DNA from: Falsiruegeria mediterranea M17
Lineage (GTDB): Bacteria > Pseudomonadota > Alphaproteobacteria > Rhodobacterales > Rhodobacteraceae
Assembly: GCF_900302455.1 (NCBI RefSeq)
Contig: NZ_ONZG01000002.1
Coordinates: forward strand, 1-64,000
Length of the DNA stretch: 64,000 nucleotides
Direction: 5' to 3'
The notes below the pieces were generated by a model. It did not search any database, was not told where the DNA came from, and saw only the letters and a program-made list of their open reading frames with translations. This document shows, one piece after another, positions 1-64,000 of the stretch; positions within the stretch are counted from its first letter, which is position 1; each line of letters begins with the position of its first letter. The position numbers and the translations under genes were made by a program.

Positions 1-164
1 CGAAGCACAAATCCTGATCGAACAATGGAGAAAAAACTACAACACGAAACGTCCACATAGTGCCCTAGGTTATCGCCCGCCAGCGCCCGAAACCATCGTC
101 CAGATGGACCAAAGGCCAATCATGCACTAACAATCAAACCGGACCACTCAGGTGGGGCTGATCA
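1..164 (+). mobile_element. Right end of an IS3-family insertion sequence
   Basis: The transposase end is followed by about 34 bases containing a GC-rich stretch (ACTCAGGTGGGGCTGATCA, ending near 164). This is a plausible terminal inverted repeat, because IS3 elements end in ...CA. The matching left end is outside the window, so the boundary is an estimate and no target duplication can be checked. A similar GTGGGGCAGGTGAG-like stretch occurs in inverted orientation at about 205-218 and may be coincidental. Confidence 0.45.
2..130 (+). CDS. IS3-family transposase OrfB, 3' fragment
   Basis: An open frame entering from the left edge encodes the last 42 residues of an integrase-type transposase. 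It contains the signature RPHSALGYRPPAPE, which is typical of the C-terminal end of IS3-family OrfB (DDE, rve superfamily). The catalytic residues lie outside the window. The gene is complete at its 3' end (TAA 128-130). It could belong to an intact element extending to the left. The exact IS subgroup cannot be decided from 42 residues. Confidence 0.85.
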   Translation, partial: EAQILIEQWRKNYNTKRPHSALGYRPPAPETIVQMDQRPIMH

Positions 165-477
165 GCACCACAAGATCGATTAGGCAACTTTTTGGTGATT
201 GCCCTCACCTGCCCCACAAAAGTTTTGACCAGCTCGTTGGCTTACAATGGTTTGGGGGGCTCTCAAAATCCAGTTCCCTTGCCGCAAATCGGCAAGGGAA
301 CCTTCTTTTTCAAGACAGTTGCATTAGAGGAGAAGGGACCCATCCGAACATTCACTGAACCCACCAAGCGTCGTTGCAATGAGCCAAGTTACCTGGTCGC
401 GACGCTGCGAGGGTTCAACCACTCGTAAACCCGCAATCCGGACGGCTCAGTTCTTCCCTCTCTTGTTGCCTGCTCAG
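165..477. other. Intergenic stretch without a supported gene
   Basis: About 310 bases between the IS end and the GGDEF gene. Short open frames here have no recognisable domain and no good ribosome binding site. The only clear structure is the strong hairpin at 273-312, listed separately. The stretch may be the remains of a locus cut by the insertion sequence. Confidence 0.5.
273..312 (+). terminator. Rho-independent terminator with no upstream gene
   Basis: A perfect 11-bp stem GTTCCCTTGCC / GGCAAGGGAAC with a 7-base loop is followed by CTTCTTTTTC. On the + strand this is a good intrinsic terminator. The only + strand gene upstream is the transposase fragment, so the gene it originally served was probably displaced by the IS. 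On the minus strand the tail is poorer, so it is a weaker candidate for ending the GGDEF gene. Confidence 0.6.
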
Positions 478-1422
478 CTACTCGCTTTCTACGGCACACG
501 AATGTCGCGTTTTGGAAACACTTGGGATCTCAAGATTGCCAGCAACAACAACCTGATTTCGCCCCTTGTGTTTCGCCATGTAAAGCAGCTCATCCGCCTG
601 CTTAAGCAGAGATGCCCCATCGACAGAAACTGCGCCGAGTGCCGACAGCCCGATACTCACCGTCAGGTGTATCCTGTGGGCATCTGCTTTGATTTCCTGC
701 TGCATAACGTTTTTGCGCAGGCGCTCGCACGCGATGAAAGCACCGGAAAGATCGGTTTCAGGGAAGACAAGAGCAAACTCCTCACCGCCGAGCCGACCAA
801 CAAGGTCAATTGTTCGGAACTCTCTGATCAGCATCCTGGACAACTGTTGCAGAACCTTGTCCCCCGCATCGTGGCCATAGGTGTCATTGATGCGTTTGAA
901 ATGGTCCACGTCCAGCATCGCAACGGAAAGTGGCTGCCCAATTTCGACGGCCCTCTGAAAATTCGCCTCAAGCGTTTTCAGAAATGGCCTGCGGTTTGAA
1001 ACTTGGGTCAGAGGGTCGGTGTTCGCTTCGATCTGCAGAAGATCATAAGCCTTTGTTAATTCGCGGATGCTCAGTATTCCAACAAGCTTCTTGTCCTCAA
1101 GTACTGGCATGTGCCGGAACGAATGGTCGTTCATCAACCGCAGCACAAAAGCTACCTCGTCCTCGGGGCTGCAAGAAACGACCGATTTGGTCATCACCTC
1201 CGAGACAAGTTGTTCCCCCGCCAACGGATCCGTGCTGGCGACAACTGGGACCAAATCCCGCTCAGAGACTATTCCAATCATCTCGTTGTCGTCATCGGTA
1301 ACAACCAAGGCGCCAAGTTTGTGCTCAAGTAAAAGCTGAGCGGTGTCCCTCAATGTGAAATCAGGACCGACGCCCTTAACGTCAGTTGATCTCTTAGACA
1401 GCAATAATGTTTCGACTTTCAC
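478..1422 (-). CDS. Diguanylate cyclase with two N-terminal CBS domains
   Basis: The 314-residue protein probably makes cyclic di-GMP from two GTP. Residues about 1-125 form a tandem CBS pair (motifs like GALVVTDDDNEMIGIVSERDL and MPVLEDKKLVGILSIREL), which usually binds adenine nucleotides and would act as the sensor. Residues about 135-295 are a GGDEF domain with DPLTQVSNRR, DVDHFKRINDTYGHDAGD and an intact active-site GGEEF. No transmembrane segment or EAL domain is present, so it should be cytosolic. The start is GTG with AGGAG six bases upstream. It stands alone, facing the IS remnant. c-di-GMP synthesis is well supported by the intact motif. The CBS ligand is not known. Confidence 0.9.
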   Translation of the reverse strand: MKVETLLLSKRSTDVKGVGPDFTLRDTAQLLLEHKLGALVVTDDDNEMIGIVSERDLVPVVASTDPLAGEQLVSEVMTKSVVSCSPEDEVAFVLRLMNDHSFRHMPVLEDKKLVGILSIRELTKAYDLLQIEANTDPLTQVSNRRPFLKTLEANFQRAVEIGQPLSVAMLDVDHFKRINDTYGHDAGDKVLQQLSRMLIREFRTIDLVGRLGGEEFALVFPETDLSGAFIACERLRKNVMQQEIKADAHRIHLTVSIGLSALGAVSVDGASLLKQADELLYMAKHKGRNQVVVAGNLEIPSVSKTRHSCAVESE

Positions 1423-1724
1423 GTTCCACTCCTAGCTAACCCAGGAGGCAGGATAGCGGGAAACCGTAAACTACAGCTGAAGACGCTCGGGGTGAGAACA
1501 GAGGATGTGTCGAACAGAGGCAGCGGCAAGCACAGTTCCGTCTTTCCGACGAATCCGCCAAGGTCTTGCGCCACCACCAGCCGGGCGCAATACCGCCACT
1601 TTCGATTGATCAAGTGCATGACTTTACCAGCCATGCCCATACCCATTTGCAACCGAAGCTTCACCCTTGGAACGGATCAATACCGCTGTATTACAAGGTT
1701 TTTTTAGACACCAAAGAGATAGGA
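1423..1724. other. Intergenic stretch without a supported gene
   Basis: About 300 bases between the GGDEF gene and tRNA-Val. An 81-residue minus-strand frame (1419-1664) reads through most of it but matches no family and overlaps the start region of the GGDEF gene. No clear terminator or repeat was seen. It should contain the promoter of the GGDEF gene. Confidence 0.5.
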
Positions 1725-1799
1725 TGGTGGGTGATAAGAGATTTGAACTCCTGACATCTTCGATGTGAACGAAGCGCTCTACCACTGAGCTAATCACCC
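1725..1799 (-). tRNA. tRNA-Val (anticodon CAC)
   Basis: Read on the minus strand, a 75-base cloverleaf folds fully. The acceptor stem is GGGTGAT/ATCACCC, followed by discriminator A and an encoded CCA. The D-arm is GCTC-AGTGGTA-GAGC. The anticodon stem CTTCG/CGAAG has loop TTCACAT (anticodon CAC). The T-arm is AGGAG-TTCAAAT-CTCTT. The CAC anticodon reads GTG valine codons. Confidence 0.97.
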
Positions 1800-1818
1800 A
1801 TTGGGCGGGGGTTTAACC

Positions 1819-2298
1819 CTACTCCGCCGCCTCTGCAAGAGGTTCTTTTTCGTCCGGACCGGTCGAATTGCTCTGGCGCAGTTTGCACACGATCACGCGG
1901 CCATTGTCCTTCTCTTCAACCCGGTTGATGCGCAGTTTGCCCAGCGGTTGCAGGTTCAATTCGCGCCCCGACGCAATCGCTTCGCCCAAAACGGCCAAGG
2001 CGGCTTCGATCGCCGGTTTTGCGTCTTTTTTCTTGATACCGGCTCTGTCCACCACCAGGTCGATCAGCTCGCGCTTTTTCATCTCGGGGCCATCGATGGA
2101 GGGCACCTCGACATCAGCGGCGGTGGGCTTGATGACCTTGGGCAATTCCGTTTCTGCAACAGACGCCGTCTCGGTGACTGGGGCCTTGGGGGCGCCCGAT
2201 TTGGTGGTTGTGGTTTTGGGGGTTGCAGCCTTGGTCGGGGTACGGCGCGCGGGCGTTTTGCGCGGCGTGCGCGTGGTTGTTGTGGTGCTCTTAGCCAT
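1819..2298 (-). CDS. HU-family DNA-binding protein with a histone-H1-like basic tail
   Basis: The 159-residue product has two parts. Residues 1 to about 60 are almost only Thr, Lys, Pro, Arg and Ala with PRKTPARRTPTKAATPKT-type repeats. Residues about 75-145 resemble the HU/IHF fold (KKRELIDLVVDRAGIKKKDA, then a beta-arm region GKLRINRVEEKDNGRVIV). The usual HU arm-tip motif RNPxTG is absent. It probably coats or bends chromosomal DNA, and the tail should add non-specific binding. The chosen ATG has GAGG six bases upstream. The longer frame back to 2421 lacks such a site. Confidence 0.75.
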   Translation of the reverse strand: MAKSTTTTTRTPRKTPARRTPTKAATPKTTTTKSGAPKAPVTETASVAETELPKVIKPTAADVEVPSIDGPEMKKRELIDLVVDRAGIKKKDAKPAIEAALAVLGEAIASGRELNLQPLGKLRINRVEEKDNGRVIVCKLRQSNSTGPDEKEPLAEAAE

Positions 2299-2433
2299 GG
2301 GATGCCTCATACCTGCGTTTTTATTTTCTGTTGCCAGCATAGCGACAAAAACCCTTAAAAACCAGAAAACATAGGCGAAAGTTTCCAATCCGTCACATAT
2401 CGGCCCCAGAGCGCTGTTCAAAATGACACCAAC

Positions 2434-2466
2434 GAAAAAGGGCGGACCGTGTAGACCCGCCCCTTG
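2434..2466 (-). terminator. Terminator of lon
   Basis: Read on the minus strand just after the lon stop, GGGCGG and CCGCCC arms enclose an 11-base loop and are followed by a T-rich tail (TTTTTCG). Position and orientation fit an intrinsic terminator for lon. Confidence 0.6.
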
Positions 2467-2484
2467 CCAAACCTTTCACGCCGG

Positions 2485-4893
2485 TCAGTGCGCCGTGGCC
2501 GAGGCACCGTCACCGCTGATGATCGACGCTTTGGCGGCGGCAGCCTCTTCGGCGGCCTCGTCCCAATCGATGGGCTCCGGCTCGGCCGTCAGCGCGTGTT
2601 TCAGAACTTCGGACACATGGCTGACCGGAATGATCTCCAGCCCCTCTTTCACATTGTCCGGGATCTCGGGCAGATCCTTTTCGTTCTCTTGCGGGATCAG
2701 CACCGTCTTGACGCCGCCCCGCAGGGCTGCCAGCAGCTTTTCTTTCAGCCCACCGATGGCGCTTGCATTACCCCGCAGCGTGACCTCACCCGTCATGGCG
2801 ATGTCCTTGCGCACCGGAATGCCGGTCAGCACCGACACGATGGCCGTGACCATGGCCAGACCGGCGCTTGGCCCGTCCTTGGGCGTGGCACCATCGGGCA
2901 CGTGGACGTGGATGTCCAGTTTGTCGAACTGTGGTGGCTTGACGCCGATCTGCGGGCTGATCGAGCGCACATAGCTTGACGCCGCCTCGATCGACTCCTT
3001 CATCACATCGCCCAGCTTGCCGGTGGTCTTCATCCGACCCTTGCCCGGCAGGCGCAGCGCCTCGATGCTCAGCAATTCACCACCAACCGAGGTATAGGCC
3101 AGACCGGTGACAACACCCACCTGATCCTCTTTCTCGGCCAGACCATAGCGGAACTTCTTCACGCCCAGGAAATCGTCAAGATTTTCAGCAGTTACCGTGA
3201 CTTCTTCAGCCTCTTTCTTGACGATCTTGGTCAGCGATTTCCGCGCCACCTTGGCGATCTCACGCTCCAGGTTCCGCACGCCCGCCTCGCGGGTATAGGT
3301 GCGGATGATCTCGGTCAGCGCCTCGTCGGTCAGCTCAAATTCCTTGGCCTTCAGACCGTGGTTCTTGACCTGTTTGCCGATCAAATGCTGCTTGGCGATC
3401 TCACGCTTTTCATCCTCGGTGTAACCCGACAGCGGAATGATCTCCATTCGGTCGAGCAGCGGCCCGGGCATGTTGTAGCTGTTGGATGTGGTCAGGAACA
3501 TCACGTTCGAAAGGTCATATTCGACCTCAAGATAGTGATCCATGAACGTGTTGTTCTGTTCCGGATCCAGCACTTCGAGCATCGCCGACGCCGGATCACC
3601 CCGGAAGTCCTGCCCCATCTTGTCGATCTCATCCAGCAGGATCAGCGGGTTCGTGGTCTTGGCCTTTTTCAAAGCCTGGATGATCTTGCCGGGCATCGAG
3701 CCGATGTAAGTCCGACGGTGACCGCGGATCTCACTCTCGTCACGCACGCCACCCAAGGAAATGCGAATGAACTCGCGCCCCGTCGCCCTGGCAACAGACT
3801 TGCCAAGCGAGGTCTTGCCCACACCCGGAGGGCCCACAAGGCACAGGATCGGCCCTTTGAGCTTCTTTGAGCGCTGTTGCACCGCAAGGTACTCGACAAT
3901 GCGCTCCTTGACCTTCTCCAGACCATAATGGTCGGCGTCCAGAATATCCTGAGCCCGGACCAAGTCCTTTTTCACGCGGGATTTGGTGCCCCACGGGATC
4001 GACAGCATCCAGTCCAGATAGTTGCGCACCACCGTGGCTTCGGCCGACATGGGCGACATGTTTTTCAGCTTCTTCAGCTCGGCATCAGCCTTTTCGCGAG
4101 CCTCTTTGCTCAGCTTGGTCTCGGCGATTTTGGCTTCCAGCTCGGCAACTTCGTTGCCACCGTCCTCGCCATCGCCCAGCTCCTTCTGAATGGCCTTCAT
4201 CTGCTCATTCAGATAATATTCGCGCTGCGTCTTCTCCATCTGGGATTTGACGCGGGTTTTGATCTTTTTCTCGACCTGCAGAACCGACATTTCGCCCTGC
4301 ATCAGGCCATAGACTTTTTCCAGCCGCTCGCTGACGGAAAGCGTCTCCAGCAGCTCTTGCTTCTGCTCCACTTCCAGCCCCAAATGGCCCGACACCAGAT
4401 CGGCCAGCTTGGCGGGCTCCGTGGCCTCGCCGACGGCGGCAAGGGCTTCTTCGGGGATGTTTTTGCGCACCTTGGCATAGCGCTCGAATTCATCACCCAC
4501 CGAACGCAACAGTGCCTCGGTGGTGGTCACATCGCCCGGCATCTCGGTCAGATACTCGGCGCGGGCCTCGAAAAAGTTGTCATTTTCCAGGAAATCGGTA
4601 ATCCGCACCCGCGCCTGACCTTCGACCAGCACCTTGACGGTGCCATCGGGCAGCTTCAGCAGTTGCAAAACATTGGCGAGGACACCGGCCTTGAAAATCC
4701 CGTCCTGTTCAGGGTCGTCGACCGAGGGGTCGATCTGGCTCGACAGCAGGATCTGCTTGTCGTCCTGCATCACCTCTTCCAGTGCGCGCACCGATTTCTC
4801 GCGGCCCACAAACAGGGGCACGATCATATGCGGAAACACGACAATGTCGCGCAGCGGCAGAACGGGGTAAGAGGAGTTGAGAGGCTCTTGCAT
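2485..4893 (-). CDS. lon: ATP-dependent protease Lon
   Basis: A cytosolic AAA+ serine protease of 802 residues, the usual length for bacterial LonA. It degrades misfolded and regulatory proteins. It starts with the LON substrate-binding domain (LPLRDIVVFPHMIVPLFVGR). A coiled linker follows. The AAA+ module has Walker A GPPGVGKTSL (about residue 355), Walker B ILLDEIDKMG and sensor motifs. The C-terminal protease domain carries the catalytic serine in PKDGPSAG (about residue 680) and the dyad lysine in the GGLKEKLLAA region. AAGGA lies upstream of the ATG. A probable RpoH promoter lies upstream, and HU and tRNA-Val lie downstream. lon next to hup is a common bacterial arrangement. Confidence 0.98.
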   Translation of the reverse strand: MQEPLNSSYPVLPLRDIVVFPHMIVPLFVGREKSVRALEEVMQDDKQILLSSQIDPSVDDPEQDGIFKAGVLANVLQLLKLPDGTVKVLVEGQARVRITDFLENDNFFEARAEYLTEMPGDVTTTEALLRSVGDEFERYAKVRKNIPEEALAAVGEATEPAKLADLVSGHLGLEVEQKQELLETLSVSERLEKVYGLMQGEMSVLQVEKKIKTRVKSQMEKTQREYYLNEQMKAIQKELGDGEDGGNEVAELEAKIAETKLSKEAREKADAELKKLKNMSPMSAEATVVRNYLDWMLSIPWGTKSRVKKDLVRAQDILDADHYGLEKVKERIVEYLAVQQRSKKLKGPILCLVGPPGVGKTSLGKSVARATGREFIRISLGGVRDESEIRGHRRTYIGSMPGKIIQALKKAKTTNPLILLDEIDKMGQDFRGDPASAMLEVLDPEQNNTFMDHYLEVEYDLSNVMFLTTSNSYNMPGPLLDRMEIIPLSGYTEDEKREIAKQHLIGKQVKNHGLKAKEFELTDEALTEIIRTYTREAGVRNLEREIAKVARKSLTKIVKKEAEEVTVTAENLDDFLGVKKFRYGLAEKEDQVGVVTGLAYTSVGGELLSIEALRLPGKGRMKTTGKLGDVMKESIEAASSYVRSISPQIGVKPPQFDKLDIHVHVPDGATPKDGPSAGLAMVTAIVSVLTGIPVRKDIAMTGEVTLRGNASAIGGLKEKLLAALRGGVKTVLIPQENEKDLPEIPDNVKEGLEIIPVSHVSEVLKHALTAEPEPIDWDEAAEEAAAAKASIISGDGASATAH

Positions 4894-4970
4894 GCTCTTT
4901 CCTTATCGTTGGCAAGACGGCACCGGTCCCTGATACAGGCAACACTCGGCCATCTCCGGTCATGGATTGA

Positions 4971-5001
4971 TTAGGTGGGGCGATCTGCCCCCCATTTCAA
5001 C
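4971..5001 (-). promoter_or_regulatory. Probable heat-shock (RpoH) promoter of lon
   Basis: On the minus strand, GTTGAAA (4995-5001) and CCCCACCTAA (4971-4980) are separated by 14 bases. This is close to the sigma-32 consensus CTTGAAA-N11-16-CCCCATNT. The -10 element is about 78 bases upstream of the lon ATG. lon is a classical RpoH target, which supports the call. Confidence 0.6.
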
Positions 5002-5090
5002 CTCACGGTTCAATTCGTGACCAAGACAATGACCCGCCAGGCAACGGGCCGCAAGGCACGAATGACCCAAAGGTGAATTTTCAATGAAAC

Positions 5091-5141
5091 GGGACGGTGG
5101 GCGGGGCGATGTGCTTGCACGAGCGACGTCCCGCCGTCCCC
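5091..5141 (-). terminator. Hairpin downstream of tgt, probable terminator
   Basis: Arms GGGACGGTGGG and CCCGCCGTCCC pair over 11 bp with one G-T pair. The loop region contains a nested GTGC-TT-GCAC. It lies immediately after the tgt stop. The following minus-strand sequence is only modestly T-rich (GTTTCATT), so termination efficiency is uncertain. Confidence 0.45.
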
Positions 5142-5144
5142 AAG

Positions 5145-6275
5145 TCACAATGGCTCAATATCCCCCTGCGCCCGCTGCGCATGGAATTCGGCCTGCCAGT
5201 CCTCAAATGTTCCGGCACCAATCGCATCACGCATACCCTGCATGATCTCCTGAAAATAATGCAGATTGTGCCAGGTCAGTAGCATGCCCGAGATCATCTC
5301 GTTCGAGCGATACACATGATGCAGATAGGCACGGGAATAATTCGAACACGCCGGGCACGAACACGCCTCATCCAGAGGTCGCGGATCATCCGCATGACGT
5401 GCGTTCTTGATGTTGACCACGCCACGCCGGGTGAACACCTGCCCCGTCCGGCCCGAGCGTGACGGCAACACGCAGTCCATCATGTCTATGCCGCGGGCCA
5501 CCGCGCCCACGATGTCGTCGGGCTTGCCGACCCCCATCAGGTACCGCGGCTTGTCCTTGGGCAGATGATCTGGTGCATGGTCCAGACAGCCAAACATGGC
5601 CTCCTGCCCTTCGCCCACAGCCAGCCCACCGACGGCATAGCCATCAAACCCGATTTCCTTCAGAGCCTCCGCACTCTCTTCGCGGAAATCCGCCTCCAGT
5701 CCACCCTGCTGAATACCGAACAGGGCATGACCGGGCCGATCGCCAAACGCCTCTTTCGAGCGAGCGGCCCAGCGCATCGACAGGCGCATGCTCTCGGCAA
5801 TCCGGTCGCGGTCTGCCGGCAAGGCAGGGCATTCGTCAAAACACATGACAATATCACTGCCCAAAAGCTTCTGAATTTCCATCGAACGTTCAGGCGTCAG
5901 CTCATGCTTGGACCCGTCTATGTGGCTCTTGAAGGTCACGCCCTTCTCGGTCAACTTGCGCAGCCCCGCCAGCGACATAACCTGAAACCCGCCGCTGTCT
6001 GTCAAGATCGGTCGGTCCCAGTTCATGAACTTGTGCAAACCGCCCAGCCGGTCGATCCGCTCGGCCGTGGGCCGCAGCATCAGGTGATAAGTATTGCCCA
6101 GCAGAATGTCCGCACCCGTGGCCCGCACGCTTTCCGGCATCATCGCCTTGACCGTGGCCGCCGTCCCCACCGGCATGAAGGCCGGCGTGCGGATTTCACC
6201 GCGCGGCGTGTTGATCACGCCGGTGCGAGCCTTGCCATCAGTGGCTTTCAACTCGAATGAAAAACGCTCGGTCAT
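5145..6275 (-). CDS. tgt: Queuine tRNA-ribosyltransferase
   Basis: This 376-residue enzyme swaps guanine-34 of GUN-anticodon tRNAs for the queuosine precursor preQ1. Family motifs are all present: [12 protein letters not shown] near the start, DSGGFQ with the catalytic-site aspartate, [20 protein letters not shown], and the catalytic [10 protein letters not shown] (family LPTRxARNG/G). The zinc site CxCxxC...H appears as [17 protein letters not shown] near residue 310. Two ATGs are adjacent (6278 and 6275). AAGGA is six bases from the second, which is preferred. It follows the nucleoside hydrolase gene on the same strand by 78 bases. Confidence 0.97.
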
Positions 6276-6353
6276 CATGGGTCCTTAGAGCTATTGCAGG
6301 CAGATACGCTCAGCCAGCAGGGTTTGCCCCATCGCCCCTGTCAATGCAAGCGA

Positions 6354-7265
6354 TCAAGGCAGGCTGGCCACCTGCGCGGTAAACAAGTCCACAACGGCCG
6401 GACCATCGATGTCTCGGCACACGCGTACCTTGGCCCCAACGTCCACGGCCCGCGTCGCGCCAACGGCATCGCCGATCACATCAACCTGTACGCCCGTCTC
6501 GGTCATTTCGAACAAATGCGGATGGGTGCAGGCAATGACCGCTGTTGAATCATGCAGGCCACAGCCATCCTCTCCGGCGACGTTCTGGTAGAACTCCAGA
6601 TAGAATCGCGAGATTTCCTGCAAGAACCCTCCCGTGGCCTTGGACACCTGGGCCAAAGCGTCAAAATCCTGGGCCTGATAGAGCGTCTGCAACGTCACAT
6701 CGAGCCCCACCAGAACAATATTGCCCTCCGCGTTCAGAACCTCGGCCGCCGCCTGGGGATCATGATAGATGTTGGCTTCGGCATGCGCGGTGATGTTGCC
6801 CGGACAGAACACCGCCCCGCCCATGATCACCAACTGCGCCAAGTTCCCGAGGAACTCAGAATCCAGACGGATCGCATCGGCTATGTTTGTCAGAGGCCCA
6901 ATCGCACAGACCGACAGGTCGCCACGATGCGCGCGGGCCATTTCGACCAGATACGCGGCGGCAGGCAAATGATGATCCGATCCGATCTGTGGCACATCCG
7001 TGAAATGCCCAAACCCCTCGTCCCCATGTACGTAAGCCGAGGGCCGATAGGTTTCGGCGCCATAAGGCAAGGCCGCCCCCGTCGCCACAGGCAGCTCTGC
7101 CCCCAACAGGTTCAGCAGATAGCGGGCATTTCGACTCGATTGTGCTACATGGGTGTTGCCGAACACCGTGGTCAGACCCAGCAGGTCAATGTCAGGGGCC
7201 GCATGGGCATAGGCAATCGCCATGGCATCATCAATGCCGGGATCGGTGTCGATAATCAGTTTCAT
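6354..7265 (-). CDS. Inosine/uridine-preferring nucleoside hydrolase family protein
   Basis: The 303-residue protein probably hydrolyses the N-glycosidic bond of ribonucleosides for salvage. It begins with the calcium-binding signature IIDTDPGIDDAMAI. It also has NTHVAQSSRNA, the INPLTN-like segment IGPLTNIADA, and the C-terminal DSTAVIACTHP aspartate region. Length matches the IunH family. AAGGG lies upstream of the ATG. Base preference cannot be read from the sequence. It probably shares a transcript with tgt. Confidence 0.9.
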   Translation of the reverse strand: MKLIIDTDPGIDDAMAIAYAHAAPDIDLLGLTTVFGNTHVAQSSRNARYLLNLLGAELPVATGAALPYGAETYRPSAYVHGDEGFGHFTDVPQIGSDHHLPAAAYLVEMARAHRGDLSVCAIGPLTNIADAIRLDSEFLGNLAQLVIMGGAVFCPGNITAHAEANIYHDPQAAAEVLNAEGNIVLVGLDVTLQTLYQAQDFDALAQVSKATGGFLQEISRFYLEFYQNVAGEDGCGLHDSTAVIACTHPHLFEMTETGVQVDVIGDAVGATRAVDVGAKVRVCRDIDGPAVVDLFTAQVASLP

Positions 7266-7431
7266 GCGCGCCCTTTACGCCCATCAACACGGCCACACCA
7301 GCCCCGTTGGCTGCCAACGCACAGGTCAATTCCCCTTGTCAGCCGGGTCATTCCCCTCATACCTGTCTTGAAAATGGGCGACTCAACCCCCAAATGTATA
7401 CCATTGTACACCAATAACTTAAGGAGCAGCT

Positions 7432-8322
7432 ATGACCGAAGACCAGATCCTTGGCTTGATCACGCAGAACATCGTTCTGGTGCTGGGCGCCATCTTTATC
7501 GTGGTGGTCATCCTAAAAGGCATTAAGATCGTGCCGCAGTCCGAAAAATACGTTGTCGAACGCTTCGGCCGCCTGCACTCGGTGCTTGGACCCGGCATCA
7601 ACTTCATCGTGCCATTCCTGGATGTGGCCCGTCACAAGATCTCGATCCTGGAACGCCAGCTGCCCAACGCGACGCAAGACGCCATTACCAAGGACAACGT
7701 GCTAGTGCAGATCGACACATCCGTGTTCTATCGCATCCTTGAGCCGGAAAAGACCGTCTACCGCATCCGCGACGTCGATGGTGCCATCGCCACCACCGTG
7801 GCCGGTATCGTGCGCGCCGAGATCGGCAAGATGGACCTGGACGAGGTACAGTCGAACCGCGCCCAACTGATCGGGCAGATCCAACACTCGGTCGAAACCG
7901 CCGTCGACGATTGGGGCATCGAAGTGACCCGCGCCGAGATCTTGGACGTGAACCTCGACCAGGCCACCCGCGACGCCATGCTGCAACAGCTCAACGCCGA
8001 GCGCGCCCGCCGCGCGCAAGTGACCGAGGCCGAGGGCATGAAACGCTCGGTCGAACTGCAAGCCGACGCCGAGCTTTATGCGGCCGAACAAACCGCCAAG
8101 GCCCGCCGTATTCAGGCGGACGCCGAAGCCTATGCAACGCAAGTCGTCGCCAAGGCCATCTCCGAAAACGGCATCGAGGCGGCGCAATATCAGGTCGCCC
8201 TGAAGCAGGTGGAATCGCTCAACGCGCTCGGCAATGGCAGCGGCAAACAGACCATCGTCCTGCCCGCCAACGCGATCGAGGCGTTTGGCGACGCCTTCAA
8301 GATGCTGAAAGGGGGAAAATGA
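7432..8322 (+). CDS. SPFH/stomatin-like membrane protein (QmcA type)
   Basis: The 296-residue protein has one N-terminal membrane helix (about residues 8-28). A band-7/SPFH domain follows (VPQSEKYVVERFGRLHSVLGPG, NATQDAITKDNVLVQIDTSV). The C-terminal alanine/glutamate-rich coiled coil covers about residues 185-260. Such proteins form large ring oligomers in the inner membrane and guard membrane protein quality. The gene overlaps the NfeD-like gene by four bases. SPFH and NfeD are a widespread functional pair. GGAG precedes the ATG. Confidence 0.92.
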   Translation: MTEDQILGLITQNIVLVLGAIFIVVVILKGIKIVPQSEKYVVERFGRLHSVLGPGINFIVPFLDVARHKISILERQLPNATQDAITKDNVLVQIDTSVFYRILEPEKTVYRIRDVDGAIATTVAGIVRAEIGKMDLDEVQSNRAQLIGQIQHSVETAVDDWGIEVTRAEILDVNLDQATRDAMLQQLNAERARRAQVTEAEGMKRSVELQADAELYAAEQTAKARRIQADAEAYATQVVAKAISENGIEAAQYQVALKQVESLNALGNGSGKQTIVLPANAIEAFGDAFKMLKGGK

Positions 8323-8600
8323 TGACCGATCTCTGGTCCGTCTGGTGGGTCTGGATGGCCGCCGCGCTGGCACTCGCGATCATCGAGGTGCTGGCGCCCG
8401 GTTTCATCTTTCTGGGCTTCGCCATCGGCGCAGCCCTCACCGGACTCTTGCTACTGATCCTGCCCGGCATAGGGTGGACCATCCCCATCCTCGCCTTGAT
8501 CTTTGCCGCACTTTCCCTGGCCGCCTGGCTGATCCTGCGCCGCAGCTTTGCCCTGCGCACCGGTCAGGTGAAACACTTCGAGGATGACATCAACGGGTGA
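8319..8600 (+). CDS. NfeD-like membrane protein
   Basis: This 93-residue protein has two or three hydrophobic helices (about residues 10-75) and a short polar tail. It matches the short NfeD type, with no serine-protease domain and no complete C-terminal OB domain. It starts at ATG 8319 within the stop of the stomatin-like gene (ATGATGA), with GGGGG just upstream. ATG 8322 is an equally possible start. It probably partners the SPFH protein in the same membrane complex. A strong terminator follows. Confidence 0.85.
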   Translation: MMTDLWSVWWVWMAAALALAIIEVLAPGFIFLGFAIGAALTGLLLLILPGIGWTIPILALIFAALSLAAWLILRRSFALRTGQVKHFEDDING

Positions 8601-8622
8601 CCCCTTTTGCCATCTGGCCTGC

Positions 8623-8648
8623 GGGCCGTCCATTTGGGCGGCCCTTTT
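8623..8648 (+). terminator. Terminator of the SPFH/NfeD operon
   Basis: Arms GGGCCGTCC and GGGCGGCCC form a 9-bp stem with one T-G pair and loop ATTT. The tail TTTTACTT follows. It lies 22 bases after the NfeD stop. Confidence 0.8.
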
Positions 8649-8679
8649 ACTTCCCCCCCTGCCTCTTCAATAAACTCCC

Positions 8680-8810
8680 GGGGTACTCCCGCGCCCGCGC
8701 CAACCTGACTGCGTCAGCTCAGCGAACGGCCTTGGGCCGGGCGCCGCGAGGCCCGGCCCAACGGGAGGAGGTTTTTCGTCAGAAAAATTGACGACGGGCG
8801 GGAGTACCCC
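8680..8810 (-). repeat. Structured intergenic repeat, copy A, bounded by 13-bp inverted repeats
   Basis: The 349-base gap 8601-8949 holds this element. Its ends are perfect inverted repeats, GGGGTACTCCCGC (8680-8692) and GCGGGAGTACCCC (8798-8810). Inside, on the minus strand, the order is CTCCCGCCCGTCGTCAA, a hairpin TTTTTC-TGAC-GAAAAA, CCTCCTCCCGTT, and a 9-bp GC hairpin (8734-8759). Copy B at 14126-14217 repeats the same blocks with a different hairpin sequence. It lies 3' of the ADP-ribosylglycohydrolase gene on the same strand. The CTCCTCCC block resembles an anti-Shine-Dalgarno motif known from Rhodobacter stress sRNAs (CcsR/cuckoo type). Family membership is inference. Confidence 0.55.
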
Positions 8811-8949
8811 TTTCATCCGACTTTTCGTCAAGGAACCGGCTCACGGTTGTTTCGTCCCACCCCACAAAATCCCGGTTCAGAAAAAAAAGCCCAAAGTTGC
8901 GTGTTGGCTCCATTCCCCATGCCATCCGGACCCGCCTACTCCCATCCAC

Positions 8950-9912
8950 TCACCCATTGCCTGTGCCCGGGCATACATCCATCAGCCCCTGCACCTCATC
9001 CCGCTGTGTCAGAGCTTCGACCCATTCAACAGGTATCCCTCGGTCTCCGCCCATTCCATAGCAGGCCCCCAGGATCGCTCCCAGTACAATGGCTCGTCCA
9101 CAGCTGTCGCCGCCTGCCAGAATGTTCTGCCGCACCGCCTCGGCATAGCTGCCTGTAACCAATAGGGAATGCATCACACTCGGAACGCCAAAGGCCAACT
9201 CACACGCCATCCCCACCTGGGCCGTGAACGCAGGCACGCTCTGATCCGTCGCCTGAACCGCTCGCGCCAGCCCCTCGGCAATCTCTGGCGTGGCCGCAGT
9301 TTGACCCGCCTGAACCACCTGGGCAGGCGCCGCGCCCTGGACCGCCGCCTGCAGCATCGCCGCCACGACCCGGCCATACGCCTCTGCGTGATCCGAATTG
9401 TTGGTCACCCGAATGGCCGACACGGCCTCATCCACCTGTCCAGCCGCGACCAGCGGCGGCAGTTTGGCGACCGCAGGCAGTTGCGTGTCGTCTGAGCCAT
9501 AGAACGCCGCGGCCTCGACCCCACCCGTGCGCTCGGCCTGAGCCAGATTGTCAAGCGTGTCCCGCGTGGCCCGATCGACATAGCCCACATAAGCCCCGCC
9601 ATACCCAAAATGCGCCCGAAACGTGGCCTCATAGGCCGCTTTGTCATAGATCCCGGTGGCTGCCAAAGACCGCAACATCACCAACATCTGCTCGCCATAC
9701 TGCGATTGCATGCCCCTGGTCCGACCGCCATGAGCGAAATACCCCTTGGCGCCCTCAAAATCCGCGGCATCCGGCCCATGAAACTCTGGCCGCTCTCCGG
9801 CAACTGCAGCAATTCGCGCCTGATCATAAAGCCAATGCAATCCCATCGAAGCCGCATCCGCCACCAGCGCGCCCCAAATCATCGCCCGCGCCCGTTCGTG
9901 CCGCTCAGCCAT
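8950..9912 (-). CDS. ADP-ribosylglycohydrolase family protein
   Basis: The 320-residue protein belongs to the DraG/ARH-like fold, which removes ADP-ribose from proteins or related substrates using two magnesium ions. The N-terminal ARAMIWGALVADAASMGLHW resembles the GxxxGDAxG entry motif, with ADAAS replacing the usual GDALG. The C-terminal AGGDSCGRAIVLGAILGACYG matches the GGDTDTxAxxxGAxxGAxxG metal-binding motif, with SC in place of TD. These changes suggest altered activity or substrate. The start at 9912 has AGGAGG eight bases upstream. The extra 22 residues of the longer frame have no such support. No dinitrogenase-reductase genes are nearby. Confidence 0.82.
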   Translation of the reverse strand: MAERHERARAMIWGALVADAASMGLHWLYDQARIAAVAGERPEFHGPDAADFEGAKGYFAHGGRTRGMQSQYGEQMLVMLRSLAATGIYDKAAYEATFRAHFGYGGAYVGYVDRATRDTLDNLAQAERTGGVEAAAFYGSDDTQLPAVAKLPPLVAAGQVDEAVSAIRVTNNSDHAEAYGRVVAAMLQAAVQGAAPAQVVQAGQTAATPEIAEGLARAVQATDQSVPAFTAQVGMACELAFGVPSVMHSLLVTGSYAEAVRQNILAGGDSCGRAIVLGAILGACYGMGGDRGIPVEWVEALTQRDEVQGLMDVCPGTGNG

Positions 9913-10049
9913 ACCGCAACCCTCCTGTGCTTTGCCCCAAACACCTAGAGAGCACACAAGCCCCTCGCAAGAGTTCAACTAAACCCTGAGCTGCACAAGC
10001 ACGCTTTCATCAGCAACACTTTCGACAAGTCAATTTTCAGGACCAACGC

Positions 10050-11688
10050 ATGATCGAAAGCATTGAACTCACCTGCGGCCCCACGCCGAAAGCAGACCCC
10101 ATCAAATGGACCGAAAGCCCCGGAGTGACGATCTTTGTCGGGCCGAACAACTCAGGTAAAAGTGCGCTTTTGCAGGAGATATCGGAGAGTTTTACAAGCG
10201 AACGGCGAAGCAATCGTTCTGCCTTGAAGACACTGGAAATCAGCGCGTTCAATCAGGCAATGTTCGATGACCACCCGTAGTTCATTGGTAAGAAAGACGA
10301 CGAAACGATCCCACTGGAGAACCAACAAACGAGTAAAGAAAACTGGTTCAGAAACCTTTCTGCAAACTGGGATCACGGTGGCCTTAGTTTTCGCCGCAGT
10401 CGCTTTCTTTGGATGGGTGGCTCCAATCGATTGCACATGCTTCAACAAAAGCGAAACGCAAACCTTTTGCACCCTACAGGTCCTCTGTCCCGGCTTCACG
10501 TAAATGACGAGGATCGCACCGCTTTTCAGTGCGCGGTATTCTCAGGCCTCAAAATCTATCCCGTAATAGACAACTTGACCTCATACGGGTCTCTCGAACT
10601 GGCGTTTTCTCGAAAACAGCCAAACCCTTCGGCTGAGCGATCAACTAACGATGACCAACGTACGTTTCTAAGTGAAACTCTCCGCGACAAAGAGGTCAGC
10701 GATGGATGCAGAGCTTACACAGGGATATTGGGCGCACTCTATTCCGGCCCTTACAAAGTGGTACTGATCGACGAACCCGAGGCTTTTCTGCATCCACCTC
10801 TCGCGCGCCTTGGGCAAGCAAATTGCTGAGCAGGCTCGAGCGCGGAACATCTATGTCGCCACCCACAGCGCCGATTTCCTGATGGGCGCCGTTGAATCCG
10901 GCGTCTCAGTCCGAATTGTCCGCTTGCAATATCAAGACGGCGTCGCTACCGCTTGCATGCTTGACAGCGATGATCTGAAACAGTTCATGACCGCCCCCCT
11001 CTTGCGATCCGCAAACGTTTTGTCTGGCCTCTTTGCCCAATCCGTCGTTGTAACCGAAGCCGACACCGATCGCGCCTTTTACCAAGAGATCAACACCCGC
11101 CTATTGACGGAAGGCAAAGGCCGAGGGGTCGAGAACGCTGTTTTCCTCAATGCGCAGAACAAGCAGACGGTACCACGCATCGTCGGCCTGTTGCGTAAAA
11201 TGGGCGTTCCTGCAGCCGGGATCGTCGACTTGGACGTTGTTGCGGAAGGCCGCACGCCATGGGTCAATCAAATGGAGGGAATTGGGGTTCCAAGTGCCCT
11301 GCGATTACCATTCGAGTCGCTGCACAAGACAACCTTTGACCACCTGAAGAACGCCAGCACTAACCCCGACAAAAAGGGGTACAAAACCGAGGGTGGCACT
11401 GCTCTACTGTCGGGCCAGAACAAAGAAGCCGCTGACTCCTTGTTCTCTCAACTCGCCACCTAGGGCCTCTTCGTCGTTCCGAATGGAGAAGTCGAGGCAT
11501 GGCTGAGTACTCTCGACATACCGCGTTCCAAACATTCCTGGCTCCGTCAGATCTTTGGCAAAATGGGAAGCGATCCGACCTCCCCAGACTATATCCACCC
11601 CGCGCACGGCGACGTCTGGGACTTTATCGCCGCTTGCAACGCGTGGCTGACCAACCCTACCCGCAAAGGGATGATTCCCCCTCAATAG
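10050..11688 (+). pseudogene. OLD-family ATP-dependent endonuclease, inactivated
   Basis: An originally single gene is broken by three lesions. The N-terminus has an SMC/OLD-type Walker A (FVGPNNSGKSALLQEI), then an in-frame TAG at 10278-10280. The frame continues to the Walker B/D-loop VVLIDEPEAFLHPP. There an extra G near 10812-10814 shifts the frame. It goes on with VATHSADFLMGAV (H-loop) and a TOPRIM domain starting VVVTEADTDRAFY. A second TAG at 11461-11463 interrupts it. The remaining GLFVVPNGEVEAWL...GMIPPQ tail runs to 11688. OLD nucleases often act in phage defence, alone or with helicases. No partner is present. Confidence 0.85.
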
Positions 11689-11801
11689 GCCCGCTTCATG
11701 CAGCAGCGCAGCGCATTTTGTCGGTGCACGGGTAGTGCAAGCGTTGTGCACCTCGGGTTTCGCCCATTCCTTTGCACCTGCGGCATAAAACACGCGACCT
11801 C

Positions 11802-11832
11802 TGGACGGCCCATAGTGCTTTCCCTATATAAT
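11802..11832 (+). promoter_or_regulatory. Possible sigma-70 promoter of the SufT-like gene
   Basis: A perfect TATAAT (11827-11832) lies 26 bases before the ATG of the SufT-like gene. A weak -35 (TGGACG, about 11802) sits at a slightly long spacing. The AT-rich box stands out in GC-rich DNA. The -35 assignment is uncertain. Confidence 0.4.
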
Positions 11833-11858
11833 CACTCAGGAAGCAGATCGAGGCCCTG

Positions 11859-12221
11859 ATGACCCATTCGACCGAACCCATGGAAGGCGCACCGCTGATT
11901 GCGCCGTCCTCTGTCAGCCACCCGCTCTATGACGCCGTGGTGGATGCCTGCCGGAGTGTTTATGACCCGGAGATTCCGGTCAACATTTATGAACTTGGCC
12001 TAATCTATACCATTGATATCAATGCCGAAAACGAGGTCCGGGTGATCATGACACTGACCGCGCCTGGATGCCCTGTCGCCGGTGAAATGCCCGGTTGGGT
12101 TGCAGATGCCGTTGACCCGCTGCCCGGTGTCAAACAAGTCGACGTCGAGCTCACCTGGGAGCCGCCCTGGGGGATGGAAATGATGTCGGACGAGGCCCGG
12201 TTGGAACTGGGCTTCATGTAA
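11859..12221 (+). CDS. SufT-like (MIP18/DUF59) Fe-S assembly protein
   Basis: This 120-residue protein carries the DUF59 signature RSVYDPEIPVNIYELGLIY (about residues 31-49). It also has the conserved cysteine motif LTAPGCPVAGEMP, which is family-typical (T-x-PxCP). DUF59 proteins such as SufT and the eukaryotic MIP18 help mature Fe-S enzymes. In many bacteria the gene closes the suf operon next to a SufA-type carrier. Here such a carrier (13732-14103) is present, but a phosphodiesterase gene lies between. The function is known for the family. The suf operon itself is not in the window. Confidence 0.88.
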   Translation: MTHSTEPMEGAPLIAPSSVSHPLYDAVVDACRSVYDPEIPVNIYELGLIYTIDINAENEVRVIMTLTAPGCPVAGEMPGWVADAVDPLPGVKQVDVELTWEPPWGMEMMSDEARLELGFM

Positions 12222-12244
12222 ACCGCATTAGGGTACACCCGAAT

Positions 12245-12253
12245 TTATCCACA
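12245..12253 (+). promoter_or_regulatory. Perfect DnaA box
   Basis: TTATCCACA matches the DnaA consensus exactly. It lies between the SufT-like gene and the phosphodiesterase gene, 112 bases before the latter. It could titrate DnaA or link the downstream gene to replication. It could also be chance. Confidence 0.4.
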
Positions 12254-12364
12254 GAAATCAACGGGCTGTCACAAAACCTTTGTGCGCCCGTTACCTTTCC
12301 GACGGATCGCTGTCATACTTGCCGAGCAAGGTCTTGACCATCAATGACCGTCGGAGATGACCCC

Positions 12365-13594
12365 ATGCGCCACACCCTGGCCTGCGCCGCATTGCTGCTG
12401 TGCCCCACCGTCGCCCTTGCCGTTGGCGGCGACCAACCTCATGTGGGTGAACCCGCCCTCAGCTATGGCGACCGCCCCGCCTACCTGGTCGACAAGCTCC
12501 CTGAGGGTGCGCTAAAGACCAAGCTACAGTCCTGCGAAGGCCAAGCCCCCAAGCGCAGCCTGTTTTCGATTGGCCACCGAGGCGCGCCGCTGCTCTACCC
12601 CGAGCACACAGTAGAATCGAACATCGCTGCCGCCCGCATGGGGGCCGGCATCCTGGAATGCGATGTGACTTTCACCAAGGATCACGAGCTGGTCTGCCGC
12701 CACGCCCAAAACGATCTGCACACCACCACAAACATCCTGACCAGCGATCTGTCCGAGACCTGCACCGTACCGTTCTCGCCCGCCTCTGACAGCACGCCCG
12801 CAACCGCCGAGTGCCGGACGTCCGAGTTGACGCTGCAGCAGTTTCGCACCCTCAAACCCAAGATGGACAGCGCTGACAAGACCGCGACCACGGCAGAGGA
12901 CTATCAGGGCGGCGTCGCACCTTGGCGGACCACGCTTTACACCGATGGCGCACGCAGCATGACCCATGCCGAATCCATCGCGCTGTTCCGCGATCTGGGC
13001 GCCAAGTTCACCCCCGAGCTGAAATCGCCCGTCGTCGAGATGCCTCATGACGGCTTCACTCAGGCTGATTATGCGCAGAAGATGATCGACGAATATAAGG
13101 TCGCCGGTGTGCCAGCCGAGGACGTCTGGGCGCAGTCTTTCAACCTTGAGGACGTGTTGTATTGGATTGAAAATGAACCGGAATTTGGCAAACAGGCGGT
13201 GTTCCTGGATGCCTCTTACCGGGTCAAGGGGTTTGACCATACCGATCCAGCAACCTTTCTGCATGACTTCGCCGCGTTAAAGGCAAAAGGCGTCAACTAC
13301 ATCGCGCCACCTCTGTGGATGCTGCTGAGTGTAGAGGGCGGCAAGATGGTGCCCTCGGCCTGGGCCAAGGCCGCCAAGGAGGCCGATCTGAAGATCATCA
13401 CTTGGACCCTGGAACGGTCTGGCCCGCTGGCAAATGGCGGCGGGTGGTACTTTCAGTCGGTCAAGGACCTGACCAACAACGATGCCATGTATCTCCAGGT
13501 CCTGGATGCACTGGCACAGGACGTGGGCGTCGATGGCGTGTTTTCGGATTGGCCCGCCACGGTGACCTATTACGCCAATTGCATGGGCCTCTGA
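12365..13594 (+). CDS. Secreted glycerophosphodiester phosphodiesterase
   Basis: The 409-residue protein begins with a signal peptide (about residues 1-20, ending ALAVG). It carries the GDPD barrel. IGHRGAPLLYPEHTVESN holds the catalytic HRG and the metal-binding glutamate region, and LECDVTFTKDHELVCRHA holds the second metal site and catalytic histidine. It would hydrolyse deacylated phospholipids to glycerol-3-phosphate and an alcohol in the periplasm. The start at 12365 has GGAG eight bases upstream. The longer frame (12344) would bury the signal peptide. A strong terminator follows. No Ugp or Glp transport genes are adjacent. Confidence 0.93.
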   Translation: MRHTLACAALLLCPTVALAVGGDQPHVGEPALSYGDRPAYLVDKLPEGALKTKLQSCEGQAPKRSLFSIGHRGAPLLYPEHTVESNIAAARMGAGILECDVTFTKDHELVCRHAQNDLHTTTNILTSDLSETCTVPFSPASDSTPATAECRTSELTLQQFRTLKPKMDSADKTATTAEDYQGGVAPWRTTLYTDGARSMTHAESIALFRDLGAKFTPELKSPVVEMPHDGFTQADYAQKMIDEYKVAGVPAEDVWAQSFNLEDVLYWIENEPEFGKQAVFLDASYRVKGFDHTDPATFLHDFAALKAKGVNYIAPPLWMLLSVEGGKMVPSAWAKAAKEADLKIITWTLERSGPLANGGGWYFQSVKDLTNNDAMYLQVLDALAQDVGVDGVFSDWPATVTYYANCMGL

Positions 13595-13621
13595 TCCCCC
13601 ACCCCCATCAGGCCCGTCACC

Positions 13622-13659
13622 GGAACCGTTCCCGCCCCCCAGGGAACGGTTCCTTTTTT
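13622..13659 (+). terminator. Terminator of the GDPD gene
   Basis: A perfect 12-bp stem GGAACCGTTCCC / GGGAACGGTTCC with an 8-base loop is followed by TTTTTT. Confidence 0.93.
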
Positions 13660-13731
13660 GTTGAACCGCTGCCCCTTGAGCCCAGAGCGAGGCCGTCCTA
13701 GATTAGGGACAACGCGCAAACGGAGATCAAC

Positions 13732-14103
13732 ATGTTCGGCATTCCCGGCAAACAGGCTGTCACGATGACACCCAAGGCGGCGGCCCAGATCGCAAAGCTC
13801 ATGGCCAAGGATGGCCACTCGGGCCTGCGCATCGGCGTCAAGAAGGGCGGCTGTGCGGGCATGGAATACACCATGGAATATGTGACAGAAACCGATCCGC
13901 TGGACGAAGTGGTCGAGCAGGACGGCGCACGCGTGATGATTGCGCCAATGGCGCAGATGTTCCTGTTTGGCACTCAGATCGATTATGAGGTCTCGTTGCT
14001 CGAGGCTGGGTTCAAGTTCAGCAACCCCAATGTTGTGGATGCCTGCGGCTGCGGTGAATCGATCAAGTTCAAGGATGTCGACGAACTGCAACAGGACGCC
14101 TGA
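13732..14103 (+). CDS. Iron-sulfur carrier protein of the HesB/IscA/SufA family
   Basis: This 123-residue A-type carrier has the three invariant cysteines: one in KKGGCAGMEY (about residue 43) and two in the C-terminal DACGCGES (about residues 105-107). These ligate an Fe-S cluster for delivery to apo-enzymes. The fold length fits IscA/SufA/ErpA. The carrier subtype cannot be set without a tree, but the nearby SufT-like gene favours SufA. GGAG lies eight to nine bases upstream of the ATG (ACGGAGATCAAC). Structured repeat copy B starts 22 bases after the stop. Confidence 0.92.
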   Translation: MFGIPGKQAVTMTPKAAAQIAKLMAKDGHSGLRIGVKKGGCAGMEYTMEYVTETDPLDEVVEQDGARVMIAPMAQMFLFGTQIDYEVSLLEAGFKFSNPNVVDACGCGESIKFKDVDELQQDA

Positions 14104-14125
14104 CGCGCTGTTCTTTTCCTGAAAC

Positions 14126-14217
14126 GGGGCGCTCCCGCCCGTCGTCAATGCCCCTGGCGGGGCATCTCCTCCCGTTGGGCCAGGCTCATGTGGGCTTTGC
14201 CCGCATGAGCCTGGCCC
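14126..14217 (+). repeat. Structured intergenic repeat, copy B
   Basis: Directly 3' of the IscA/SufA gene and on the same strand. The order is CTCCCGCCCGTCGTCAA (14132-14148), hairpin ATGCCCC-TGGC-GGGGCAT (14148-14165), CTCCTCCCGTT (14166-14176), then a long hairpin GGGCCAGGCTCATG / CATGAGCCTGGCCC (14177-14217) with an inner GGGC-TTT-GCCC. Copy A has the same order. The first hairpin pairs through different bases but keeps a TGRC tetraloop. This pattern of compensating change supports a real RNA structure. It could be a 3'-end-derived small RNA or an elaborate terminator. Confidence 0.6.
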
Positions 14218-14265
14218 CCGCCGTCCGCAGGACGCAAGGCCGATAGGCCGCGCAGCGGAGCAATG

Positions 14266-15183
14266 TCATGCGTTCTGATTTTGCAGATGCACATAGGTCT
14301 CGTCATAGCGCCGGGTCAGGTGCGCGCCCGCGGTGATCACCTCGCCGGATCCCGGTGGGGCGACGTTGGTGTCAAAGGACGGGTTGAAGAACAGCGGCAC
14401 CGACAGGCGTTCATCCGCGCTTCCCACCACACGGTGCTCTGTGGCCTTGACCTGCCCCGCCGTCCAGAACTCCAGCATCTCGCCAAAGTTGATCACATAC
14501 TCACCCGGCTGCGTGGTCACCGCATCCCAGGTGCCATCCGCCCTCTTCACCTCGAGCCCCGGCACTCCGTCGGTGGCCAGCAGGGTCAGGCAGCCATAGT
14601 CGGTATGGGCCGCGATCCCGAAATCCCGGGCCCCAGCCCAAGCCGGCCGTTCCGGATAATAGTTGCCCCTGAGCAGCGCCATCGGTGGATCGAATGCCGC
14701 GTCAAAGGCCGCCGCGTTCTGACCGACCACATGCGCAATCGCCCGCAACACTTCCATCGCCACACCTGAGGCCTCCTGGAAGTAAAGCTGAATGTCCTCG
14801 CGAAACCCCTTTGGCGCGTCCGGCCACTGATTTGGCGCATAAACGCTCAGGTTTCGGGCATGGACCGGGTGGTCTGGCACCAATTCATAGCCGCAGTCAA
14901 ACACCTGTTTGTAGTCAGGATTGGCCTTGGGATCGACCTGCTCGGATTGCCCACCGCCCCAACCCCGGTTGGAGCCGGTGTGCGCCATGTCTACCGCGCT
15001 TTTGGCGGCCTCGGGCAGGACAAAGAACGCGCGATACATCTCGATCACCTGCATCACGCGCGCGGCGCTGATCCCTGTGTTGGTGATCTTTAGAAACCCA
15101 ACCCCCCGCACAGCTTGCGACAGCCGGTCAAGCTCGGCTTCGTCCCGGGCCTTGAGCAACTGCAGATCCAGGTTTTCGAGCAT
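14266..15183 (-). CDS. 2-oxoglutarate/Fe(II) oxygenase, isopenicillin N synthase type
   Basis: The 305-residue protein has the jelly-roll oxygenase core of the IPNS/gibberellin-oxidase family. Iron ligands are HTDYGCLTLL (H and D) and a distal H in TEHRVVG. The 2-oxoglutarate-binding Arg-x-Ser appears as ERLSVPLFFNP. The N-terminal DIOX_N region includes VGFLKITNTGI. Members hydroxylate or desaturate small molecules. The substrate cannot be told. A second member of the same family lies at 60200-61138. It stands alone between two + strand genes. Confidence 0.88.
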   Translation of the reverse strand: MLENLDLQLLKARDEAELDRLSQAVRGVGFLKITNTGISAARVMQVIEMYRAFFVLPEAAKSAVDMAHTGSNRGWGGGQSEQVDPKANPDYKQVFDCGYELVPDHPVHARNLSVYAPNQWPDAPKGFREDIQLYFQEASGVAMEVLRAIAHVVGQNAAAFDAAFDPPMALLRGNYYPERPAWAGARDFGIAAHTDYGCLTLLATDGVPGLEVKRADGTWDAVTTQPGEYVINFGEMLEFWTAGQVKATEHRVVGSADERLSVPLFFNPSFDTNVAPPGSGEVITAGAHLTRRYDETYVHLQNQNA

Positions 15184-15324
15184 CGCGTACCTCCCGCCGC
15201 CTTGAAAAGCCTGACGCGGCCTCTATCGGGTGCCCTTCTCGGGAGCAACCGGAATTGTCACCCCGCCCGGGCGATGCTATCGGGGGTGGGATAGAACCAC
15301 AGAATATTGAGGCGAGGGCATCAC

Positions 15325-16074
15325 ATGCGGCGCAAACTGGCGGCAGGCAATTGGAAAATGAACGGTATCAGCGCGAGCCTCACCGAGTTGGAGAGCCTGG
15401 CCACGGTCCATGCAAACGCCGGTGTCGACATCCTGATTTGCCCGCCTGCCACCCTGATACACCGCGCTGCAGAGACCACCAAAGATACCGGCATCCGGAT
15501 CGGCGGGCAGGACTGCCATGCCAACGCCGCTGGCGCGCACACCGGCGATATCGGCGCGCAGATGTTGAAGGATGCCGGCGCCACCGCCGTGATCGTCGGC
15601 CATTCAGAGCGGCGCGAGGATCATGACGAGCGAAACGAGGACGTGCGCGCCAAGGCCAAAGCCGCCATCGACGCCGGGTTGACGGCCTTGATCTGTCTGG
15701 GCGAGAGCCTGGCACAGCGCGAGGCAGCCAACACCCTCGACATTATCGCAGGTCAGATGTCCGGCTCGATCCCCGATCTCGCGACGGGCGAAAACATGGT
15801 GATCGCCTATGAACCGATCTGGGCCATAGGCACCGGTAAAGTGCCCACGCTGGAACAGATCGGCGAAGTGCATGACTTCATCCGCACCCGTCTGGAACGC
15901 CGCTTTGGCGAAGGCGTGGGCCGCTCGATCCGCCTGCTTTATGGCGGATCGGTCAAACCCGCTAACGCGGCAGAAATATTTGCGGTGCCAAACGTGGATG
16001 GCGCTCTGGTCGGCGGTGCCAGCCTGAAGACCGCAGATTTCTCGCCAATTATCTCCGCTCTTGAGACATCCTGA
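15325..16074 (+). CDS. tpiA: Triosephosphate isomerase
   Basis: This 249-residue glycolytic enzyme interconverts dihydroxyacetone phosphate and glyceraldehyde-3-phosphate. The active-site motifs are intact: AAGNWKMNG (N and K near the start), the catalytic His in VIVGHSERR, the catalytic Glu in AYEPIWAIGTGK, and the phosphate-binding LLYGGSVKP. The start at 15325 (RRKLAAGNWKMN) fits the family. The six upstream residues of the longer frame are not conserved. It appears to be transcribed alone. Confidence 0.97.
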   Translation: MRRKLAAGNWKMNGISASLTELESLATVHANAGVDILICPPATLIHRAAETTKDTGIRIGGQDCHANAAGAHTGDIGAQMLKDAGATAVIVGHSERREDHDERNEDVRAKAKAAIDAGLTALICLGESLAQREAANTLDIIAGQMSGSIPDLATGENMVIAYEPIWAIGTGKVPTLEQIGEVHDFIRTRLERRFGEGVGRSIRLLYGGSVKPANAAEIFAVPNVDGALVGGASLKTADFSPIISALETS

Positions 16075-16149
16075 GGGACTGACGAACACCACCTCTGGTA
16101 AGAGGCCAAACGGATACCATGTTTGATGTGATCGTTGGAGACATCAGAC

Positions 16150-16464
16150 ATGGACCATCCGCTTGAAACACTGATCGACAGGATTGTTGCAAACTCCGCC
16201 CGACGTGGAGACCTGGACAACCTGCCTGGGGCCGGCAAACCGCTGACCGATGCGCATCTTGGCAAGGACGCTGTGCTCAACCGCATCATGACGGAACATC
16301 AGGCGAAACCTCAGGCCGTTGTGCTGAACGAGCAAATCCGCCAATCCCGCGCCCGCCTTCAGACATTGACCGACCCAGATGAGCGCAAGGCGGAAATGAA
16401 GACGCTCGCCGATCTTCAGACGCGCTATGCGTTGGAACTCGAAGCCACGCGCAAATACGGCTGA
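16150..16464 (+). CDS. DUF1992 (DnaJ-homologue subfamily C member 28 domain) protein
   Basis: The small 104-residue protein consists of one DUF1992 domain. Recognisable features are the N-terminal LETLIDRIVANSARRGDLDN, the GAGKPL core and a charged helical C-terminus. The family is conserved but poorly characterised. The link to DnaJ-type co-chaperones comes only from eukaryotic domain fusions. The ATG at 16150 has GGAG nine bases upstream. A TTG start at 16135 is possible but less likely. It shares the terminator at 16473-16500 with the converging TRAP operon. Confidence 0.8.
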   Translation: MDHPLETLIDRIVANSARRGDLDNLPGAGKPLTDAHLGKDAVLNRIMTEHQAKPQAVVLNEQIRQSRARLQTLTDPDERKAEMKTLADLQTRYALELEATRKYG

Positions 16465-16472
16465 GCAACAAA

Positions 16473-16500
16473 AAAGGCGCCGAGGAACCCCGGCGCCTTT
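16473..16500. terminator. Bidirectional terminator between DUF1992 and dctM
   Basis: Stem AAAGGCGCCG / CGGCGCCTTT (10 bp) with an 8-base loop is flanked by A-rich sequence on the left and T's on the right. It can end transcription from both converging genes. Confidence 0.85.
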
Positions 16501-16517
16501 GAAGACGAAATCTGCCT

Positions 16518-17897
16518 CTACTTCGTTATGATCTCGGGGCCCATCACAGCGTTCGGGATGACCGTGCTGAGCCATGGGATGTAGGTGATCATGATCAGGA
16601 AGACGAAGAGCACCGCCAGGAACGGCAGGGCCGCCCGCACAACGCTCATCATCGGCATGCCTGCCACGCCAGAGGTCACGAAAAGGTTCAGACCCACCGG
16701 CGGGGTGATCATCCCGATTTCCATGTTCACCACCATGATGATGCCCAGATGGATCGGATCGATGCCCAGTTCGATGGCAATCGGGAAGACCAGCGGCGCA
16801 ACGATCACCAAAAGACCCGAGGGCTCCATGAACTGACCACCAATCAGCAGGATCACGTTCACCACGACCAGGAACATCACCGGACCAAAGCCCGCCGACA
16901 GCATCGCATTGGCGATATGCTGCGGGATCTGCTCGTCCGTCAGCACGTGCTTTAGGATCAACGCGTTGGCGATGACGAAGAGCAGCGTGACGGTCAGTTT
17001 GCCCGCCTCGAACAGCGTGTGCTTGGTATCCGCGTGGAAGAAGGCCGTGACCAGAGCAATTGGCTTGCGCAGCAATGCGGTCTTGGGCGCATCTTCTCCA
17101 TTCGATAGCGGGCCCATGTCCTTGTAGACAAAGCACGCGATGAAAAAGGCATAGACAGCCGCCACCGCAGCAGCCTCGGTCGGGGTAAAGATACCGCCAT
17201 AGATGCCGCCGAGAATGATCACGATCAGGAACAGACCCCAGCCCGCATCGCGCGCCGACTGGAAAATCTCGCCCCAGCCCTGCCATTCGCCCTTGGGCAA
17301 GTTCTTGACCTTGGCCATGACATAGATAGTCACCATCAGCATGATGCCCGCCATCAGGCCCGGGATGATGCCCGCCAGGAACATGCGTCCAACCGAAACC
17401 TCGACCGCCGCCGCATAGACCACCATCACGATGGACGGCGGGATCAGAATGCCAAGCGTACCGGCGTTACAAATGACGCCTGCTGCAAATTCCTTGGTGT
17501 AGCCTACCTGCCGCATGCCCGCGATCACGATGGAACCGATGGCCACAACCGTCGCCGGAGAAGATCCGGACAGGGCCGCAAAGAGCATACAAGCAAAGAC
17601 ACCGGCAATTGCCAGACCACCGGGCAGATGACCCACACAGGCGATCGAGAAGCGGATGATCCGCCGCGCTACGCCGCCCGTCGTCATGAAGGACGAGGCC
17701 AGAATGAAGAATGGGATCGCCAGAAGGGTAAAGTGACCCTCGAACGCTTCGAACAGAGTACCCGCGACCGAGGCCAGCGAACTGTCGGAATAGACCAGCA
17801 GGAACAGGGTGGAACTCAGGCCAAGTGATACCGCAATCGGCACACCGATCAGCAACAGGCCGATCACCATCGAAAACAGAAGAACGACGTCCATCAC
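16518..17897 (-). CDS. dctM: TRAP transporter large permease (DctM)
   Basis: The 459-residue polytopic inner-membrane protein has about 12 hydrophobic segments and the DctM family motifs (FILASSFMTTGGVARRII, GIITPPxGLNLF-like MITPPVGLNLFVTSG). It is the sodium-coupled translocation subunit working with the binding protein DctP and small permease DctQ. It overlaps dctQ by four bases, so translation is probably coupled. The total length is within the range for stand-alone DctM. A polar loop in the middle (about residues 255-290) includes YKDMGPLSNGEDAPK. Confidence 0.94.
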   Translation of the reverse strand: MMDVVLLFSMVIGLLLIGVPIAVSLGLSSTLFLLVYSDSSLASVAGTLFEAFEGHFTLLAIPFFILASSFMTTGGVARRIIRFSIACVGHLPGGLAIAGVFACMLFAALSGSSPATVVAIGSIVIAGMRQVGYTKEFAAGVICNAGTLGILIPPSIVMVVYAAAVEVSVGRMFLAGIIPGLMAGIMLMVTIYVMAKVKNLPKGEWQGWGEIFQSARDAGWGLFLIVIILGGIYGGIFTPTEAAAVAAVYAFFIACFVYKDMGPLSNGEDAPKTALLRKPIALVTAFFHADTKHTLFEAGKLTVTLLFVIANALILKHVLTDEQIPQHIANAMLSAGFGPVMFLVVVNVILLIGGQFMEPSGLLVIVAPLVFPIAIELGIDPIHLGIIMVVNMEIGMITPPVGLNLFVTSGVAGMPMMSVVRAALPFLAVLFVFLIMITYIPWLSTVIPNAVMGPEIITK

Positions 17898-18571
17898 TCA
17901 TGCTCCCCTTGCTGAGCACGGACGGCTTCCAGCTCGTCCTCTACTTCGTGGCTGGCGACCAGCCGGTCGGTTTCGCCACGCAAGATCTGCATCGCGGCTT
18001 GCGCAAAGCGATAAACCAGCAGCAGCATCGACAATGGCAACACCAGGTAAGGCACCACTTTGGGCATCTTTTCATAGGCGTCGCCGTAGTTGATCAGATC
18101 CTCGAGAAACCGCAGCATTCCGATCATCGGCACGTCCTGCACCTCATAGAACGACTGGCTGCGCGCCTTCATGTCGAACCCGGTCGGGAACCAGCGGCCC
18201 GAAGTGGGCGGCAGGTCCGCAAAGACGGCCCAATAGTCATAGGCGCCCTTGAGCATCAGCAGCGAGAAGATCAAGCAGGCCGCGACCGCGATCAAGGCCA
18301 GCGCGCGTCGCGCGGCTGGCGCCAGCATGTTCACAATGGCGTCGACACCAAGGTGTGCGTGTTTCTTGACCGCGTACGAGGCGCCCAGCAGAACCAGCCA
18401 TGCGAACAGAAACACCGTCGCTTCCAGCGCCCACAGAATGTTCGAGTTGAAAGCAAAGCGCGCAACGACGTTTGCGAAGGTGATAATCGTCATCAGCCCT
18501 AGAAGCGCCGCAATCACGGTCTCCTCAAGCCGGTCGACAAACCCGGGTGACCCGGTGGTCTGACCAGACAT
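17894..18571 (-). CDS. dctQ: TRAP transporter small permease (DctQ)
   Basis: The 225-residue protein has four predicted membrane helices (first at about residues 17-37, FVDRLEETVIAALLGLMTII). It has the typical DctQ Trp/Ala-rich second helix (ILWALEATVFLFAWLVLLGA). It is longer than the usual 160-200 residues because of a polar insertion at about 120-165 with a GRWFPTGFDMKARSQSFYEV segment, which may be periplasmic. It is essential for assembly of the TRAP membrane complex. It lies between dctP and dctM in the expected order. Confidence 0.92.
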   Translation of the reverse strand: MSGQTTGSPGFVDRLEETVIAALLGLMTIITFANVVARFAFNSNILWALEATVFLFAWLVLLGASYAVKKHAHLGVDAIVNMLAPAARRALALIAVAACLIFSLLMLKGAYDYWAVFADLPPTSGRWFPTGFDMKARSQSFYEVQDVPMIGMLRFLEDLINYGDAYEKMPKVVPYLVLPLSMLLLVYRFAQAAMQILRGETDRLVASHEVEDELEAVRAQQGEHE

Positions 18572-18609
18572 CTCACTGTCCTCATTTTGTTTTGGATTTT
18601 TGGGTTTGA

Positions 18610-18633
18610 GGCGGGCCGATCAACCGGCCCGCC
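18610..18633 (-). other. Stable hairpin between dctP and dctQ
   Basis: Stem GGCGGGCCG / CGGCCCGCC with a 6-base loop sits in the 114-base gap after dctP and is not followed by T's. This suggests an mRNA-stabilising or partial-termination structure. Such a structure would let the binding protein be made in excess of the permeases, as is usual in TRAP operons. Confidence 0.5.
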
Positions 18634-18685
18634 CGCGCGCGCATCCAACACTCCCCAGCTTCGGACGCGGCGCTATCTGATGAGA

Positions 18686-19687
18686 TCAGAAACCGGCGTT
18701 GATCGCCTGTGCTGCGTCGATCTTGTCCTGACCCACGTCGCCTGCAAATTTGTCCCAAACCGGCTTCATTGTGTCGACCCAGGCCTGACGCTGCGTGGCG
18801 TCCAGCTGACGGATGGTGCCGCCTGCATCAATGATTGCCTGCTTGGCCCCTTCGTTTACGGCAAAGGCTTCGCTGTTGCGGGTCTCTGTAACTTCGCTCA
18901 GGATGGTGGTGAACTGATCGCGCACGGCAGGATCCAGGCTGTCCAGCCAGTCGACCGAAGTCACGACCAGATAGTCGATGATGCCGTGGTTGGTTTCGGT
19001 CACACCGTCCTGAACCTCAAAGAACTTCTTGCCGTAGATGTTCGACCAGGTGTTCTCCTGCCCGTCCACAACGCCCTGCTGCAGCGCGCCATACACTTCC
19101 GAGAAGGCCATCTTCTGCGGCGAACCACCGATAGCTTCCATCTGGGCCACCAGAACGTCCGACGACTGAACCCGGAACTTCAGGCCGTTTGCATCGGTCG
19201 GCGCGACCAGCGGCTTGTTGGCCGACATCTGCTTCATGCCGTTGTGCCAGAACGCCAGTCCCTGCAGACCGCGGCGCTGCATGCTGTCGAGCATAGCCTG
19301 ACCGTCATCCGAGGATTGGAACGCATCCACGGCTTCGATGTTCTTGAACATGAACGGCAGGTCGAACAGGCGGAACTGCTTGGTGAACTTTTCAAACTTC
19401 GACAGCGATGGCGCGGCAAGCTGCACGTCGCCCTGCAACATGGCTTCGAGCACTTTGTTGTCGTTATAGAGCGTGGAGTTCGGATAGACTTCCATGCACA
19501 TGGTGCCGTTCATCTCGTCGTTGACGCGTTGCTCCAGCAGCGAAGCAGCGATCCCCTTGGGGTGCTTGTCGGTGTTGGTGACATGCGCAAACTTGACGAC
19601 GATCTCGCCGTCATCACAGGCGGCGAAGCCAGCGGTGGCGGTGACGCTCAAGGCCAGTGCCGTCGCGGCGGTTGTTAGAAATTTCAT
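18686..19687 (-). CDS. dctP: TRAP transporter substrate-binding protein (DctP)
   Basis: The 333-residue periplasmic protein has a signal peptide (residues about 1-23, ending GFAAC). The DctP fold includes VVKFAHVTNTDKHPKGIAA, the GLKFRVQSS segment with the conserved substrate-carboxylate-binding arginine, and YGALQQGVVDGQENTWSNIY. The motif set resembles C4-dicarboxylate-binding DctP closely. With dctBD-like regulators next to it, succinate, fumarate or malate are likely ligands, but this is inference. The start at 19687 has GGGAGAG upstream. The longer frame lacks a site and would place the signal peptide internally. Confidence 0.94.
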   Translation of the reverse strand: MKFLTTAATALALSVTATAGFAACDDGEIVVKFAHVTNTDKHPKGIAASLLEQRVNDEMNGTMCMEVYPNSTLYNDNKVLEAMLQGDVQLAAPSLSKFEKFTKQFRLFDLPFMFKNIEAVDAFQSSDDGQAMLDSMQRRGLQGLAFWHNGMKQMSANKPLVAPTDANGLKFRVQSSDVLVAQMEAIGGSPQKMAFSEVYGALQQGVVDGQENTWSNIYGKKFFEVQDGVTETNHGIIDYLVVTSVDWLDSLDPAVRDQFTTILSEVTETRNSEAFAVNEGAKQAIIDAGGTIRQLDATQRQAWVDTMKPVWDKFAGDVGQDKIDAAQAINAGF

Positions 19688-20067
19688 CTGCTCTCTCCCT
19701 ACAGATTGTCTGAACCAGATTGGCAAACGCCGAAGAACGGCGTGCTGAACGAAGTGAACCGACTCACGGGCAACAGCTCAACGATTTGTAGGGAACTGGC
19801 ACAGCTACAGAGTTTTACCTTTTATTTTCATATCACTGCGAGAAAACCTGACGACTTCGAAAAACGCCGCTTTTTCCTGATGTGCGAATTTCCGCACATC
19901 CCGCCCGCCACTTGTGCGAAAAACCGCACAGGCAGACGAATCACCTTTCCGAATCACGGTGCCACAGGCCGGGCCCGACAGGGGTCGGCCTGCCCAGACA
20001 AAGTAGATATGCCCAAGTCTGTTCGGGCACATCTTTGATGTGATCCGCAGACGCGGGAGCGCCCCCT
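19688..20067. other. Regulatory region between dctP and the dctD-like gene
   Basis: About 380 bases with no supported gene. It contains the dctP leader and, about 195-245 bases upstream of dctP, two palindromes that are likely regulator sites. No TGGCAC-N5-TTGC sigma-54 promoter was found on the minus strand. AT-rich DNA at 19805-19840 may assist melting or bending. The left-hand end of the dctD transcript should lie near 20040-20067. Confidence 0.5.
19881..19930. promoter_or_regulatory. Two tandem TGTGCG-N6-CGCACA palindromes (probable DctD-type upstream sites)
   Basis: Site 1 (19881-19898) and site 2 (19913-19930) share perfect 6-bp arms with 6-base spacers. Site 1 extends to 8-bp arms. 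The start-to-start distance is 32 bp, about three helical turns. They lie about 195-245 bp upstream of dctP, an enhancer-like distance. Rhizobial DctD sites are known to be palindromes of this general GTGCG...CGCAC kind. Binding here is inferred. Confidence 0.6.
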
Positions 20068-21297
20068 CTACCGGCGATAGTCCTCGGGCCGGATCCCATA
20101 ACGGGTCAGCTTGTCATAAAACGTCTTGCGCGGCAGTTTCAGCACCTTGGCCGCCTCGGACGCCTTGCCGTTGTTGCGCCCAAGGGCAGACACCAGCAAC
20201 GCCCGCTCAACCCGCGCCAACTGCTCCGCCAGACCCAGCTCTGCCGCCTGCGCCACATCCTCGGGCATGCCCAGAACAAAGCGCATCGCAGCTGACATCA
20301 GCGAGCGCGCGTTGCCAGGCCAATCCTGCGCCATGAGCGAGGCCAGATGGTCCGGCGTGATCTCGGGCGCGTCGATGCCCGCCTGCTCGGCGGCCTGCGC
20401 CACGTAATGTCGGAACAGGACCGGTATATCCTCGGGCCGCTCGGCGAGGGATGGGATGCGCACCCGCATCACATCCAGGCGATAAAAGAGATCGGCATTG
20501 AACACCCCCTGCGCCGCCAAGGCGCCCAGATCTGCAGTGGTCCCAGCCAAAATGCGCGCGCCTGCGCCCTGCTCGATCAACTCAAGCGCGGCGTATTGCG
20601 TCGCCTCGGGCATGGCCGAGACCTCATCAAGGAACAATGACCCACCCGAAGCCTCGTCACACAGCCGCGCAAACTCCTGTGCGCTCAGCCCGGCGGCGGG
20701 ACGTTTGACAAAAGGACCCTGGCCTGCAGGCGACATCAGGTGCACCACCTCGGCCACCTTTGAAATGCCGCTCCCAGCCGGTCCGGTCACCAGCACCTCG
20801 GCCCCCGTGCGCGCAACCGACCGCACCCGCGCGCGTAACTCTTCGGATTGCGACGACGTGCCAAAGAGCATTCGCGCCGCCGGATCGCCGGTCTCCAGCT
20901 GCAATTTCAACGCCCGGTTTTCCAGCACCAGTGCTCGCGTGCGGCTGGCCCGCTCCAGCACCGCCAACAGATCCGAACTGGCACATGGTTTTTCAAGGAA
21001 TCCAAACGCCCCCTGCCCCATGGCCTTGACCGCCATCGGGATATCGCCTTCTCCGGTCAGCAGGATCACCGGCAGCTCGGCATCCACCTCTTGCGTGTAG
21101 TCGAGCAGGTGAAACCCGTCCCGTCCCGGCATGCGGATGTCCGACAGGATCACCCCATCGAAATCGGGTCTGATGTGATCCTTGGCAGCCACAAATGACC
21201 CCGCCGTCAGCGCGTCATAATCTGCCAGCTCAAGCGTCTGCGACAGCGCCTCACGCACGGCGGCATCATCGTCGACCAGTAAAACCCTGCGTGTCAT
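20068..21297 (-). CDS. dctD: NtrC/DctD-family response regulator lacking GAFTGA
   Basis: The 409-residue protein has a receiver domain (VDDD, phospho-Asp in ILSDIRMP, conserved Lys in FLEKP), a central AAA+ domain and a C-terminal Fis-type helix-turn-helix (ALGRNNGKASEAAKVLKL). It pairs with the kinase encoded just upstream (ATGA overlap) to control the TRAP operon. The AAA+ domain is abnormal. The Walker A reads GPAGSGIS, with Ile for the ATP-binding Lys. The roughly 25-residue segment with the GAFTGA sigma-54 loop is missing between GPFVKRPAAG and the intact Walker B GGSLFLDEV. It probably does not activate sigma-54. Rhodobacter capsulatus NtrC, which also lacks GAFTGA, works with sigma-70. 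Confidence 0.9.
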   Translation of the reverse strand: MTRRVLLVDDDAAVREALSQTLELADYDALTAGSFVAAKDHIRPDFDGVILSDIRMPGRDGFHLLDYTQEVDAELPVILLTGEGDIPMAVKAMGQGAFGFLEKPCASSDLLAVLERASRTRALVLENRALKLQLETGDPAARMLFGTSSQSEELRARVRSVARTGAEVLVTGPAGSGISKVAEVVHLMSPAGQGPFVKRPAAGLSAQEFARLCDEASGGSLFLDEVSAMPEATQYAALELIEQGAGARILAGTTADLGALAAQGVFNADLFYRLDVMRVRIPSLAERPEDIPVLFRHYVAQAAEQAGIDAPEITPDHLASLMAQDWPGNARSLMSAAMRFVLGMPEDVAQAAELGLAEQLARVERALLVSALGRNNGKASEAAKVLKLPRKTFYDKLTRYGIRPEDYRR

Positions 21298-23045
21298 GCC
21301 GCCTGCTCCTTGCCAAAAGGCTCCAGTTCCACCGTGAACACCGCGCCCTGGTCCGTGTTGGCCCCGCGGATATTGCCGCCAAAGCTCTGTACCAACCCGT
21401 ATGAGATCGAAAGCCCCAATCCCATCCCCTCGGAACTGCCAACCGCCTTGGTGGAATAGAAGGGATCAAAGATCTTTTCAGGCTCTTCAATCCCGGGCCC
21501 GGTGTCCGACACTATGACCTGCAACCGATCACCACCGTGAACAGCAATCTCGATCTGTTTGTTGTCGGCATCCGCCATGGCATCCACCGCGTTGTTGATC
21601 AGGTTGACGAACACCTGCCCCAACCGCACTTCGCCGCCCCAGGCATAGACCGGCGTCAGCGGGCGGGACCAATGCAGCGCGACACCTTCTGCCTTGAGGT
21701 GCGTGGCCGTCAGTTCGACGACCGTGTCAATCACGTGCACAAGATCAACCTTGCCCATCGGTTCGCTTTCGTTGCGGGCAAAGGCGCGCAGGTTCTTGAT
21801 GATCCGGGCCATGCGCGCGGCCATGTCCGAGATGCGCCCCAGATTTTCACCCGCTTTCTCAGACCGCCCCCGATCCAGAAAGGCCGCACCATTGTCGGCA
21901 AACTGCTGAATCGCCATCAGCGGCTGATTGAGCTCATGGCTGATGCCCGCCGACATCTGCCCAAGTGCCGACAGCTTGCCCGCCTGCACCAGATCCGCTT
22001 GCGCGCGTTTGAGCGCCGCTTCGGCCTCTTCGCGCTCGGTCACCTCGCGGCGCAGTTGCACGTTGGTGTCCTGCAAGACCCGCGTTCGATCCGCCACGCG
22101 GCTTTCCAGATCCGCATTGGCCAAGGCCAACGCCCTTCGCCGTTCCGAGGCCAGGAACAGCAGTGCGCCAAACGCCAAACACAAGGCTGCCAAAGCGGCC
22201 GCCTGAAGTCCTGCGATCCGAGCTGCGGGGGCAACATCCACGATAATTTCGCCCGTCATGCCGATCTGAGGCAGGCTGACGGTGGTGTGCAGACCTGCGC
22301 GCGGCACATGTGGCCCCCAATTGAGCTGCCAGATCTCATGCTCGCCCACATCAACGGACGCAAAAGCAGGCGCATCGCCCGTGGCCGGGCCCAGACCGAT
22401 CTGCCCCGCCTCGCGCTGCCAGAACAGCAGCTCGGGCCGGTTCGAGATAAAAACCTCTCCGGTGTCATCGGTGAAGAACACCGGCGGCAGCGAGCCACGC
22501 CATGTCTGTTCCACATCCTCCAGATCGGCGACCACGATCAGCACGCCGCGCACCGGACCGTCCGGCTCAAACGCGGGCGCGGCATAGAAATAGGCGCGTC
22601 GCCCGGTTTGGGGCATGACCTCGTGATGGGTGCCAAGCGCGCCCTGCAGTGCGCGTTCGAAATAGGGTGTCTGGGACAGGTCCTGCCCCGCCAACCCCTG
22701 GGCGGCGGCCAGCACTCGACCGTTGCGGTCGGCAAAGGCAACATCCAAAGCCCCGGTCTTGTCGGCAATTGCCACCATCAGCGTATTGGCCTGGGCCTGC
22801 ATCTCGGGGCTGTTGTCGAGGCCGCGCAACCCGGGATGCGTCGCCGTCAGCACCGCAAGTTCCTGATAAATCTGCAACTGGGTGCTCAACCGGTCGCTGG
22901 CCAATGCCAGATCGGCCTCGGCCCTAAGCCCCAACTGATCCAGCGCCTGACGATAGCCATAGGTCCAGACGCCCGCGGCAAGGGTCGCCACCACGCCAAA
23001 GAACCCAACGATGATCCAGCTGCGCTGACGCCAATATCCCTTCAT
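21294..23045 (-). CDS. dctB: DctB-type sensor histidine kinase
   Basis: The 583-residue inner-membrane kinase starts MKGYWRQRSW. It has a first membrane helix at about residues 10-30, a periplasmic double-Cache sensing domain to about 285 and a second helix (AALAALCLAFGALLFLAS). A coiled coil follows, then the HisKA box MSAGISHELNQPLMAIQQF and an HATPase domain ending GMGLGLSISYGLVQSFGG. It should sense C4-dicarboxylates and phosphorylate the DctD-like regulator. The frame stays open upstream to 24254 only because it is antisense to the P450 gene. The start at 23045 has AGGGAC upstream and opens at the membrane helix. Confidence 0.93.
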   Translation of the reverse strand: MKGYWRQRSWIIVGFFGVVATLAAGVWTYGYRQALDQLGLRAEADLALASDRLSTQLQIYQELAVLTATHPGLRGLDNSPEMQAQANTLMVAIADKTGALDVAFADRNGRVLAAAQGLAGQDLSQTPYFERALQGALGTHHEVMPQTGRRAYFYAAPAFEPDGPVRGVLIVVADLEDVEQTWRGSLPPVFFTDDTGEVFISNRPELLFWQREAGQIGLGPATGDAPAFASVDVGEHEIWQLNWGPHVPRAGLHTTVSLPQIGMTGEIIVDVAPAARIAGLQAAALAALCLAFGALLFLASERRRALALANADLESRVADRTRVLQDTNVQLRREVTEREEAEAALKRAQADLVQAGKLSALGQMSAGISHELNQPLMAIQQFADNGAAFLDRGRSEKAGENLGRISDMAARMARIIKNLRAFARNESEPMGKVDLVHVIDTVVELTATHLKAEGVALHWSRPLTPVYAWGGEVRLGQVFVNLINNAVDAMADADNKQIEIAVHGGDRLQVIVSDTGPGIEEPEKIFDPFYSTKAVGSSEGMGLGLSISYGLVQSFGGNIRGANTDQGAVFTVELEPFGKEQAA

Positions 23046-23105
23046 GTCCCTAGTCTTAGCAAAGCTGCTCTTGCATTGACCAGAGGCGCGCGGCACACCC
23101 GGGAT

Positions 23106-24287
23106 ATGAAGACCTTGCACCAAAACCCGACGGAACCGGAATTTGTCCAAGATCCCTATGCTTTCTACCGTGCAGCCCGCGCCGATGGGGATCTGCAGTA
23201 TTGGGCCGACTACGACATGCCTGCCGCTTTTACCCATGACGCGGTGCAATGCATCCTGCGTGACCGCCGCTTTGGCCGCGAGGTTCCACCCGAGATGGCC
23301 AAGCCCGGTCCGGCGCACCTGGCCCCCTGGCTCGCGATCGAGGCGACCTCGCTGCTCGAAGCGGAACCGCCCCGCCACACGCGGCTGCGCGCGTTGGTTC
23401 TGCGCGCCTTTACCTCGCGCGCAATTGGTTCGCTGCCGCCAGACGTCGAAACCTTGTGTCATCACCTTATCGATCAATTCCCCAGCGACCCCTTCGACCT
23501 GCTCGACGCCTATTGCACCCAAGTGCCGGTGATCACGATCTGCCGTCTGTTGGGCGTGCCCGAGGAAATGGCGCCGGATCTGCTCAACTGGTCCCACGCC
23601 ATGGTCGCGATGTATCAGGCCAGCCGCACACGTGAGACCGAGGACGCCGCCGCACGCGCCTCGACCGAGTTTGCGGATTTCCTGCGCGGCTACATCGATG
23701 AACGCCGCAGTGACCCCCGTGATGACCTGATCACCCGGCTGATCACGGCCGAGGAAGAAGGCGAGAAGCTGAACACCGACGAGCTGATCGGCACCTGCAT
23801 CCTGTTGCTGAATGCCGGGCATGAGGCAACGGTGCATGCCCTGTCGAACGGAGTGAAGACCTTGCTCGAAACTGGTTCGGTCGACGCGCTCTTTGGCGAT
23901 GCCCTGGACGAAACGGTCGAGGAAATCCTGCGTTACGACCCACCCCTGCATATGTTCACGCGCTATGCGTATGAGGATTTGCAACTCTATGGGCACGACT
24001 TCAAACGTGGTGATCAGGTGGCGCTTCTGCTGGGGGCTGCAAACCGCGATCCGGTGATTTGGACCGACCCGGACAGGTTTGACCCCAGCCGACACATCCA
24101 GACAAACACCAGCTTTGGCGGCGGGCTGCATTTCTGTGTCGGCGCTCCGCTCGCGCGTCTGGAAATGCGGATCGCCCTGCCGATCCTGTTTCAACGCTGC
24201 CCTGATCTGTCGCTGACGCAAGCGCCGGAGTACGCCAACACCTACCATTTCCACGGCCTCACCCGGCTAGAGGTGGCAAAGGGTTGA
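23106..24287 (+). CDS. Cytochrome P450
   Basis: The 393-residue soluble bacterial P450 contains the I-helix oxygen-binding motif LNAGHEATVHAL, the ExxR motif EEILRYDPP, and the haem-binding FGGGLHFCVGAPLARLE with the axial cysteine. It would mono-oxygenate a small lipophilic substrate using ferredoxin and reductase partners, none of which is adjacent. The ATG at 23106 starts 60 bases from the divergent dctB start, so the two share a short promoter region. The large upstream extension of the frame is a shadow of dctB. Substrate unknown. Confidence 0.95.
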   Translation: MKTLHQNPTEPEFVQDPYAFYRAARADGDLQYWADYDMPAAFTHDAVQCILRDRRFGREVPPEMAKPGPAHLAPWLAIEATSLLEAEPPRHTRLRALVLRAFTSRAIGSLPPDVETLCHHLIDQFPSDPFDLLDAYCTQVPVITICRLLGVPEEMAPDLLNWSHAMVAMYQASRTRETEDAAARASTEFADFLRGYIDERRSDPRDDLITRLITAEEEGEKLNTDELIGTCILLLNAGHEATVHALSNGVKTLLETGSVDALFGDALDETVEEILRYDPPLHMFTRYAYEDLQLYGHDFKRGDQVALLLGAANRDPVIWTDPDRFDPSRHIQTNTSFGGGLHFCVGAPLARLEMRIALPILFQRCPDLSLTQAPEYANTYHFHGLTRLEVAKG

Positions 24288-24344
24288 AATGACGGTGCTT
24301 CGCCCAAGCTATGGAGAAGAGCACCAAAACCGCATAGAGCGCCT

Positions 24345-25208
24345 GTGCCCACCCCAACCGATTTGAACCGTTGGCAAATTTCTGATGGTCGCCTGCTTGG
24401 CGACGAGATCGCCATCGTGCGCGGCTATTGCCAGGCCTTGGTGGGTATGGGCGTTCCGCTGGCGCGGGTGCGGGTGGCACAGCAGTATTCCAATCCGATC
24501 CTAAGCGCCTGAGGCATTATCTGGACGCCCCAGAACACCGAGAAACACGTTGTCCCGTCGACCATCCAGGACACCTCAGCCTGGGAGGGCAGCCCGTTCG
24601 AACATGTCATCACCACGCGCACATCCCTGCGCAAACGGATCATGGCCCTGGACCTGAGCCGGGAACACGACGCCTATGCCGAACTCGCGGCAGACGGGGC
24701 GACGGATTTCTTCGCGATGGCGCTGGAACATGGCGATGGATCGGTCCAAGGCTCCAGCCTGACGACGCATCATCCCGATGGGTTCAGCGACGCGGACATT
24801 CAGGCGTTTGAAGTCACGCGCCATGCGTTGGCCGCAGCGATGGAACCGATTGCGATGCGCGAATCTCAGCAGAGACTGTTGCGCACCTATCTGGGCGATG
24901 GTCCGGCTGTTGAAATCGGGGACGGCCACATCAAAAGCGGCGAGAACACCTCGGTTTCAGCAGCGATCCTGAGCGCCGACTTTGGCCCGGTCACATTCGG
25001 CAACATCGGCAGCCCCGACCGGTTGGATTACACCGTTTTTGGCCCGCCGGTGAACATGGCGAGCCGGGTGCAGGCGCTTAGCAAAGGCGTGAACCACCCG
25101 GCGCTGTTCACCTCAGCCCTGGCCCAGAACCCGCAGGCAAACACCTCCAGCATTGGACATCATGACATCCGCGGCGTCGCCGACCCAGTCGAACTGTTCC
25201 GCCTATAG
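24345..25208 (+). pseudogene. Class III adenylate cyclase, degenerate
   Basis: This is the remnant of a cyclase with an N-terminal GAF-like region. From a GTG at 24345 the frame reads TDLNRWQISDGRL and continues to an in-frame TGA at 24510-24512. It resumes as GIIWTPQNTE and runs open to 25208. The cyclase domain is also cut. SAAILSADF, which holds the first metal Asp, is joined near 24981 directly to PVTFGNIGSPDRLDYTVFGPPVNMASR. The central catalytic part of about 110 residues, with the second metal Asp, is therefore missing, in frame. The C-terminal HDIRGVADPVELFRL is normal for the family. It cannot make cAMP. It converges on the Lrp gene with a 6-base overlap. Confidence 0.8.
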
Positions 25209-25664
25209 CGGCAGCATCGTGGTTGATTTGATCTCTTCCATCGACAAGAGCGCTGTGACGTTGTGCACCCGCACCTCGGAAATGAGCGCCTGATAAAAGG
25301 CATCATAAGCCCGCGCGTTCTGCACCCGCACTTTCAGGATGTAGTCGATGTCGCCCGCCAGCCTGTGTGCCTCTTGCACTTCGGGGCGATCCCGCAGGGC
25401 TTTGAGAAAGGCTTTCTGCCACTCGGCCTCATGCTCGGACGTGCGGATCAGGACAAAGAAACAGGCCTCGAACCCAAGCGCCTCGGCATCCAGTTGCACG
25501 GTCTGCTGACCGATCACACCAGCACCGCGCAGCTTGCGGATGCGATTCCAGACCGGCGTCTTTGAAGACCCCACGCGAGACGCGATTTCGTCCAGCGACT
25601 GGCTGGCGTCGCGTTGCAGCTCAGCCAGAATTTTCCGATCTGTGTCGTCTATTCGTACCGACAT
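25203..25664 (-). CDS. Lrp/AsnC-family transcriptional regulator
   Basis: The 153-residue protein starts MSVRIDDTDRKILAELQ. An N-terminal winged helix-turn-helix (DEIASRVGSSKTPVWNRIRKL) is followed by a RAM effector domain (GDIDYILKVRVQNARAYDAF). It diverges from the SUMT/sulfite-reduction operon, so it is a good candidate to control both itself and that operon, possibly in response to an amino acid. The start at 25664 is preferred because it begins at the family N-terminus. ATGs further upstream (25682, 25715) would add a basic extension. Confidence 0.9.
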   Translation of the reverse strand: MSVRIDDTDRKILAELQRDASQSLDEIASRVGSSKTPVWNRIRKLRGAGVIGQQTVQLDAEALGFEACFFVLIRTSEHEAEWQKAFLKALRDRPEVQEAHRLAGDIDYILKVRVQNARAYDAFYQALISEVRVHNVTALLSMEEIKSTTMLPL

Positions 25665-25757
25665 TCCTGTTTTCCCTCTCATTCGAAACCGGCGTTCCGT
25701 TTCGCCGAACATCAAAAACGCTTGTCCTTATTTGATCGCCCATATGGCGCATTGTCG

Positions 25758-25768
25758 GGAATATTTCC
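25758..25768. promoter_or_regulatory. GGAA-TAT-TTCC palindrome in the lrp/SUMT intergenic region
   Basis: A short AT-centred palindrome 41 bases before the SUMT start lies in the 144-base divergent control region. It may be a site for the Lrp-type regulator. One such short motif is weak evidence. Confidence 0.3.
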
Positions 25769-25808
25769 TATATTGAGACCCAAGTCAAACACACCACAGG
25801 GACCAACA

Positions 25809-26585
25809 ATGTCCACGACCACGCACCATATTACACAAGGCCACGTCGACTTTGTCGGCGCGGGTCCGGGTGATCCCGAACTGCTGACGCTGAAAGCCAT
25901 GCGCGCGTTTGAGATGGCGGATGTGGTCATGCACGATCGCCTGATCAGCGACGATATTCTGGCGCTTGCAGGCAAGACCGCTCGTCTGGTCGATGTGGGC
26001 AAGGCAGGTTTTGGACCCTCGTGGAAGCAATCGGACATCGACGCGCTGCTGGTTGAAACCGCCCTCACCGGTGCCCGTGTGGTTCGGCTCAAGTCCGGCG
26101 ACCCCACTGTCTTTGGTCGTCTGGATGAAGAGATTGAGGCGGTTGAGGCTGCTGGCGTCACCTGGCGCATCGTGCCCGGCCTGACAGCCGCGTCTGCCGC
26201 TGTTGCAGGCATCGGTCAGAGCCTGACACGCCGTGGTCGCAATTCCTCGGTTCGGTTCCTGACCGGCCATGACATGAAAGGCTTTGCGGATCACGACTGG
26301 GCCGCTTTGGCGCGATCGGGCGAGGTCGCAGCGATCTACATGGGCAAGAAATCGGCCCGTTTTATTCAGGGCCGCCTGATCATGCACGGTGCCGATCGCG
26401 CGACGCCCGTGACGCTGGTCGAAAACGCCTCGCGCCCTGATCAGCGCGTCCTGGTGACCACGCTGGACAAGCTGCCCACCGATCTGGCGACCGCCGAAAT
26501 GGACGGCCCCGCCCTGACCCTATATGGCCTCGCGCCCCGCGACGCGGCGCAAGCCCTGACCCAATTGAACAAGGAATTTGCCTGA
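25809..26585 (+). CDS. cobA: Uroporphyrinogen-III C-methyltransferase (SUMT)
   Basis: The 258-residue enzyme uses two S-adenosylmethionines to turn uroporphyrinogen III into precorrin-2, the precursor of sirohaem needed by the sulfite reductase two genes downstream. It has the SUMT signatures VGAGPGDPELLTLKA near the N-terminus and VVRLKSGDPTVFGR (about residue 95). GGGA lies upstream of ATG 25809. The longer open frame upstream has no conserved sequence. It is the stand-alone methylase form, without the CysG oxidase/chelatase domain. Confidence 0.93.
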   Translation: MSTTTHHITQGHVDFVGAGPGDPELLTLKAMRAFEMADVVMHDRLISDDILALAGKTARLVDVGKAGFGPSWKQSDIDALLVETALTGARVVRLKSGDPTVFGRLDEEIEAVEAAGVTWRIVPGLTAASAAVAGIGQSLTRRGRNSSVRFLTGHDMKGFADHDWAALARSGEVAAIYMGKKSARFIQGRLIMHGADRATPVTLVENASRPDQRVLVTTLDKLPTDLATAEMDGPALTLYGLAPRDAAQALTQLNKEFA

Positions 26586-26899
26586 TGGCCCGTGCCTTTT
26601 CCCCCAAGATCGTCACCGCCAACCACCTGCTGGAAGGTGACGTGATTTATCAAACCGCCGATGATCGCTGGTCGCGCCATATTTCCGAGGCCGAGCTGAT
26701 CACCGACGAGGCGCATGCGCAGCTTCGGCTGCTGGATGCCTCGCGGCAGGCAAACGTGATCGTGGGGGCCTATCTGGCCGATGCGGTGTCCGGAGATAAC
26801 GGCCCCGAACCCACCCACTTTAGAGAGGACTTCCGCCGTACCGGGCCGTCGAACTACGTGCACGGCAAGCAGGAAACCTCTACGCAGCCCCGGGCCTGA
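26585..26899 (+). CDS. DUF2849 protein
   Basis: A 104-residue protein of the DUF2849 family, found in alphaproteobacteria almost always between the SUMT and sulfite reductase genes. Visible features are FSPKIVTANHLLEGDVIY at the start, a DDRWSRHISEAE segment and a Gln/Thr-rich tail. No catalytic motif can be named. The start codon overlaps the SUMT stop (TGATG), so expression is coupled. A role in sulfite reduction is inferred only from its place. Confidence 0.85.
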   Translation: MARAFSPKIVTANHLLEGDVIYQTADDRWSRHISEAELITDEAHAQLRLLDASRQANVIVGAYLADAVSGDNGPEPTHFREDFRRTGPSNYVHGKQETSTQPRA

Positions 26900-26962
26900 T
26901 CGGCCCCTTCTCTCTCCCCTCAAAAGGCCCCATGTCCGGGGCTGCAACAAGGACAGCAAACC

Positions 26963-28627
26963 ATGTATCGCTACTCCGAGTTTGACACCGCCTTTCTTGC
27001 CGAACGCAACGCTCAGTTCCGCGCCCAGGTCGAGCGCCGCATCGACGGCTCGCTGACCGAAGATGAATTCAAGCCGCTCCGCCTGATGAACGGCCTGTAT
27101 CTGCAGCTGCACGCCTATATGCTGCGGGTGGCCATTCCTTATGGTACGCTCAACAGCGCGCAGATGCGCCAACTGGCCCTGCTGGCTGAAAAGTGGGACA
27201 AGGGTTACGGCCATTTCACCACGCGTCAGAACATCCAGTACAACTGGCCCAAGCTGAATGACGTGCCGGACATGTTGGACGCGCTGGCCGAGGTTGGCAT
27301 GCACGCCATCCAGACCAGCGGCAACACCATCCGCAACGTGACCGCCGACCACTTTGCCGGTGCTGCGGCTGATGAGGTTGCCGATCCGCGCCCCTATGCC
27401 GAGCTGCTGCGCCAGTGGTCGACCGATCACCCGGAATTCCAGTTCATGCCGCGCAAGTTCAAGATCGCCATCACCGGCTCGGAAAACGACCGCGCCGTGA
27501 TCAAGGCGCATGACATCGGCCTGCAACTGGTTGAGCGTGACGGTGTTCTGGGCGCCAAGGTCATCGTGGGTGGCGGCCTGGGTCGGACACCGATGATCGG
27601 CAAAACCTTGAACGAATTCATCGCCTTCGACGATCTACTGGCGTACCTCGAAGCCACCGTTTCCGTGTGGAACCAGATCGGCCGCCGCGACAACAAGTAC
27701 AAGGCCCGCATCAAGATCACCGTGCACGAGCACGGCATCGACGACATCCGCGCCCGCGTGGACGAGCGTTATGCCCAAGTGCGTCCGCAGTTCAAAGGCG
27801 TCGACATGGCGCTGCTGGACGAGATCAAGACGCACTTTGCCCTGCCCACGTTCCGCGAGGCCTCCGTGGCCACGTTCGAAGGCGCCTATACCAATGATCC
27901 GGTCTTCCGCTCGTGGGTCGACACCAACATCGCGCCGCACAAGAACGCGGACCACGCGATCGTCACGATCTCGATCAAGAAGCACGGCAACACGCCGGGT
28001 GATGCGACCGCTGAACAGATGCGCGTGATGGCCGATCTGGCGCAGGAGTTCGGCTATGACGAACTGCGCATTAGCCACGAGCAGAACGTGATCCTGCCGC
28101 ATGTCCACAAATCGGACCTGCCCGCGATCCATGCACGTCTGAAAGAGCACGAACTGGCCACCGCCAACATCGGTTTGATCAGCGACATCATCGCCTGCCC
28201 CGGCATGGATTATTGCGCGCTGGCCACGGCACGTTCGATCCCGGTTGCCGAAACCATCGCGACCCGCTTTGACGAGCTGAAGCTGGAACACGACATCGGC
28301 CACCTGAAAATCAAGATCTCGGGCTGCATCAACGCTTGTGGGCACCACCACGTGGGTCACATCGGCATCCTGGGCCTGGACCGGGCTGGCGTCGAAAACT
28401 ACCAGATAACTCTGGGCGGCGACGGTTCTGAAAACGCCTCCATCGGTGAACGTGCTGGTCCCGGCTTCTCGTATGACGAGATCGTGCCTGCCATCGAGCG
28501 TCTGGTTTTTGCCTACCTCGACCTGCGCGACAACGCGGATGAGACGTTCCTGCAGACCTACCGTCGCCTTGGTTTGGCGCCGTTCAAAGCGGCCCTTTAC
28601 CCCGAGGCACAGGCCGATGCCGCTTGA
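26963..28627 (+). CDS. cysI: Sulfite/nitrite reductase haemoprotein (CysI-like)
   Basis: The 554-residue protein binds sirohaem and a [4Fe-4S] cluster and reduces sulfite to sulfide. The four cluster cysteines are visible in CPGMDYC (residues 412 and 418) and SGCINACGHHHV (455 and 459). Duplicated ferredoxin-like half-domains carry GHFTTRQNIQYNW and ELRISHEQNVILPHV. It is probably a sulfite reductase because the neighbours are SUMT, CysH, DUF934 and a ferredoxin-NADP reductase. A nitrite role cannot be excluded. cysH overlaps its end by 11 bases. Confidence 0.9.
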   Translation: MYRYSEFDTAFLAERNAQFRAQVERRIDGSLTEDEFKPLRLMNGLYLQLHAYMLRVAIPYGTLNSAQMRQLALLAEKWDKGYGHFTTRQNIQYNWPKLNDVPDMLDALAEVGMHAIQTSGNTIRNVTADHFAGAAADEVADPRPYAELLRQWSTDHPEFQFMPRKFKIAITGSENDRAVIKAHDIGLQLVERDGVLGAKVIVGGGLGRTPMIGKTLNEFIAFDDLLAYLEATVSVWNQIGRRDNKYKARIKITVHEHGIDDIRARVDERYAQVRPQFKGVDMALLDEIKTHFALPTFREASVATFEGAYTNDPVFRSWVDTNIAPHKNADHAIVTISIKKHGNTPGDATAEQMRVMADLAQEFGYDELRISHEQNVILPHVHKSDLPAIHARLKEHELATANIGLISDIIACPGMDYCALATARSIPVAETIATRFDELKLEHDIGHLKIKISGCINACGHHHVGHIGILGLDRAGVENYQITLGGDGSENASIGERAGPGFSYDEIVPAIERLVFAYLDLRDNADETFLQTYRRLGLAPFKAALYPEAQADAA

Positions 28628-29378
28628 CGAGATCCAGACGGAACTGGGAGCGGATCGTCAGGCCCTGACCGACAAGGTCGAGGCCCTGAACGGCCGCTAC
28701 CGCCACCACAGCGCCACCGATGTCATGCACGGGGCGCTGACCCAGGCGGGCGACATCGCCCTGGTGTCCAGTTTTGGCGCGGAATCAGTGGTCCTGCTGC
28801 ACATGGCGGCGGTCATCGATCAGTCGGTTCCAGTGCTGTTTGTGGACACTCAGATGCTGTTTGCCGAGACGCTGGTCTATCAGGCCGAGGTCGCGGAACG
28901 ATTGGGGCTCAAGGATGTGCGCATCATCCGCGCTGATGCTGAGGATGTGGCCAAGCAAGACCCCTACGGTGCCTTGCGCCTGAGCGACACCGATGCCTGC
29001 TGCACGCTGCGCAAGACGATCCCGTTGCAGCGCGCCCTGGGTGGTTTTGACGGCTGGATCACCGGTCGCAAGCGGTTTCAGGCGGGCACCCGCGCCGCGC
29101 TCGACTTTTTTGAGGTCGAGGACGGAACCGGCCGGATCAAGGTCAATCCGCTGGCCCACTGGGCGCCCGAAGATGTGCGCGCCTACATGGAAGAAAACCG
29201 CCTGCCCCGGCATCCGCTGGTGGCCCAAGGGTACCCTTCAATCGGCTGTGTGCCGTGCACCTCGAAGGTCAAACCCGGAGAAGATCCCCGCGCCGGACGC
29301 TGGCGTGATCAGAACAAGGAAGAATGCGGCATCCATTTTGTCGACGGCAAGATGGTGCGCGTAGGAGATAAGACATGA
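28617..29378 (+). CDS. cysH: Phospho-/adenylyl-sulfate reductase (CysH)
   Basis: The 253-residue enzyme reduces activated sulfate to sulfite. The PP-loop is ALVSSFGAESVVLLH. The two Cys pairs DACCTLRK and GCVPCTSKV show it is the [4Fe-4S] type, which generally prefers APS. The catalytic cysteine is in the C-terminal EECGIHF. It overlaps the end of the reductase gene by 11 bases and DUF934 by four. It supplies sulfite to the upstream haemoprotein. Confidence 0.95.
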   Translation: MPLDEIQTELGADRQALTDKVEALNGRYRHHSATDVMHGALTQAGDIALVSSFGAESVVLLHMAAVIDQSVPVLFVDTQMLFAETLVYQAEVAERLGLKDVRIIRADAEDVAKQDPYGALRLSDTDACCTLRKTIPLQRALGGFDGWITGRKRFQAGTRAALDFFEVEDGTGRIKVNPLAHWAPEDVRAYMEENRLPRHPLVAQGYPSIGCVPCTSKVKPGEDPRAGRWRDQNKEECGIHFVDGKMVRVGDKT

Positions 29379-29782
29379 ACGTGATCGTAAGCGACGAGGG
29401 CTTTCAGCCCGACGACTGGACCGACGGCTTTGTCACCCTAGACGATGCCGCAAATGACGTGGTGGCACTGGATGTGGCATCCGACACCAACCCTGACGAA
29501 TTGATCGACCGCCTGGGTGCGGCCAAGATGGTGCGGGTCGATTTCCCGTCCTTTGCCGATGGGCGCGGGTTTACCATTGCCCGTACCCTGCGATTGAAAG
29601 GCTTTACCGGACGCCTGCGCGCCAAGGGCCATGTTCTGGCCGACCAATACGCCATGGCGCGCCGTTCTGGCTTTGACGAGGTCGAGATCGATCAGGACCT
29701 GGCCAATCGCCAGCCCGAGGACCAATGGCTTGCCCGCGCCAACTGGAAAGACCACGATTATCAGGCCCGCCTGCGCGGATAA
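29375..29782 (+). CDS. DUF934 protein of the sulfite-reduction operon
   Basis: The 135-residue protein matches DUF934, a family that nearly always accompanies cysI/cysH in proteobacteria. The conserved core is RVDFPSFADGRGFTIARTLR with GFTGRLRAKGHVLADQYAMARRSGFDEVEI. It is thought to help sulfite reduction, but no activity is proven. The gene overlaps cysH by four bases (ATGA). Confidence 0.9.
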   Translation: MNVIVSDEGFQPDDWTDGFVTLDDAANDVVALDVASDTNPDELIDRLGAAKMVRVDFPSFADGRGFTIARTLRLKGFTGRLRAKGHVLADQYAMARRSGFDEVEIDQDLANRQPEDQWLARANWKDHDYQARLRG

Positions 29783-29892
29783 TCCTGCGTCATAGCCAGC
29801 TTGTGAACCAAAGGGGGCCGTTTGCCCCCTTTTCCTGACTTGGATCAACGATTAAACGGAGTTGTCGGTTTAGAGCACCGGCAGATATAACG

Positions 29893-30723
29893 ATGACAGA
29901 GATGAAATCCGTGACCGACGCACCCGCCGTTAAGGCCCCCGTTCTCCCCGACGCCCAGACCGTCACCGATGTGAAGCACTGGACCGACAGCCTGTTCTCC
30001 TTCAAGGTGTCGCGCCCTGCCTCGCTGCGCTTCCGCTCGGGAGAGTTCGTGATGATCGGCCTTTTGGGCGACAACGGCAAGCCGCTGTTGCGGGCCTATT
30101 CCATCGCCTCGCCGTCCTGGGACGAAGAGCTGGAGTTTTATTCGATCAAGGTACAGAACGGCCCGCTCACGTCAAAACTGCAGCACATCAAGCCCGGCGA
30201 TCAGATCATCCTGCGACCCAAGCCCGTTGGCACCCTGGTGCATGACGCCCTGCTGCCCGGCAAGCGTCTGTGGTTCTTTGCAACCGGCACCGGCTTTGCA
30301 CCCTTCGCCTCGCTCCTGCGTGAACCGCAGACCTATGAGGACTACGACGAGGTCGTCATCACCCACACCTGCCGCGAAGTGGCCGAGTTGGAGTACGGTC
30401 GCCAGCTGATCGAAAGCAACAAGCAAGACGAGATGCTGGCAGAACTGATCGGCGAAGGCTTTGCCGACAAGATCCGTTACTACCCGACCACCACCCGCGA
30501 AGAGAGCCCCAAGATGGGCCGGATCACCGATCTGCTGACCGACGGCACCGTGTTCAAGGATCTGGGCATCGACCCGATCAACCCGAAAACCGATCGCGGC
30601 ATGGTCTGCGGCAGCCTGGCCTTCAACAAGGATATTACCGAAATCCTCGAAGGGTTCGGCTTGGAAGAAGGAGCAAACTCGGACCCGAAACAGTTCGTGG
30701 TTGAAAAAGCCTTTGTTGGCTAA
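29893..30723 (+). CDS. fpr: Ferredoxin--NADP reductase
   Basis: The 276-residue flavoprotein passes electrons between NADPH and ferredoxin. The FAD-binding motif RAYSIASPSWDEELEFYSIKV, the NADP pocket FATGTGFAPFASLLR and the C-terminal MVCGSLAFNKDI with an aromatic-containing tail FVVEKAFVG match the bacterial Fpr group. It is likely the electron supplier for the sulfite reductase upstream, from which it is separated by 110 bases. A strong terminator follows. The N-terminal 20 residues (TDAPAVKAPVLPDAQ) are variable, and M4 is another possible start. Confidence 0.95.
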   Translation: MTEMKSVTDAPAVKAPVLPDAQTVTDVKHWTDSLFSFKVSRPASLRFRSGEFVMIGLLGDNGKPLLRAYSIASPSWDEELEFYSIKVQNGPLTSKLQHIKPGDQIILRPKPVGTLVHDALLPGKRLWFFATGTGFAPFASLLREPQTYEDYDEVVITHTCREVAELEYGRQLIESNKQDEMLAELIGEGFADKIRYYPTTTREESPKMGRITDLLTDGTVFKDLGIDPINPKTDRGMVCGSLAFNKDITEILEGFGLEEGANSDPKQFVVEKAFVG

Positions 30724-30744
30724 GCCCCATATGTACTGAACTGA

Positions 30745-30796
30745 AACGCCCCCGGAACGAAAGCTTCACCACGAAAGCTTCATCCGGGGGCGTTTT
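30745..30796 (+). terminator. Terminator of fpr
   Basis: A 12-bp stem AACGCCCCCGGA / TCCGGGGGCGTT is followed by TT and a GC base. The long loop contains a direct repeat ACGAAAGCTTCA. It lies 21 bases after the fpr stop. Confidence 0.8.
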
Positions 30797-30843
30797 GCTT
30801 GTAGACTGCCCTCCTTCGTTTTCGACATTGCGGGGCACAAGAC

Positions 30844-32238
30844 ATTCAACGCCGCCTGACCACCATCCTGATGGCCGACATGGCCGGATACAGCCGCCTG
30901 ATCGAGGCGGATGAGGACGGTGTCCTGGCCCGGCAGCGCAGCTATCGCAAAACCCTGATCGACCCCACGATTGCCGAAGCGCACGGTCGTATCGTCAAGA
31001 CCACAGGCGACGGGATGATGGTCGAGTTTACCAGCCCCCGCGCCGCCGTCACCTGTGCTCTGGCAATCCAGTCGGGCATGATCAAACACGAAGAAAACGA
31101 GCCGCACGACACGCGCATCCAATACCGCATCGGCATCAACATCGGCGATGTGGTGGACGAGGACGGCGATCTCTTTGGCGACGACATAAACGTGGCCGCA
31201 CGGCTGGAACAGATGGCAGAACCGGGCGGTGTCTGCCTTTCGGACGCGCTGCATCAACTGGTGCACAGCCACCTGGATGTGGCGTTTGCCGATCTTGGAT
31301 CACAAAGCGTCAAGAACATCTCGCGCCCAATCCGGGTCTGGCAGTGGACACCAATCGAACGCGAAAGATACAGCGACGCCCGAGAGCTGTCCCGCAGCCA
31401 GCAGATCGAATTCTGCGTCGCCCCCGATGGGGTTCAACTTGCCTATGCGCGTGTAGGCACAGGATCACCCGTGCTCAAGATGCCCAATTGGCTCAACCAT
31501 CTGGAATACGACTGGTACGACCCGATACGGGGACCGATGTTGCAGGACATGGCCCGTGCCCACCAGTTCATCCGCTTTGATCAGCGTGGCAACGGCCTGT
31601 CGGATTGGGAGGCCGAGGACATTTCCGAAGACGCGATGGCGACGGATATCGAAACTGTTGTCAAAGCTGCGGGATTGGAACGGTTCGCGGTCTTTGCCGT
31701 ATCGCAAGGCTGTGCCTTTGCAGTGCGCTATGCCGCAACTCATCCGGAACGGGTCCGCTGCATGGTCATGTACGGTGGCTATGCCCGTGGCAGCCTGCGC
31801 CGTGGAAAACCGGATCAGGAAGCTTTGCACGCTGCCACGACCGATGTCATTCGCGCCGGGTGGGGATCTGTCACCCCCGCCTTTCGGCACATGTTCACCG
31901 AGATGATGATGCCAACCGCAAGCGCCGCCCAGAAAGAGAGCTTTGACGAGTTGCAACGCGTCGCCTCCTCTCCGGAAAACGCGGCGCGTGTAAACGACAT
32001 GAACGCGCGGTGTGATGTCAGCGATCTGGCACGTCAGATAAAGGTGCCAGTGCTGGTTCTCCACGCCGAAGGCGACAAACGCGTCCCCGTCGAAGAAGGC
32101 CGCCGTTTGGCCGCCCTGATCCCAGGCGCGCGGTTTCAAACTCTGCCCGGCGACAACCACATGCTGCTTCCCGGAACGCCTGCTTACGACAGTTTTAGTC
32201 GCAGTTTCCGCGAATTCATGGCAGAGCATCATGATTGA
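30844..32238 (+). CDS. Class III adenylate/guanylate cyclase fused to an alpha/beta hydrolase
   Basis: Residues about 1-165 form a cyclase catalytic domain: RRLTTILMADMAGYSRL with the first metal Asp, KTTGDGMMVEF with the second, and DLFGDDINVAARLEQMAEPGG. Residues about 190-460 form an alpha/beta hydrolase with nucleophile Ser in AVSQGCAF, acid in HAEGDKRVPV and His in PGDNHMLL. It may make cAMP in response to a ligand of the hydrolase-like part. The family consensus begins at RRLTTIL, upstream of the first ATG (30871). The only codon suited to open that segment is ATT at 30844, because a stop lies at 30802. A start at 30871 would lose conserved residues. Confidence 0.85.
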   Translation: MQRRLTTILMADMAGYSRLIEADEDGVLARQRSYRKTLIDPTIAEAHGRIVKTTGDGMMVEFTSPRAAVTCALAIQSGMIKHEENEPHDTRIQYRIGINIGDVVDEDGDLFGDDINVAARLEQMAEPGGVCLSDALHQLVHSHLDVAFADLGSQSVKNISRPIRVWQWTPIERERYSDARELSRSQQIEFCVAPDGVQLAYARVGTGSPVLKMPNWLNHLEYDWYDPIRGPMLQDMARAHQFIRFDQRGNGLSDWEAEDISEDAMATDIETVVKAAGLERFAVFAVSQGCAFAVRYAATHPERVRCMVMYGGYARGSLRRGKPDQEALHAATTDVIRAGWGSVTPAFRHMFTEMMMPTASAAQKESFDELQRVASSPENAARVNDMNARCDVSDLARQIKVPVLVLHAEGDKRVPVEEGRRLAALIPGARFQTLPGDNHMLLPGTPAYDSFSRSFREFMAEHHD

Positions 32239-32351
32239 CTGTAAAACATACATGATTTCGGCGGCTTTCAGCGATGATGCCGCTTGCAGAGCGGCCCGAC
32301 GCAGTCTAAATTCCAACATCGAAATTCTGCCACTACCAAAGGAATGATCCC

Positions 32352-32900
32352 ATAGCCCGCAGACCGCACAACGCGCCGCCGCAACGCGACACTGGCCCGC
32401 GCGTCAACGACAAGATCCGTGCCCCCGAAATCCGCCTGATCGGCGCCGATGGTGATAACGTCGGTGTGGTTCACCCCGCCAAGGCCATGCAGATGGCCGC
32501 AGACGCGGGTCTGGACCTGGTCGAAATTTCGCCCAATGCCAACCCTCCGGTCTGCAAGATCATGGACTTCGGCAAGTTCAAGTATGAACAGCAGAAGCGG
32601 GAAAGCGAAGCGCGCAAGAAGCAGAAGATCATCGAGGTGAAAGAGGTCAAATTCCGGCCCAACACCGACACGCATGATTATGACGTGAAGATGCGCAATG
32701 TGTTCAAGTTCCTGGAAAACGGCGACAAGGTCAAAGTGACCCTGCGTTTCCGCGGCCGTGAAATGGCGCACCAGAACCTTGGTCGTGAGCTGCTGGAACG
32801 CGTGGCTGCTGACGTCAAGGAAATCGGCAAGATCGAAAACATGCCGAAGATGGAAGGCCGCCAGATGATCATGATGATCGGCCCGCTGCCCCAAAAGTAA
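32352..32900 (+). CDS. infC: Translation initiation factor IF-3, ATA start
   Basis: The 182-residue factor keeps 30S subunits free and proofreads initiator tRNA. The N-domain begins RRPHNAPP and includes [17 protein letters not shown]. The linker is [14 protein letters not shown]. The C-domain includes [15 protein letters not shown] and ends in GPLPQK. Homology to the expected N-terminus leads back to ATA at 32352, which has AAGGA eight bases upstream. No ATG, GTG or TTG in frame would give the complete N-domain. Rare starts (ATT, ATC, ATA) are characteristic of infC and allow IF-3 to repress its own translation. Confidence 0.93.
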
Positions 32901-32924
32901 GCGACCGTTCCAATCTAAATTGAG

Positions 32925-32956
32925 GCGCCCCGTTGCATCCGCGACGGGGCGCTTTT
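32925..32956 (+). terminator. Terminator of infC
   Basis: Stem GCGCCCCGT / ACGGGGCGC with a 10-base loop is followed by TTTT. Its position suggests that infC here is not followed by rpmI/rplT in one operon. Confidence 0.85.
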
Positions 32957-33036
32957 CGTTTCACCCAAGAAAATCATTTGGTTTCAAGGGCTCTTTCCCC
33001 TAGGCTTTCGATATTCATAGCCGGAGGGGAGACCGG

Positions 33037-34290
33037 ATGACCTACCGCATTATTTCTGCGGCGGTGCTGTGTGCCATGCTTGGCCCGCAGCCCTTGATCG
33101 CCCAAGACACGTCAGACACGGCCCAGGCCGAAGCCTCTGCCGATCAGGAGGCACAGACACTGCTGACGCAGGACGAACTGCAAGAGCTTGTTGGCCCTGT
33201 GGCTCTCTATCCTGACACTCTGCTCATTCAGGTTCTGGTGGCGGCGACCTATCCGCTCGAAGTGGTCAAGGCTGACCGCTTTGTTCAGGACAACAAGGAG
33301 GCGGAAGATCTGGAAACGCAGATCGAGGCGCAGGGTTGGGACGAAAGCGTTACCGTGTTGGCCACCGCCTTTCCGGACGTGCTGGCCGACATGGCGGTGC
33401 ATGTTGAATGGACCGAAACCATCGGCACCGCGATGCTGGCCCAGGACGATGACGTGATGGCAGCAGTACAAGACATGCGCAAGATCGCCGAAGACGCTGG
33501 CACCTTGACCAGTGGCGACGAACAGACGGTCGAGGTCACGCAGGACGCGGGCGAAGAGACCATCATCATCCAGCCGACCGATCCCGAAGTGGTCTATGTC
33601 CCGCAATACGAACCCGAGACGGTCTATGTCGACGATGGATCTGACGTAGGCGATGCCGTGGTTGCTGGTTTGATCACCTTTGGCACCGTGGCGCTGATCT
33701 CAGAGATATTTGACGATGATGACCACTGGAACGATTATTGGGGCTGTCGGAATTGCGGCGGTTGGAACGGTAATCCGATCATCCGCAACCCGGACATCGA
33801 CATTGATATCGACGGTGACGTGAACATCGGTGACCGCGACAACATTGGCTGGGACCCGGGCGACGAGCGCCGCGACAAGGCCCGCGACGAGATTGGCAAG
33901 CGCCGTGGCGACGGCGCGACAACAATGCCGGTCAAGAAACCCGATCGCGGCGACGAAATGCGCCAACGTCTGTCGAAAGAAACCGGAGCCGCCGATATCT
34001 CGCGCCCCGGTGCCGACCGCGATATTCAGCGCCCCGAACAGCGCGCGCCGGACGCTCGCCGGGATGCGGTGGACAGAACCAGAGCAAAAGTGCCTGAAGG
34101 GACAAAGCAGAAGGCCAAGGCCAAGGCGCAGTCACGCCCCAAACAAGCCGCGCGTCCCGCAGCCCCCCGAGCGCAGGGTGGTGGCAACCGCGGCGCCGCC
34201 ATGCAACGGCGCGCCTCCTCTGGTCAGCGGGCCCAGGCAGGCGCCGCGCGTGGACACGCCTCACGTGGCGGCGGACGGGCAAGGAGATAA
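33037..34290 (+). CDS. DUF3300 exported protein with basic low-complexity tail
   Basis: The 417-residue protein has a signal peptide (about 1-22, PLIAQ). The DUF3300 domain spans about residues 45-210 (LVGPVALYPDTLLIQVLVAATYPLEV, PEVVYVPQYEPETVY). An acidic repeat follows (DIDIDIDGDVNIGD). From about 285 to the end there is an Arg/Lys/Ala/Gly-rich tail (GQRAQAGAARGHASRGGGR). The domain function is unknown. The tail could bind nucleic acid or anionic surface polymers. It is followed three bases later by a DUF2950 gene, and these two families commonly occur together. Confidence 0.87.
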   Translation: MTYRIISAAVLCAMLGPQPLIAQDTSDTAQAEASADQEAQTLLTQDELQELVGPVALYPDTLLIQVLVAATYPLEVVKADRFVQDNKEAEDLETQIEAQGWDESVTVLATAFPDVLADMAVHVEWTETIGTAMLAQDDDVMAAVQDMRKIAEDAGTLTSGDEQTVEVTQDAGEETIIIQPTDPEVVYVPQYEPETVYVDDGSDVGDAVVAGLITFGTVALISEIFDDDDHWNDYWGCRNCGGWNGNPIIRNPDIDIDIDGDVNIGDRDNIGWDPGDERRDKARDEIGKRRGDGATTMPVKKPDRGDEMRQRLSKETGAADISRPGADRDIQRPEQRAPDARRDAVDRTRAKVPEGTKQKAKAKAQSRPKQAARPAAPRAQGGGNRGAAMQRRASSGQRAQAGAARGHASRGGGRARR

Positions 34291-34293
34291 GTC

Positions 34294-35202
34294 ATGAAAA
34301 CCAGAACACTTTCCGCCGCCCTTGGCGCACTTGCCTTGTCCCTGGCCCTGCCCGTTCAGGCTGCTGAAAACCCGGCTGGGTTCGCCTCTCCGCAAGCGGC
34401 CCTGGACGCAATGATGGCCGCCGTCGCGGCACAGGACACGCAGGCCTTGCTGTCAGTCTTCGGCAACGATGCCGAAGAGCTGTTGTCGTCTGGCAACCCT
34501 GACCGCGACCAGCAAAACCGGCTAGAGATCCTGAACATGTACGGCGAAGGATATCGCTTCCTCCCGTCTGATGACGGACATGTCACGTTGCTGCTTGGCG
34601 CAGACAGCTGGCCGTTTCCCATCCCCATTGCACGAACAGATGCGGGCTGGGCTTTTGACATCGTAGCCGGCGAGGATGAGATCCACGCCCGCCGCATCGG
34701 CCTGAACGAGCTGGAAACCATCGAGATGCTGCAAGCCTATGTGGTGATCCAGGCCGAGTACCGCCTGACCGATCACGACGGCGACGGTGTGATGGAATTT
34801 GCCAGTTCGCTTCTGTCCTCTCCTCAAGGCCGGGACGGTCTGTTCTGGGCTAATGAAGATGGCCCGCTGGGGGAACGCATCGCGATTGCCTCGCTTGATG
34901 GCTACAATGACGGGCAGGACGATCAGGACCCCGAACCCTTTGGCGGCTACTACTTTCGCATCCTGACCGGACAGACCGACAACGCTCCGGGCGGCGCCAT
35001 GGACTATCAGGTCAACGGACACATGGTGGCCGGTCACGCCATGCTGGCGGTGCCTGCAGATTATGGCAACAGCGGCATCACCAGCTTCATGGTGGGCGAG
35101 AATGGCATCATCTATGAGGCCGACCTGGGTGAAAACACGCTGGAGGCCACCCAATCTCTGACTTCGTTAGATCCTGGTCCCGATTGGGCACCTCTGGAGT
35201 AG
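34294..35202 (+). CDS. DUF2950 exported protein
   Basis: The 302-residue protein has a signal peptide (about 1-23, LPVQAAE) and a DUF2950 domain. Recognisable segments are FASPQAALDAMMAAVAAQD, WAFDIVAGEDEI, RRIGLNELETIEMLQAYVVIQAEY and FGGYYFRILTGQ. The function is unknown. It partners DUF3300 in many bacteria and GGAG within the end of that gene serves as its ribosome site. The conserved LxAY...EY helix resembles lipid- or peptide-binding periplasmic proteins only superficially. Confidence 0.87.
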   Translation: MKTRTLSAALGALALSLALPVQAAENPAGFASPQAALDAMMAAVAAQDTQALLSVFGNDAEELLSSGNPDRDQQNRLEILNMYGEGYRFLPSDDGHVTLLLGADSWPFPIPIARTDAGWAFDIVAGEDEIHARRIGLNELETIEMLQAYVVIQAEYRLTDHDGDGVMEFASSLLSSPQGRDGLFWANEDGPLGERIAIASLDGYNDGQDDQDPEPFGGYYFRILTGQTDNAPGGAMDYQVNGHMVAGHAMLAVPADYGNSGITSFMVGENGIIYEADLGENTLEATQSLTSLDPGPDWAPLE

Positions 35203-35347
35203 CGGCGAAGATACGCCCGACATGCAGGTTTGACTTGACCCAAACAGCCGACCCGTGAACGATGGTTAAGCCGGGATAAAATTGCGACCCACTACAAAAA
35301 TTTAGAACATTGTTCCGCACCGGTGATTTTGCATGGGAGGACCGCAA

Positions 35348-36748
35348 ATGAATTTAAGACCTGATCCGACGTTTCACCCCTCGCCCAAACTCGCGATGGA
35401 AGCCCCGCCCGAGACTCTGGCGTTTACCTTGATGCTCAGTCCGGATTTCTCGCAACCTGACGGGTTGGCCGTGGTGAATGTGGACCCCAAGTCGGACGAC
35501 TATGGCAAAATCGTTCACAAGGTGATGATGCCAAACAAGGGCGATGAGTTTCATCACTTTGGCTGGAACGCCTGCTCTTCTGCCCTGTCACCCTTGACCG
35601 GTCACGCCTTTCTGGAACGGCGTTACCTGATCATCCCTGGCATTCGTTCGTCGCGCATCTATGTGATCGACGTCAAGGAACCGCTTGAGGCCAAGATCCA
35701 CAAGATCATCGAACCCGAAGAGGTGTTCGCCAAGACCGGCTATTCCCGTCCCCACACCATCCATTGCGGCCCCGAAGGCATCTATGTCTCGACCCTGGGG
35801 GGCGGTGGCCCGGATGGCACCGATGGCCCGCCGGGCATCTTCATCATGGATTGCGAAACCTTTGATATCATTGGCCGCTACGAAATGGACCGCGGTCCGC
35901 AGGACAAGCACTATGACTTCTGGTGGAACCTGCCGCGTGACTACATGGTCAGCTCGGAATGGGGTCTGCCGCCACAGTTCGAAAACGGCATCGTCGCCGA
36001 GGATCTGTTGAGCAACAAATACGGTCATTCGATCCACTTCTGGGATCTGCGTGCACGTAAGAACGTCCAGACCATCGACCTGGGCGAAAATCACCAGATG
36101 GCGCTGGAAATCCGGCCTGCCCATGACCCGGTCAAGCAATATGGGTTCTGCGGCGTGGTGGTCGACACCACCAACCTGCAAGGCGCGATCTTTACCTGGT
36201 GGCGCAAAGATGATGGCACGTTCGAGGCTAAGAAGACGATCACCATTGACCCGCAACCGGCTGATCCCGATGACCTGCCGGACCTGCTCAAAGGGTTCTC
36301 GGCCGTGCCGCCGCTGGTCACCGACATCGACCTGAGCCTGGATGACAAATACCTCTATGTCGCCTGCTGGGGCACCGGTGAGATGCATCAATACGATGTC
36401 TCGGACCCGATGAACCCGACACTAGCGGGCAAGGTCGACATCGGCGGCATCGTCAAGAAAACCAAGCACCCGAATGGTCAGGACTTTGGCTATGGCCCGC
36501 AGATGGTCGAGATCAGCCGCGATGGCAAGCGGGTCTATTGGACCAACTCGCTCTATTCCACCTGGGATGATCAGTTCTATCCCGGCGAACGCGGTGCCGC
36601 GATGGTCATGGCAAATGTGGGCGAAGGCGGCGGGTTGACCCTGGACGACAATTTCTGGGTCGAATTCCCTGATGGATATCGTTCACACCAGATCCGGCTT
36701 GAGGGCGGAGACTGCTCGACCGACAGCTTCTGCTACCCATCCGTCTGA
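35348..36748 (+). CDS. mtoX: Selenium-binding protein family, probable methanethiol oxidase
   Basis: The 466-residue beta-propeller protein belongs to the SBP56/SELENBP1 family, whose bacterial members oxidise methanethiol to formaldehyde, sulfide and hydrogen peroxide. Family segments are DEFHHFGWNACSS (H69, H70, C76) and RPHTIHCGPEG (H136, H139, C140), which contain likely copper ligands. Others are DKHYDFWWNLPRDYMVSSEWG and GTGEMHQYDVSDP. The second Cys of the CSSC motif known from animal proteins is replaced by Ala (CSSA). No signal peptide is visible, unlike Hyphomicrobium MtoX. The start at 35348 has GGGAGG upstream. The SCO1/MauG-type partners known elsewhere are not adjacent. Confidence 0.85.
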   Translation: MNLRPDPTFHPSPKLAMEAPPETLAFTLMLSPDFSQPDGLAVVNVDPKSDDYGKIVHKVMMPNKGDEFHHFGWNACSSALSPLTGHAFLERRYLIIPGIRSSRIYVIDVKEPLEAKIHKIIEPEEVFAKTGYSRPHTIHCGPEGIYVSTLGGGGPDGTDGPPGIFIMDCETFDIIGRYEMDRGPQDKHYDFWWNLPRDYMVSSEWGLPPQFENGIVAEDLLSNKYGHSIHFWDLRARKNVQTIDLGENHQMALEIRPAHDPVKQYGFCGVVVDTTNLQGAIFTWWRKDDGTFEAKKTITIDPQPADPDDLPDLLKGFSAVPPLVTDIDLSLDDKYLYVACWGTGEMHQYDVSDPMNPTLAGKVDIGGIVKKTKHPNGQDFGYGPQMVEISRDGKRVYWTNSLYSTWDDQFYPGERGAAMVMANVGEGGGLTLDDNFWVEFPDGYRSHQIRLEGGDCSTDSFCYPSV

Positions 36749-36776
36749 ACCCGGAGTTTAAGGTTTGGAATCGATC

Positions 36777-37433
36777 ATGACGACAACGGCTGGCCTTTGG
36801 CTGGCCGTTGTTCTGAGCGGGCTTTATCACGGCCTGAACCCCGGCATGGGCTGGCCCCTGGCGGTGTCCTCGGCGTTGATGGAGCAACGCCCGCGTGCGC
36901 TATACGGCGCTTTGGGTGCTCTGGCGATTGGGCATTTCCTGGCGATGCTGGTGATCCTGCTGCCGTTTTCGCTGATGACGCTTCTCTTAGATTATGAACG
37001 CCAACTCCGACTTGGGGCGGGGGTCATCGTTGTGGCCCTTGGCCTCTGGCTGCTGATCACGCGTAAACACCCAAGGTTTCTGTCCCGCATCCCGCCCACG
37101 CAATTGGCGCTATGGTCGTTCCTTGTGGCGCTGGTTCATGGCGCGGCGCTGATGCTGGTGCCGATCTACCTGGGCCTTTGCCGGATTGAAGAGCTGGACG
37201 CAGGCCACCGCGCTGCGGCGGACTTGATGGGGCGCAATATGTTGCTGACACTGGGCGTGGCTGTGGTTCACACGGCTGCGATGATCATCGCTGGCGGCGG
37301 GTTGGCCGTCGCTGTGTATCGTTGGTTGGGTTTGCAATTCCTGTCACGCACTTGGTTCGACCTCGAAGCCATCTGGGCGCTCAGTTTGATCCTGGTGGGC
37401 GGCATCGGTATCTACACCGCCCTGCCCATCTAG
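36777..37433 (+). CDS. Integral membrane protein next to mtoX
   Basis: The 218-residue protein has about six hydrophobic helices. The first holds GLYHGLNPGMGWPLA and the second GALGALAIGHFLAMLVI. The HG-LNPG and GH motifs recall the HxxxxDH/GHS metal-coordinating helices of NicO/UreH-type transporters and cytochrome maturation proteins, so metal or sulfur handling is possible. I do not recognise the family with certainty. It follows mtoX by 28 bases and is likely cotranscribed. A TTG at 36765 is an alternative start. It converges with the next gene with a 4-base overlap. Confidence 0.75.
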   Translation: MTTTAGLWLAVVLSGLYHGLNPGMGWPLAVSSALMEQRPRALYGALGALAIGHFLAMLVILLPFSLMTLLLDYERQLRLGAGVIVVALGLWLLITRKHPRFLSRIPPTQLALWSFLVALVHGAALMLVPIYLGLCRIEELDAGHRAAADLMGRNMLLTLGVAVVHTAAMIIAGGGLAVAVYRWLGLQFLSRTWFDLEAIWALSLILVGGIGIYTALPI

Positions 37434-37816
37434 GCGACGTCGCGTTCGCCCTGCCACCATTTGATGGCATCGACATAGTCAAACAGCAAAGAGATCAAGT
37501 CGACAGCCAAGAGCAAAAGCAAAACCTGAAGATAACCGCCACTGACCCCGCCTTGCAGCTGCCCAGAAATCACTCCCAACAGGGGTGTCCAAAGAAGGAT
37601 ATGAGGAAACGCCATAGCTTTCGAAAAACCCCGCTCGAACAGCAAGATCGGCAGATTCAAAACCATGCCACCAATTGCCAACACGGCAATCGTCACGCCG
37701 CCCGGTTGCCCCAGAAACGCTAGTGGCAGCAGGTTCACTGGCATCAGGATCACCCCAACCCAGATCTGTACCCATAGTGGGAGCCTGCGAAAACTGGCCC
37801 AGATTTCGGTGATCAT
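37430..37816 (-). CDS. Small membrane protein downstream of coxM
   Basis: A 128-residue protein with four predicted helices (WVQIWVGVILMPVNLLPLAF, GGVTIAVLAIGGMVLNLPIL, LLGVISGQLQGG, YLQVLLLLLAVDLISLL). It starts at MITEIWASF, with GAGAG eight bases upstream. The family is not recognised. Because it follows coxM on the same strand (65-base gap), it may belong to the cox transcript. Confidence 0.7.
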   Translation of the reverse strand: MITEIWASFRRLPLWVQIWVGVILMPVNLLPLAFLGQPGGVTIAVLAIGGMVLNLPILLFERGFSKAMAFPHILLWTPLLGVISGQLQGGVSGGYLQVLLLLLAVDLISLLFDYVDAIKWWQGERDVA

Positions 37817-37881
37817 GGCACGCTCTCTCATGGCAAAAGCCGCGCAGTTTCCCGCGCGGCTTTCTTCAAATTTGGCAAAGC

Positions 37882-38670
37882 TCACCCGCAGGCAGCAACC
37901 GCCCGCTTGGTCATCACGCCAACCAGATGCGCGCGGTACTCTTTCGAGCCGTGCAGATCTCCGATCATATTGGCGGGGTTGATGCTCAAATCCATCAGCG
38001 CATCGCCGCTGAAGTTCTTGTTCAGCGCCTCTTCGGCCTCGGACCAGCGGAACACGCCATCCTCGGACGCACCGGTCACAGCCACCCGCACGCCGTCGGC
38101 GTATTTGGCGACATAGACACCCACAAGCGCAAAGCGCGAGGCTGGTTGGACGAACTTCTGATAATTCGCCGCCTCAGGGATCGGGAACCGGACCGAGGTC
38201 ACGATCTCTCCCTCATCCAAGGCTGTGGTGAACATGCCCTGGAAATAGTCGTCCGCTGCAATTTCACGCGCGTTGGTCACAATCGTTGCACCAGATCCAA
38301 GCGCCGCTGCCGGATAACAGGCCGACGGATCATTGTTGGCCAGAGAGCCCCCACAAGTGCCGCGATTGCGCACCGCCGGGTCACCGATATGGCTCGCCAG
38401 ATCTGCGAGTGCCGGGTAGTGCGCGCCTGCCTCAGCTGCGACAGTGGCGTGGGTGGTCCCGCCGCCTATGCTCACAGCGCCATCCTCGGCGCAGACGCCC
38501 TTCATCTCAGGAATTGCCGCCAGCGACACCAGTTTGCTGGGTGATGCCAAACGCTGCTTCATGGTCGGGATCAGCGTCTGCCCCCCACCCAACGCCTGAG
38601 CGTCTTCAGCCCCAAGTGCTGCAACCGCATCTGCGATCGTGCTGGGCTGTTCATAGTCGAAATTGTACAT
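37882..38670 (-). CDS. coxM: CO dehydrogenase-family medium subunit (CoxM, FAD)
   Basis: The 262-residue flavoprotein of the xanthine oxidase family carries the FAD-binding motif ALGGGQTLIPTM (about residue 27) and GDPAVRNRGTCGGSLANNDPSA (about 96), both hallmarks of CoxM/CutM. It passes electrons from the [2Fe-2S] clusters of CoxS to an acceptor. It is the last gene of the order S-L-M, typical of form II loci. AGGAGG lies upstream of the ATG. Confidence 0.92.
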   Translation of the reverse strand: MYNFDYEQPSTIADAVAALGAEDAQALGGGQTLIPTMKQRLASPSKLVSLAAIPEMKGVCAEDGAVSIGGGTTHATVAAEAGAHYPALADLASHIGDPAVRNRGTCGGSLANNDPSACYPAAALGSGATIVTNAREIAADDYFQGMFTTALDEGEIVTSVRFPIPEAANYQKFVQPASRFALVGVYVAKYADGVRVAVTGASEDGVFRWSEAEEALNKNFSGDALMDLSINPANMIGDLHGSKEYRAHLVGVMTKRAVAACG

Positions 38671-38769
38671 TTCGGTCCTCCTTCAAGAAGTTCGGGAAAC
38701 GCCCCTTCTTCTTGCTGAAATAATTCCGAGGGGTGCCAGGGATTGACCCCTTGCACCCACTCTCTCAAC

Positions 38770-41133
38770 TCAACCGTTCATCGCGGCCCAGACACGGGAC
38801 GGCGACACCGGCATGTCGATATGGCCGATGTCCTTGCCCCCCGATTGCAGCGCATCGATCACCGCGTTCACCACCGCAGGCGGTGAACCAATGGCCCCGG
38901 CCTCGCCACAGCCTTTGACCCCAAGCGGGTTGTGGGTGCAGGGCGTCTGGCTGGAATGGTCCACGGTATAGAACGGAACGTCATCAGCGCGCGGCATAGC
39001 GTAGTCCATGTAGGACGCGCTCAGCAGCTGGCCGTTGTCGTCATAGACGCAGTTCTCCAGCAGCGCCTGACCGATACCCTGACCGATCCCGCCATGCACC
39101 TGACCGTCCACGATCATCGGATTGACGATGTTGCCAAAGTCATCCGCCGCCGCGAACCGTTCGATGGTGACCTTCCCTGTTTCCGGATCGACCTCGACCT
39201 CGCAGGCATAAGCGCCAGCGGGATAAGTGAAGTTCGCCGGATCATAGAAGGCGGTCTCCTCCAACCCCGGCTCGATGTCTTCGAGCGGGAAGTTGTGGGG
39301 GACGTAGGCCGTCAGCGTGACATCACCCCAAGCGACCGATTTATCGGTGCCCGCAACGGTGAATTGGCCGTCTTTCAGCTCGATATCCGCGTCGGATGCT
39401 TCGAGCAGATGCGCCGCGATCTTCTTGGCCTTATTGATGATCTTCTCGGTCGCCCGAACCATGGCCGAACCGCAGACCGCGAGCGAACGCGAGCCATAGG
39501 TGCCCATGCCAAACGGGATCTTTGAGGTGTCACCATGCACGATCTCGACCTGACTTTCGTCAATGCCGATCATCTCGGCCACGACCTGCGGGAACGCAGT
39601 CTCATGCCCTTGACCGTGACTGTGTGCGCCCACCATGACGCTGATCGAGCCGGTGGCATTCACCCGCACGGTTGCCGCGTCATACAGGCCAGCCCGTGCG
39701 CCCAACATGCCAACGATGTTTGACGGCGCGATGCCGCAAGCCTCGATATAGCAGTTGACGCCCAAGCCCCGCAGCTTGCCATTGGCCTCGCTCTCGGCCT
39801 TACGCGCGGCAAAGCCCGCGATGTCGGCGGCCGCTTCCAGCTTGTCCATGGTGCCGTTGTAGTCGCCGGTGTCATAGGTCAGCGCCACAGGCGTGTCATA
39901 GGGGAACTCGGTGATGAAGTTCTGACGACGCAATGCGATTGGGTCGACGCCCAATTCACGCGCGGCTTTGTCGATCACCCGCTCCAACTGGAACGTCGCC
40001 TCGGGGCGACCCGCGCCGCGATAGGCGTCAACCGGCACAGTATTGGTGAACATCGCCTTCACGTTCACCTGGATCATCGGGGTCTTGTAGTTCCCCGCCA
40101 TCAGCGTGCCGTGCAGCCAGGTCGGAACCGAGCTGGAGAAGGTCGACAGGTATGCGCCCATGTTGGCATGGGTGTTGGTGCGCAGACCGATAAAGTTGTT
40201 GTCGCCGTCCAACGCCAGTTCGATGGTGGTCACGTGATCACGCCCATGGGCATCCGACATGAACGCCTCGGACCGGCTGGCCGTCCATTTGACCGGACGG
40301 TTGCAGGCCTTGGCCGCAAAGGTCACAAATGCCTCTTCCGCGTAGTGGAAGATCTTGGTGCCAAACCCGCCGCCCACATCCGGGGCCACAACACGGACCT
40401 TGTGCTCGGGCAGACCCAGCACAAAGGCGCACATCAGCAGGCGGATCACGTGGGGGTTCTGCGAGGTGGTGTAAAGCGTGTGCTCATCCGTGCCACGGCT
40501 GTAATCACCCACGGCGACGCGCGGCTCCATCGGGTTGGCAACCAAACGGTTGTTCACCAGGTCCAGCGTCGTCACATGCGCCGCATTGGCAAACGTGTCG
40601 GACACAACCTGTTCGTCGGTTTCCCCCAGCACCCAGTCATAGCAGATGTTGGACGTCAGATCGTCGTGTACCTTGGTCGAACCCTCGGCAGCTGCCGCTT
40701 TCATGTCCACAACTGCGGGCAGTTCAGCGATGTCGAGCTCGATCGCCTCGGCCGCATCGCGCGCCTGTTCCAGCGTCTCGGCCACAACGGCCGCAATCGG
40801 GTCGCCCACATGGCGAACCTTGCCTTGCGCCAGGATCGGGTGTGGCGGCTCCTGCATTGGCTCACCATTGCGGTCGGTGACCTGCCAGCCGCAGGGGATG
40901 CCGCCCACGCCTTCGAAATCGGCGCCGGTAAAGATGCGCACGACGCCGGGCATGCCGGCGGCGGCCTCGGTTCCGATGCTGTTGATGGTTCCATGCGCAA
41001 TATCAGAGCGCAGGAAATACACATGGGCCTGCCCATGTACGTTGATGTCGTCGGTATAATTACCCTCGCCGGTCAAAAAGCGCACGTCTTCGCGGCGCTT
41101 TGAACTGGCTCCGATGCCGCTGTCTTTGGGCAT
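38770..41133 (-). CDS. coxL: Form II CoxL-like molybdenum hydroxylase large subunit
   Basis: The 787-residue subunit binds molybdopterin cytosine dinucleotide. The active-site loop reads AYRGAGR (residues 370-376), which marks form II (BMS-type). Form I CO dehydrogenase has AYxCSFR with the copper-binding Cys. The C-terminal GVKGCGEAGAIGSP contains the catalytic Glu. Form II enzymes are common in marine roseobacters, and evidence that they oxidise CO is weak. The substrate could be an aldehyde or heterocycle. The start at 41133 has GGGAGG upstream. It lies 103 bases after coxS. Confidence 0.93.
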   Translation of the reverse strand: MPKDSGIGASSKRREDVRFLTGEGNYTDDINVHGQAHVYFLRSDIAHGTINSIGTEAAAGMPGVVRIFTGADFEGVGGIPCGWQVTDRNGEPMQEPPHPILAQGKVRHVGDPIAAVVAETLEQARDAAEAIELDIAELPAVVDMKAAAAEGSTKVHDDLTSNICYDWVLGETDEQVVSDTFANAAHVTTLDLVNNRLVANPMEPRVAVGDYSRGTDEHTLYTTSQNPHVIRLLMCAFVLGLPEHKVRVVAPDVGGGFGTKIFHYAEEAFVTFAAKACNRPVKWTASRSEAFMSDAHGRDHVTTIELALDGDNNFIGLRTNTHANMGAYLSTFSSSVPTWLHGTLMAGNYKTPMIQVNVKAMFTNTVPVDAYRGAGRPEATFQLERVIDKAARELGVDPIALRRQNFITEFPYDTPVALTYDTGDYNGTMDKLEAAADIAGFAARKAESEANGKLRGLGVNCYIEACGIAPSNIVGMLGARAGLYDAATVRVNATGSISVMVGAHSHGQGHETAFPQVVAEMIGIDESQVEIVHGDTSKIPFGMGTYGSRSLAVCGSAMVRATEKIINKAKKIAAHLLEASDADIELKDGQFTVAGTDKSVAWGDVTLTAYVPHNFPLEDIEPGLEETAFYDPANFTYPAGAYACEVEVDPETGKVTIERFAAADDFGNIVNPMIVDGQVHGGIGQGIGQALLENCVYDDNGQLLSASYMDYAMPRADDVPFYTVDHSSQTPCTHNPLGVKGCGEAGAIGSPPAVVNAVIDALQSGGKDIGHIDMPVSPSRVWAAMNG

Positions 41134-41236
41134 AGCTTGTTCTCCTCCCTGGATACCGGATCGGGCACCATAGCCCACCGGTCATAGCTCCGGGCGCATC
41201 TCCTCGAATTCGCCCGTGCCGGAAATTCGCTTGTGC

Positions 41237-41722
41237 TTATTCGGCAGCGATTGCGCCGACGTCCTGACCCGATGCCGCCATGATCGCCTTGACGATGTTG
41301 TGGTAGCCGGTGCAACGGCAGATGTTGCCTTCAAGATGCGCGCGCACCTCGGCCTCGGTCGGTTTGGGGTTGTCCTTCAGCAGCGCGGCTGCGGACATCA
41401 CCATGCCGGGCGTGCAGAACCCGCATTGCAGGCCGTGGTGGTCCTGAAACGCCTGCTGGATCGTGTTCAGCGTCCCGTCCGGGGCCGCCTGCCCCTCAAT
41501 CGTGGCAACCTCGGCGCCGTTCGCCTCCATCGCCAGCATGTTGCAGGATTTCACCGCCTCACCGTTCACATGGACCATGCACGCACCGCATTGCGCCGTG
41601 TCGCATCCCACATGTGTGCCGGTCAGTGACAGGTGATCCCGCAGAAAGCTCGACAGCAGCGTGCGGCCTTCGACCTCACCGCTGGCAGTCCGGCCATTCA
41701 CGGTCATCGTGACCTGTGTCAT
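41237..41722 (-). CDS. coxS: CO dehydrogenase-family small subunit (CoxS, 2x[2Fe-2S])
   Basis: The 161-residue iron-sulfur subunit has a plant-ferredoxin-type cluster ([11 protein letters not shown]40/C45/C48 and C60) and a second cluster (QCGFCTPG, C100/C103, and CRCTGY, C135/C137). It relays electrons from the Mo site in CoxL to FAD in CoxM. The start at 41722 has GGGGAGAG upstream. The 18-residue longer frame lacks this. It is first of the S-L-M set, with an 8-bp inverted repeat 73 bases upstream. Confidence 0.95.
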
Positions 41723-41794
41723 TCGTCTCTCCCCTTTTGGCTTATCTAGCTGGGGAAGAGTTAAACACGGGTCCAAGCATTTGAGAACAAAAAT

Positions 41795-41820
41795 TTTTGA
41801 CCGTTTGGTTTAGGTCAAAA
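41795..41820. promoter_or_regulatory. Inverted repeat upstream of coxS, possible operator
   Basis: TTTTGACC and GGTCAAAA form perfect 8-bp arms separated by 10 bases in an AT-rich stretch of the 163-base gap before coxS. The symmetry is that of a dimeric regulator site. No regulator gene is adjacent, so the binding protein is unknown. Confidence 0.45.
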
Positions 41821-41885
41821 TGAGAATTGTCTATACCTAGAGCAGAGTTATTGCCGGGCAAGCTTGTCTGGGTTTCAACCCAGCG

Positions 41886-42887
41886 TCACTTACGTTTTCC
41901 TGCGCGAGGCTGTGGCCGCGTCGGGATTTCCTTGAGCAATCCCCCCACCCCCATCGCAGCAATGTCATCGCCCGTGACGGTGATTCCACAAGCCACACGG
42001 CTGAGAACCCAGTCGGCCCCGTTTAGCGCAGGGGACCGCGCGCACCCCGGCAGGCCAATCACTGGCCGCGCTCCGATCCGCCCGGAAAACAACAAGTTGC
42101 CGGGATCCACAGGCATGCCAAACCGGTCCACCTGCCCCCCAGCTGCGCGCACCGCACTGGGGGCAACATCGTTCACATCCGAGGTGGCAGAGCCGGTCAG
42201 GATCATCGCTATCTCGCCCTCAACGCGCGCAACGGCTTGGGCCAACTCCGCCGTGTCGTGCCGCACGATCTGCACATCGCTCAGGTCCATGCCAAGCGCC
42301 TCGACCCGGCCCCGGATCGCCTGAATGCCCTTTTCGTTTGGCGGCCCGCCGGGAATGTCCGTGACCACCAGACCGGCGGTCTTGTAGGTCGGCGCGATCA
42401 GCCGCACCGCATCCCGCGCCGCGTTACAGGCCGTGATCACATCCGCTTCTGGAACAGCGTATGAGATCACCTTGATCGTCGCGACCATGCCGCCATCGGT
42501 CATTTGCTGCATCTGCGGCACGGTGGCGACGGTGATCATCGGATGCACCCGGTTGAACGCCTCGATCGCCGACACGTCGAGTTCGACCACACCCGGCCCA
42601 TCTGCCAACAGATTGACCCGCCCGGTGAAAGGGGCTGTCACGCGCAGACCTGCGGATTGCGGATCGCTGGCCAAGGCCGCTGCCAAACGCCCCGCCGCTT
42701 CATCCTCGTGCAGATCGCCCTGTTCCAGCCGGGCAACCGTGACCTCATTGATCCCGGCGGCGCGCAGTTCCGTCAGATGATCGGCCTCTAGCCAGATCCC
42801 CTTGCGGAGTTTCCGTTTCGTCGTCGTCACCGAATGCGCCAGAATGGCCCCTTGAGCCTGTTCCAGCGGGACGGGTCCGAATTTCAT
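41886..42887 (-). CDS. Molybdopterin-binding protein (MoeA/MogA-like domain)
   Basis: The 333-residue protein has the MoCF-biosynthesis domain in its C-terminal half (KTAGLVVTDIPGGPPNEKGIQAIRGRVEALG, ILTGSATSDVNDVAPSAVRAAGG, PVIGLPGCARSP). Such proteins handle molybdopterin for xanthine-oxidase-family enzymes. Some relatives carry an extra MobA-like nucleotidyltransferase domain, which is missing here. It overlaps xdhC by four bases and lies upstream of coxS, so it probably prepares MCD for CoxL. Confidence 0.87.
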   Translation of the reverse strand: MKFGPVPLEQAQGAILAHSVTTTKRKLRKGIWLEADHLTELRAAGINEVTVARLEQGDLHEDEAAGRLAAALASDPQSAGLRVTAPFTGRVNLLADGPGVVELDVSAIEAFNRVHPMITVATVPQMQQMTDGGMVATIKVISYAVPEADVITACNAARDAVRLIAPTYKTAGLVVTDIPGGPPNEKGIQAIRGRVEALGMDLSDVQIVRHDTAELAQAVARVEGEIAMILTGSATSDVNDVAPSAVRAAGGQVDRFGMPVDPGNLLFSGRIGARPVIGLPGCARSPALNGADWVLSRVACGITVTGDDIAAMGVGGLLKEIPTRPQPRAGKRK

Positions 42888-43852
42888 GCCTTGCCCCGCA
42901 GCACAGCCGTCATTTCGCCCAAAATCGCCACCGCGATCTCGGACGGACCTGCCGCGCCGATGTCGAGACCGATGGGTCCATGGATGCGATCAATCTGATC
43001 GGTCGTGAACCCCGCCGCCTGCATACGCTCCACCCGCTTGGCATGGGTGCGGGTTGAACCGAGCGCTCCGATGTAAAACACATCCGCGGCCAAGGCAGCC
43101 TGCAATGCGGGATCGTCCAGTTTGGGGTCATGGGTCAACAGCACCAGCGCCGTGCGTGGATCAAGGCCCAACTTGGCCACCGCCTCATCCGGCCAGTCGT
43201 GCAGGATCTGCTCACCCGGGAACCGCTGATCCGAGGCAAAAGCCTCGCGCGGGTCGACAATCACCGGATCGTAGCCTGCAATGCGTGCCATCGGCACAAG
43301 GGCCTGGGCGATATGCACCGCGCCAACCACGATCAGGCGAAGGGGCGGGTTGTGAACGGCCACAAAGGTGTCACCATCCTCCGCAAAACCCGACCGATCC
43401 ATGCGCATCCGCTCGGCATATCCATCGCGCACCAGCCGCCGTTTGCCAGTTGTGATATTGACCTCATAGGCCACCGCATCACGCCCGGCGCGGATCTGGA
43501 CCAGCTCGGCCAGCATGTCTTCACTCAGCACCTTGCCCACCGGCTCGACCAGCACCCGGATGGTGCCGCCGCAGGCCAACCCCACGGCAAAGGCATCCTC
43601 GTCGCTCACGCCAAACTCCAACAGCCGCGCCTCGCCCTCTTCGATGGCTTCGATTGCCTCGACAATTACCGCGCCTTCGACACAGCCACCCGACACGGAC
43701 CCTTCGATCCGACCATCGCCGCCGATCACCAGTTGCGAACCAACCCGTCGCGGCGCGCTGCCCCAGGTCTGCACCACCGTCGCCAGGGCCGCGCCAACCC
43801 CCTTGCGATGCCAGGTCAGGGCGGTCTCGGGGCTGCTGTCAAATCTGTCCAT
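42884..43852 (-). CDS. XdhC/CoxI-family maturation factor
   Basis: The 322-residue protein has an N-terminal XdhC/CoxI domain (TVVQTWGSAPRRVGSQLVIG, GSVSGGCVEGAVIVEA, LACGGTIRVLVEP). A C-terminal NAD-binding-like fold follows (RLIVVGAVHIAQALVPMA, YIGALGSTRTHAKRVERM). XdhC binds the molybdenum cofactor, guards it during sulfuration and inserts it into the large subunit. AGGAG is seven bases from ATG 43852, which is preferred to the GTG at 43855. It overlaps the molybdopterin-binding gene. Confidence 0.92.
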   Translation of the reverse strand: MDRFDSSPETALTWHRKGVGAALATVVQTWGSAPRRVGSQLVIGGDGRIEGSVSGGCVEGAVIVEAIEAIEEGEARLLEFGVSDEDAFAVGLACGGTIRVLVEPVGKVLSEDMLAELVQIRAGRDAVAYEVNITTGKRRLVRDGYAERMRMDRSGFAEDGDTFVAVHNPPLRLIVVGAVHIAQALVPMARIAGYDPVIVDPREAFASDQRFPGEQILHDWPDEAVAKLGLDPRTALVLLTHDPKLDDPALQAALAADVFYIGALGSTRTHAKRVERMQAAGFTTDQIDRIHGPIGLDIGAAGPSEIAVAILGEMTAVLRGKA

Positions 43853-43964
43853 CACGTGGCTCCTGCGGCGTCATGCCTGCACAACATAAGGACAAATTCC
43901 GCAAAGAAAAGCGACCCGGCGGGGAACGCGTGGTCCGCCGGGCCGCAACTGCGGGACAACCCGA

Positions 43965-44055
43965 CCCTTTGCGTCTGACTTGAATTGCTTGTTCGCTGTC
44001 TCACGCTACGCTCGAACGCGAAAAGCAATGCATGTCCATGTTTAAACGCAAAGGG
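43965..44055. repeat. Nested inverted repeats between xdhC and the YeeE pair
   Basis: Outer arms CCCTTTGCGT (43965-43974) and ACGCAAAGGG (44046-44055) are perfect. Inner arms ATTGCTTGTTCGC (43984-43996) and GCGAAAAGCAAT (44018-44029) pair with one bulged base. The inner loop is about 21 bases. The 91-base structure sits in a 266-base gap with no gene. It could be a small RNA, a terminator complex or a cruciform. Confidence 0.5.
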
Positions 44056-44118
44056 CCGGGATAGCGCGGGATGCCCCGCAGGCAGAGGGCCCATCGGGGC
44101 GGGCCCTCTGTTCCAGTG

Positions 44119-44709
44119 TTACTCAGCCGGTTGCACCTGCGCCGGGGCGCCGGTCAGTCGTTCGGGCAAGGCAAAGGCCAGCGCAACAAAGCCAAGGCCC
44201 AGAACCAGCCCCAGGATGTCCCCCGGCAAAGCAGTCAGCCCGTCGTATTTGGCACCGGGCACCGCGCCAAGCGTGACTTTGCCGCCTGCAATCGCGTCCA
44301 GCAGACCCGAGGATTTCCATGCCGGATAGGTCACCATGTACGCGGCAACGCCCAACAAACCGCCCGCGATGAAGAACAAGGCATCCTTGCGGCCCGAAGC
44401 GGCGGCGACCACGCCGGTGCCCGGGCAAAAGCCGGACAGAGCCCAACCAGCGCCAAGGAGCAGACCGCCCAGAAACACGCCCCCATAAGCAGCTTTGACC
44501 GACATGTGGCCCACATCAACAAGGCCCAGCATCTGGCCGCCAAACATCAGGACCGAACCAACCCCAATGGCCAGCACGATCGATTTGGCCAGATTCAGAT
44601 TGGTCAGGTTCAGCATGGCCCCGATAAAGGACGGGTTCGACGCGCCAACGCGATCAAGCACCGCGCCAAAGGCGGCGCCAATCACAAGTGCAAGTAGAAT
44701 GGTGGTCAT
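44119..44709 (-). CDS. YeeE/YedE-family sulfur-transport membrane protein (second half)
   Basis: The 196-residue protein has about five helices with the family motif GAGWALSGFCPGTGVVAAASG (about residue 88), which contains the conserved Cys used by YeeE/TsuA to relay thiosulfate or sulfur anions. It pairs with the gene three bases upstream. The two halves together correspond to one full-length YeeE/YedE transporter. Confidence 0.88.
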   Translation of the reverse strand: MTTILLALVIGAAFGAVLDRVGASNPSFIGAMLNLTNLNLAKSIVLAIGVGSVLMFGGQMLGLVDVGHMSVKAAYGGVFLGGLLLGAGWALSGFCPGTGVVAAASGRKDALFFIAGGLLGVAAYMVTYPAWKSSGLLDAIAGGKVTLGAVPGAKYDGLTALPGDILGLVLGLGFVALAFALPERLTGAPAQVQPAE

Positions 44710-44712
44710 GGC

Positions 44713-45264
44713 TCAGGCCTCCTTTTTGAAGAGCATCAGGGACACGGGAACAGCCGCAGCAAAGGCGCCAGCGGCAAAGATGTAACCGGACACGGCCGTC
44801 TGCATCATGCCCGACATCATGTGCCCCGACGTGCAGCCCCCCGCGAGACGTGCGCCGTAGAGCACGATGAACCCGCCAACAAAGGCCGCCGTGTAGCGCT
44901 TGATCCGGCAGTCGCCGAAATTGGCCCGCCACAGCGCAGGGACCCGACGATCCCCCGCCGGGATACCGCCACGCGCCAAGGCTGACAGTAGCCCGCCAAT
45001 CATCATCGCGATGACAAACACAAAGCTGTAGTTCAGCGGGTTCGACACCGCCTTGGCGTATTTGCCGCCTGATTTCGCCAGATAGGCGTTGGTCGAGGTA
45101 AAGCCGTCTTCGGTCTGCGTCACCAGTCCAGGGTTCACTGCATCCGCAACGATCCCGTCCAGGATCACAAATTGCGTCGACACGCCAATCGGCTTGACCA
45201 GCCACACGGCGGCAAAAAACACCAGCCCCAGCAGCAGCCCGCCAACCTTCCAGTTCAGTTGCAT
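44713..45264 (-). CDS. YeeE/YedE-family sulfur-transport membrane protein (first half)
   Basis: The 183-residue protein has about four helices and the motif GARLAGGCTSGHMMSGMMQ, with the conserved GCTSGH cysteine. A periplasmic loop contains TNAYLAKSGGKYAKAV. YeeE/YedE proteins import thiosulfate or related sulfur compounds. Split two-gene versions are often controlled by sulfide-sensing ArsR-type repressors, and a matching operator lies 48 bases upstream. GGAAAGGA precedes the ATG. Confidence 0.88.
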   Translation of the reverse strand: MQLNWKVGGLLLGLVFFAAVWLVKPIGVSTQFVILDGIVADAVNPGLVTQTEDGFTSTNAYLAKSGGKYAKAVSNPLNYSFVFVIAMMIGGLLSALARGGIPAGDRRVPALWRANFGDCRIKRYTAAFVGGFIVLYGARLAGGCTSGHMMSGMMQTAVSGYIFAAGAFAAAVPVSLMLFKKEA

Positions 45265-45311
45265 GGGATTTCCTTTCCAAAATCACATTCCGATTCTGAA
45301 ATATGATATAC

Positions 45312-45327
45312 ATTCCATTTTCGGAAT
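45312..45327. promoter_or_regulatory. ATTC-N8-GAAT operator, SqrR/BigR type
   Basis: ATTC-CATTTTCG-GAAT matches exactly the inverted repeat ATTC-N8-GAAT that I recall for the persulfide-sensing repressor SqrR of Rhodobacter and its relative BigR. A degenerate copy (ATTC-N8-AAAT) lies just to the left at about 45287-45302. The site lies between the YeeE pair and the divergent secreted-protein gene, so it could control both. No sqrR/bigR gene is in the window. Confidence 0.6.
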
Positions 45328-45474
45328 GATTTAGATCAAAGTGACGCAGGCCACGCCCCGGGGTTGTGCGATTCTTTTGCGCAGCCTATCGTGACGATGC
45401 CTAACCTTATGGCATGGTGCGGTTTTTCCTCGCCCAAGACTTTTCCGATCCATACTCAATTTCAGGAGCGTTCC

Positions 45475-45978
45475 ATGTTGAAACACTTGCCCAAACTGGC
45501 TGCTGCGGCCTGCGTGCTTGCCGCGACAACGGCCCAGGCTGAAAAATTCGAACCCTACGGCGCGGTCGAAGGCTGGAACATCTATGCCGACACCGAAAAG
45601 AAATCCTGCATGATCGAAAGCAAGGATGACTTTGGCAACGTGGTGCAGATGGGGCTGACCGCAGACCGTGGCGTGGCCTACATTGGTGTCTTCACCCAAG
45701 CCGAAACCAACATCAAGAAAGGCGACAAGGAAGCCGTCGCCATTGTCTTGGGCGACAAGATCTATGTCGGTGAAGCCACCGGCATGCGCGGCAACATCAC
45801 CAAAGGGTATTCGGGCGGTTATGTGCTGACCGACGATCCGGCCGTGATCGAGGCTGTGGCCAAGGAATACGTCATGTCGGTGTTTCCGGAAAAGGAATAC
45901 GGCTTTGTCGTGAACCTCAAGGGCACCTACAAGGCGATCGAAGCCGCAGCCAAGTGCAACCAGGAACAGCTGCAGTAA
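45475..45978 (+). CDS. Secreted protein of unknown function
   Basis: The 167-residue protein has a clear signal peptide (about 1-22, AATTAQAEK). The mature part has WNIYADTEKKSCMIESKD and a beta-rich core (KGDKEAVAIVLGDKIYVGEATG), plus one further Cys near the end. It is loosely reminiscent of IalB-type periplasmic proteins, but I do not recognise the family. GGAG lies upstream of ATG 45475. It diverges from the YeeE pair and shares the probable SqrR-type operator region, so a role in sulfur or redox response is possible. Confidence 0.75.
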   Translation: MLKHLPKLAAAACVLAATTAQAEKFEPYGAVEGWNIYADTEKKSCMIESKDDFGNVVQMGLTADRGVAYIGVFTQAETNIKKGDKEAVAIVLGDKIYVGEATGMRGNITKGYSGGYVLTDDPAVIEAVAKEYVMSVFPEKEYGFVVNLKGTYKAIEAAAKCNQEQLQ

Positions 45979-45984
45979 GCAGCA

Positions 45985-47244
45985 TTAGGGAAGCGCGGCC
46001 ATCAACCGCGCTTTTTCGCCCACATCATCGGGGCGCGAGATCACCTCGGCCAGCTCTTGCAACGAGGCAATGGAATGACCCGCGCGGAAGCTGTCTACAT
46101 GAGGCAGCATCGCCGCGATCCCTTGGGCCTTGGGTGCAAACCCCTCCCACCGCAGAAGCGGGTTCAGCCAGATCAGCCGCCGCGCCGACAGGTGCAGGCG
46201 CTGCATCTCGTGACTCAGCTGATCGGGTGCATCCCGGTCCAGCCCGTCGGTGATCAACAGCACCACTGCCCCCTGCCCCATCACACGCCGCGACCAGTCA
46301 CGGTTGAACTCGTGCAGGCAAGAGCCAATCCGCGTGCCGCCCTCCCAATCCTGCGCCTCGGCGCCCGCGGATTTGAGCGCCGCGTCCACATCGCGCTGCG
46401 CCAAATGGCGGGTGATATTGGTCAGGCGTGTGCCAAACGTGAAGGCATGCACCTTGGCCCAGCCGGCCCCCTTGGCGTTGCTCACAGCATGGAGGAAATG
46501 CAGGATGACGCGGCTATACTGACTCATCGACCCTGAAATATCGCAAAGCACCACCAGATTGGGCCAGCGTGGGCGTGGTTTCAGCCGTGAGATGTCATGA
46601 ATTTCACCGCCCTGCCGCATCGACGCGCGCAGGGTGCGCCGCCAATCCACGCGTGTCCCGCGCAAGCTGGCCATACCACGCCGCGACGGGATCGGCTTCA
46701 CCGGCAAGGACAGCTGCGCCAGCATGCGCTTGGCCTGAGCGATCTCTTCGGTGCTCATCAGTTCGAAATCCAGCGTCCTGAGCCGCTCTTCACCAGACAT
46801 GGTTCGCGAGGCGTCGATCTCGATCTCGGTTTCTTCAGAAGACTCGCCCTCTTCCTGCGGTGGAGCTTCCCGCTCTACCCCATCCAGCAGCGCCTCGGCC
46901 GCGCGGCGCTCGGCCGCCTGGGCCTCGCGATCCTCTTGCACCCCGCGAATGGCAGGCAACATCGCGGCCATCATCTGCTCCAGATACCGCGGGTCACGCC
47001 AATAGAGGCGAAAGATCTGGGCAAAGACCTCGCGGTGTTCGGGCTTGTTCACGAAACAGGCATGCAGGGTCCAGTAAAAGTCGCGCTTCTCGGTGAACCC
47101 CGCCGCCTCGACCGCGTGAATGGCGTCAATCACCCGCCCCGGTCCTATGGGCAGCCCGGCCTTGCGCAGGGCACGCGCGAAATGGGTGATGTTCTGAGCG
47201 AGCTTGGGTTGCTCGGGGATGTCCAGGGGGATCTGCTCTGCCAT
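45985..47244 (-). CDS. coxE: VWA-domain protein (CoxE)
   Basis: The 419-residue protein has an N-terminal helical region (THFARALRKAGLPIGPGRVIDAI) and a glutamate-rich linker. Its C-terminal von Willebrand A domain has an intact MIDAS (LCDISGSMSQYSR, then LLITDGLDRD). With the MoxR-type CoxD it forms a chaperone pair that matures the Mo active site of CoxL in known systems. Its 3' end encodes the terminator of the opposite gene. Confidence 0.92.
   Translation of the reverse strand: MAEQIPLDIPEQPKLAQNITHFARALRKAGLPIGPGRVIDAIHAVEAAGFTEKRDFYWTLHACFVNKPEHREVFAQIFRLYWRDPRYLEQMMAAMLPAIRGVQEDREAQAAERRAAEALLDGVEREAPPQEEGESSEETEIEIDASRTMSGEERLRTLDFELMSTEEIAQAKRMLAQLSLPVKPIPSRRGMASLRGTRVDWRRTLRASMRQGGEIHDISRLKPRPRWPNLVVLCDISGSMSQYSRVILHFLHAVSNAKGAGWAKVHAFTFGTRLTNITRHLAQRDVDAALKSAGAEAQDWEGGTRIGSCLHEFNRDWSRRVMGQGAVVLLITDGLDRDAPDQLSHEMQRLHLSARRLIWLNPLLRWEGFAPKAQGIAAMLPHVDSFRAGHSIASLQELAEVISRPDDVGEKARLMAALP
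45991..46016 (+). terminator. Terminator of the secreted-protein gene, inside coxE
   Basis: Stem AAGCGCGG / CCGCGCTT with loop CCATCAA is followed by TTTTT on the + strand. It starts 12 bases after the stop and lies within the last codons of the convergent coxE gene. Confidence 0.7.
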
Positions 47245-47313
47245 GTCACGCCCATACGGGGCTCTGCCCCCCGCCTTCGGCTCCCCCCGGAGTATTTTTG
47301 AAAAGATGAAACA

Positions 47314-48222
47314 TCAGGCCGGAGCAAGGCTGGCGTGGGCTTGATCCAGGATGCGTTTGGCCTCGGAGCCTTGCATCTTCTGAATATCATCCTGGTATTT
47401 CAGGATCGCTCCAAGCGTGTCTGCGATCACCTCGGGGCTCAGGTTGATGACATCCAGCGCCAGCAGGCATTTGGCCCAGTCGATGGTTTCCGCTACGCCC
47501 GGTTTCTTGAACAGATCCTCGGTCCGCAATTGCTGGACAAAAGCCACGATCTCACGAGACAGGTTTTCGGCCGCCTCGGGCGCGCGGGCGTTCAGGATTT
47601 CCACCTCGCGCTCAAAATCCGGGTAGTCGACCCAATGGTAAAGGCAGCGGCGTTTGAGGGCATCATGCACCTCGCGCGTGCGGTTTGAGGTCAGGATCAC
47701 CACCGGTGGTTCAGGCGCTTTGATGGTGCCAAGCTCGGGGATAGTGACCTGAAAATCGCTGAGGGCTTCGAGCAGGAAGGCTTCGAACGGCTCATCCGTG
47801 CGGTCCAGCTCATCGATCAGCAACACCGGCGCGCCGTTTTCATCCGGGCGCATCGCCTCCAGCAGTGGACGCTCCACCAGGAACTCGTCCGAAAACAGCT
47901 CGGTCTGCAGCGCCTTGCGGTCAGCCCCGCCAGATGCCTCGGCGGTACGGATCGCAACCATCTGTGCGGGAAAGTTCCATTCATAAACAGCGGAGGAGGC
48001 ATCCAGCCCCTCGTAACACTGCAACCGGATCAACCTGCGCCCCAAGGCCGCGCTGAGCGCCTTGGCAATCTCGGTCTTGCCGACGCCCGCCTCACCCTCC
48101 AGAAACAAGGGCCGCCCCAGCTTGAGCGACAGGAACACCACGGTCGCCAGCGCCCTGCCGCAAACATAGCCTTGGGCGGTCAACTGCTCTTGGACCGCAT
48201 CGATCGAATTTGGAATGGTCAT
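47314..48222 (-). CDS. coxD: MoxR-type AAA+ ATPase (CoxD)
   Basis: The 302-residue ATPase has Walker A FLEGEAGVGKTEIAKAL (about residue 40), Walker B VLLIDELDRTDEPFEAFLLE, and sensor region VILTSNRTREVHDALKRRC. CoxD in Oligotropha is needed to sulfurate the Mo site, together with CoxE, whose gene follows 69 bases downstream. The start at 48222 (TIPNSIDAVQEQL) has GGGGAGAG upstream. The 46-residue longer frame is not family-like. Confidence 0.93.
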   Translation of the reverse strand: MTIPNSIDAVQEQLTAQGYVCGRALATVVFLSLKLGRPLFLEGEAGVGKTEIAKALSAALGRRLIRLQCYEGLDASSAVYEWNFPAQMVAIRTAEASGGADRKALQTELFSDEFLVERPLLEAMRPDENGAPVLLIDELDRTDEPFEAFLLEALSDFQVTIPELGTIKAPEPPVVILTSNRTREVHDALKRRCLYHWVDYPDFEREVEILNARAPEAAENLSREIVAFVQQLRTEDLFKKPGVAETIDWAKCLLALDVINLSPEVIADTLGAILKYQDDIQKMQGSEAKRILDQAHASLAPA

Positions 48223-48471
48223 GCTCTCTCCCCTTGATGCCCAGATGGGCACGAGCGTGCGCTGCTCGTCAACCGCTCTTGCGGTCGCATTCGAAAGCAA
48301 ACTAGATCGCCGTGACCCGCTGTCCAAGAGTTTGCGAAATGTTGACGGATTCGCGCGCAAATGTCATGAATTGGGAAACAATCAGCGCCCAAAGAATGGC
48401 GCCCAACAGGTATGGATCGGGGCAGACGTGGTGAAGAGTGGACCGGCATATGGGCCGGAGGAGAGCCGGGC

Positions 48472-49503
48472 ATGAAAATCACGGCCGTGACCTGCGTCAA
48501 GAACGAAGGGCCCTTCCTGCTGGAATGGATCGCCTTCAACCGACTGATCGGGGTGACCGATTTTCTGTTTTATTCCAACGACTGCACGGATGCGACCGAC
48601 CGCCTGTTGGACCTGTTGCAGGACCGTGGCATCGTGCGGCATCTGCCCAACCCCGCCGAGGGGCGCAACTATCAGATGGAGGCGCTCAAGGCCGCCGCGC
48701 ATGAGGACATCGTGGTCGATGCTGATTGGGTTTGGATCGCGGATGTGGACGAATTTTTGAACATCCACGCAGGCGATCACACCATCCCGGCGCTGATTGA
48801 GGCTTGTGGCAACCCGCAGGCCATCAGCCTGTCGTTTCAGTTCTTTGCCAATGACGGGATCGAGGACTTCGAAGACAAGCCCGTGATCCAGCAATTCACC
48901 CGCTCGCACAACCCCGATCTGTGGGGCGGCGAAAGCGCGGCAGAGGTCAAGACCCTGATCCGAAGCGATTTTCCCCTTCAATACTACGGCGCACACCGCC
49001 CGTTCTTTCGCAAGAAGCTGCCGCCGAAAAAACGGCCCAGCTGGACTGACGGCTCGGGCCGGGATGTGCAGCACCGGTTCAAGGTGGCCGCAAACCCGCG
49101 CCGCATTCGCAAGTTTCCGGCCCGCGGCGCGCGGGATTTGGCGACGCTGAACCACTATGCGCTGCGCAGCCTCGACAGCTATCTGGTCAAAAACGATCGG
49201 GGCGACGTAAACCGCGAGCACCGCAATTTCGACGACAGCTATTGGCGCGACCGCAACGACCCGGCCTGGCAGGATTTGAGTATCCAGCGCTATCTGCCCG
49301 ATCTGGAGCGCGAGCTGGCCACCTTGAAATCCGACCCCGAGATCGGCGCGTTGCATGACGAGGCGGTGGCGCTTCACCGTGCCAAGCGAGACGAACTGCT
49401 GAAGATGGCGGAATACCAAGCCATGCGAGATCAGCTGCGCGCGGCCTCGACCCTGCCACCTGCCGAAGAGAAATTGTTGCAACGACTGGGACTGACCGCA
49501 TGA
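48472..49503 (+). CDS. Family 2-like glycosyltransferase (first of three)
   Basis: The 343-residue protein matches the Glyco_tranf_2_4 type. CVKNEGPFLLEWIAFNRLIG starts the nucleotide-sugar fold, DADWVWIADVDEFLNIHAGD holds the DxD-like metal motif, and LNHYALRSLDSYLVKNDRG is the signature of the C-terminal part. There is no membrane segment, so it works on the cytosolic face. It shares these blocks with the proteins at 50153-52537 (C-terminal half) and 53278-54357. GGAGGAG lies upstream of the ATG. It starts an operon of five or six genes. Confidence 0.88.
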   Translation: MKITAVTCVKNEGPFLLEWIAFNRLIGVTDFLFYSNDCTDATDRLLDLLQDRGIVRHLPNPAEGRNYQMEALKAAAHEDIVVDADWVWIADVDEFLNIHAGDHTIPALIEACGNPQAISLSFQFFANDGIEDFEDKPVIQQFTRSHNPDLWGGESAAEVKTLIRSDFPLQYYGAHRPFFRKKLPPKKRPSWTDGSGRDVQHRFKVAANPRRIRKFPARGARDLATLNHYALRSLDSYLVKNDRGDVNREHRNFDDSYWRDRNDPAWQDLSIQRYLPDLERELATLKSDPEIGALHDEAVALHRAKRDELLKMAEYQAMRDQLRAASTLPPAEEKLLQRLGLTA

Positions 49504-50153
49504 GCCGCTTGCGCGTGATCAACCTTGGCCTGCCGAAATCGGGCACCACCACATTGGGACAGGCACTTGCGGCCTCGGGGTTGAAGGTGGCGGATTGGAA
49601 AATCCATGACCACCAGACCGAGATCGAAGAGCTGCGCAATGATTTCGTCGGACGCTTGATGTATCGCGGCTATTTCAAGAAGGGCGACCCGCTTCATTTC
49701 ATGCATGAATTCGACGCCTTCACCGAAATCAGCATGATTGCCCGTGGCTTCAACGAATGGCCGCAGACCGATTGGGGGTTGCTCAGCACGATCATCGACA
49801 AGCATCCCGGCGCCAAGTTCCTGTATTCCAGTCGCCCGCCCGAAAATCTGGTGGATTCTATGTTACGATGGTCAAACCTGGGCAAGCGCCGTCTTCCGAT
49901 GTACCAGGTGCCCGGCATGCCCGAGGGTTATGGCTATGAGGTGGATGAGCTGATCCGATGGATCGACGGACATCAGAGGTTCTGCCGCCGGGTTTTTGAA
50001 GGCACCGACAAGTTTCTGGAATACGACATCACCGACCCTGACGCTCCGCAACAGATTGGTGAGTTTCTGGGGATCGAAATCAAATGGTGGGGCAAGGCCA
50101 ACGACCAGGCGGAACGCATCGCCGAGAAATTGGCGGCAGGAAAGAAACCCTGA
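49500..50153 (+). CDS. Sulfotransferase family protein
   Basis: The 217-residue protein has the PAPS 5'-phosphosulfate loop at its start (VINLGLPKSGTTTLGQAL) and a second PAPS-binding region with Arg/Ser (FLYSSRPPENLVDSMLRWSN). It would transfer sulfate from PAPS to a sugar or other hydroxyl. It overlaps the glycosyltransferase gene upstream by four bases and the fused gene downstream by one. Sulfate activation would need APS kinase, which is not in the window. Confidence 0.87.
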   Translation: MSRLRVINLGLPKSGTTTLGQALAASGLKVADWKIHDHQTEIEELRNDFVGRLMYRGYFKKGDPLHFMHEFDAFTEISMIARGFNEWPQTDWGLLSTIIDKHPGAKFLYSSRPPENLVDSMLRWSNLGKRRLPMYQVPGMPEGYGYEVDELIRWIDGHQRFCRRVFEGTDKFLEYDITDPDAPQQIGEFLGIEIKWWGKANDQAERIAEKLAAGKKP

Positions 50154-52537
50154 TGCGACTCTATCTTCATATCGGTCCCGAGGTAGCTGGCGCTCAAGCG
50201 CTGCAAGAGGTCCTGTCATCCAAGCGCGAGCAGCTGCGTTCAAAGGGCGTTTTGTACCCGCGCAGTCCTGGCAACAAAGGCCATACCCGGTTTTTCATGG
50301 CGATGACCGATCCGGATCATGTCGACCCACTGCGGTTCAATCGCGGGTTTGCCAGCCCCCAGAAACAGGCGCAACTGCGCGAAGACATGATGCATGGCTT
50401 GCAAGGCGAGATCGCGCAGGCTCGCCCGGACGTGGTGATCCTGTCAGCGCCGCAACTGGCGACATCCATTCACCGTCCGTCCGAGATGCAGCGCATCCAT
50501 GATATTCTGCGCCCCCTGTCCGATGACATCCGGCTGTTGACATATGTCGATGATCCGGCCCGATTGCTGTTGAACCACTACGCGGCGCAACTGGCCGAGG
50601 GCCGCGCCGCCCCATTGGATCTGGAGCTGAGACTGTTGGACAGCCCCGATTGGTGGTCGGCTTGTGTGACGGCAATGCCCCGGATCGACCCGATGGCAGG
50701 TGTGTTCGAAGAAACCCAAGGCCCGGCCTTTTGGCTGGACACCCTCTCCTTGCAAAAGCAATGGGAGGCTGTCTTCGGCGCTGGTGCCTTGAATGTTCGG
50801 CCATATGCTGACGATCTTTTTGCACCCGACACGATCACCGATGAAATTCGCGCTGCATTCGACATCTCGGAAACGATCGGCCGAGGACAGGCCCTGCCCG
50901 AAAACGCACCCATGTCGGCCGCATGGATGACCCGCGCGCAAAAATTCAATGCCATTCTGCTCAAGCTTTTGGCGCAGGGTGAGCGCCATGTCCCTCGTCA
51001 GTTGTGGCGCAGTCTTGTGTCAGAAATCGCCGTGCCCGGCTCGGCGCCCAACCCAGGTAGCCTGTCACAGGTTTCCAAGCGGTTCCAAAAGACCAACAGC
51101 ACCCTGGCGCTGCACCACCCAGAACTTGATGACGACACTTTTTTAGCCGCTCAGCCTTGTGATCCCTGGGTCGAAGCAGACCCGGAGCGTGGATTTCGAG
51201 CGTCGCAATATCTGTTGTCGTTTCTGTTTCGCATCGAAAAGGCGACAAAAGACAAGTTTGCTCAACGGCTCGAAGAGCTGGCGGACCGCGGCGCGGTTTC
51301 AACCGCTCCCACCCCACCGCCAGCCCCGGCCGACGCACCGCCTGTCGATGGCTTGACCGAAACCGCCAGGGCGCTGATGCCGCCGCAGGCCGTTCAAAAC
51401 TTCGAGAAGCTGAAAACCTCTTCGTTTGCCCCGCACAACCGATTGGGCGCGGTGGATGAAGAACAGCTTGCCGCCGCGTACACGCAGGTCCCCCCGCGCG
51501 ATCTGCCCAAGGGGCGCAGCGGCAATGTCATCGTGGGCTGTATGAAAAACGAAGCCCCCTACATCGTGGAATGGGTCGCTTATCACCGGTCGATGGGGGT
51601 CGACAATTTCCTGATCTACACAAATGACTGCTCGGACGGCACGTCCGAAATCCTGGACCGATTGCAGGACATGGGCGTTCTGCAGCACCGTAACAACGAT
51701 GACTGGAAGGGCAACTCGCCCCAGCAATACGCGCTCAACCAGGCCCTGAAAGAGCCGGTGATCAAAAACGCCGACTGGATCTTGCACATTGACGTGGATG
51801 AATTCGTGAACGTGCGCACCGGCAACGGCACTTTGCAGGATTTCTTTGATGCGGTGCCGGATGCCACCAATGTGGCGATGACCTGGCGGCTGTTTGGTCA
51901 CAACAACATAAACCATCTGGCCGATGAGTTCGTGATCGATCAGTTCGACACCTGCGCGCCGAAATTCTGCCCCAAGCCACATACGGTCTGGGGCTTCAAG
52001 ACGATGTTCAAGAACATCGGCGCCTATGAAAAAATCAGCTGCCACCGCCCCAACAAGCTGGTCGAAGACAAGCGCGGCGATGTCCGATGGGTCAACGGCT
52101 CGGGCCGCGACATGACCGGTGAGGCCGTGGACAATGGCTGGAGAAACTCCAAGAAATCAATTGGCTACGACCTGATCCAGCTCAACCACTATGCCCTGCG
52201 CAGTGCCGAAAGCTATCTGATCAAACGGCAAAGGGGGCGCGCCCTGCATGTGGATCGTTCCATCGGGTTGAATTATTGGATCCGCATGGATTGGTCGGAT
52301 TATCGTGATGTCACCATCAAACGGAACCTCCCCCGCCTGCGCAGCGAATATGACCGGCTGATGCAGGATGAAACCCTGCGCAGCTGGCACCTCAAGGGGT
52401 TGGAATGGCACCGCGCCAAAGCTGTCGAATTACACGGCATGCCGGAATTCGAAGAATTGTATCAACAGGCCCTGAGGGTCAAACTGACAGAAACCGAGCG
52501 CGTGGCCTATGCGCTTGCCTTGGACCTGGAGAGCTAA
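50153..52537 (+). CDS. Bidomain protein: degenerate sulfotransferase-like domain plus glycosyltransferase
   Basis: The 794-residue protein has two halves. Residues 1 to about 400 begin LYLHIGPEVAGAQALQEVL, which aligns by eye with the sulfotransferase loop LHIGxxKTGTTxLQ but has lost the PAPS-binding Lys and the Thr pair. This half is probably not catalytic. A Pro/Ala linker (TPPPAPADAPP, about 407-417) follows. Residues about 470-780 are a Glyco_tranf_2_4 domain with CMKNEAPYIVEWVAYHRSMG, DADW-like NADWILHIDVDEFVNV and LNHYALRSAESYLIKRQRG. The first half may dock the neighbouring sulfotransferase or its substrate. This is inference. Confidence 0.82.
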   Translation: MRLYLHIGPEVAGAQALQEVLSSKREQLRSKGVLYPRSPGNKGHTRFFMAMTDPDHVDPLRFNRGFASPQKQAQLREDMMHGLQGEIAQARPDVVILSAPQLATSIHRPSEMQRIHDILRPLSDDIRLLTYVDDPARLLLNHYAAQLAEGRAAPLDLELRLLDSPDWWSACVTAMPRIDPMAGVFEETQGPAFWLDTLSLQKQWEAVFGAGALNVRPYADDLFAPDTITDEIRAAFDISETIGRGQALPENAPMSAAWMTRAQKFNAILLKLLAQGERHVPRQLWRSLVSEIAVPGSAPNPGSLSQVSKRFQKTNSTLALHHPELDDDTFLAAQPCDPWVEADPERGFRASQYLLSFLFRIEKATKDKFAQRLEELADRGAVSTAPTPPPAPADAPPVDGLTETARALMPPQAVQNFEKLKTSSFAPHNRLGAVDEEQLAAAYTQVPPRDLPKGRSGNVIVGCMKNEAPYIVEWVAYHRSMGVDNFLIYTNDCSDGTSEILDRLQDMGVLQHRNNDDWKGNSPQQYALNQALKEPVIKNADWILHIDVDEFVNVRTGNGTLQDFFDAVPDATNVAMTWRLFGHNNINHLADEFVIDQFDTCAPKFCPKPHTVWGFKTMFKNIGAYEKISCHRPNKLVEDKRGDVRWVNGSGRDMTGEAVDNGWRNSKKSIGYDLIQLNHYALRSAESYLIKRQRGRALHVDRSIGLNYWIRMDWSDYRDVTIKRNLPRLRSEYDRLMQDETLRSWHLKGLEWHRAKAVELHGMPEFEELYQQALRVKLTETERVAYALALDLES

Positions 52538-52540
52538 GTG

Positions 52541-53272
52541 ATGGTCGAGACGCAAAACTCGCAACCCCAAGATCAAAACCCGTCAGACGACCAACCCAAA
52601 CGCAAACGGATGCATTGGTGCCGGGACATGAGGTTTCCCGGCGATATCATCTCGTTGCCCGCACAGGTGCGTCGGTCCCTGCGCAGGGGTCATTATGAAC
52701 ATGGCGAAGCAGAAGCCGCGCTCAAATTGATCCGCAAAGGAGATGTGGTGCTGGAACTGGGGGCTGGAATCGGTTTCATGTCGACCTTGATTTCGACCCA
52801 GACCCGCGCCCAAGCGGTACATTCCTTCGAGGCCAATCCCGGTTTGATCGACTATATCCGCGAGGTTCACAGGCTGAATCGCGCAAAGAAAGCCCATCTG
52901 CATCACGCCGTTCTGGGCGATAGGGACGGCATGGCCACATTCTATTGTCGCGAGGACATCCTGTCCTCCTCACTCGACCCCACGGATGGCGGCGCCGATA
53001 CCACACCGGCACAGGTTCCGATGCGCGATGCCAATGCCGTTTTCGCCGAGATCAAGCCAACGGTTCTGGTCTGCGACATCGAAGGCGCCGAAGTCGATCT
53101 GCTGCCGAAATTGAACCTCAGCGGGTTGCGCGCCTTGCTGATCGAGTTGCACCCACAATGGATTGGCAGCAAGGGTATCAAGGACATCTTTCAGTTGTTG
53201 CATGAACAGGGCTTGGTCTTCTTCCCCAAATTTTCGTCGGGAAAAGTGGCGGTGTTCCGCAGCAACTGGTAA
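52541..53272 (+). CDS. FkbM-family methyltransferase
   Basis: The 243-residue SAM-dependent methyltransferase has motif I VLELGAGIGFMSTLI (about residue 70), motif II VHSFEANPGLIDYI and the FkbM-specific VLVCDIEGAEVDLLP (about 175). FkbM enzymes O-methylate sugars and polyketides. In a glycan cluster, capping a sugar hydroxyl is likely. It starts three bases after the previous stop (GTG 52538 is an alternative). Confidence 0.88.
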   Translation: MVETQNSQPQDQNPSDDQPKRKRMHWCRDMRFPGDIISLPAQVRRSLRRGHYEHGEAEAALKLIRKGDVVLELGAGIGFMSTLISTQTRAQAVHSFEANPGLIDYIREVHRLNRAKKAHLHHAVLGDRDGMATFYCREDILSSSLDPTDGGADTTPAQVPMRDANAVFAEIKPTVLVCDIEGAEVDLLPKLNLSGLRALLIELHPQWIGSKGIKDIFQLLHEQGLVFFPKFSSGKVAVFRSNW

Positions 53273-53277
53273 CCCCG

Positions 53278-54357
53278 ATGCGTGTGCTTGCCGTCCTGAC
53301 CGTCCGAAACGAGGGGGCTTTCCTACTGGAATGGCTCGCCCACCATCGTGCGGTGGGGTTCACCGATTTCCTGGTGTTTTCAAACAACTGCCAGGATGGC
53401 ACCGACCGCATATTGGATCGTTTGCAAGAGCTCGGACATCTGACGCACTTACCCAACGATGGGCCTTATGACAAACGAGGTATCCAGTTCACCGCGCTCA
53501 AGGCGGCCGGAAAGCACAAACTTGTCAAAGAGGCCGATTGGATCCTGCCGTTGGATGTGGACGAGTTCGTCAACATCCACACCGGCCAGGGAAAGGTCAC
53601 CGACCTGATAGCCGCCCTGCCCGACGCCACAGCCATCACGCTGACCTGGCGCCTGTTCGGCAATGCCGAAACCATCCGGTACGAGGATACGCCCGTGACG
53701 CAGACCTTCACGCGGTGCGCGCCTGCGGTGATGTTCTGGCCCTGGCGGGCATCAATGTTCAAAACGCTCTACCGCAACGATGGCATCTATTCGAAACTGG
53801 GGGTCCACCGCCCGCGCAGCCCTGACCTGGACCGTCTGGATGCGGTCCGCTGGTTCGACGCCAACGGGCGCGAGTTGGACGAACAGTTCAAGCTCAAGCG
53901 CCTGTTTTCCAACTATGGGCGCGACAACTATCAGATGGCGCAACTCAATCACTATCCCTTGGGCGCGATGGAAAGCTATGTGCTCAAGGCCGATCGCGGC
54001 CGCGCCGTGCACTCTGAGCACATGCTTGATGTCGACTATTGGGTGGAACGGAACTTCAACACCGACACCGATGACACAATCCAGCGTTATGACGAAAAAA
54101 GCACCCAACTGCGGCACGAGCTGCACGCGGATCCGATGCTCGCAAAGCTGCACAAACGCGCAGTCGACTGGCGGCGAAACCGCTTTCAGAAGTTGATGGA
54201 GCAGGAACCCTACCGGGCGCTTTTGGCACGGTTGATGATGACTCCACCCTCTCGCCCGATCAGCGCTGCTACGGCGCGAACACTGACGGGTTTCGCCAAC
54301 CTGGGGCGTCTGCGGGCCAAATCCCAGCAAAGCGGAAACGACCCGAAACCGACCTGA
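53278..54357 (+). CDS. Family 2-like glycosyltransferase (third copy)
   Basis: The 359-residue protein has TVRNEGAFLLEWLAHHRAVG, EADWILPLDVDEFVNIHTG, and LNHYPLGAMESYVLKADRG. The same blocks in the same order occur in the other two glycosyltransferase domains of the cluster. It starts five bases after the methyltransferase stop. The C-terminal 40 residues are Pro/Arg-rich and variable. Sugar donor and acceptor are unknown. Confidence 0.87.
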   Translation: MRVLAVLTVRNEGAFLLEWLAHHRAVGFTDFLVFSNNCQDGTDRILDRLQELGHLTHLPNDGPYDKRGIQFTALKAAGKHKLVKEADWILPLDVDEFVNIHTGQGKVTDLIAALPDATAITLTWRLFGNAETIRYEDTPVTQTFTRCAPAVMFWPWRASMFKTLYRNDGIYSKLGVHRPRSPDLDRLDAVRWFDANGRELDEQFKLKRLFSNYGRDNYQMAQLNHYPLGAMESYVLKADRGRAVHSEHMLDVDYWVERNFNTDTDDTIQRYDEKSTQLRHELHADPMLAKLHKRAVDWRRNRFQKLMEQEPYRALLARLMMTPPSRPISAATARTLTGFANLGRLRAKSQQSGNDPKPT

Positions 54358-54443
54358 GTTTTTCCCATTTTGGCCTCATTCTCAGCCTAGAGCTATTGGA
54401 AACAACTGGCCCGTAAAGCGGCTGGAGTTTCGAGGATGAGTAA

Positions 54444-55406
54444 ATGCAGGACGCAAAAACCAGTATCGACACCTCTATTGCAGGCTACCGACGCGCCGTA
54501 TGGAAGCGCAAGCTGCTAGAGCAGGCCGATGCCGAAGGCATGTCGCAGGAATTGGGCGAAGACCACTTCGCGACTTTCATCGACCGCGACGCCACTCTTG
54601 TCGTCACGTTTGAGACGATGCAGGGCATTCGCGCCATGTCGGAAACCCAACAGCCGTTTGGATTCGACTTGGTGAAGACGCAAAACTGGTCGCATCTGTG
54701 CATCGTTTCGGATGGCGACACCTGGTTTCGCGATCCCAAGGTCTATGGCTTTTTCGACCGCCTGATCGACGACGGCTTTTTCGAAGATTTCGACCGCGTG
54801 GTATTCTACGGCGCGGGCCCGTGCGGCTATGCGGCCGCTGCCTTTTCAGTTGCCGCTCCGGGCGCGACCGTGGTTGCTGTTCAGCCCCAGGCGACGCTGG
54901 ATCCCAACATGACCGAATGGGACGATCGCTTTGTCGAGATGCGCCGCACCTCATTCACTGATCGCTACGGCTATGCGCCCGACATGCTGGATGCCGCCGA
55001 TCATGCCTTCATTCTGTATGACCCTCAGCAGACGTTGGATGCGATGCATGCAACTCTGTTTGAACGCCCGAACGTCACCCGCCTGCGCATGCGCAACATG
55101 GGGGGTGAGCTGCAGTCGCGCCTGCTTGACATGAACCTGCTCTATCGTCTGCTCGCGATGGCAGGGACCGGCAAGCTGAGCGCGCGCAGTTTTTTCCGTC
55201 TCTACCGCGCCCGCCGGTCCTATCCGCGGTACCTGCGCGGCCTCGTGGGGCAGTTGGATTCGGCCGAGCGGTTCTATCTCAATACGCTGTTGTGCCGGAA
55301 CGTGACCGCGCGCATGCCAGCGCGCCGGTTCCGGGCGCGGCTGGAAGAGCTGGAACAGATGGCCCAACAAGGCACTTTTGCCCCGCCGCCCCCAGCCGCA
55401 GGCTGA
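54444..55406 (+). CDS. Unknown protein at the end of the glycan cluster
   Basis: The 320-residue protein has no signal peptide or membrane segment. A Rossmann or alpha/beta-hydrolase-like core is suggested by CIVSDGDTWFRDP, VVFYGAGPCGYAAAAFSVA and ATVVAVQPQATLDP. The GAGPCGYAA turn sits where hydrolases have a nucleophile elbow (GxSxGG), with Pro-Cys in place of Ser. A basic helical C-terminus (FFRLYRARRSYPRYLRGL) and a Pro-rich tail follow. It lies 86 bases after the glycosyltransferase, before a terminator, and probably belongs to the cluster. Function unknown. Confidence 0.75.
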   Translation: MQDAKTSIDTSIAGYRRAVWKRKLLEQADAEGMSQELGEDHFATFIDRDATLVVTFETMQGIRAMSETQQPFGFDLVKTQNWSHLCIVSDGDTWFRDPKVYGFFDRLIDDGFFEDFDRVVFYGAGPCGYAAAAFSVAAPGATVVAVQPQATLDPNMTEWDDRFVEMRRTSFTDRYGYAPDMLDAADHAFILYDPQQTLDAMHATLFERPNVTRLRMRNMGGELQSRLLDMNLLYRLLAMAGTGKLSARSFFRLYRARRSYPRYLRGLVGQLDSAERFYLNTLLCRNVTARMPARRFRARLEELEQMAQQGTFAPPPPAAG

Positions 55407-55422
55407 GCCCACCGAAATCCAA

Positions 55423-55458
55423 GGAAAACCCCCGGGCCATCAGGCTTGGGGGTTTTCC
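55423..55458 (+). terminator. Terminator of the glycan cluster
   Basis: Stem GGAAAACCCCC / GGGGGTTTTCC (11 bp) with a 14-base loop lies 16 bases after the stop. The A/T end of the stem supplies the U-tract. Confidence 0.8.
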
Positions 55459-55487
55459 GTTCGGACCCGCTGTGCTAGCCGGGGCAC

Positions 55488-56525
55488 ATGACCCAGAGCC
55501 TCACGATCCGCCGCCCCGACGACTGGCATCTGCATCTGCGCGATGGCGCAATGCTGCAGGCCGTCCTGCCCGAAACCGCCCGCCATTTTGCCCGCGCCAT
55601 CATCATGCCGAACCTGGTGCCGCCCGTGGTCAAAGGGGCCGATGCTGCCGCCTATCGCGATCGCATTCTGGCAGCCATGCCCGAGGGCATGACCTTCGAG
55701 CCGCTGATGACGCTTTATCTGACCGAAGACACCGACCCCGAGGACGTGGCCGCTGCCCACGCCAGTGGTCTGGTCAAGGCGGTCAAGCTTTACCCGGCAG
55801 GGGCCACAACCAATTCGTCCTCGGGCGTGAAAGACTTCGACAAAGTTCGCCCGGTGCTGGAAAAGATGGCCGAGATCGGTCTGCCGCTCTGCTGCCACGG
55901 CGAGGTCACGGACCACGACATCGACATCTTCGACCGTGAAGCGGTGTTCATCGACCGTGTGCTGGATCCGGTGCGCAAATCCACCCCCGGCCTGCGCGTC
56001 GTGATGGAGCACATCACCACCGCCGACGGTGTCGACTATGTCAAAGCCAACGAGGCCGATCTGGGCGCCACCATCACCACGCACCACCTGATCATCAACC
56101 GCAACCACATCCTGGTTGGCGGGATCAAGCCGCATTACTACTGCCTGCCCGTCGCCAAACGCGAAGAGCACCGCCTGGCGCTGGTCAACGCCGCCACATC
56201 CGGCGACGCACGCTTCTTCCTCGGCACCGACTCGGCGCCCCACACAGACGCCAACAAGGAAATGGCCTGCGGCTGCGCGGGTTGCTTCACGGCGACCAAC
56301 ACCATGTCCCTGCTGGCCGAGGTGTTCGAAAAAGCCGAAGCGCTCGACAAGCTCGAAGCCTTCACCTCGCGCAACGGCCCCGGATTCTACCGCCTGCCGG
56401 TAAACGAGGATACGATCACGATCACCAAAGGCGATGTCGTAACGTACCCTGACAAGATCGAAAGCGGCGATGGTCCCGTCACCGTCTTTGATGCCGGTTT
56501 CCCACTGCATTGGCACGTCTCCTGA
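55488..56525 (+). CDS. pyrC: Dihydroorotase
   Basis: The 345-residue class II dihydroorotase cyclises carbamoyl-aspartate in pyrimidine synthesis. Zinc ligands are visible in [10 protein letters not shown] near residue 15, the carboxylated Lys in [18 protein letters not shown], His in CCHGEV and MEHITT, and the catalytic Asp in LGTDSAPH. Length and motifs match PyrC of proteobacteria. pyrE follows 73 bases downstream, so the two are likely one operon. Confidence 0.97.
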
Positions 56526-56598
56526 CGTCACCCTTCGAACTCCACTTTCGCCAGAGGCCCCTGCTCGCGCCTCTGGCATCTGCCCCAAGGATGTCACG

Positions 56599-57276
56599 AT
56601 GATCCCAACCTCTTACCCCCCCTCCGAAGAGATCGCCCGCCTGACCGCCCGCATGCTGCTGGAAATCAAGGCCGTGCACTTCAACTCGCGCGAGCCCTTC
56701 ACGCTGGCCTCGGGCTTGCCCAGCCCGACCTATATCGACTGCCGCAAGCTGATCTCTTACCCGCGCATCCGCTCGACGCTGATGGACTTCCTGACCGTCA
56801 CCGTCATGCGCAATGCCGGATTTGAGGCGTTTGACAACATCGCCGGCGGCGAAACTGCTGGCATCCCCTTTGCCGCCTTTGTGGCTGAGCGGATGGCCCT
56901 GCCGATGACCTATGTGCGTAAAAAGCCCAAAGGTTACGGTCGCAACGCCCGCATCGAAGGCGCGATGAGCGAAGGCGAACGTGTTCTGCTGGTCGAGGAT
57001 CTGACCACTGACGGCGGCTCGAAACTGTCGTTTGTTGATGCCATCCGCGACACGGGTGCCACCTGCGGGCACACGGCGGTGATCTTCTACTACGGCATCT
57101 TCCCCGAGACCGAAAAGACCCTTGGCGATCACGGCGTGCAGTTGCATTCGCTGTGTACCTGGTGGGATGTCCTGGCCGAGGCCAAGTCGCAAAACGCCTT
57201 TGACGTGGAAACGCTGACAGAGGTCGAATCCTTCCTGAACGACCCCCGCGCCTGGCAGGAAGCCAACAAATCCTGA
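56599..57276 (+). CDS. pyrE: Orotate phosphoribosyltransferase
   Basis: The 225-residue enzyme joins orotate to PRPP to give orotidine-5'-phosphate. The PRPP-binding motif [17 protein letters not shown] (about residue 132) and the flexible-loop segment [15 protein letters not shown] are intact. The start at 56599 has AAGGA upstream. The longer frame runs back into pyrC antisense-like sequence and is not conserved. A hairpin follows about 80 bases downstream. Confidence 0.96.
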
Positions 57277-57353
57277 CCTGAGGTCAGATTTGGCATTGGC
57301 GGGTTTCCGCAGCGCGGTTTCCTGCCCCTCACCACAAAATGTTGGATTTTTGC

Positions 57354-57384
57354 CCTGATCCCCGTCAATATGATGGGGGTCAGG
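57354..57384 (+). terminator. Hairpin between pyrE and dnaB
   Basis: CCTGATCCCC and GGGGGTCAGG pair over 10 bp with one G-T pair. The loop is 11 bases. The tail (ATATTCACATCTT) is AT-rich but not a T-run. It may end the pyrCE transcript or act in the dnaB leader. Confidence 0.45.
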
Positions 57385-57395
57385 ATATTCACATC

Positions 57396-57404
57396 TTATC
57401 CACA
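57396..57404 (+). promoter_or_regulatory. Perfect DnaA box upstream of dnaB
   Basis: TTATCCACA, an exact consensus DnaA box, lies 72 bases before the dnaB ATG. It offers a direct route for DnaA to control production of the replicative helicase. Confidence 0.6.
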
Positions 57405-57475
57405 CAAACATACAATTTGCTAGGAATCCCGTGCCTCGGCTATGACCTTGTGCTCAAGGGGATGCACACACCAAA

Positions 57476-58966
57476 ATGAACGAGATCAGCAACATCGAGC
57501 AGGTACCGGCGCAGGTCCAGAATGCCGATACGATGCCACATTCGGTCGAAGCAGAACAGCAACTGCTGGGCGCGATTCTGACCAACAATGACGTCTACGA
57601 CCGGGTGGCATCGGTCATCGGACCGCAGCATTTCTACGACCCCGTGCACGCGCGCATCTATGAGATCGCCGCCGCACGGATCGCCAAGAACGCACTGGCC
57701 TCGCCGGTCACCCTCAAGGCCTTCATGGAAGACGACGAGGGGCTCAAGGAACTGGGCGGTCCCGCCTATCTGGTCAATCTGGCTGCCGCCTCGATCTCGG
57801 CCTTTGCCGTGCGCGATTATGCGCAGATGATCTATGATCTGGCGATCCGGCGCGAGCTGATTGGATTGGGTCGCGATATCTCGGACAAGGCCGCCAAGGT
57901 CGATGTCGCCTCGGAACCGCGTGAACAGATCGTCGAGGCCGAACAGAAGCTCTACAAGCTGTCCGAGCAGGGCCAGACCGAAAGCGGGTTCGTGTCGTTC
58001 CTCAAGGCCGTGACCGAAGCGGTCAACACCGCCAACGCCGCCTATCAGCGCGACGGCGGTTTGGCCGGTGTCTCGACCGGGCTGATCGACCTGGACAAGA
58101 AACTCGGTGGCCTGCACCCGTCTGACCTGTTGATTCTGGCCGGTCGTCCCTCGATGGGAAAAACTTCGCTTGCAACCAACATCGCCTTCAACGTCGCCAA
58201 AGCGTACAAGAAGGGCATTCGCCCCGACGGCACCGAGGGCACCGTTCAGGGCGGCGTTGTGGGCTTCTACTCGCTGGAAATGAGCTCGGAACAGCTTGCC
58301 GCGCGTATCCTATCCGAGGCGGCCGAAGTGCCATCCGAGCAGATCCGCCGTGGTGACATGACCGAGATCGAGTTCCGCCGCTTTGTCGACGCCGCCAAAT
58401 CGCTTGAGGCCTGCCCGCTCTTCATCGACGACACGCCAGCCTTGCCGATCAGCCAGCTGGCCGCCCGCGCCCGGCGCCTGAAGCGGACCCACGGGCTGGA
58501 TCTGTTGATCATCGACTATTTGCAGCTCTGCCGCGGTACGGCGGACAACAGGGTGCAGGAAATTGGCGAGATCTCGATGGGCATGAAGGCCATCGCGAAG
58601 GAGCTCAACATCCCTGTCATCGCCTTGTCCCAGCTTAGCCGGACAGTGGAAAGCCGCGACGACAAACGCCCGCAGCTGTCGGACCTTCGTGAATCCGGCT
58701 CGATCGAGCAGGATGCCGATGTGGTGATGTTCGTGTTCCGCGAAGAATACTATGTGGAACGGGAAAAGCCGTCGGATGACCGGCTCGAGGAAATGGCTGC
58801 CTGGCAGGAACGTATGGAACGCCTGCACGCCCGGGCCGAGGTGATCATCGGCAAGCAGCGGCACGGTCCCATCGGCTCGGTGGACCTGTCGTTTGAAGGT
58901 CAGTTCACCCGCTTTGGCAACCTCGCCAAACCTTGGCAACAGGACGGCGAAGAAGGCGGCTATTGA
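57476..58966 (+). CDS. dnaB: Replicative DNA helicase DnaB
   Basis: The 496-residue hexameric helicase unwinds DNA at the replication fork. The N-terminal primase-interacting domain includes PHSVEAEQQLLGAIL. The C-terminal RecA-like domain has Walker A LAGRPSMGKTSLATNIA (about residue 222) and Walker B LDLLIIDYLQL. VIALSQLSRTVESRDDKRP and SGSIEQDADVVMFVFR complete the DnaB family signature. There is no intein. The stop overlaps the start of the next gene by four bases. Confidence 0.98.
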   Translation: MNEISNIEQVPAQVQNADTMPHSVEAEQQLLGAILTNNDVYDRVASVIGPQHFYDPVHARIYEIAAARIAKNALASPVTLKAFMEDDEGLKELGGPAYLVNLAAASISAFAVRDYAQMIYDLAIRRELIGLGRDISDKAAKVDVASEPREQIVEAEQKLYKLSEQGQTESGFVSFLKAVTEAVNTANAAYQRDGGLAGVSTGLIDLDKKLGGLHPSDLLILAGRPSMGKTSLATNIAFNVAKAYKKGIRPDGTEGTVQGGVVGFYSLEMSSEQLAARILSEAAEVPSEQIRRGDMTEIEFRRFVDAAKSLEACPLFIDDTPALPISQLAARARRLKRTHGLDLLIIDYLQLCRGTADNRVQEIGEISMGMKAIAKELNIPVIALSQLSRTVESRDDKRPQLSDLRESGSIEQDADVVMFVFREEYYVEREKPSDDRLEEMAAWQERMERLHARAEVIIGKQRHGPIGSVDLSFEGQFTRFGNLAKPWQQDGEEGGY

Positions 58967-60039
58967 GCCCCCTCCCGATCACACGACGTCATGCCCTGGC
59001 GCAGATCGCCGGGGCGTCTCTGTATGTCGGAGGAGCCAGGATGGCGCTTGCAGATGGCTTTCGCGTTCCCACAGAAGAGCAACGCCATCAGCGCACCTTC
59101 ATGCAATGGCCCGTCTTTGCGCCCGTCTACGGCAAGGGCCGTTTTCTGCGTCAAACGCAGGCCACCATCGCCGAGATTGCCAATACAATTGCCGCGTTCG
59201 AACCTGTCACCTTGCTGGCCCATCCCGATCAACACGTGAAGGCACGCAAGCTGCTTTCGGGTCAGGTCGAGCTTTGGGACATTCCCACGGATGACCTCTG
59301 GTGTCGCGATGCCGGGCCGCTTTTTGCCCAAAACAGCGCCGGTCAGCTGTCTGTGCGTGGGGTGAACTTCAACGGCTGGGGGCGACGTTTTCATCTGCGC
59401 CACGACGAGCAGATCGCACGTCGTGTTACCGAGAGATTGAGTTTGCCCTTTGTTGACAGCGGCTTGCACGGCGAAGCTGGCGGGGTCGAGGCCAGCGGGC
59501 ATGGCCTGCTGATGGGCAATGAAAGCAGTTGGGTGAACCCGAACCGCAACCCCGGCCTGAACCGTGATCAGATCGAACAACGCTTGTTGGCCGCCTATGG
59601 TGCTGCGCAAATGATCTGGGGCAAAGGGGTCATGGGCCAGGACGTCACCGACGATCACATCGACGGTTTTGCGCGCTTCACCGGGTCAAAAACGGTGCTG
59701 ATGATGCTCGACCCCGATCCCGATCCGGATGACGCCTATGCCCGTTCGGCCTATGTCCTGCGTGACCGATTGCAAAACGTGGGCCTCAAGGTCGACACCA
59801 TCCCACCGGGTTATGACGGACGCGTGCGCAACCTCGATCACCTCAGCAGCTATGCCAACTACTACGTCTGCAACAGCGCCGTCATTGCGTCGAACACCGG
59901 GGACCGCACCGCCGATGCACAGGCCAAGGCGGCCCTTGCCCGGCATTACCCCGGACGCGAGGTGATCATGTTGAATACAGACATCCTGGGCGAGCTTGGG
60001 GGTGGCATACATTGCGCCACCCAGCAGATGCCCGCTTGA
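58963..60039 (+). CDS. Tat-exported agmatine deiminase/peptidylarginine deiminase family protein
   Basis: The 358-residue protein begins ITRRHALAQIAGASLYVGGA, a twin-arginine signal peptide, and is therefore predicted to be periplasmic. The deiminase fold has MQWPVFAPVYGKG, DDLWCRDAGPLF, GEAGGVEASGHGLLMGNESS, DDHIDGFARF, and the catalytic cysteine in GGGIHCATQQMPA near the C-terminus. It would convert agmatine or a related guanidine compound to a carbamoyl product plus ammonia. The start is TTG, overlapping the dnaB stop (TTGA), with GAAGG six bases upstream. Confidence 0.85.
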   Translation: MSPLPITRRHALAQIAGASLYVGGARMALADGFRVPTEEQRHQRTFMQWPVFAPVYGKGRFLRQTQATIAEIANTIAAFEPVTLLAHPDQHVKARKLLSGQVELWDIPTDDLWCRDAGPLFAQNSAGQLSVRGVNFNGWGRRFHLRHDEQIARRVTERLSLPFVDSGLHGEAGGVEASGHGLLMGNESSWVNPNRNPGLNRDQIEQRLLAAYGAAQMIWGKGVMGQDVTDDHIDGFARFTGSKTVLMMLDPDPDPDDAYARSAYVLRDRLQNVGLKVDTIPPGYDGRVRNLDHLSSYANYYVCNSAVIASNTGDRTADAQAKAALARHYPGREVIMLNTDILGELGGGIHCATQQMPA

Positions 60040-60199
60040 CTTGGAATGTCTCTTTCCGCCAGATGCGCTCATGACCCGCAAGTTCGCACATCTCGTGGTG
60101 CTGGAACGCCACTACGGCCACCGCCGTAAACGTTTCGCCGGATAGACCGGGGGCGGATTGCCCCTGTTCCCATCCAACGAAACGTACAAAGGGTTCATC

Positions 60200-61138
60200 A
60201 TGACCGAATTCACTGAAATCCCCGTCATTCGACTGGGGAACCGCCCCGATGCCGACATCGCAGCCGAGTTTCGTGCTGTTTATGGCACAACCGGCTTTGG
60301 CTATATCCAAGACCACGGCATCGACCCGCAACTGATCGAGGATCTCTTCGACGCCTCCGCCCGCTTCCACGCCCTGCCGCTGGACCAGAAAATGGCCGTG
60401 GCCGTCGACAACACCCATCGCGGCTATATCCCGATCAACAGCTCCACGGACGTCAACTCAACACTCGCAGACGTCACCAAACCGAACCAATCCGCCAGCT
60501 TCATGATGATGCGCGAGGATGCGCATGCCGACGCGGACATCTATTTAAGCGGCCCCAACCGCTGGCCCGAGGTGGCAGGCTTCCGCGAAGCGCTCGAAGC
60601 TTATGACACCGCCATGCGCCAGCTTGGCCATCTGTTGATGAGTATTGCCTTGCAAGCTGTTGAAATCACGGATCATTCGATCTTGTTGGCTTTCGAAACG
60701 CCGACCACCTGGCTGCGCCTACTACACTACCCGCCGCAACCTGAACGCAGCCCCGAAGACCTTTATGGCTCGGCGCCTCATACGGATTTCGGCTGTCTGA
60801 CACTGCTGGTGCAAGACGATGTCGGCGGGTTGCAGGTCAAGACGCCTGCGGGCAACTGGGTCGATGTTCCCCGACGCGAAGGCACCTTTGTGGTGAATGT
60901 CGGCGACATGCTGCACCGGATGTCAAACGGAAAGCTGCTGTCCACCCCGCACCGCGTGATCAACCGATCTGGCCGCGAACGCTACAGTTGCCCGTTCTTC
61001 TACGATCCCCATGTGAACACGGTCATTGAACCGCTTCCGGGAACCGGCACGCCGAAATTCCCGCCGCTCAAATTCGCCGATTTCCTGCGATCCGAGCTTG
61101 AAGCAGCCTATGATGCGCATAAACCCGCCGCCAATTAG
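60200..61138 (+). CDS. 2-oxoglutarate/Fe(II) oxygenase, isopenicillin N synthase type
   Basis: The 312-residue oxygenase has PVIRLGNRPDADIAAEF and TTGFGYIQDHGID in the N-terminal DIOX_N domain. Iron ligands are in SAPHTDFGCLTLL and STPHRVINRSGRERYS, with Arg-x-Ser for 2-oxoglutarate. It is a distant paralogue of the enzyme at 14266-15183. The substrate is unknown. AAAGGG lies upstream of ATG 60200. It precedes alr by 46 bases. Confidence 0.9.
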   Translation: MTEFTEIPVIRLGNRPDADIAAEFRAVYGTTGFGYIQDHGIDPQLIEDLFDASARFHALPLDQKMAVAVDNTHRGYIPINSSTDVNSTLADVTKPNQSASFMMMREDAHADADIYLSGPNRWPEVAGFREALEAYDTAMRQLGHLLMSIALQAVEITDHSILLAFETPTTWLRLLHYPPQPERSPEDLYGSAPHTDFGCLTLLVQDDVGGLQVKTPAGNWVDVPRREGTFVVNVGDMLHRMSNGKLLSTPHRVINRSGRERYSCPFFYDPHVNTVIEPLPGTGTPKFPPLKFADFLRSELEAAYDAHKPAAN

Positions 61139-61184
61139 GGTATTTCCCCCTTGACCTATGGCCCGTGCCTGTCAAGAACGAGCC

Positions 61185-62321
61185 ATGAGCACTGCAAGAC
61201 TGACAATTGATCTGGGTGCGCTCGCCGACAACTGGCGGGCGCTGGATGCAAAAACCTCTGTCGAGACCGCCGCGGTGGTCAAGGCAGACGGCTATGGGCT
61301 GGACGCGGGACGCGTGTCGCGGGCCCTCGCCGATGCAGGCGCGCGTCATTTCTTTGTCGCCGCCGCCGAAGAAGGCATCGCCGTGCGCCGCGCCGTGGGT
61401 CCCGGCCCCCGGGTGTCGGTCTTTTCCGGCCACATGGCAGGCGACCGTGACATGCTGCGCGACAACAACCTGACACCGATGATCAACTCGGTCGATCAGA
61501 TGCTGCGCCATGTCGAAGAGCTGCCAGACCACGCCTTTGGCATCCAGCTTGATACCGGCATGAATCGGCTGGGGATGGAGCCCGACGAATGGGCCGCCCT
61601 GCGTGAGATCGCGCTGCAACAGAACCCGGTTCTGATCATGTCCCACTTGGCCTGCGCCGATGAACCCGGCCATGAGATGAACCGAAAACAGCTGCGCATT
61701 TTCAGAGAGATGACAGACGAACTTGATGTTCCAAGATCGCTCGCAGCCACGGGTGGCCTGCTGATGGGGCCGGATTATCATTTCGACCTGTGCCGTCCGG
61801 GCGTAGGCCTTTACGGCGGAGAACCTTACGACGAGGCCAAGGCCGTTGTTACCGTCGACATCCCCGTGATCCAGGTCCGCGACGTCGCCGTAGGTGAAAC
61901 CGTCGGCTATTCTAACAAATGGACCGCCAAGCGACCCTCGCGCATCGCCACGATTGCAGCGGGTTACGCCGACGGGTTGATCCGCGCCATCGGCAACGGC
62001 ATCGACGTCTATGTGGGCGACACCGCCTGCCCGGTTGTGGGACGCGTCTCGATGGACATGATCACCATCGACATCACCGACATCGAGGGCACGCCAGACG
62101 CCGTGCAGATCCTGAACCGCCGCCAGACCGTCGATGACCTGGCCGAGGCTGCCGAAACCATCGGCTATGAAATCCTGACCTCGATGGGTCGCCGCTATGC
62201 CCGCCACTACACCGGCGCCGACAAGCTGGCTGCACAAGCCAGTTCGGATGCGTTGGAGAGCATTCAGCAAAAGCTGCAACGCAAACGCCCGCAACTACTG
62301 CGCGAAGGGCGCGCCGGATGA
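61185..62321 (+). CDS. alr: Alanine racemase
   Basis: The 378-residue PLP enzyme makes D-alanine for peptidoglycan. The PLP lysine is in [14 protein letters not shown] (about residue 35). The second catalytic residue, a tyrosine, is in the Alr motif [24 protein letters not shown] and RYARHY-like C-terminal segments are also typical. ATG 61185 ([14 protein letters not shown]) matches the family N-terminus. The next gene overlaps its stop by four bases. Confidence 0.95.
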
Positions 62322-63100
62322 ACCCCATTTCGATGTTGGGACAACTCGGTCGGGCCGTCCTGACCGTCATGGCGGCCTTTGGCCGGGTGGCGATCTTTGC
62401 GCTTGATGCATTGTCGCACATGCTGCGCCCGCCGTTCTACCCGCGTGAATTTGGCGTGGCGCTCCTGAACATCGGCTGGCTGTCCCTGCCCGTTGTGGGC
62501 CTGACCGCGATCTTTACCGGCGGCGCCCTGGCGCTGCAGATCTACGCCGGCGGCGCGCGCTTCAACGCCGAGGCCGTCGTGCCCCAGATCGTCGCCATCG
62601 GCATGGTGCGCGAACTCGGCCCCGTCCTTGTGGGCCTGATGATCGCCGCCCGCGTCACCTCCTCTATCGCTGCGGAAATCGCGACGATGAAAGTAACCGA
62701 GCAGATCGACGCGCTTGTGACCCTCTCGACCCACCCGATGAAATACCTCGTCGCGCCGCGTGTGCTGGCCGCCCTGCTCACCGTGCCTGCACTGGTGGCC
62801 GTGGGTGACATCATCGGCATCGCCGGGGGCTACACGGTCGCGGTGCAGAACCTGGGCTTCAACTCTGCCGCCTATCTGCGCAACACCGTCGATTTCCTCG
62901 AAATGCGCGACATCGTTTCCTCTCTTGTCAAAGGCGCCGCCTTTGGCACCATCGCCGCCATCATGGGCTGTTACTACGGCATGAACTCGGGCCGTGGTGC
63001 CCAAGGCGTGGGCCGCGCCACCAAAGGCTCGGTCGAGGCCGCCGCCGTGCTCATCCTGGCCGCCAACTTCGTCCTGACCGGAGTGTTTTTCTCGCTATGA
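62318..63100 (+). CDS. mlaE: MlaE-family ABC transporter permease
   Basis: The 260-residue permease has about five helices and the MlaE signatures ([55 protein letters not shown], and [20 protein letters not shown]). In Gram-negatives these transporters move phospholipids between inner and outer membranes. It overlaps alr and the next gene by four bases each and is followed by the ATPase gene, so it forms a compact operon. Confidence 0.93.
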
Positions 63101-63537
63101 CCCGTCTGATCCTGTCCGCCGTCACCGCAATCGCCCTGTCGCTGCCCCTGACGGCCAGCGCGCAAAGCCAGCTGCTTGGAGAGTTCAACACCCAGCGGCT
63201 GGAACAGACCATGGGTTTCGATGCCGAATTGCGCCAAATCGCCTTTGGCTTCCTGCAAGGCAAGAGCCGGGCCGAGGCGCATGACTTTCTGGTCGCCGAA
63301 CGGTTCCGCTGCCTCGAAGGGGTCTGTGAACGGGTGATCGTGGACAAGGAGAGCTCGAACGAGGCAGGCAGCGTCTTTAGCAAACGCCGCACCACCCGCG
63401 CCACCTTTGCCATCACGCTGCTGTCAGACGTCATTCGCTCGCCCCAGGATGTTCAGGCCAACTTCCGCTATGAAACCGGCGAAGTTCCCTGGCACAGGCG
63501 CCCCAAGGACAGCGATTTCACGGTGCTCTATGATTAA
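63097..63537 (+). CDS. Small exported protein between mlaE and mlaF-like genes
   Basis: The 146-residue protein has a signal peptide (about 1-22, LTASAQS). The mature part is polar with two cysteines close together (RCLEGVCERV). No known domain is recognised. Because it is embedded in the transporter operon with overlaps on both sides, it may be a periplasmic accessory. It is not an MlaD/MCE or MlaC protein by its visible motifs. Confidence 0.75.
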   Translation: MTRLILSAVTAIALSLPLTASAQSQLLGEFNTQRLEQTMGFDAELRQIAFGFLQGKSRAEAHDFLVAERFRCLEGVCERVIVDKESSNEAGSVFSKRRTTRATFAITLLSDVIRSPQDVQANFRYETGEVPWHRRPKDSDFTVLYD

Positions 63538-64000
63538 GCTCGGCAACGTCAAAAAGTCGTTTGGCGACAACCATGTACTGCAAGGTTTGAACCTTGAGAT
63601 CCCAAAGGGGTCGTCCATGGTGATCATCGGCGGTTCGGGTACCGGCAAATCGGTCGCCTTGAAATGCATCCTTGGCCTGATCACACCCGACAGCGGCACC
63701 ATCACGGTCGACGGTCAGGATGCCCGCAAGGGCGACCGCGACGCGTTCCTCGCCAAGTTCGGGATGCTGTTTCAGGGCGGCGCGCTGTTTGACTCGCTGC
63801 CGGTCTGGCAAAACGTGGCCTTCCGCCTGCTGCGCGGCTCTCTCAAACGCCCTGCGGACGAGGCGCGCGAGATCGCCATCGAAAAGCTGCGCCGCGTGGG
63901 CCTGAAACCAGATGTGGCCGACCGCCTGCCCGCCGAACTCTCAGGCGGCATGCAAAAACGCGTCGGCCTGGCCCGCGCCATCGCCGCCGAGCCAGAGATC
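63530..64000 (+). CDS. mlaF: MlaF-type ABC transporter ATPase, runs off the right edge
   Basis: The first 157 codons of an ATPase are present. Walker A is IIGGSGTGKSVALKCILGL, the Q-loop is GMLFQGGALFDSLPVWQNVAF, and the signature LSGGMQKRVGLARAIAAEPEI is reached at the edge. The pattern is that of MlaF/Ttg2A. It starts at ATG 63530 inside the preceding gene (8-base overlap). It would power the MlaE-like permease. The Walker B region and C-terminus lie outside the window. Confidence 0.93.
   Translation, partial: MIKLGNVKKSFGDNHVLQGLNLEIPKGSSMVIIGGSGTGKSVALKCILGLITPDSGTITVDGQDARKGDRDAFLAKFGMLFQGGALFDSLPVWQNVAFRLLRGSLKRPADEAREIAIEKLRRVGLKPDVADRLPAELSGGMQKRVGLARAIAAEPEI

Follow-up and report, generated by a model that had tools for sequence, protein, structure and literature searches.

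DctD of Falsiruegeria mediterranea, a probable sigma-70 activator of dctPQM that has lost the sigma-54 contact loop and the Walker A lysine

Introduction

In Sinorhizobium meliloti, the uptake of C4-dicarboxylates is controlled by the sensor DctB and the regulator DctD, which carries a GAFTGA loop and the Walker A sequence GETGSGKE and serves a -24/-12 promoter on a symporter gene. The sequence of the Rhizobium DctD binding site has been published (PMC11077940). Relatives that depart from this design have also been described. The NtrC of Rhodobacter capsulatus, which is without GAFTGA, reportedly works with sigma-70 and must bind ATP, though it does not have to hydrolyse it (PMC10274813), and a Caulobacter NtrC with Lys178 changed to Ala is reported not to sustain growth in defined medium (PMC10274813). 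For PgtA, a 2024 paper describes a substitution at residue 173 as inactivating and suggests a disturbed contact with sigma-54 (PMC11077982).

The window analysed here is a stretch of 64,000 nucleotides of Falsiruegeria mediterranea M17 (contig NZ_ONZG01000002.1, positions 1 to 64,000), and it holds a dct locus with the following genes:

20068..21297, minus strand: dctD, response regulator (open reading frame, Pfam, orthologue survey and alignment)
21294..23045, minus strand: dctB, sensor histidine kinase and partner of DctD (HisKA and HATPase_c; dCache_1 below its cut-off)
18686..19687, minus strand: dctP, TRAP substrate-binding protein of 333 amino acids
17894..18571, minus strand: dctQ, TRAP small permease
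16518..17897, minus strand: dctM, TRAP large permease

It is quite likely that phosphorylated DctD of this locus acts from an enhancer, with no ATPase activity, to activate dctPQM through sigma-70. The evidence is set out below together with the alternatives that bear on each part of it.

An altered AAA+ domain in DctD

The dctD frame opens with ATG at 21297 on the minus strand and encodes 409 amino acids; a preliminary description of this DNA had recognised a DctD-type regulator here, which is borne out, and the strand is added now. Pfam finds a receiver, a sigma-54 activation domain, an AAA lid and a Fis HTH, and in the genome search the Sigma54_activat match is broken in two, with profile positions 63-88 uncovered. 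Two losses reported earlier hold in the alignment: a 19-column gap spans the GAFTGA of S. meliloti DctD, and the Walker A motif is GPAGSGIS, where Ile178 takes the place of the lysine. The motifs said to remain are likewise all there, namely the receiver, Walker B (SLFLDE), DLFYRL and the Fis-type HTH. A second deletion, absent from the earlier account, removes 12 residues that read REITPLGTNLTR in S. meliloti DctD. We take this stretch to be the pre-sensor-I loop. The AlphaFold model of DctD has an AAA+ fold (pLDDT 83.9, pTM 0.53) and matches the structures of NtrX and NtrC1.

Three other activator-like regulators are encoded in the same genome:

G000:C17 and G000:C14 (loci L001, L002 and L003): NtrX, NtrC and a second DctD

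These proteins, the second DctD standing beside its own sensor, are without GAFTGA and keep the Walker A lysine, which makes the loss of the lysine peculiar to the short DctD.

A match to dctB is present in 123 of the 126 loci with an orthologue of the short DctD. Beyond dctB in the window, positions 22956-24287 of the plus strand are the coding region of a cytochrome P450; as the scanned P450 stretch overlaps the start of dctB on the opposite strand, the two are divergent neighbours. An open reading frame of 188 amino acids at 24642-25208 contains NIGSPDRLDYTVFGPPVNMASR and looks, by eye, like the last part of a class III nucleotide cyclase; it has no Pfam match and is possibly truncated or frameshifted.

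Conservation across the clade and the question of nucleotide binding

The orthologue survey drew evenly on 295 genomes of the family from 294 genera. All 295 gave matches in the DctD search, and the best match was the short form in 126. The deletion first noticed in the window recurs in all 125 readable orthologues, none of which has either the lysine or GAFTGA; the 126th, L033 of genome G009, has an in-frame TAA, which marks a pseudogene or a sequencing error. The tree set comprises 123 of the 126, L033 and two orthologues at contig ends (L137 and L143) being left out, and in it the lysine position is occupied by I (64), T (36), V (14), N (4), L (3), S (1) or M (1), never by Lys. A second genome collection gave 534 relatives; in the 80 named genomes listed among them, neither Lys nor GAFTGA occurs and the position is I, V or F. 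The nearest named relative among the matches listed is Tropicibacter sp. R16_0 (99% identity), and the structure alignment used the window DctD with 42 of the 80 named relatives. The absence of the lysine from 125, 123 and 80 (listed) sequences without exception rules out chance or sequencing error.

Around the missing lysine, much of the protein is held constant. Residues D53, K103, R390, T392 and K396 of the receiver and HTH are invariant, each in 123/123, and the altered P-loop is surrounded by new near-fixed residues: K180 in 121 of 123, A182 in 121, E183 in 122, and K198 in 115 with Arg in the other 8. The P-loop glycines are kept in 122, 123 and 121 of the 123, the Walker B Asp in 117 and the sensor II Arg in 121, and the catalytic Glu differs in 18. 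In ten pairs, some of which share a sequence and are not all independent, the dN/dS of the AAA+ domain is 0.011-0.107, which indicates purifying selection. Seven of the ten pairs have no amino-acid change at all in the P-loop stretch; one pair gives a dN/dS of 0.64 in this short stretch, at a dS of only 0.08. The picture is of a DctD that selection has maintained and whose active site has been altered. Given that Walker B, the sensor II Arg and the P-loop glycines are mostly kept, it may, judging by these residues, bind a nucleotide weakly.

It is against this background that the best-surviving alternative has to be weighed, namely that a nucleotide is still needed as a ligand, the lysine-less pocket binding ATP or another nucleotide and, with no hydrolysis, setting the active oligomer. 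The P-loop glycines, the Walker B Asp, the sensor II Arg and K180, E183 and K198 (or Arg) do form a pocket-like region, and ATP must reportedly be bound for R. capsulatus NtrC to work (PMC10274813). However, any of seven residues (I, T, V, N, L, S and M) can stand in for the lysine, and 18 of the 123 sequences differ at the catalytic Glu, while a Caulobacter NtrC with Lys changed to Ala is reported to fail in defined medium (PMC10274813). A loss that is harmful in that NtrC and tolerated throughout the DctD clade suggests that ATP is dispensable here. We consider the ligand explanation unlikely, and prefer an activator that works without ATP.

Operator dyads of the Rhizobium type upstream of dctPQM

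Between dctD and dctP, upstream of dctPQM, lie two dyads 32 bp apart, that is, three helical turns:

19913..19930: distal operator dyad, TGTGCGGTTTTTCGCACA on the minus strand, centred at about -176 from the predicted start
19881..19898: proximal operator dyad, TGTGCGGAAATTCGCACA on the minus strand, centred at about -143 from the predicted start

The dyad consensus of the clade, TGTGCGGAWWTCCGCACA, is the same as TGTGCGgaaatCCGCACA, which PMC11077940 gives as the site of R. meliloti DctD. With a matrix built from the exact dyads of the same loci, 113 of the 126 loci were found to have at least one dyad no more than about 1.1 kb from dctD, compared with none in one mononucleotide shuffle per locus and 15 in 630 dinucleotide shuffles. 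The dyads of a pair are 33 bp apart in 50 loci, 32 bp in 34 and 34 bp in 3.

The position of the dyads follows dctP. Across 112 loci the distal dyad lies at a median of 239 bp from dctP (10-90%: 212-254), while the distance from dctD to dctP varies widely. In six further loci dctP is 1.5-3.3 kb away from dctD, and there the dyads are found 241-257 bp upstream of dctP, which shows that they accompany the target rather than the regulator. In L105 a single strong dyad was found, right at the limit of the stretch examined, which contains no dctP. No dyad was found in L019, L029, L035, L037 and L039, where 1.5 kb downstream was covered, or in L106, which has no dctP within 4 kb.

In the whole 5.28 Mb genome of the window there are only three exact operator cores, two of them at dctD-dctP, and dctPQM is thus probably the main target. 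A wider regulon was considered and rejected: cores with one mismatch number 18 as against 22 for a reversed-pattern control, per strand, and show no excess. Allowing two mismatches, a scan of the window found 6 sites where 6.41 are expected by chance, the pair of adjacent exact sites alone being conspicuous.

A sigma-70-type promoter at dctP

Conservation and shuffled controls point to a promoter of the sigma-70 type at the target:

19776..19781, minus strand: predicted -35 element of dctP, TTGAGC
19753..19758, minus strand: predicted -10 element, TTCACT, 17 bp from the -35 element

When the loci are aligned on it, the pattern is TTGAGC-N17-TTYACT. The -35 element starts 148-150 bp after the distal dyad in 72/112 loci, as compared with at most 14 in 12 dinucleotide shuffles, and the information in the promoter totals 16.5 bits vs 6.8-7.8 in shuffles. 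The final T of the -10 element contributes 1.08 bits, where shuffles reach at most 0.34 outside the -35 element. The usual -10 element has A at position 2, which TTCACT does not have. The start of dctP transcription is predicted at about 19746, some 7 bp past TTCACT.

The six loci with a distant dctP, which lay outside the model, have their best promoter match at 148-151 bp in 6/6 within an 80-bp search. Their scores are 3.6-21.5; as 99% of random sequences score below 7.8, five of the six clear this level, and L074 (3.6) falls in the random range. Among the named relatives listed, a strict promoter pattern, cruder than the matrix, is found in 36 of the 68 loci with exact dyads.

A sigma-54 promoter at dctP was sought and rejected, high -24/-12 scores being rarer than in shuffles; no -24/-12 element above 8/11 occurs near dctP in 112 loci. 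The same scan gives 11/11 in the S. meliloti dctA-dctB interval, where a strong and a weak dyad stand 33 bp apart. Ten canonical-type loci from other families, whose DctD proteins have GAFTGA or GSFTGA, served as further controls: five have dyads, four of these with a sigma-54 match of 9-11/11 nearby, and the fifth, L291, has no sigma-54 match. The three of the four that were read by eye lie upstream of a dctA-type symporter. Genome G295 (L249 and L289) has a canonical relative with GAFTGA and a sigma-54 promoter of 10/11 immediately before a gene judged by eye to be an orthologue of dctP, with no matching dyads.

An IHF-like position between operator and promoter

A third element of the regulatory region is seen in the clade rather than in the window itself:

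19826..19838, minus strand: IHF-like position CAGTGATATGAAA between operator and promoter (clade motif)

The scan used a consensus for IHF that we take to be the accepted one, and counted as a match at most two mismatches, out of nine, to its reverse complement. The motif lies 92-94 bp from the distal dyad in 52/112 loci vs at most 7 in 20 shuffles, and the opposite orientation of the consensus gives 9 matches. In the window, 3 of the 9 fixed positions are mismatched. Four matches to the HU/IHF family are present in the window genome. As a separate observation, a partial domain of HU/IHF type (58/90 profile positions) lies at 1909-2082 on the minus strand, inside an open frame of 218 codons.

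Activation or repression of dctPQM

The preliminary description had left it between a sigma-70 activator and a repressor. The activator is better supported, by the operators about 143 and 176 bp upstream and by the phenotype of a sensor mutant (PMC10130141). In that work on Ruegeria pomeroyi DSS-3, the reported loss of OD on fumarate is 99.1% for the mutant in SPO2626 (dctM), 96.7% for SPO2628 (dctP) and 96.9% for SPO2630, and on succinate 92.6%, 75.2% and 81.8%, respectively (PMC10130141). On malate the OD effect is given as not significant for SPO2628 and SPO2630, while the effect on malate drawdown was significant (PMC10130141). SPO2630 is annotated as a sensor (PMC4809877), and its fitness is reported to be lower, alongside that of transporter genes, in one co-culture (PMC10041152). 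This is a mutant in dctB, not in dctD, and the insertion could be polar on dctD. R. pomeroyi SZCCDBG043, the strain in our set (L225; the mutants are in DSS-3), has a DctD with GPAGSGIS, two dyads 32 bp apart and TTGAGT-N17-TTCACT.

That DctD now represses dctPQM would suit the loss of its activation machinery, and the GAFTGA-less NtrC of Caulobacter is reported to repress some promoters (PMC10274813). The operators, however, are at some distance from the promoter, about 143 and 176 bp upstream of the predicted start. The R. pomeroyi DctB mutant, moreover, is reported to resemble the transporter mutants, though a kinase that relieves repression would give the same picture. Since a DctB mutant that behaves like transporter mutants and distal operators together favour activation over repression, we regard repression as improbable and activation by DctD as the better account of the locus.

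The sigma-54 gene in the family

A sigma-54 gene was not detected in the window genome (99.99% complete), in which PF04963 has no match. The searches were positive in four of 14 control genomes, including E. coli and Caulobacter. One candidate for rpoN in the window genome, a PF04552 match of 20.9 bits and below the cut-off, was rejected after its locus was read as a LacI-type HTH. A match of 23.2 bits to the same short part in genome G075 was likewise dropped as LacI-like, which lowered the rpoN-positive count from 92 to 91. With fragments such as that of G031 included, rpoN is present in 91 of the 295 family genomes. With the contact loop gone, no sigma-54 gene found and no good -24/-12 element, the earlier statement that this DctD should not open sigma-54 promoters is supported.

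Among the 123 genomes with the short DctD, rpoN is over the cut-off in 26, in one of them only as a fragment, and 97, some of which are incomplete, have none over the cut-off. In the rpoN-positive genomes, too, this DctD is without GAFTGA and the Walker A lysine. The gene changes its state 22 times on the DctD tree. That loss of rpoN drove the change in DctD genome by genome is rejected on these figures (26/123 keeping rpoN, and 22 changes of state), and the change in DctD must be older than, or independent of, many of the rpoN losses. The genome of R. pomeroyi SZCCDBG043 is among those that have rpoN. In the genome that holds L017, an rpoN fragment of 118 codons with one stop (G031:C54:1297-1632) is apparently a case of sigma-54 loss in progress in a relative with the same DctD. 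The predicted promoter stands at 146-152 bp in 13/23 rpoN-positive loci vs 76/89 loci without rpoN; this looser spacing could reflect drift or other controls.

The rpoN-positive genomes, 26 of the 123 with one a fragment, would provide the setting for DctD to serve sigma-54 promoters through a partner, either in mixed oligomers with an intact activator or with a sigma-54 that escaped detection. We hold this to be very improbable, given that 97/123 genomes, that of the window included, have no rpoN over the cut-off and that none of the 112 loci has a -24/-12 element above 8/11 near dctP.

Descent and steps of loss

Descent from DctD is indicated by the grouping with DctD in the tree, the dctB partner and the DctD operator. 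In a tree of 159 sequences, one side (support 82) combines canonical DctD with a class of full-length proteins in which GAFPGA or GAFAGA is the usual motif, and the other (support 99) holds three groups: class I (L136, L138 and L139), which has lost the loop and kept the lysine; class B, which keeps the lysine and has lost Walker B; and clade D, to which the window DctD belongs and which has lost the lysine (support 99; B and D together 77). When S. meliloti DctD and PgtA are added and D is thinned to 41, D, B and I form one group (98/95) in which class I is a grade, with PgtA on a very long branch beside it. Its similar deletion may therefore be independent.

The regulatory region can be followed along the same groups. 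Within class I, L136 keeps the promoter at 149 bp and one dyad, and L138 and L139 do not (1/3). A dyad is found in eight of the nine class B loci, paired in three at 41 bp. The class B proteins (L140, L141, L142, L144, L146, L149, L151, L159 and L161) have mostly GK in the lysine region, with Arg in some; Walker B and both loops are lost, and dctPQM is divergent from dctB. Loci L145, L147, L148, L150, L152-L158 and L160 encode the full-length DctD, mostly with GAFPGA or GAFAGA, in genomes with and without rpoN. This class was considered as a user of the operator and rejected: dctP lies beside dctD in four loci, three without a dyad and one with a weak one. The groups together suggest a stepwise loss, in which the sigma-54 loop went first (class I) and the motor followed by two routes, through the lysine in D and through Walker B in B. 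That DctD is a decaying, non-functional paralogue, as the lost catalytic residues and the in-frame stop of L033 might suggest, is hardly credible with a domain dN/dS far below 1, HTH and phosphorylation residues fixed, and an operator-promoter geometry common to most of the 126 loci.

A proposed mechanism

Anatomy of the protein and the promoter, conservation, the identity of the operator and the failure to detect a sigma-54 gene are the observations from which a mechanism can be drawn. DctB would phosphorylate DctD at Asp53, and phospho-DctD would bind the two ancestral dyads, which are centred about 143 and 176 bp before the predicted start of dctP, assisted by a DNA bend at the IHF-like site if IHF binds there. 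DctD would then contact and activate the sigma-70 RNA polymerase at TTGAGC-N17-TTCACT, presumably directly, and dctPQM would be switched on for C4-dicarboxylate uptake. Hydrolysis of ATP would have no part in this action; promoters of the sigma-70 type can open with no ATP-driven remodelling, which would thus be unnecessary. The AAA+ domain may have been left as a scaffold for oligomerisation and contact with the polymerase. In short, this regulator, whose family is widespread in marine bacteria, probably continues to turn on small-acid uptake, but in a simpler way.

Whether the whole clade uses an ATP-free enhancer on the housekeeping polymerase is, in our estimate, evenly balanced. This broader proposal holds that the operator pair, its phasing and the bend site were kept, that the promoter was swapped to sigma-70, and that through stepwise loss the AAA+ motor became a nucleotide-free scaffold with K180, E183 and K198. 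With these natural proteins a long-standing question becomes testable, namely what purpose the ATPase and the contact loops serve and whether an enhancer must have them to act from a distance. They also suggest how bacteria of the Roseobacter group can lose rpoN and yet keep control of C4-dicarboxylates, and they warn that annotation as a "sigma-54-dependent regulator", and inference from it for proteins like PgtA, can mislead.

Comparison with known systems

No description of a DctD without both GAFTGA and the Walker A lysine was found in open-licence PMC papers. Each part of the present system has precedent; the combination across a clade, with the operator kept and the promoter exchanged, was not found in that literature.

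The DctB-DctD/dctA system of Sinorhizobium shares common descent, the dctB partner and a target in C4-dicarboxylate uptake with the locus described here. The receivers have the same structure (1qkk, Z 24.1, rmsd 1.5 A over 138), and the S. meliloti dctA region has the same operator sequence and tandem spacing of 32-33 bp, with one site weaker. The window DctD differs in the loss of the loops and the lysine, in its sigma-70-type promoter and in its target, the TRAP transporter genes dctPQM.

With the NtrC of R. capsulatus and Caulobacter, DctD has in common the loss of the GAFTGA loop, and for these NtrC proteins use of sigma-70 and a need for the phosphorylated receiver are reported (PMC10274813). 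The features of the R. capsulatus type seen in DctD are the deletion of loop 1 and the intact receiver and HTH; the Walker A lysine is absent. For R. capsulatus NtrC the reported requirement is the binding of ATP, and for Caulobacter NtrC it is the Walker A lysine, which the DctD clade has lost. It was proposed earlier that DctD goes further than R. capsulatus NtrC, and for the lysine this stands; the loss is not unique, however, for the Walker A of PgtA is GAPGTGR and its alignment is gapped at the same point.

PgtA is also the best NCBIfam match of DctD, over its full length, at 261 bits against the cut-off of 650 for NF047793, which is not reached. As seen in an E. coli record, it too is without the GAFTGA loop and has Arg for Lys in Walker A (GAPGTGR), and it is reported to activate a transporter gene once phosphorylated (PMC11077982). 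It differs in having lost Walker B as well, and its identity to DctD is 31%. Residue 173 is a P-loop glycine in E. coli PgtA (GAPGTGR from 170), provided that the numbering carries over between species. As an observation on PgtA itself, the record (L298:80-1324), with GAPGTGR and without GAFTGA loop or Walker B, conflicts with the published suggestion of a sigma-54 contact (PMC11077982).

VpsR of Vibrio cholerae is likewise without GAFTGA and is reported to regulate sigma-70 promoters with no need of ATP (PMC10274813, PMC3162934). Its structure matches DctD with a Z of 20.7 over 331 residues, whereas it binds c-di-GMP, according to the PDB title, and is a distant relative, 20-21% identical to DctD. 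Set beside these systems, the DctD family would offer a natural series that leads from an ATP-driven sigma-54 activator to an ordinary sigma-70 activator with the operator unchanged.
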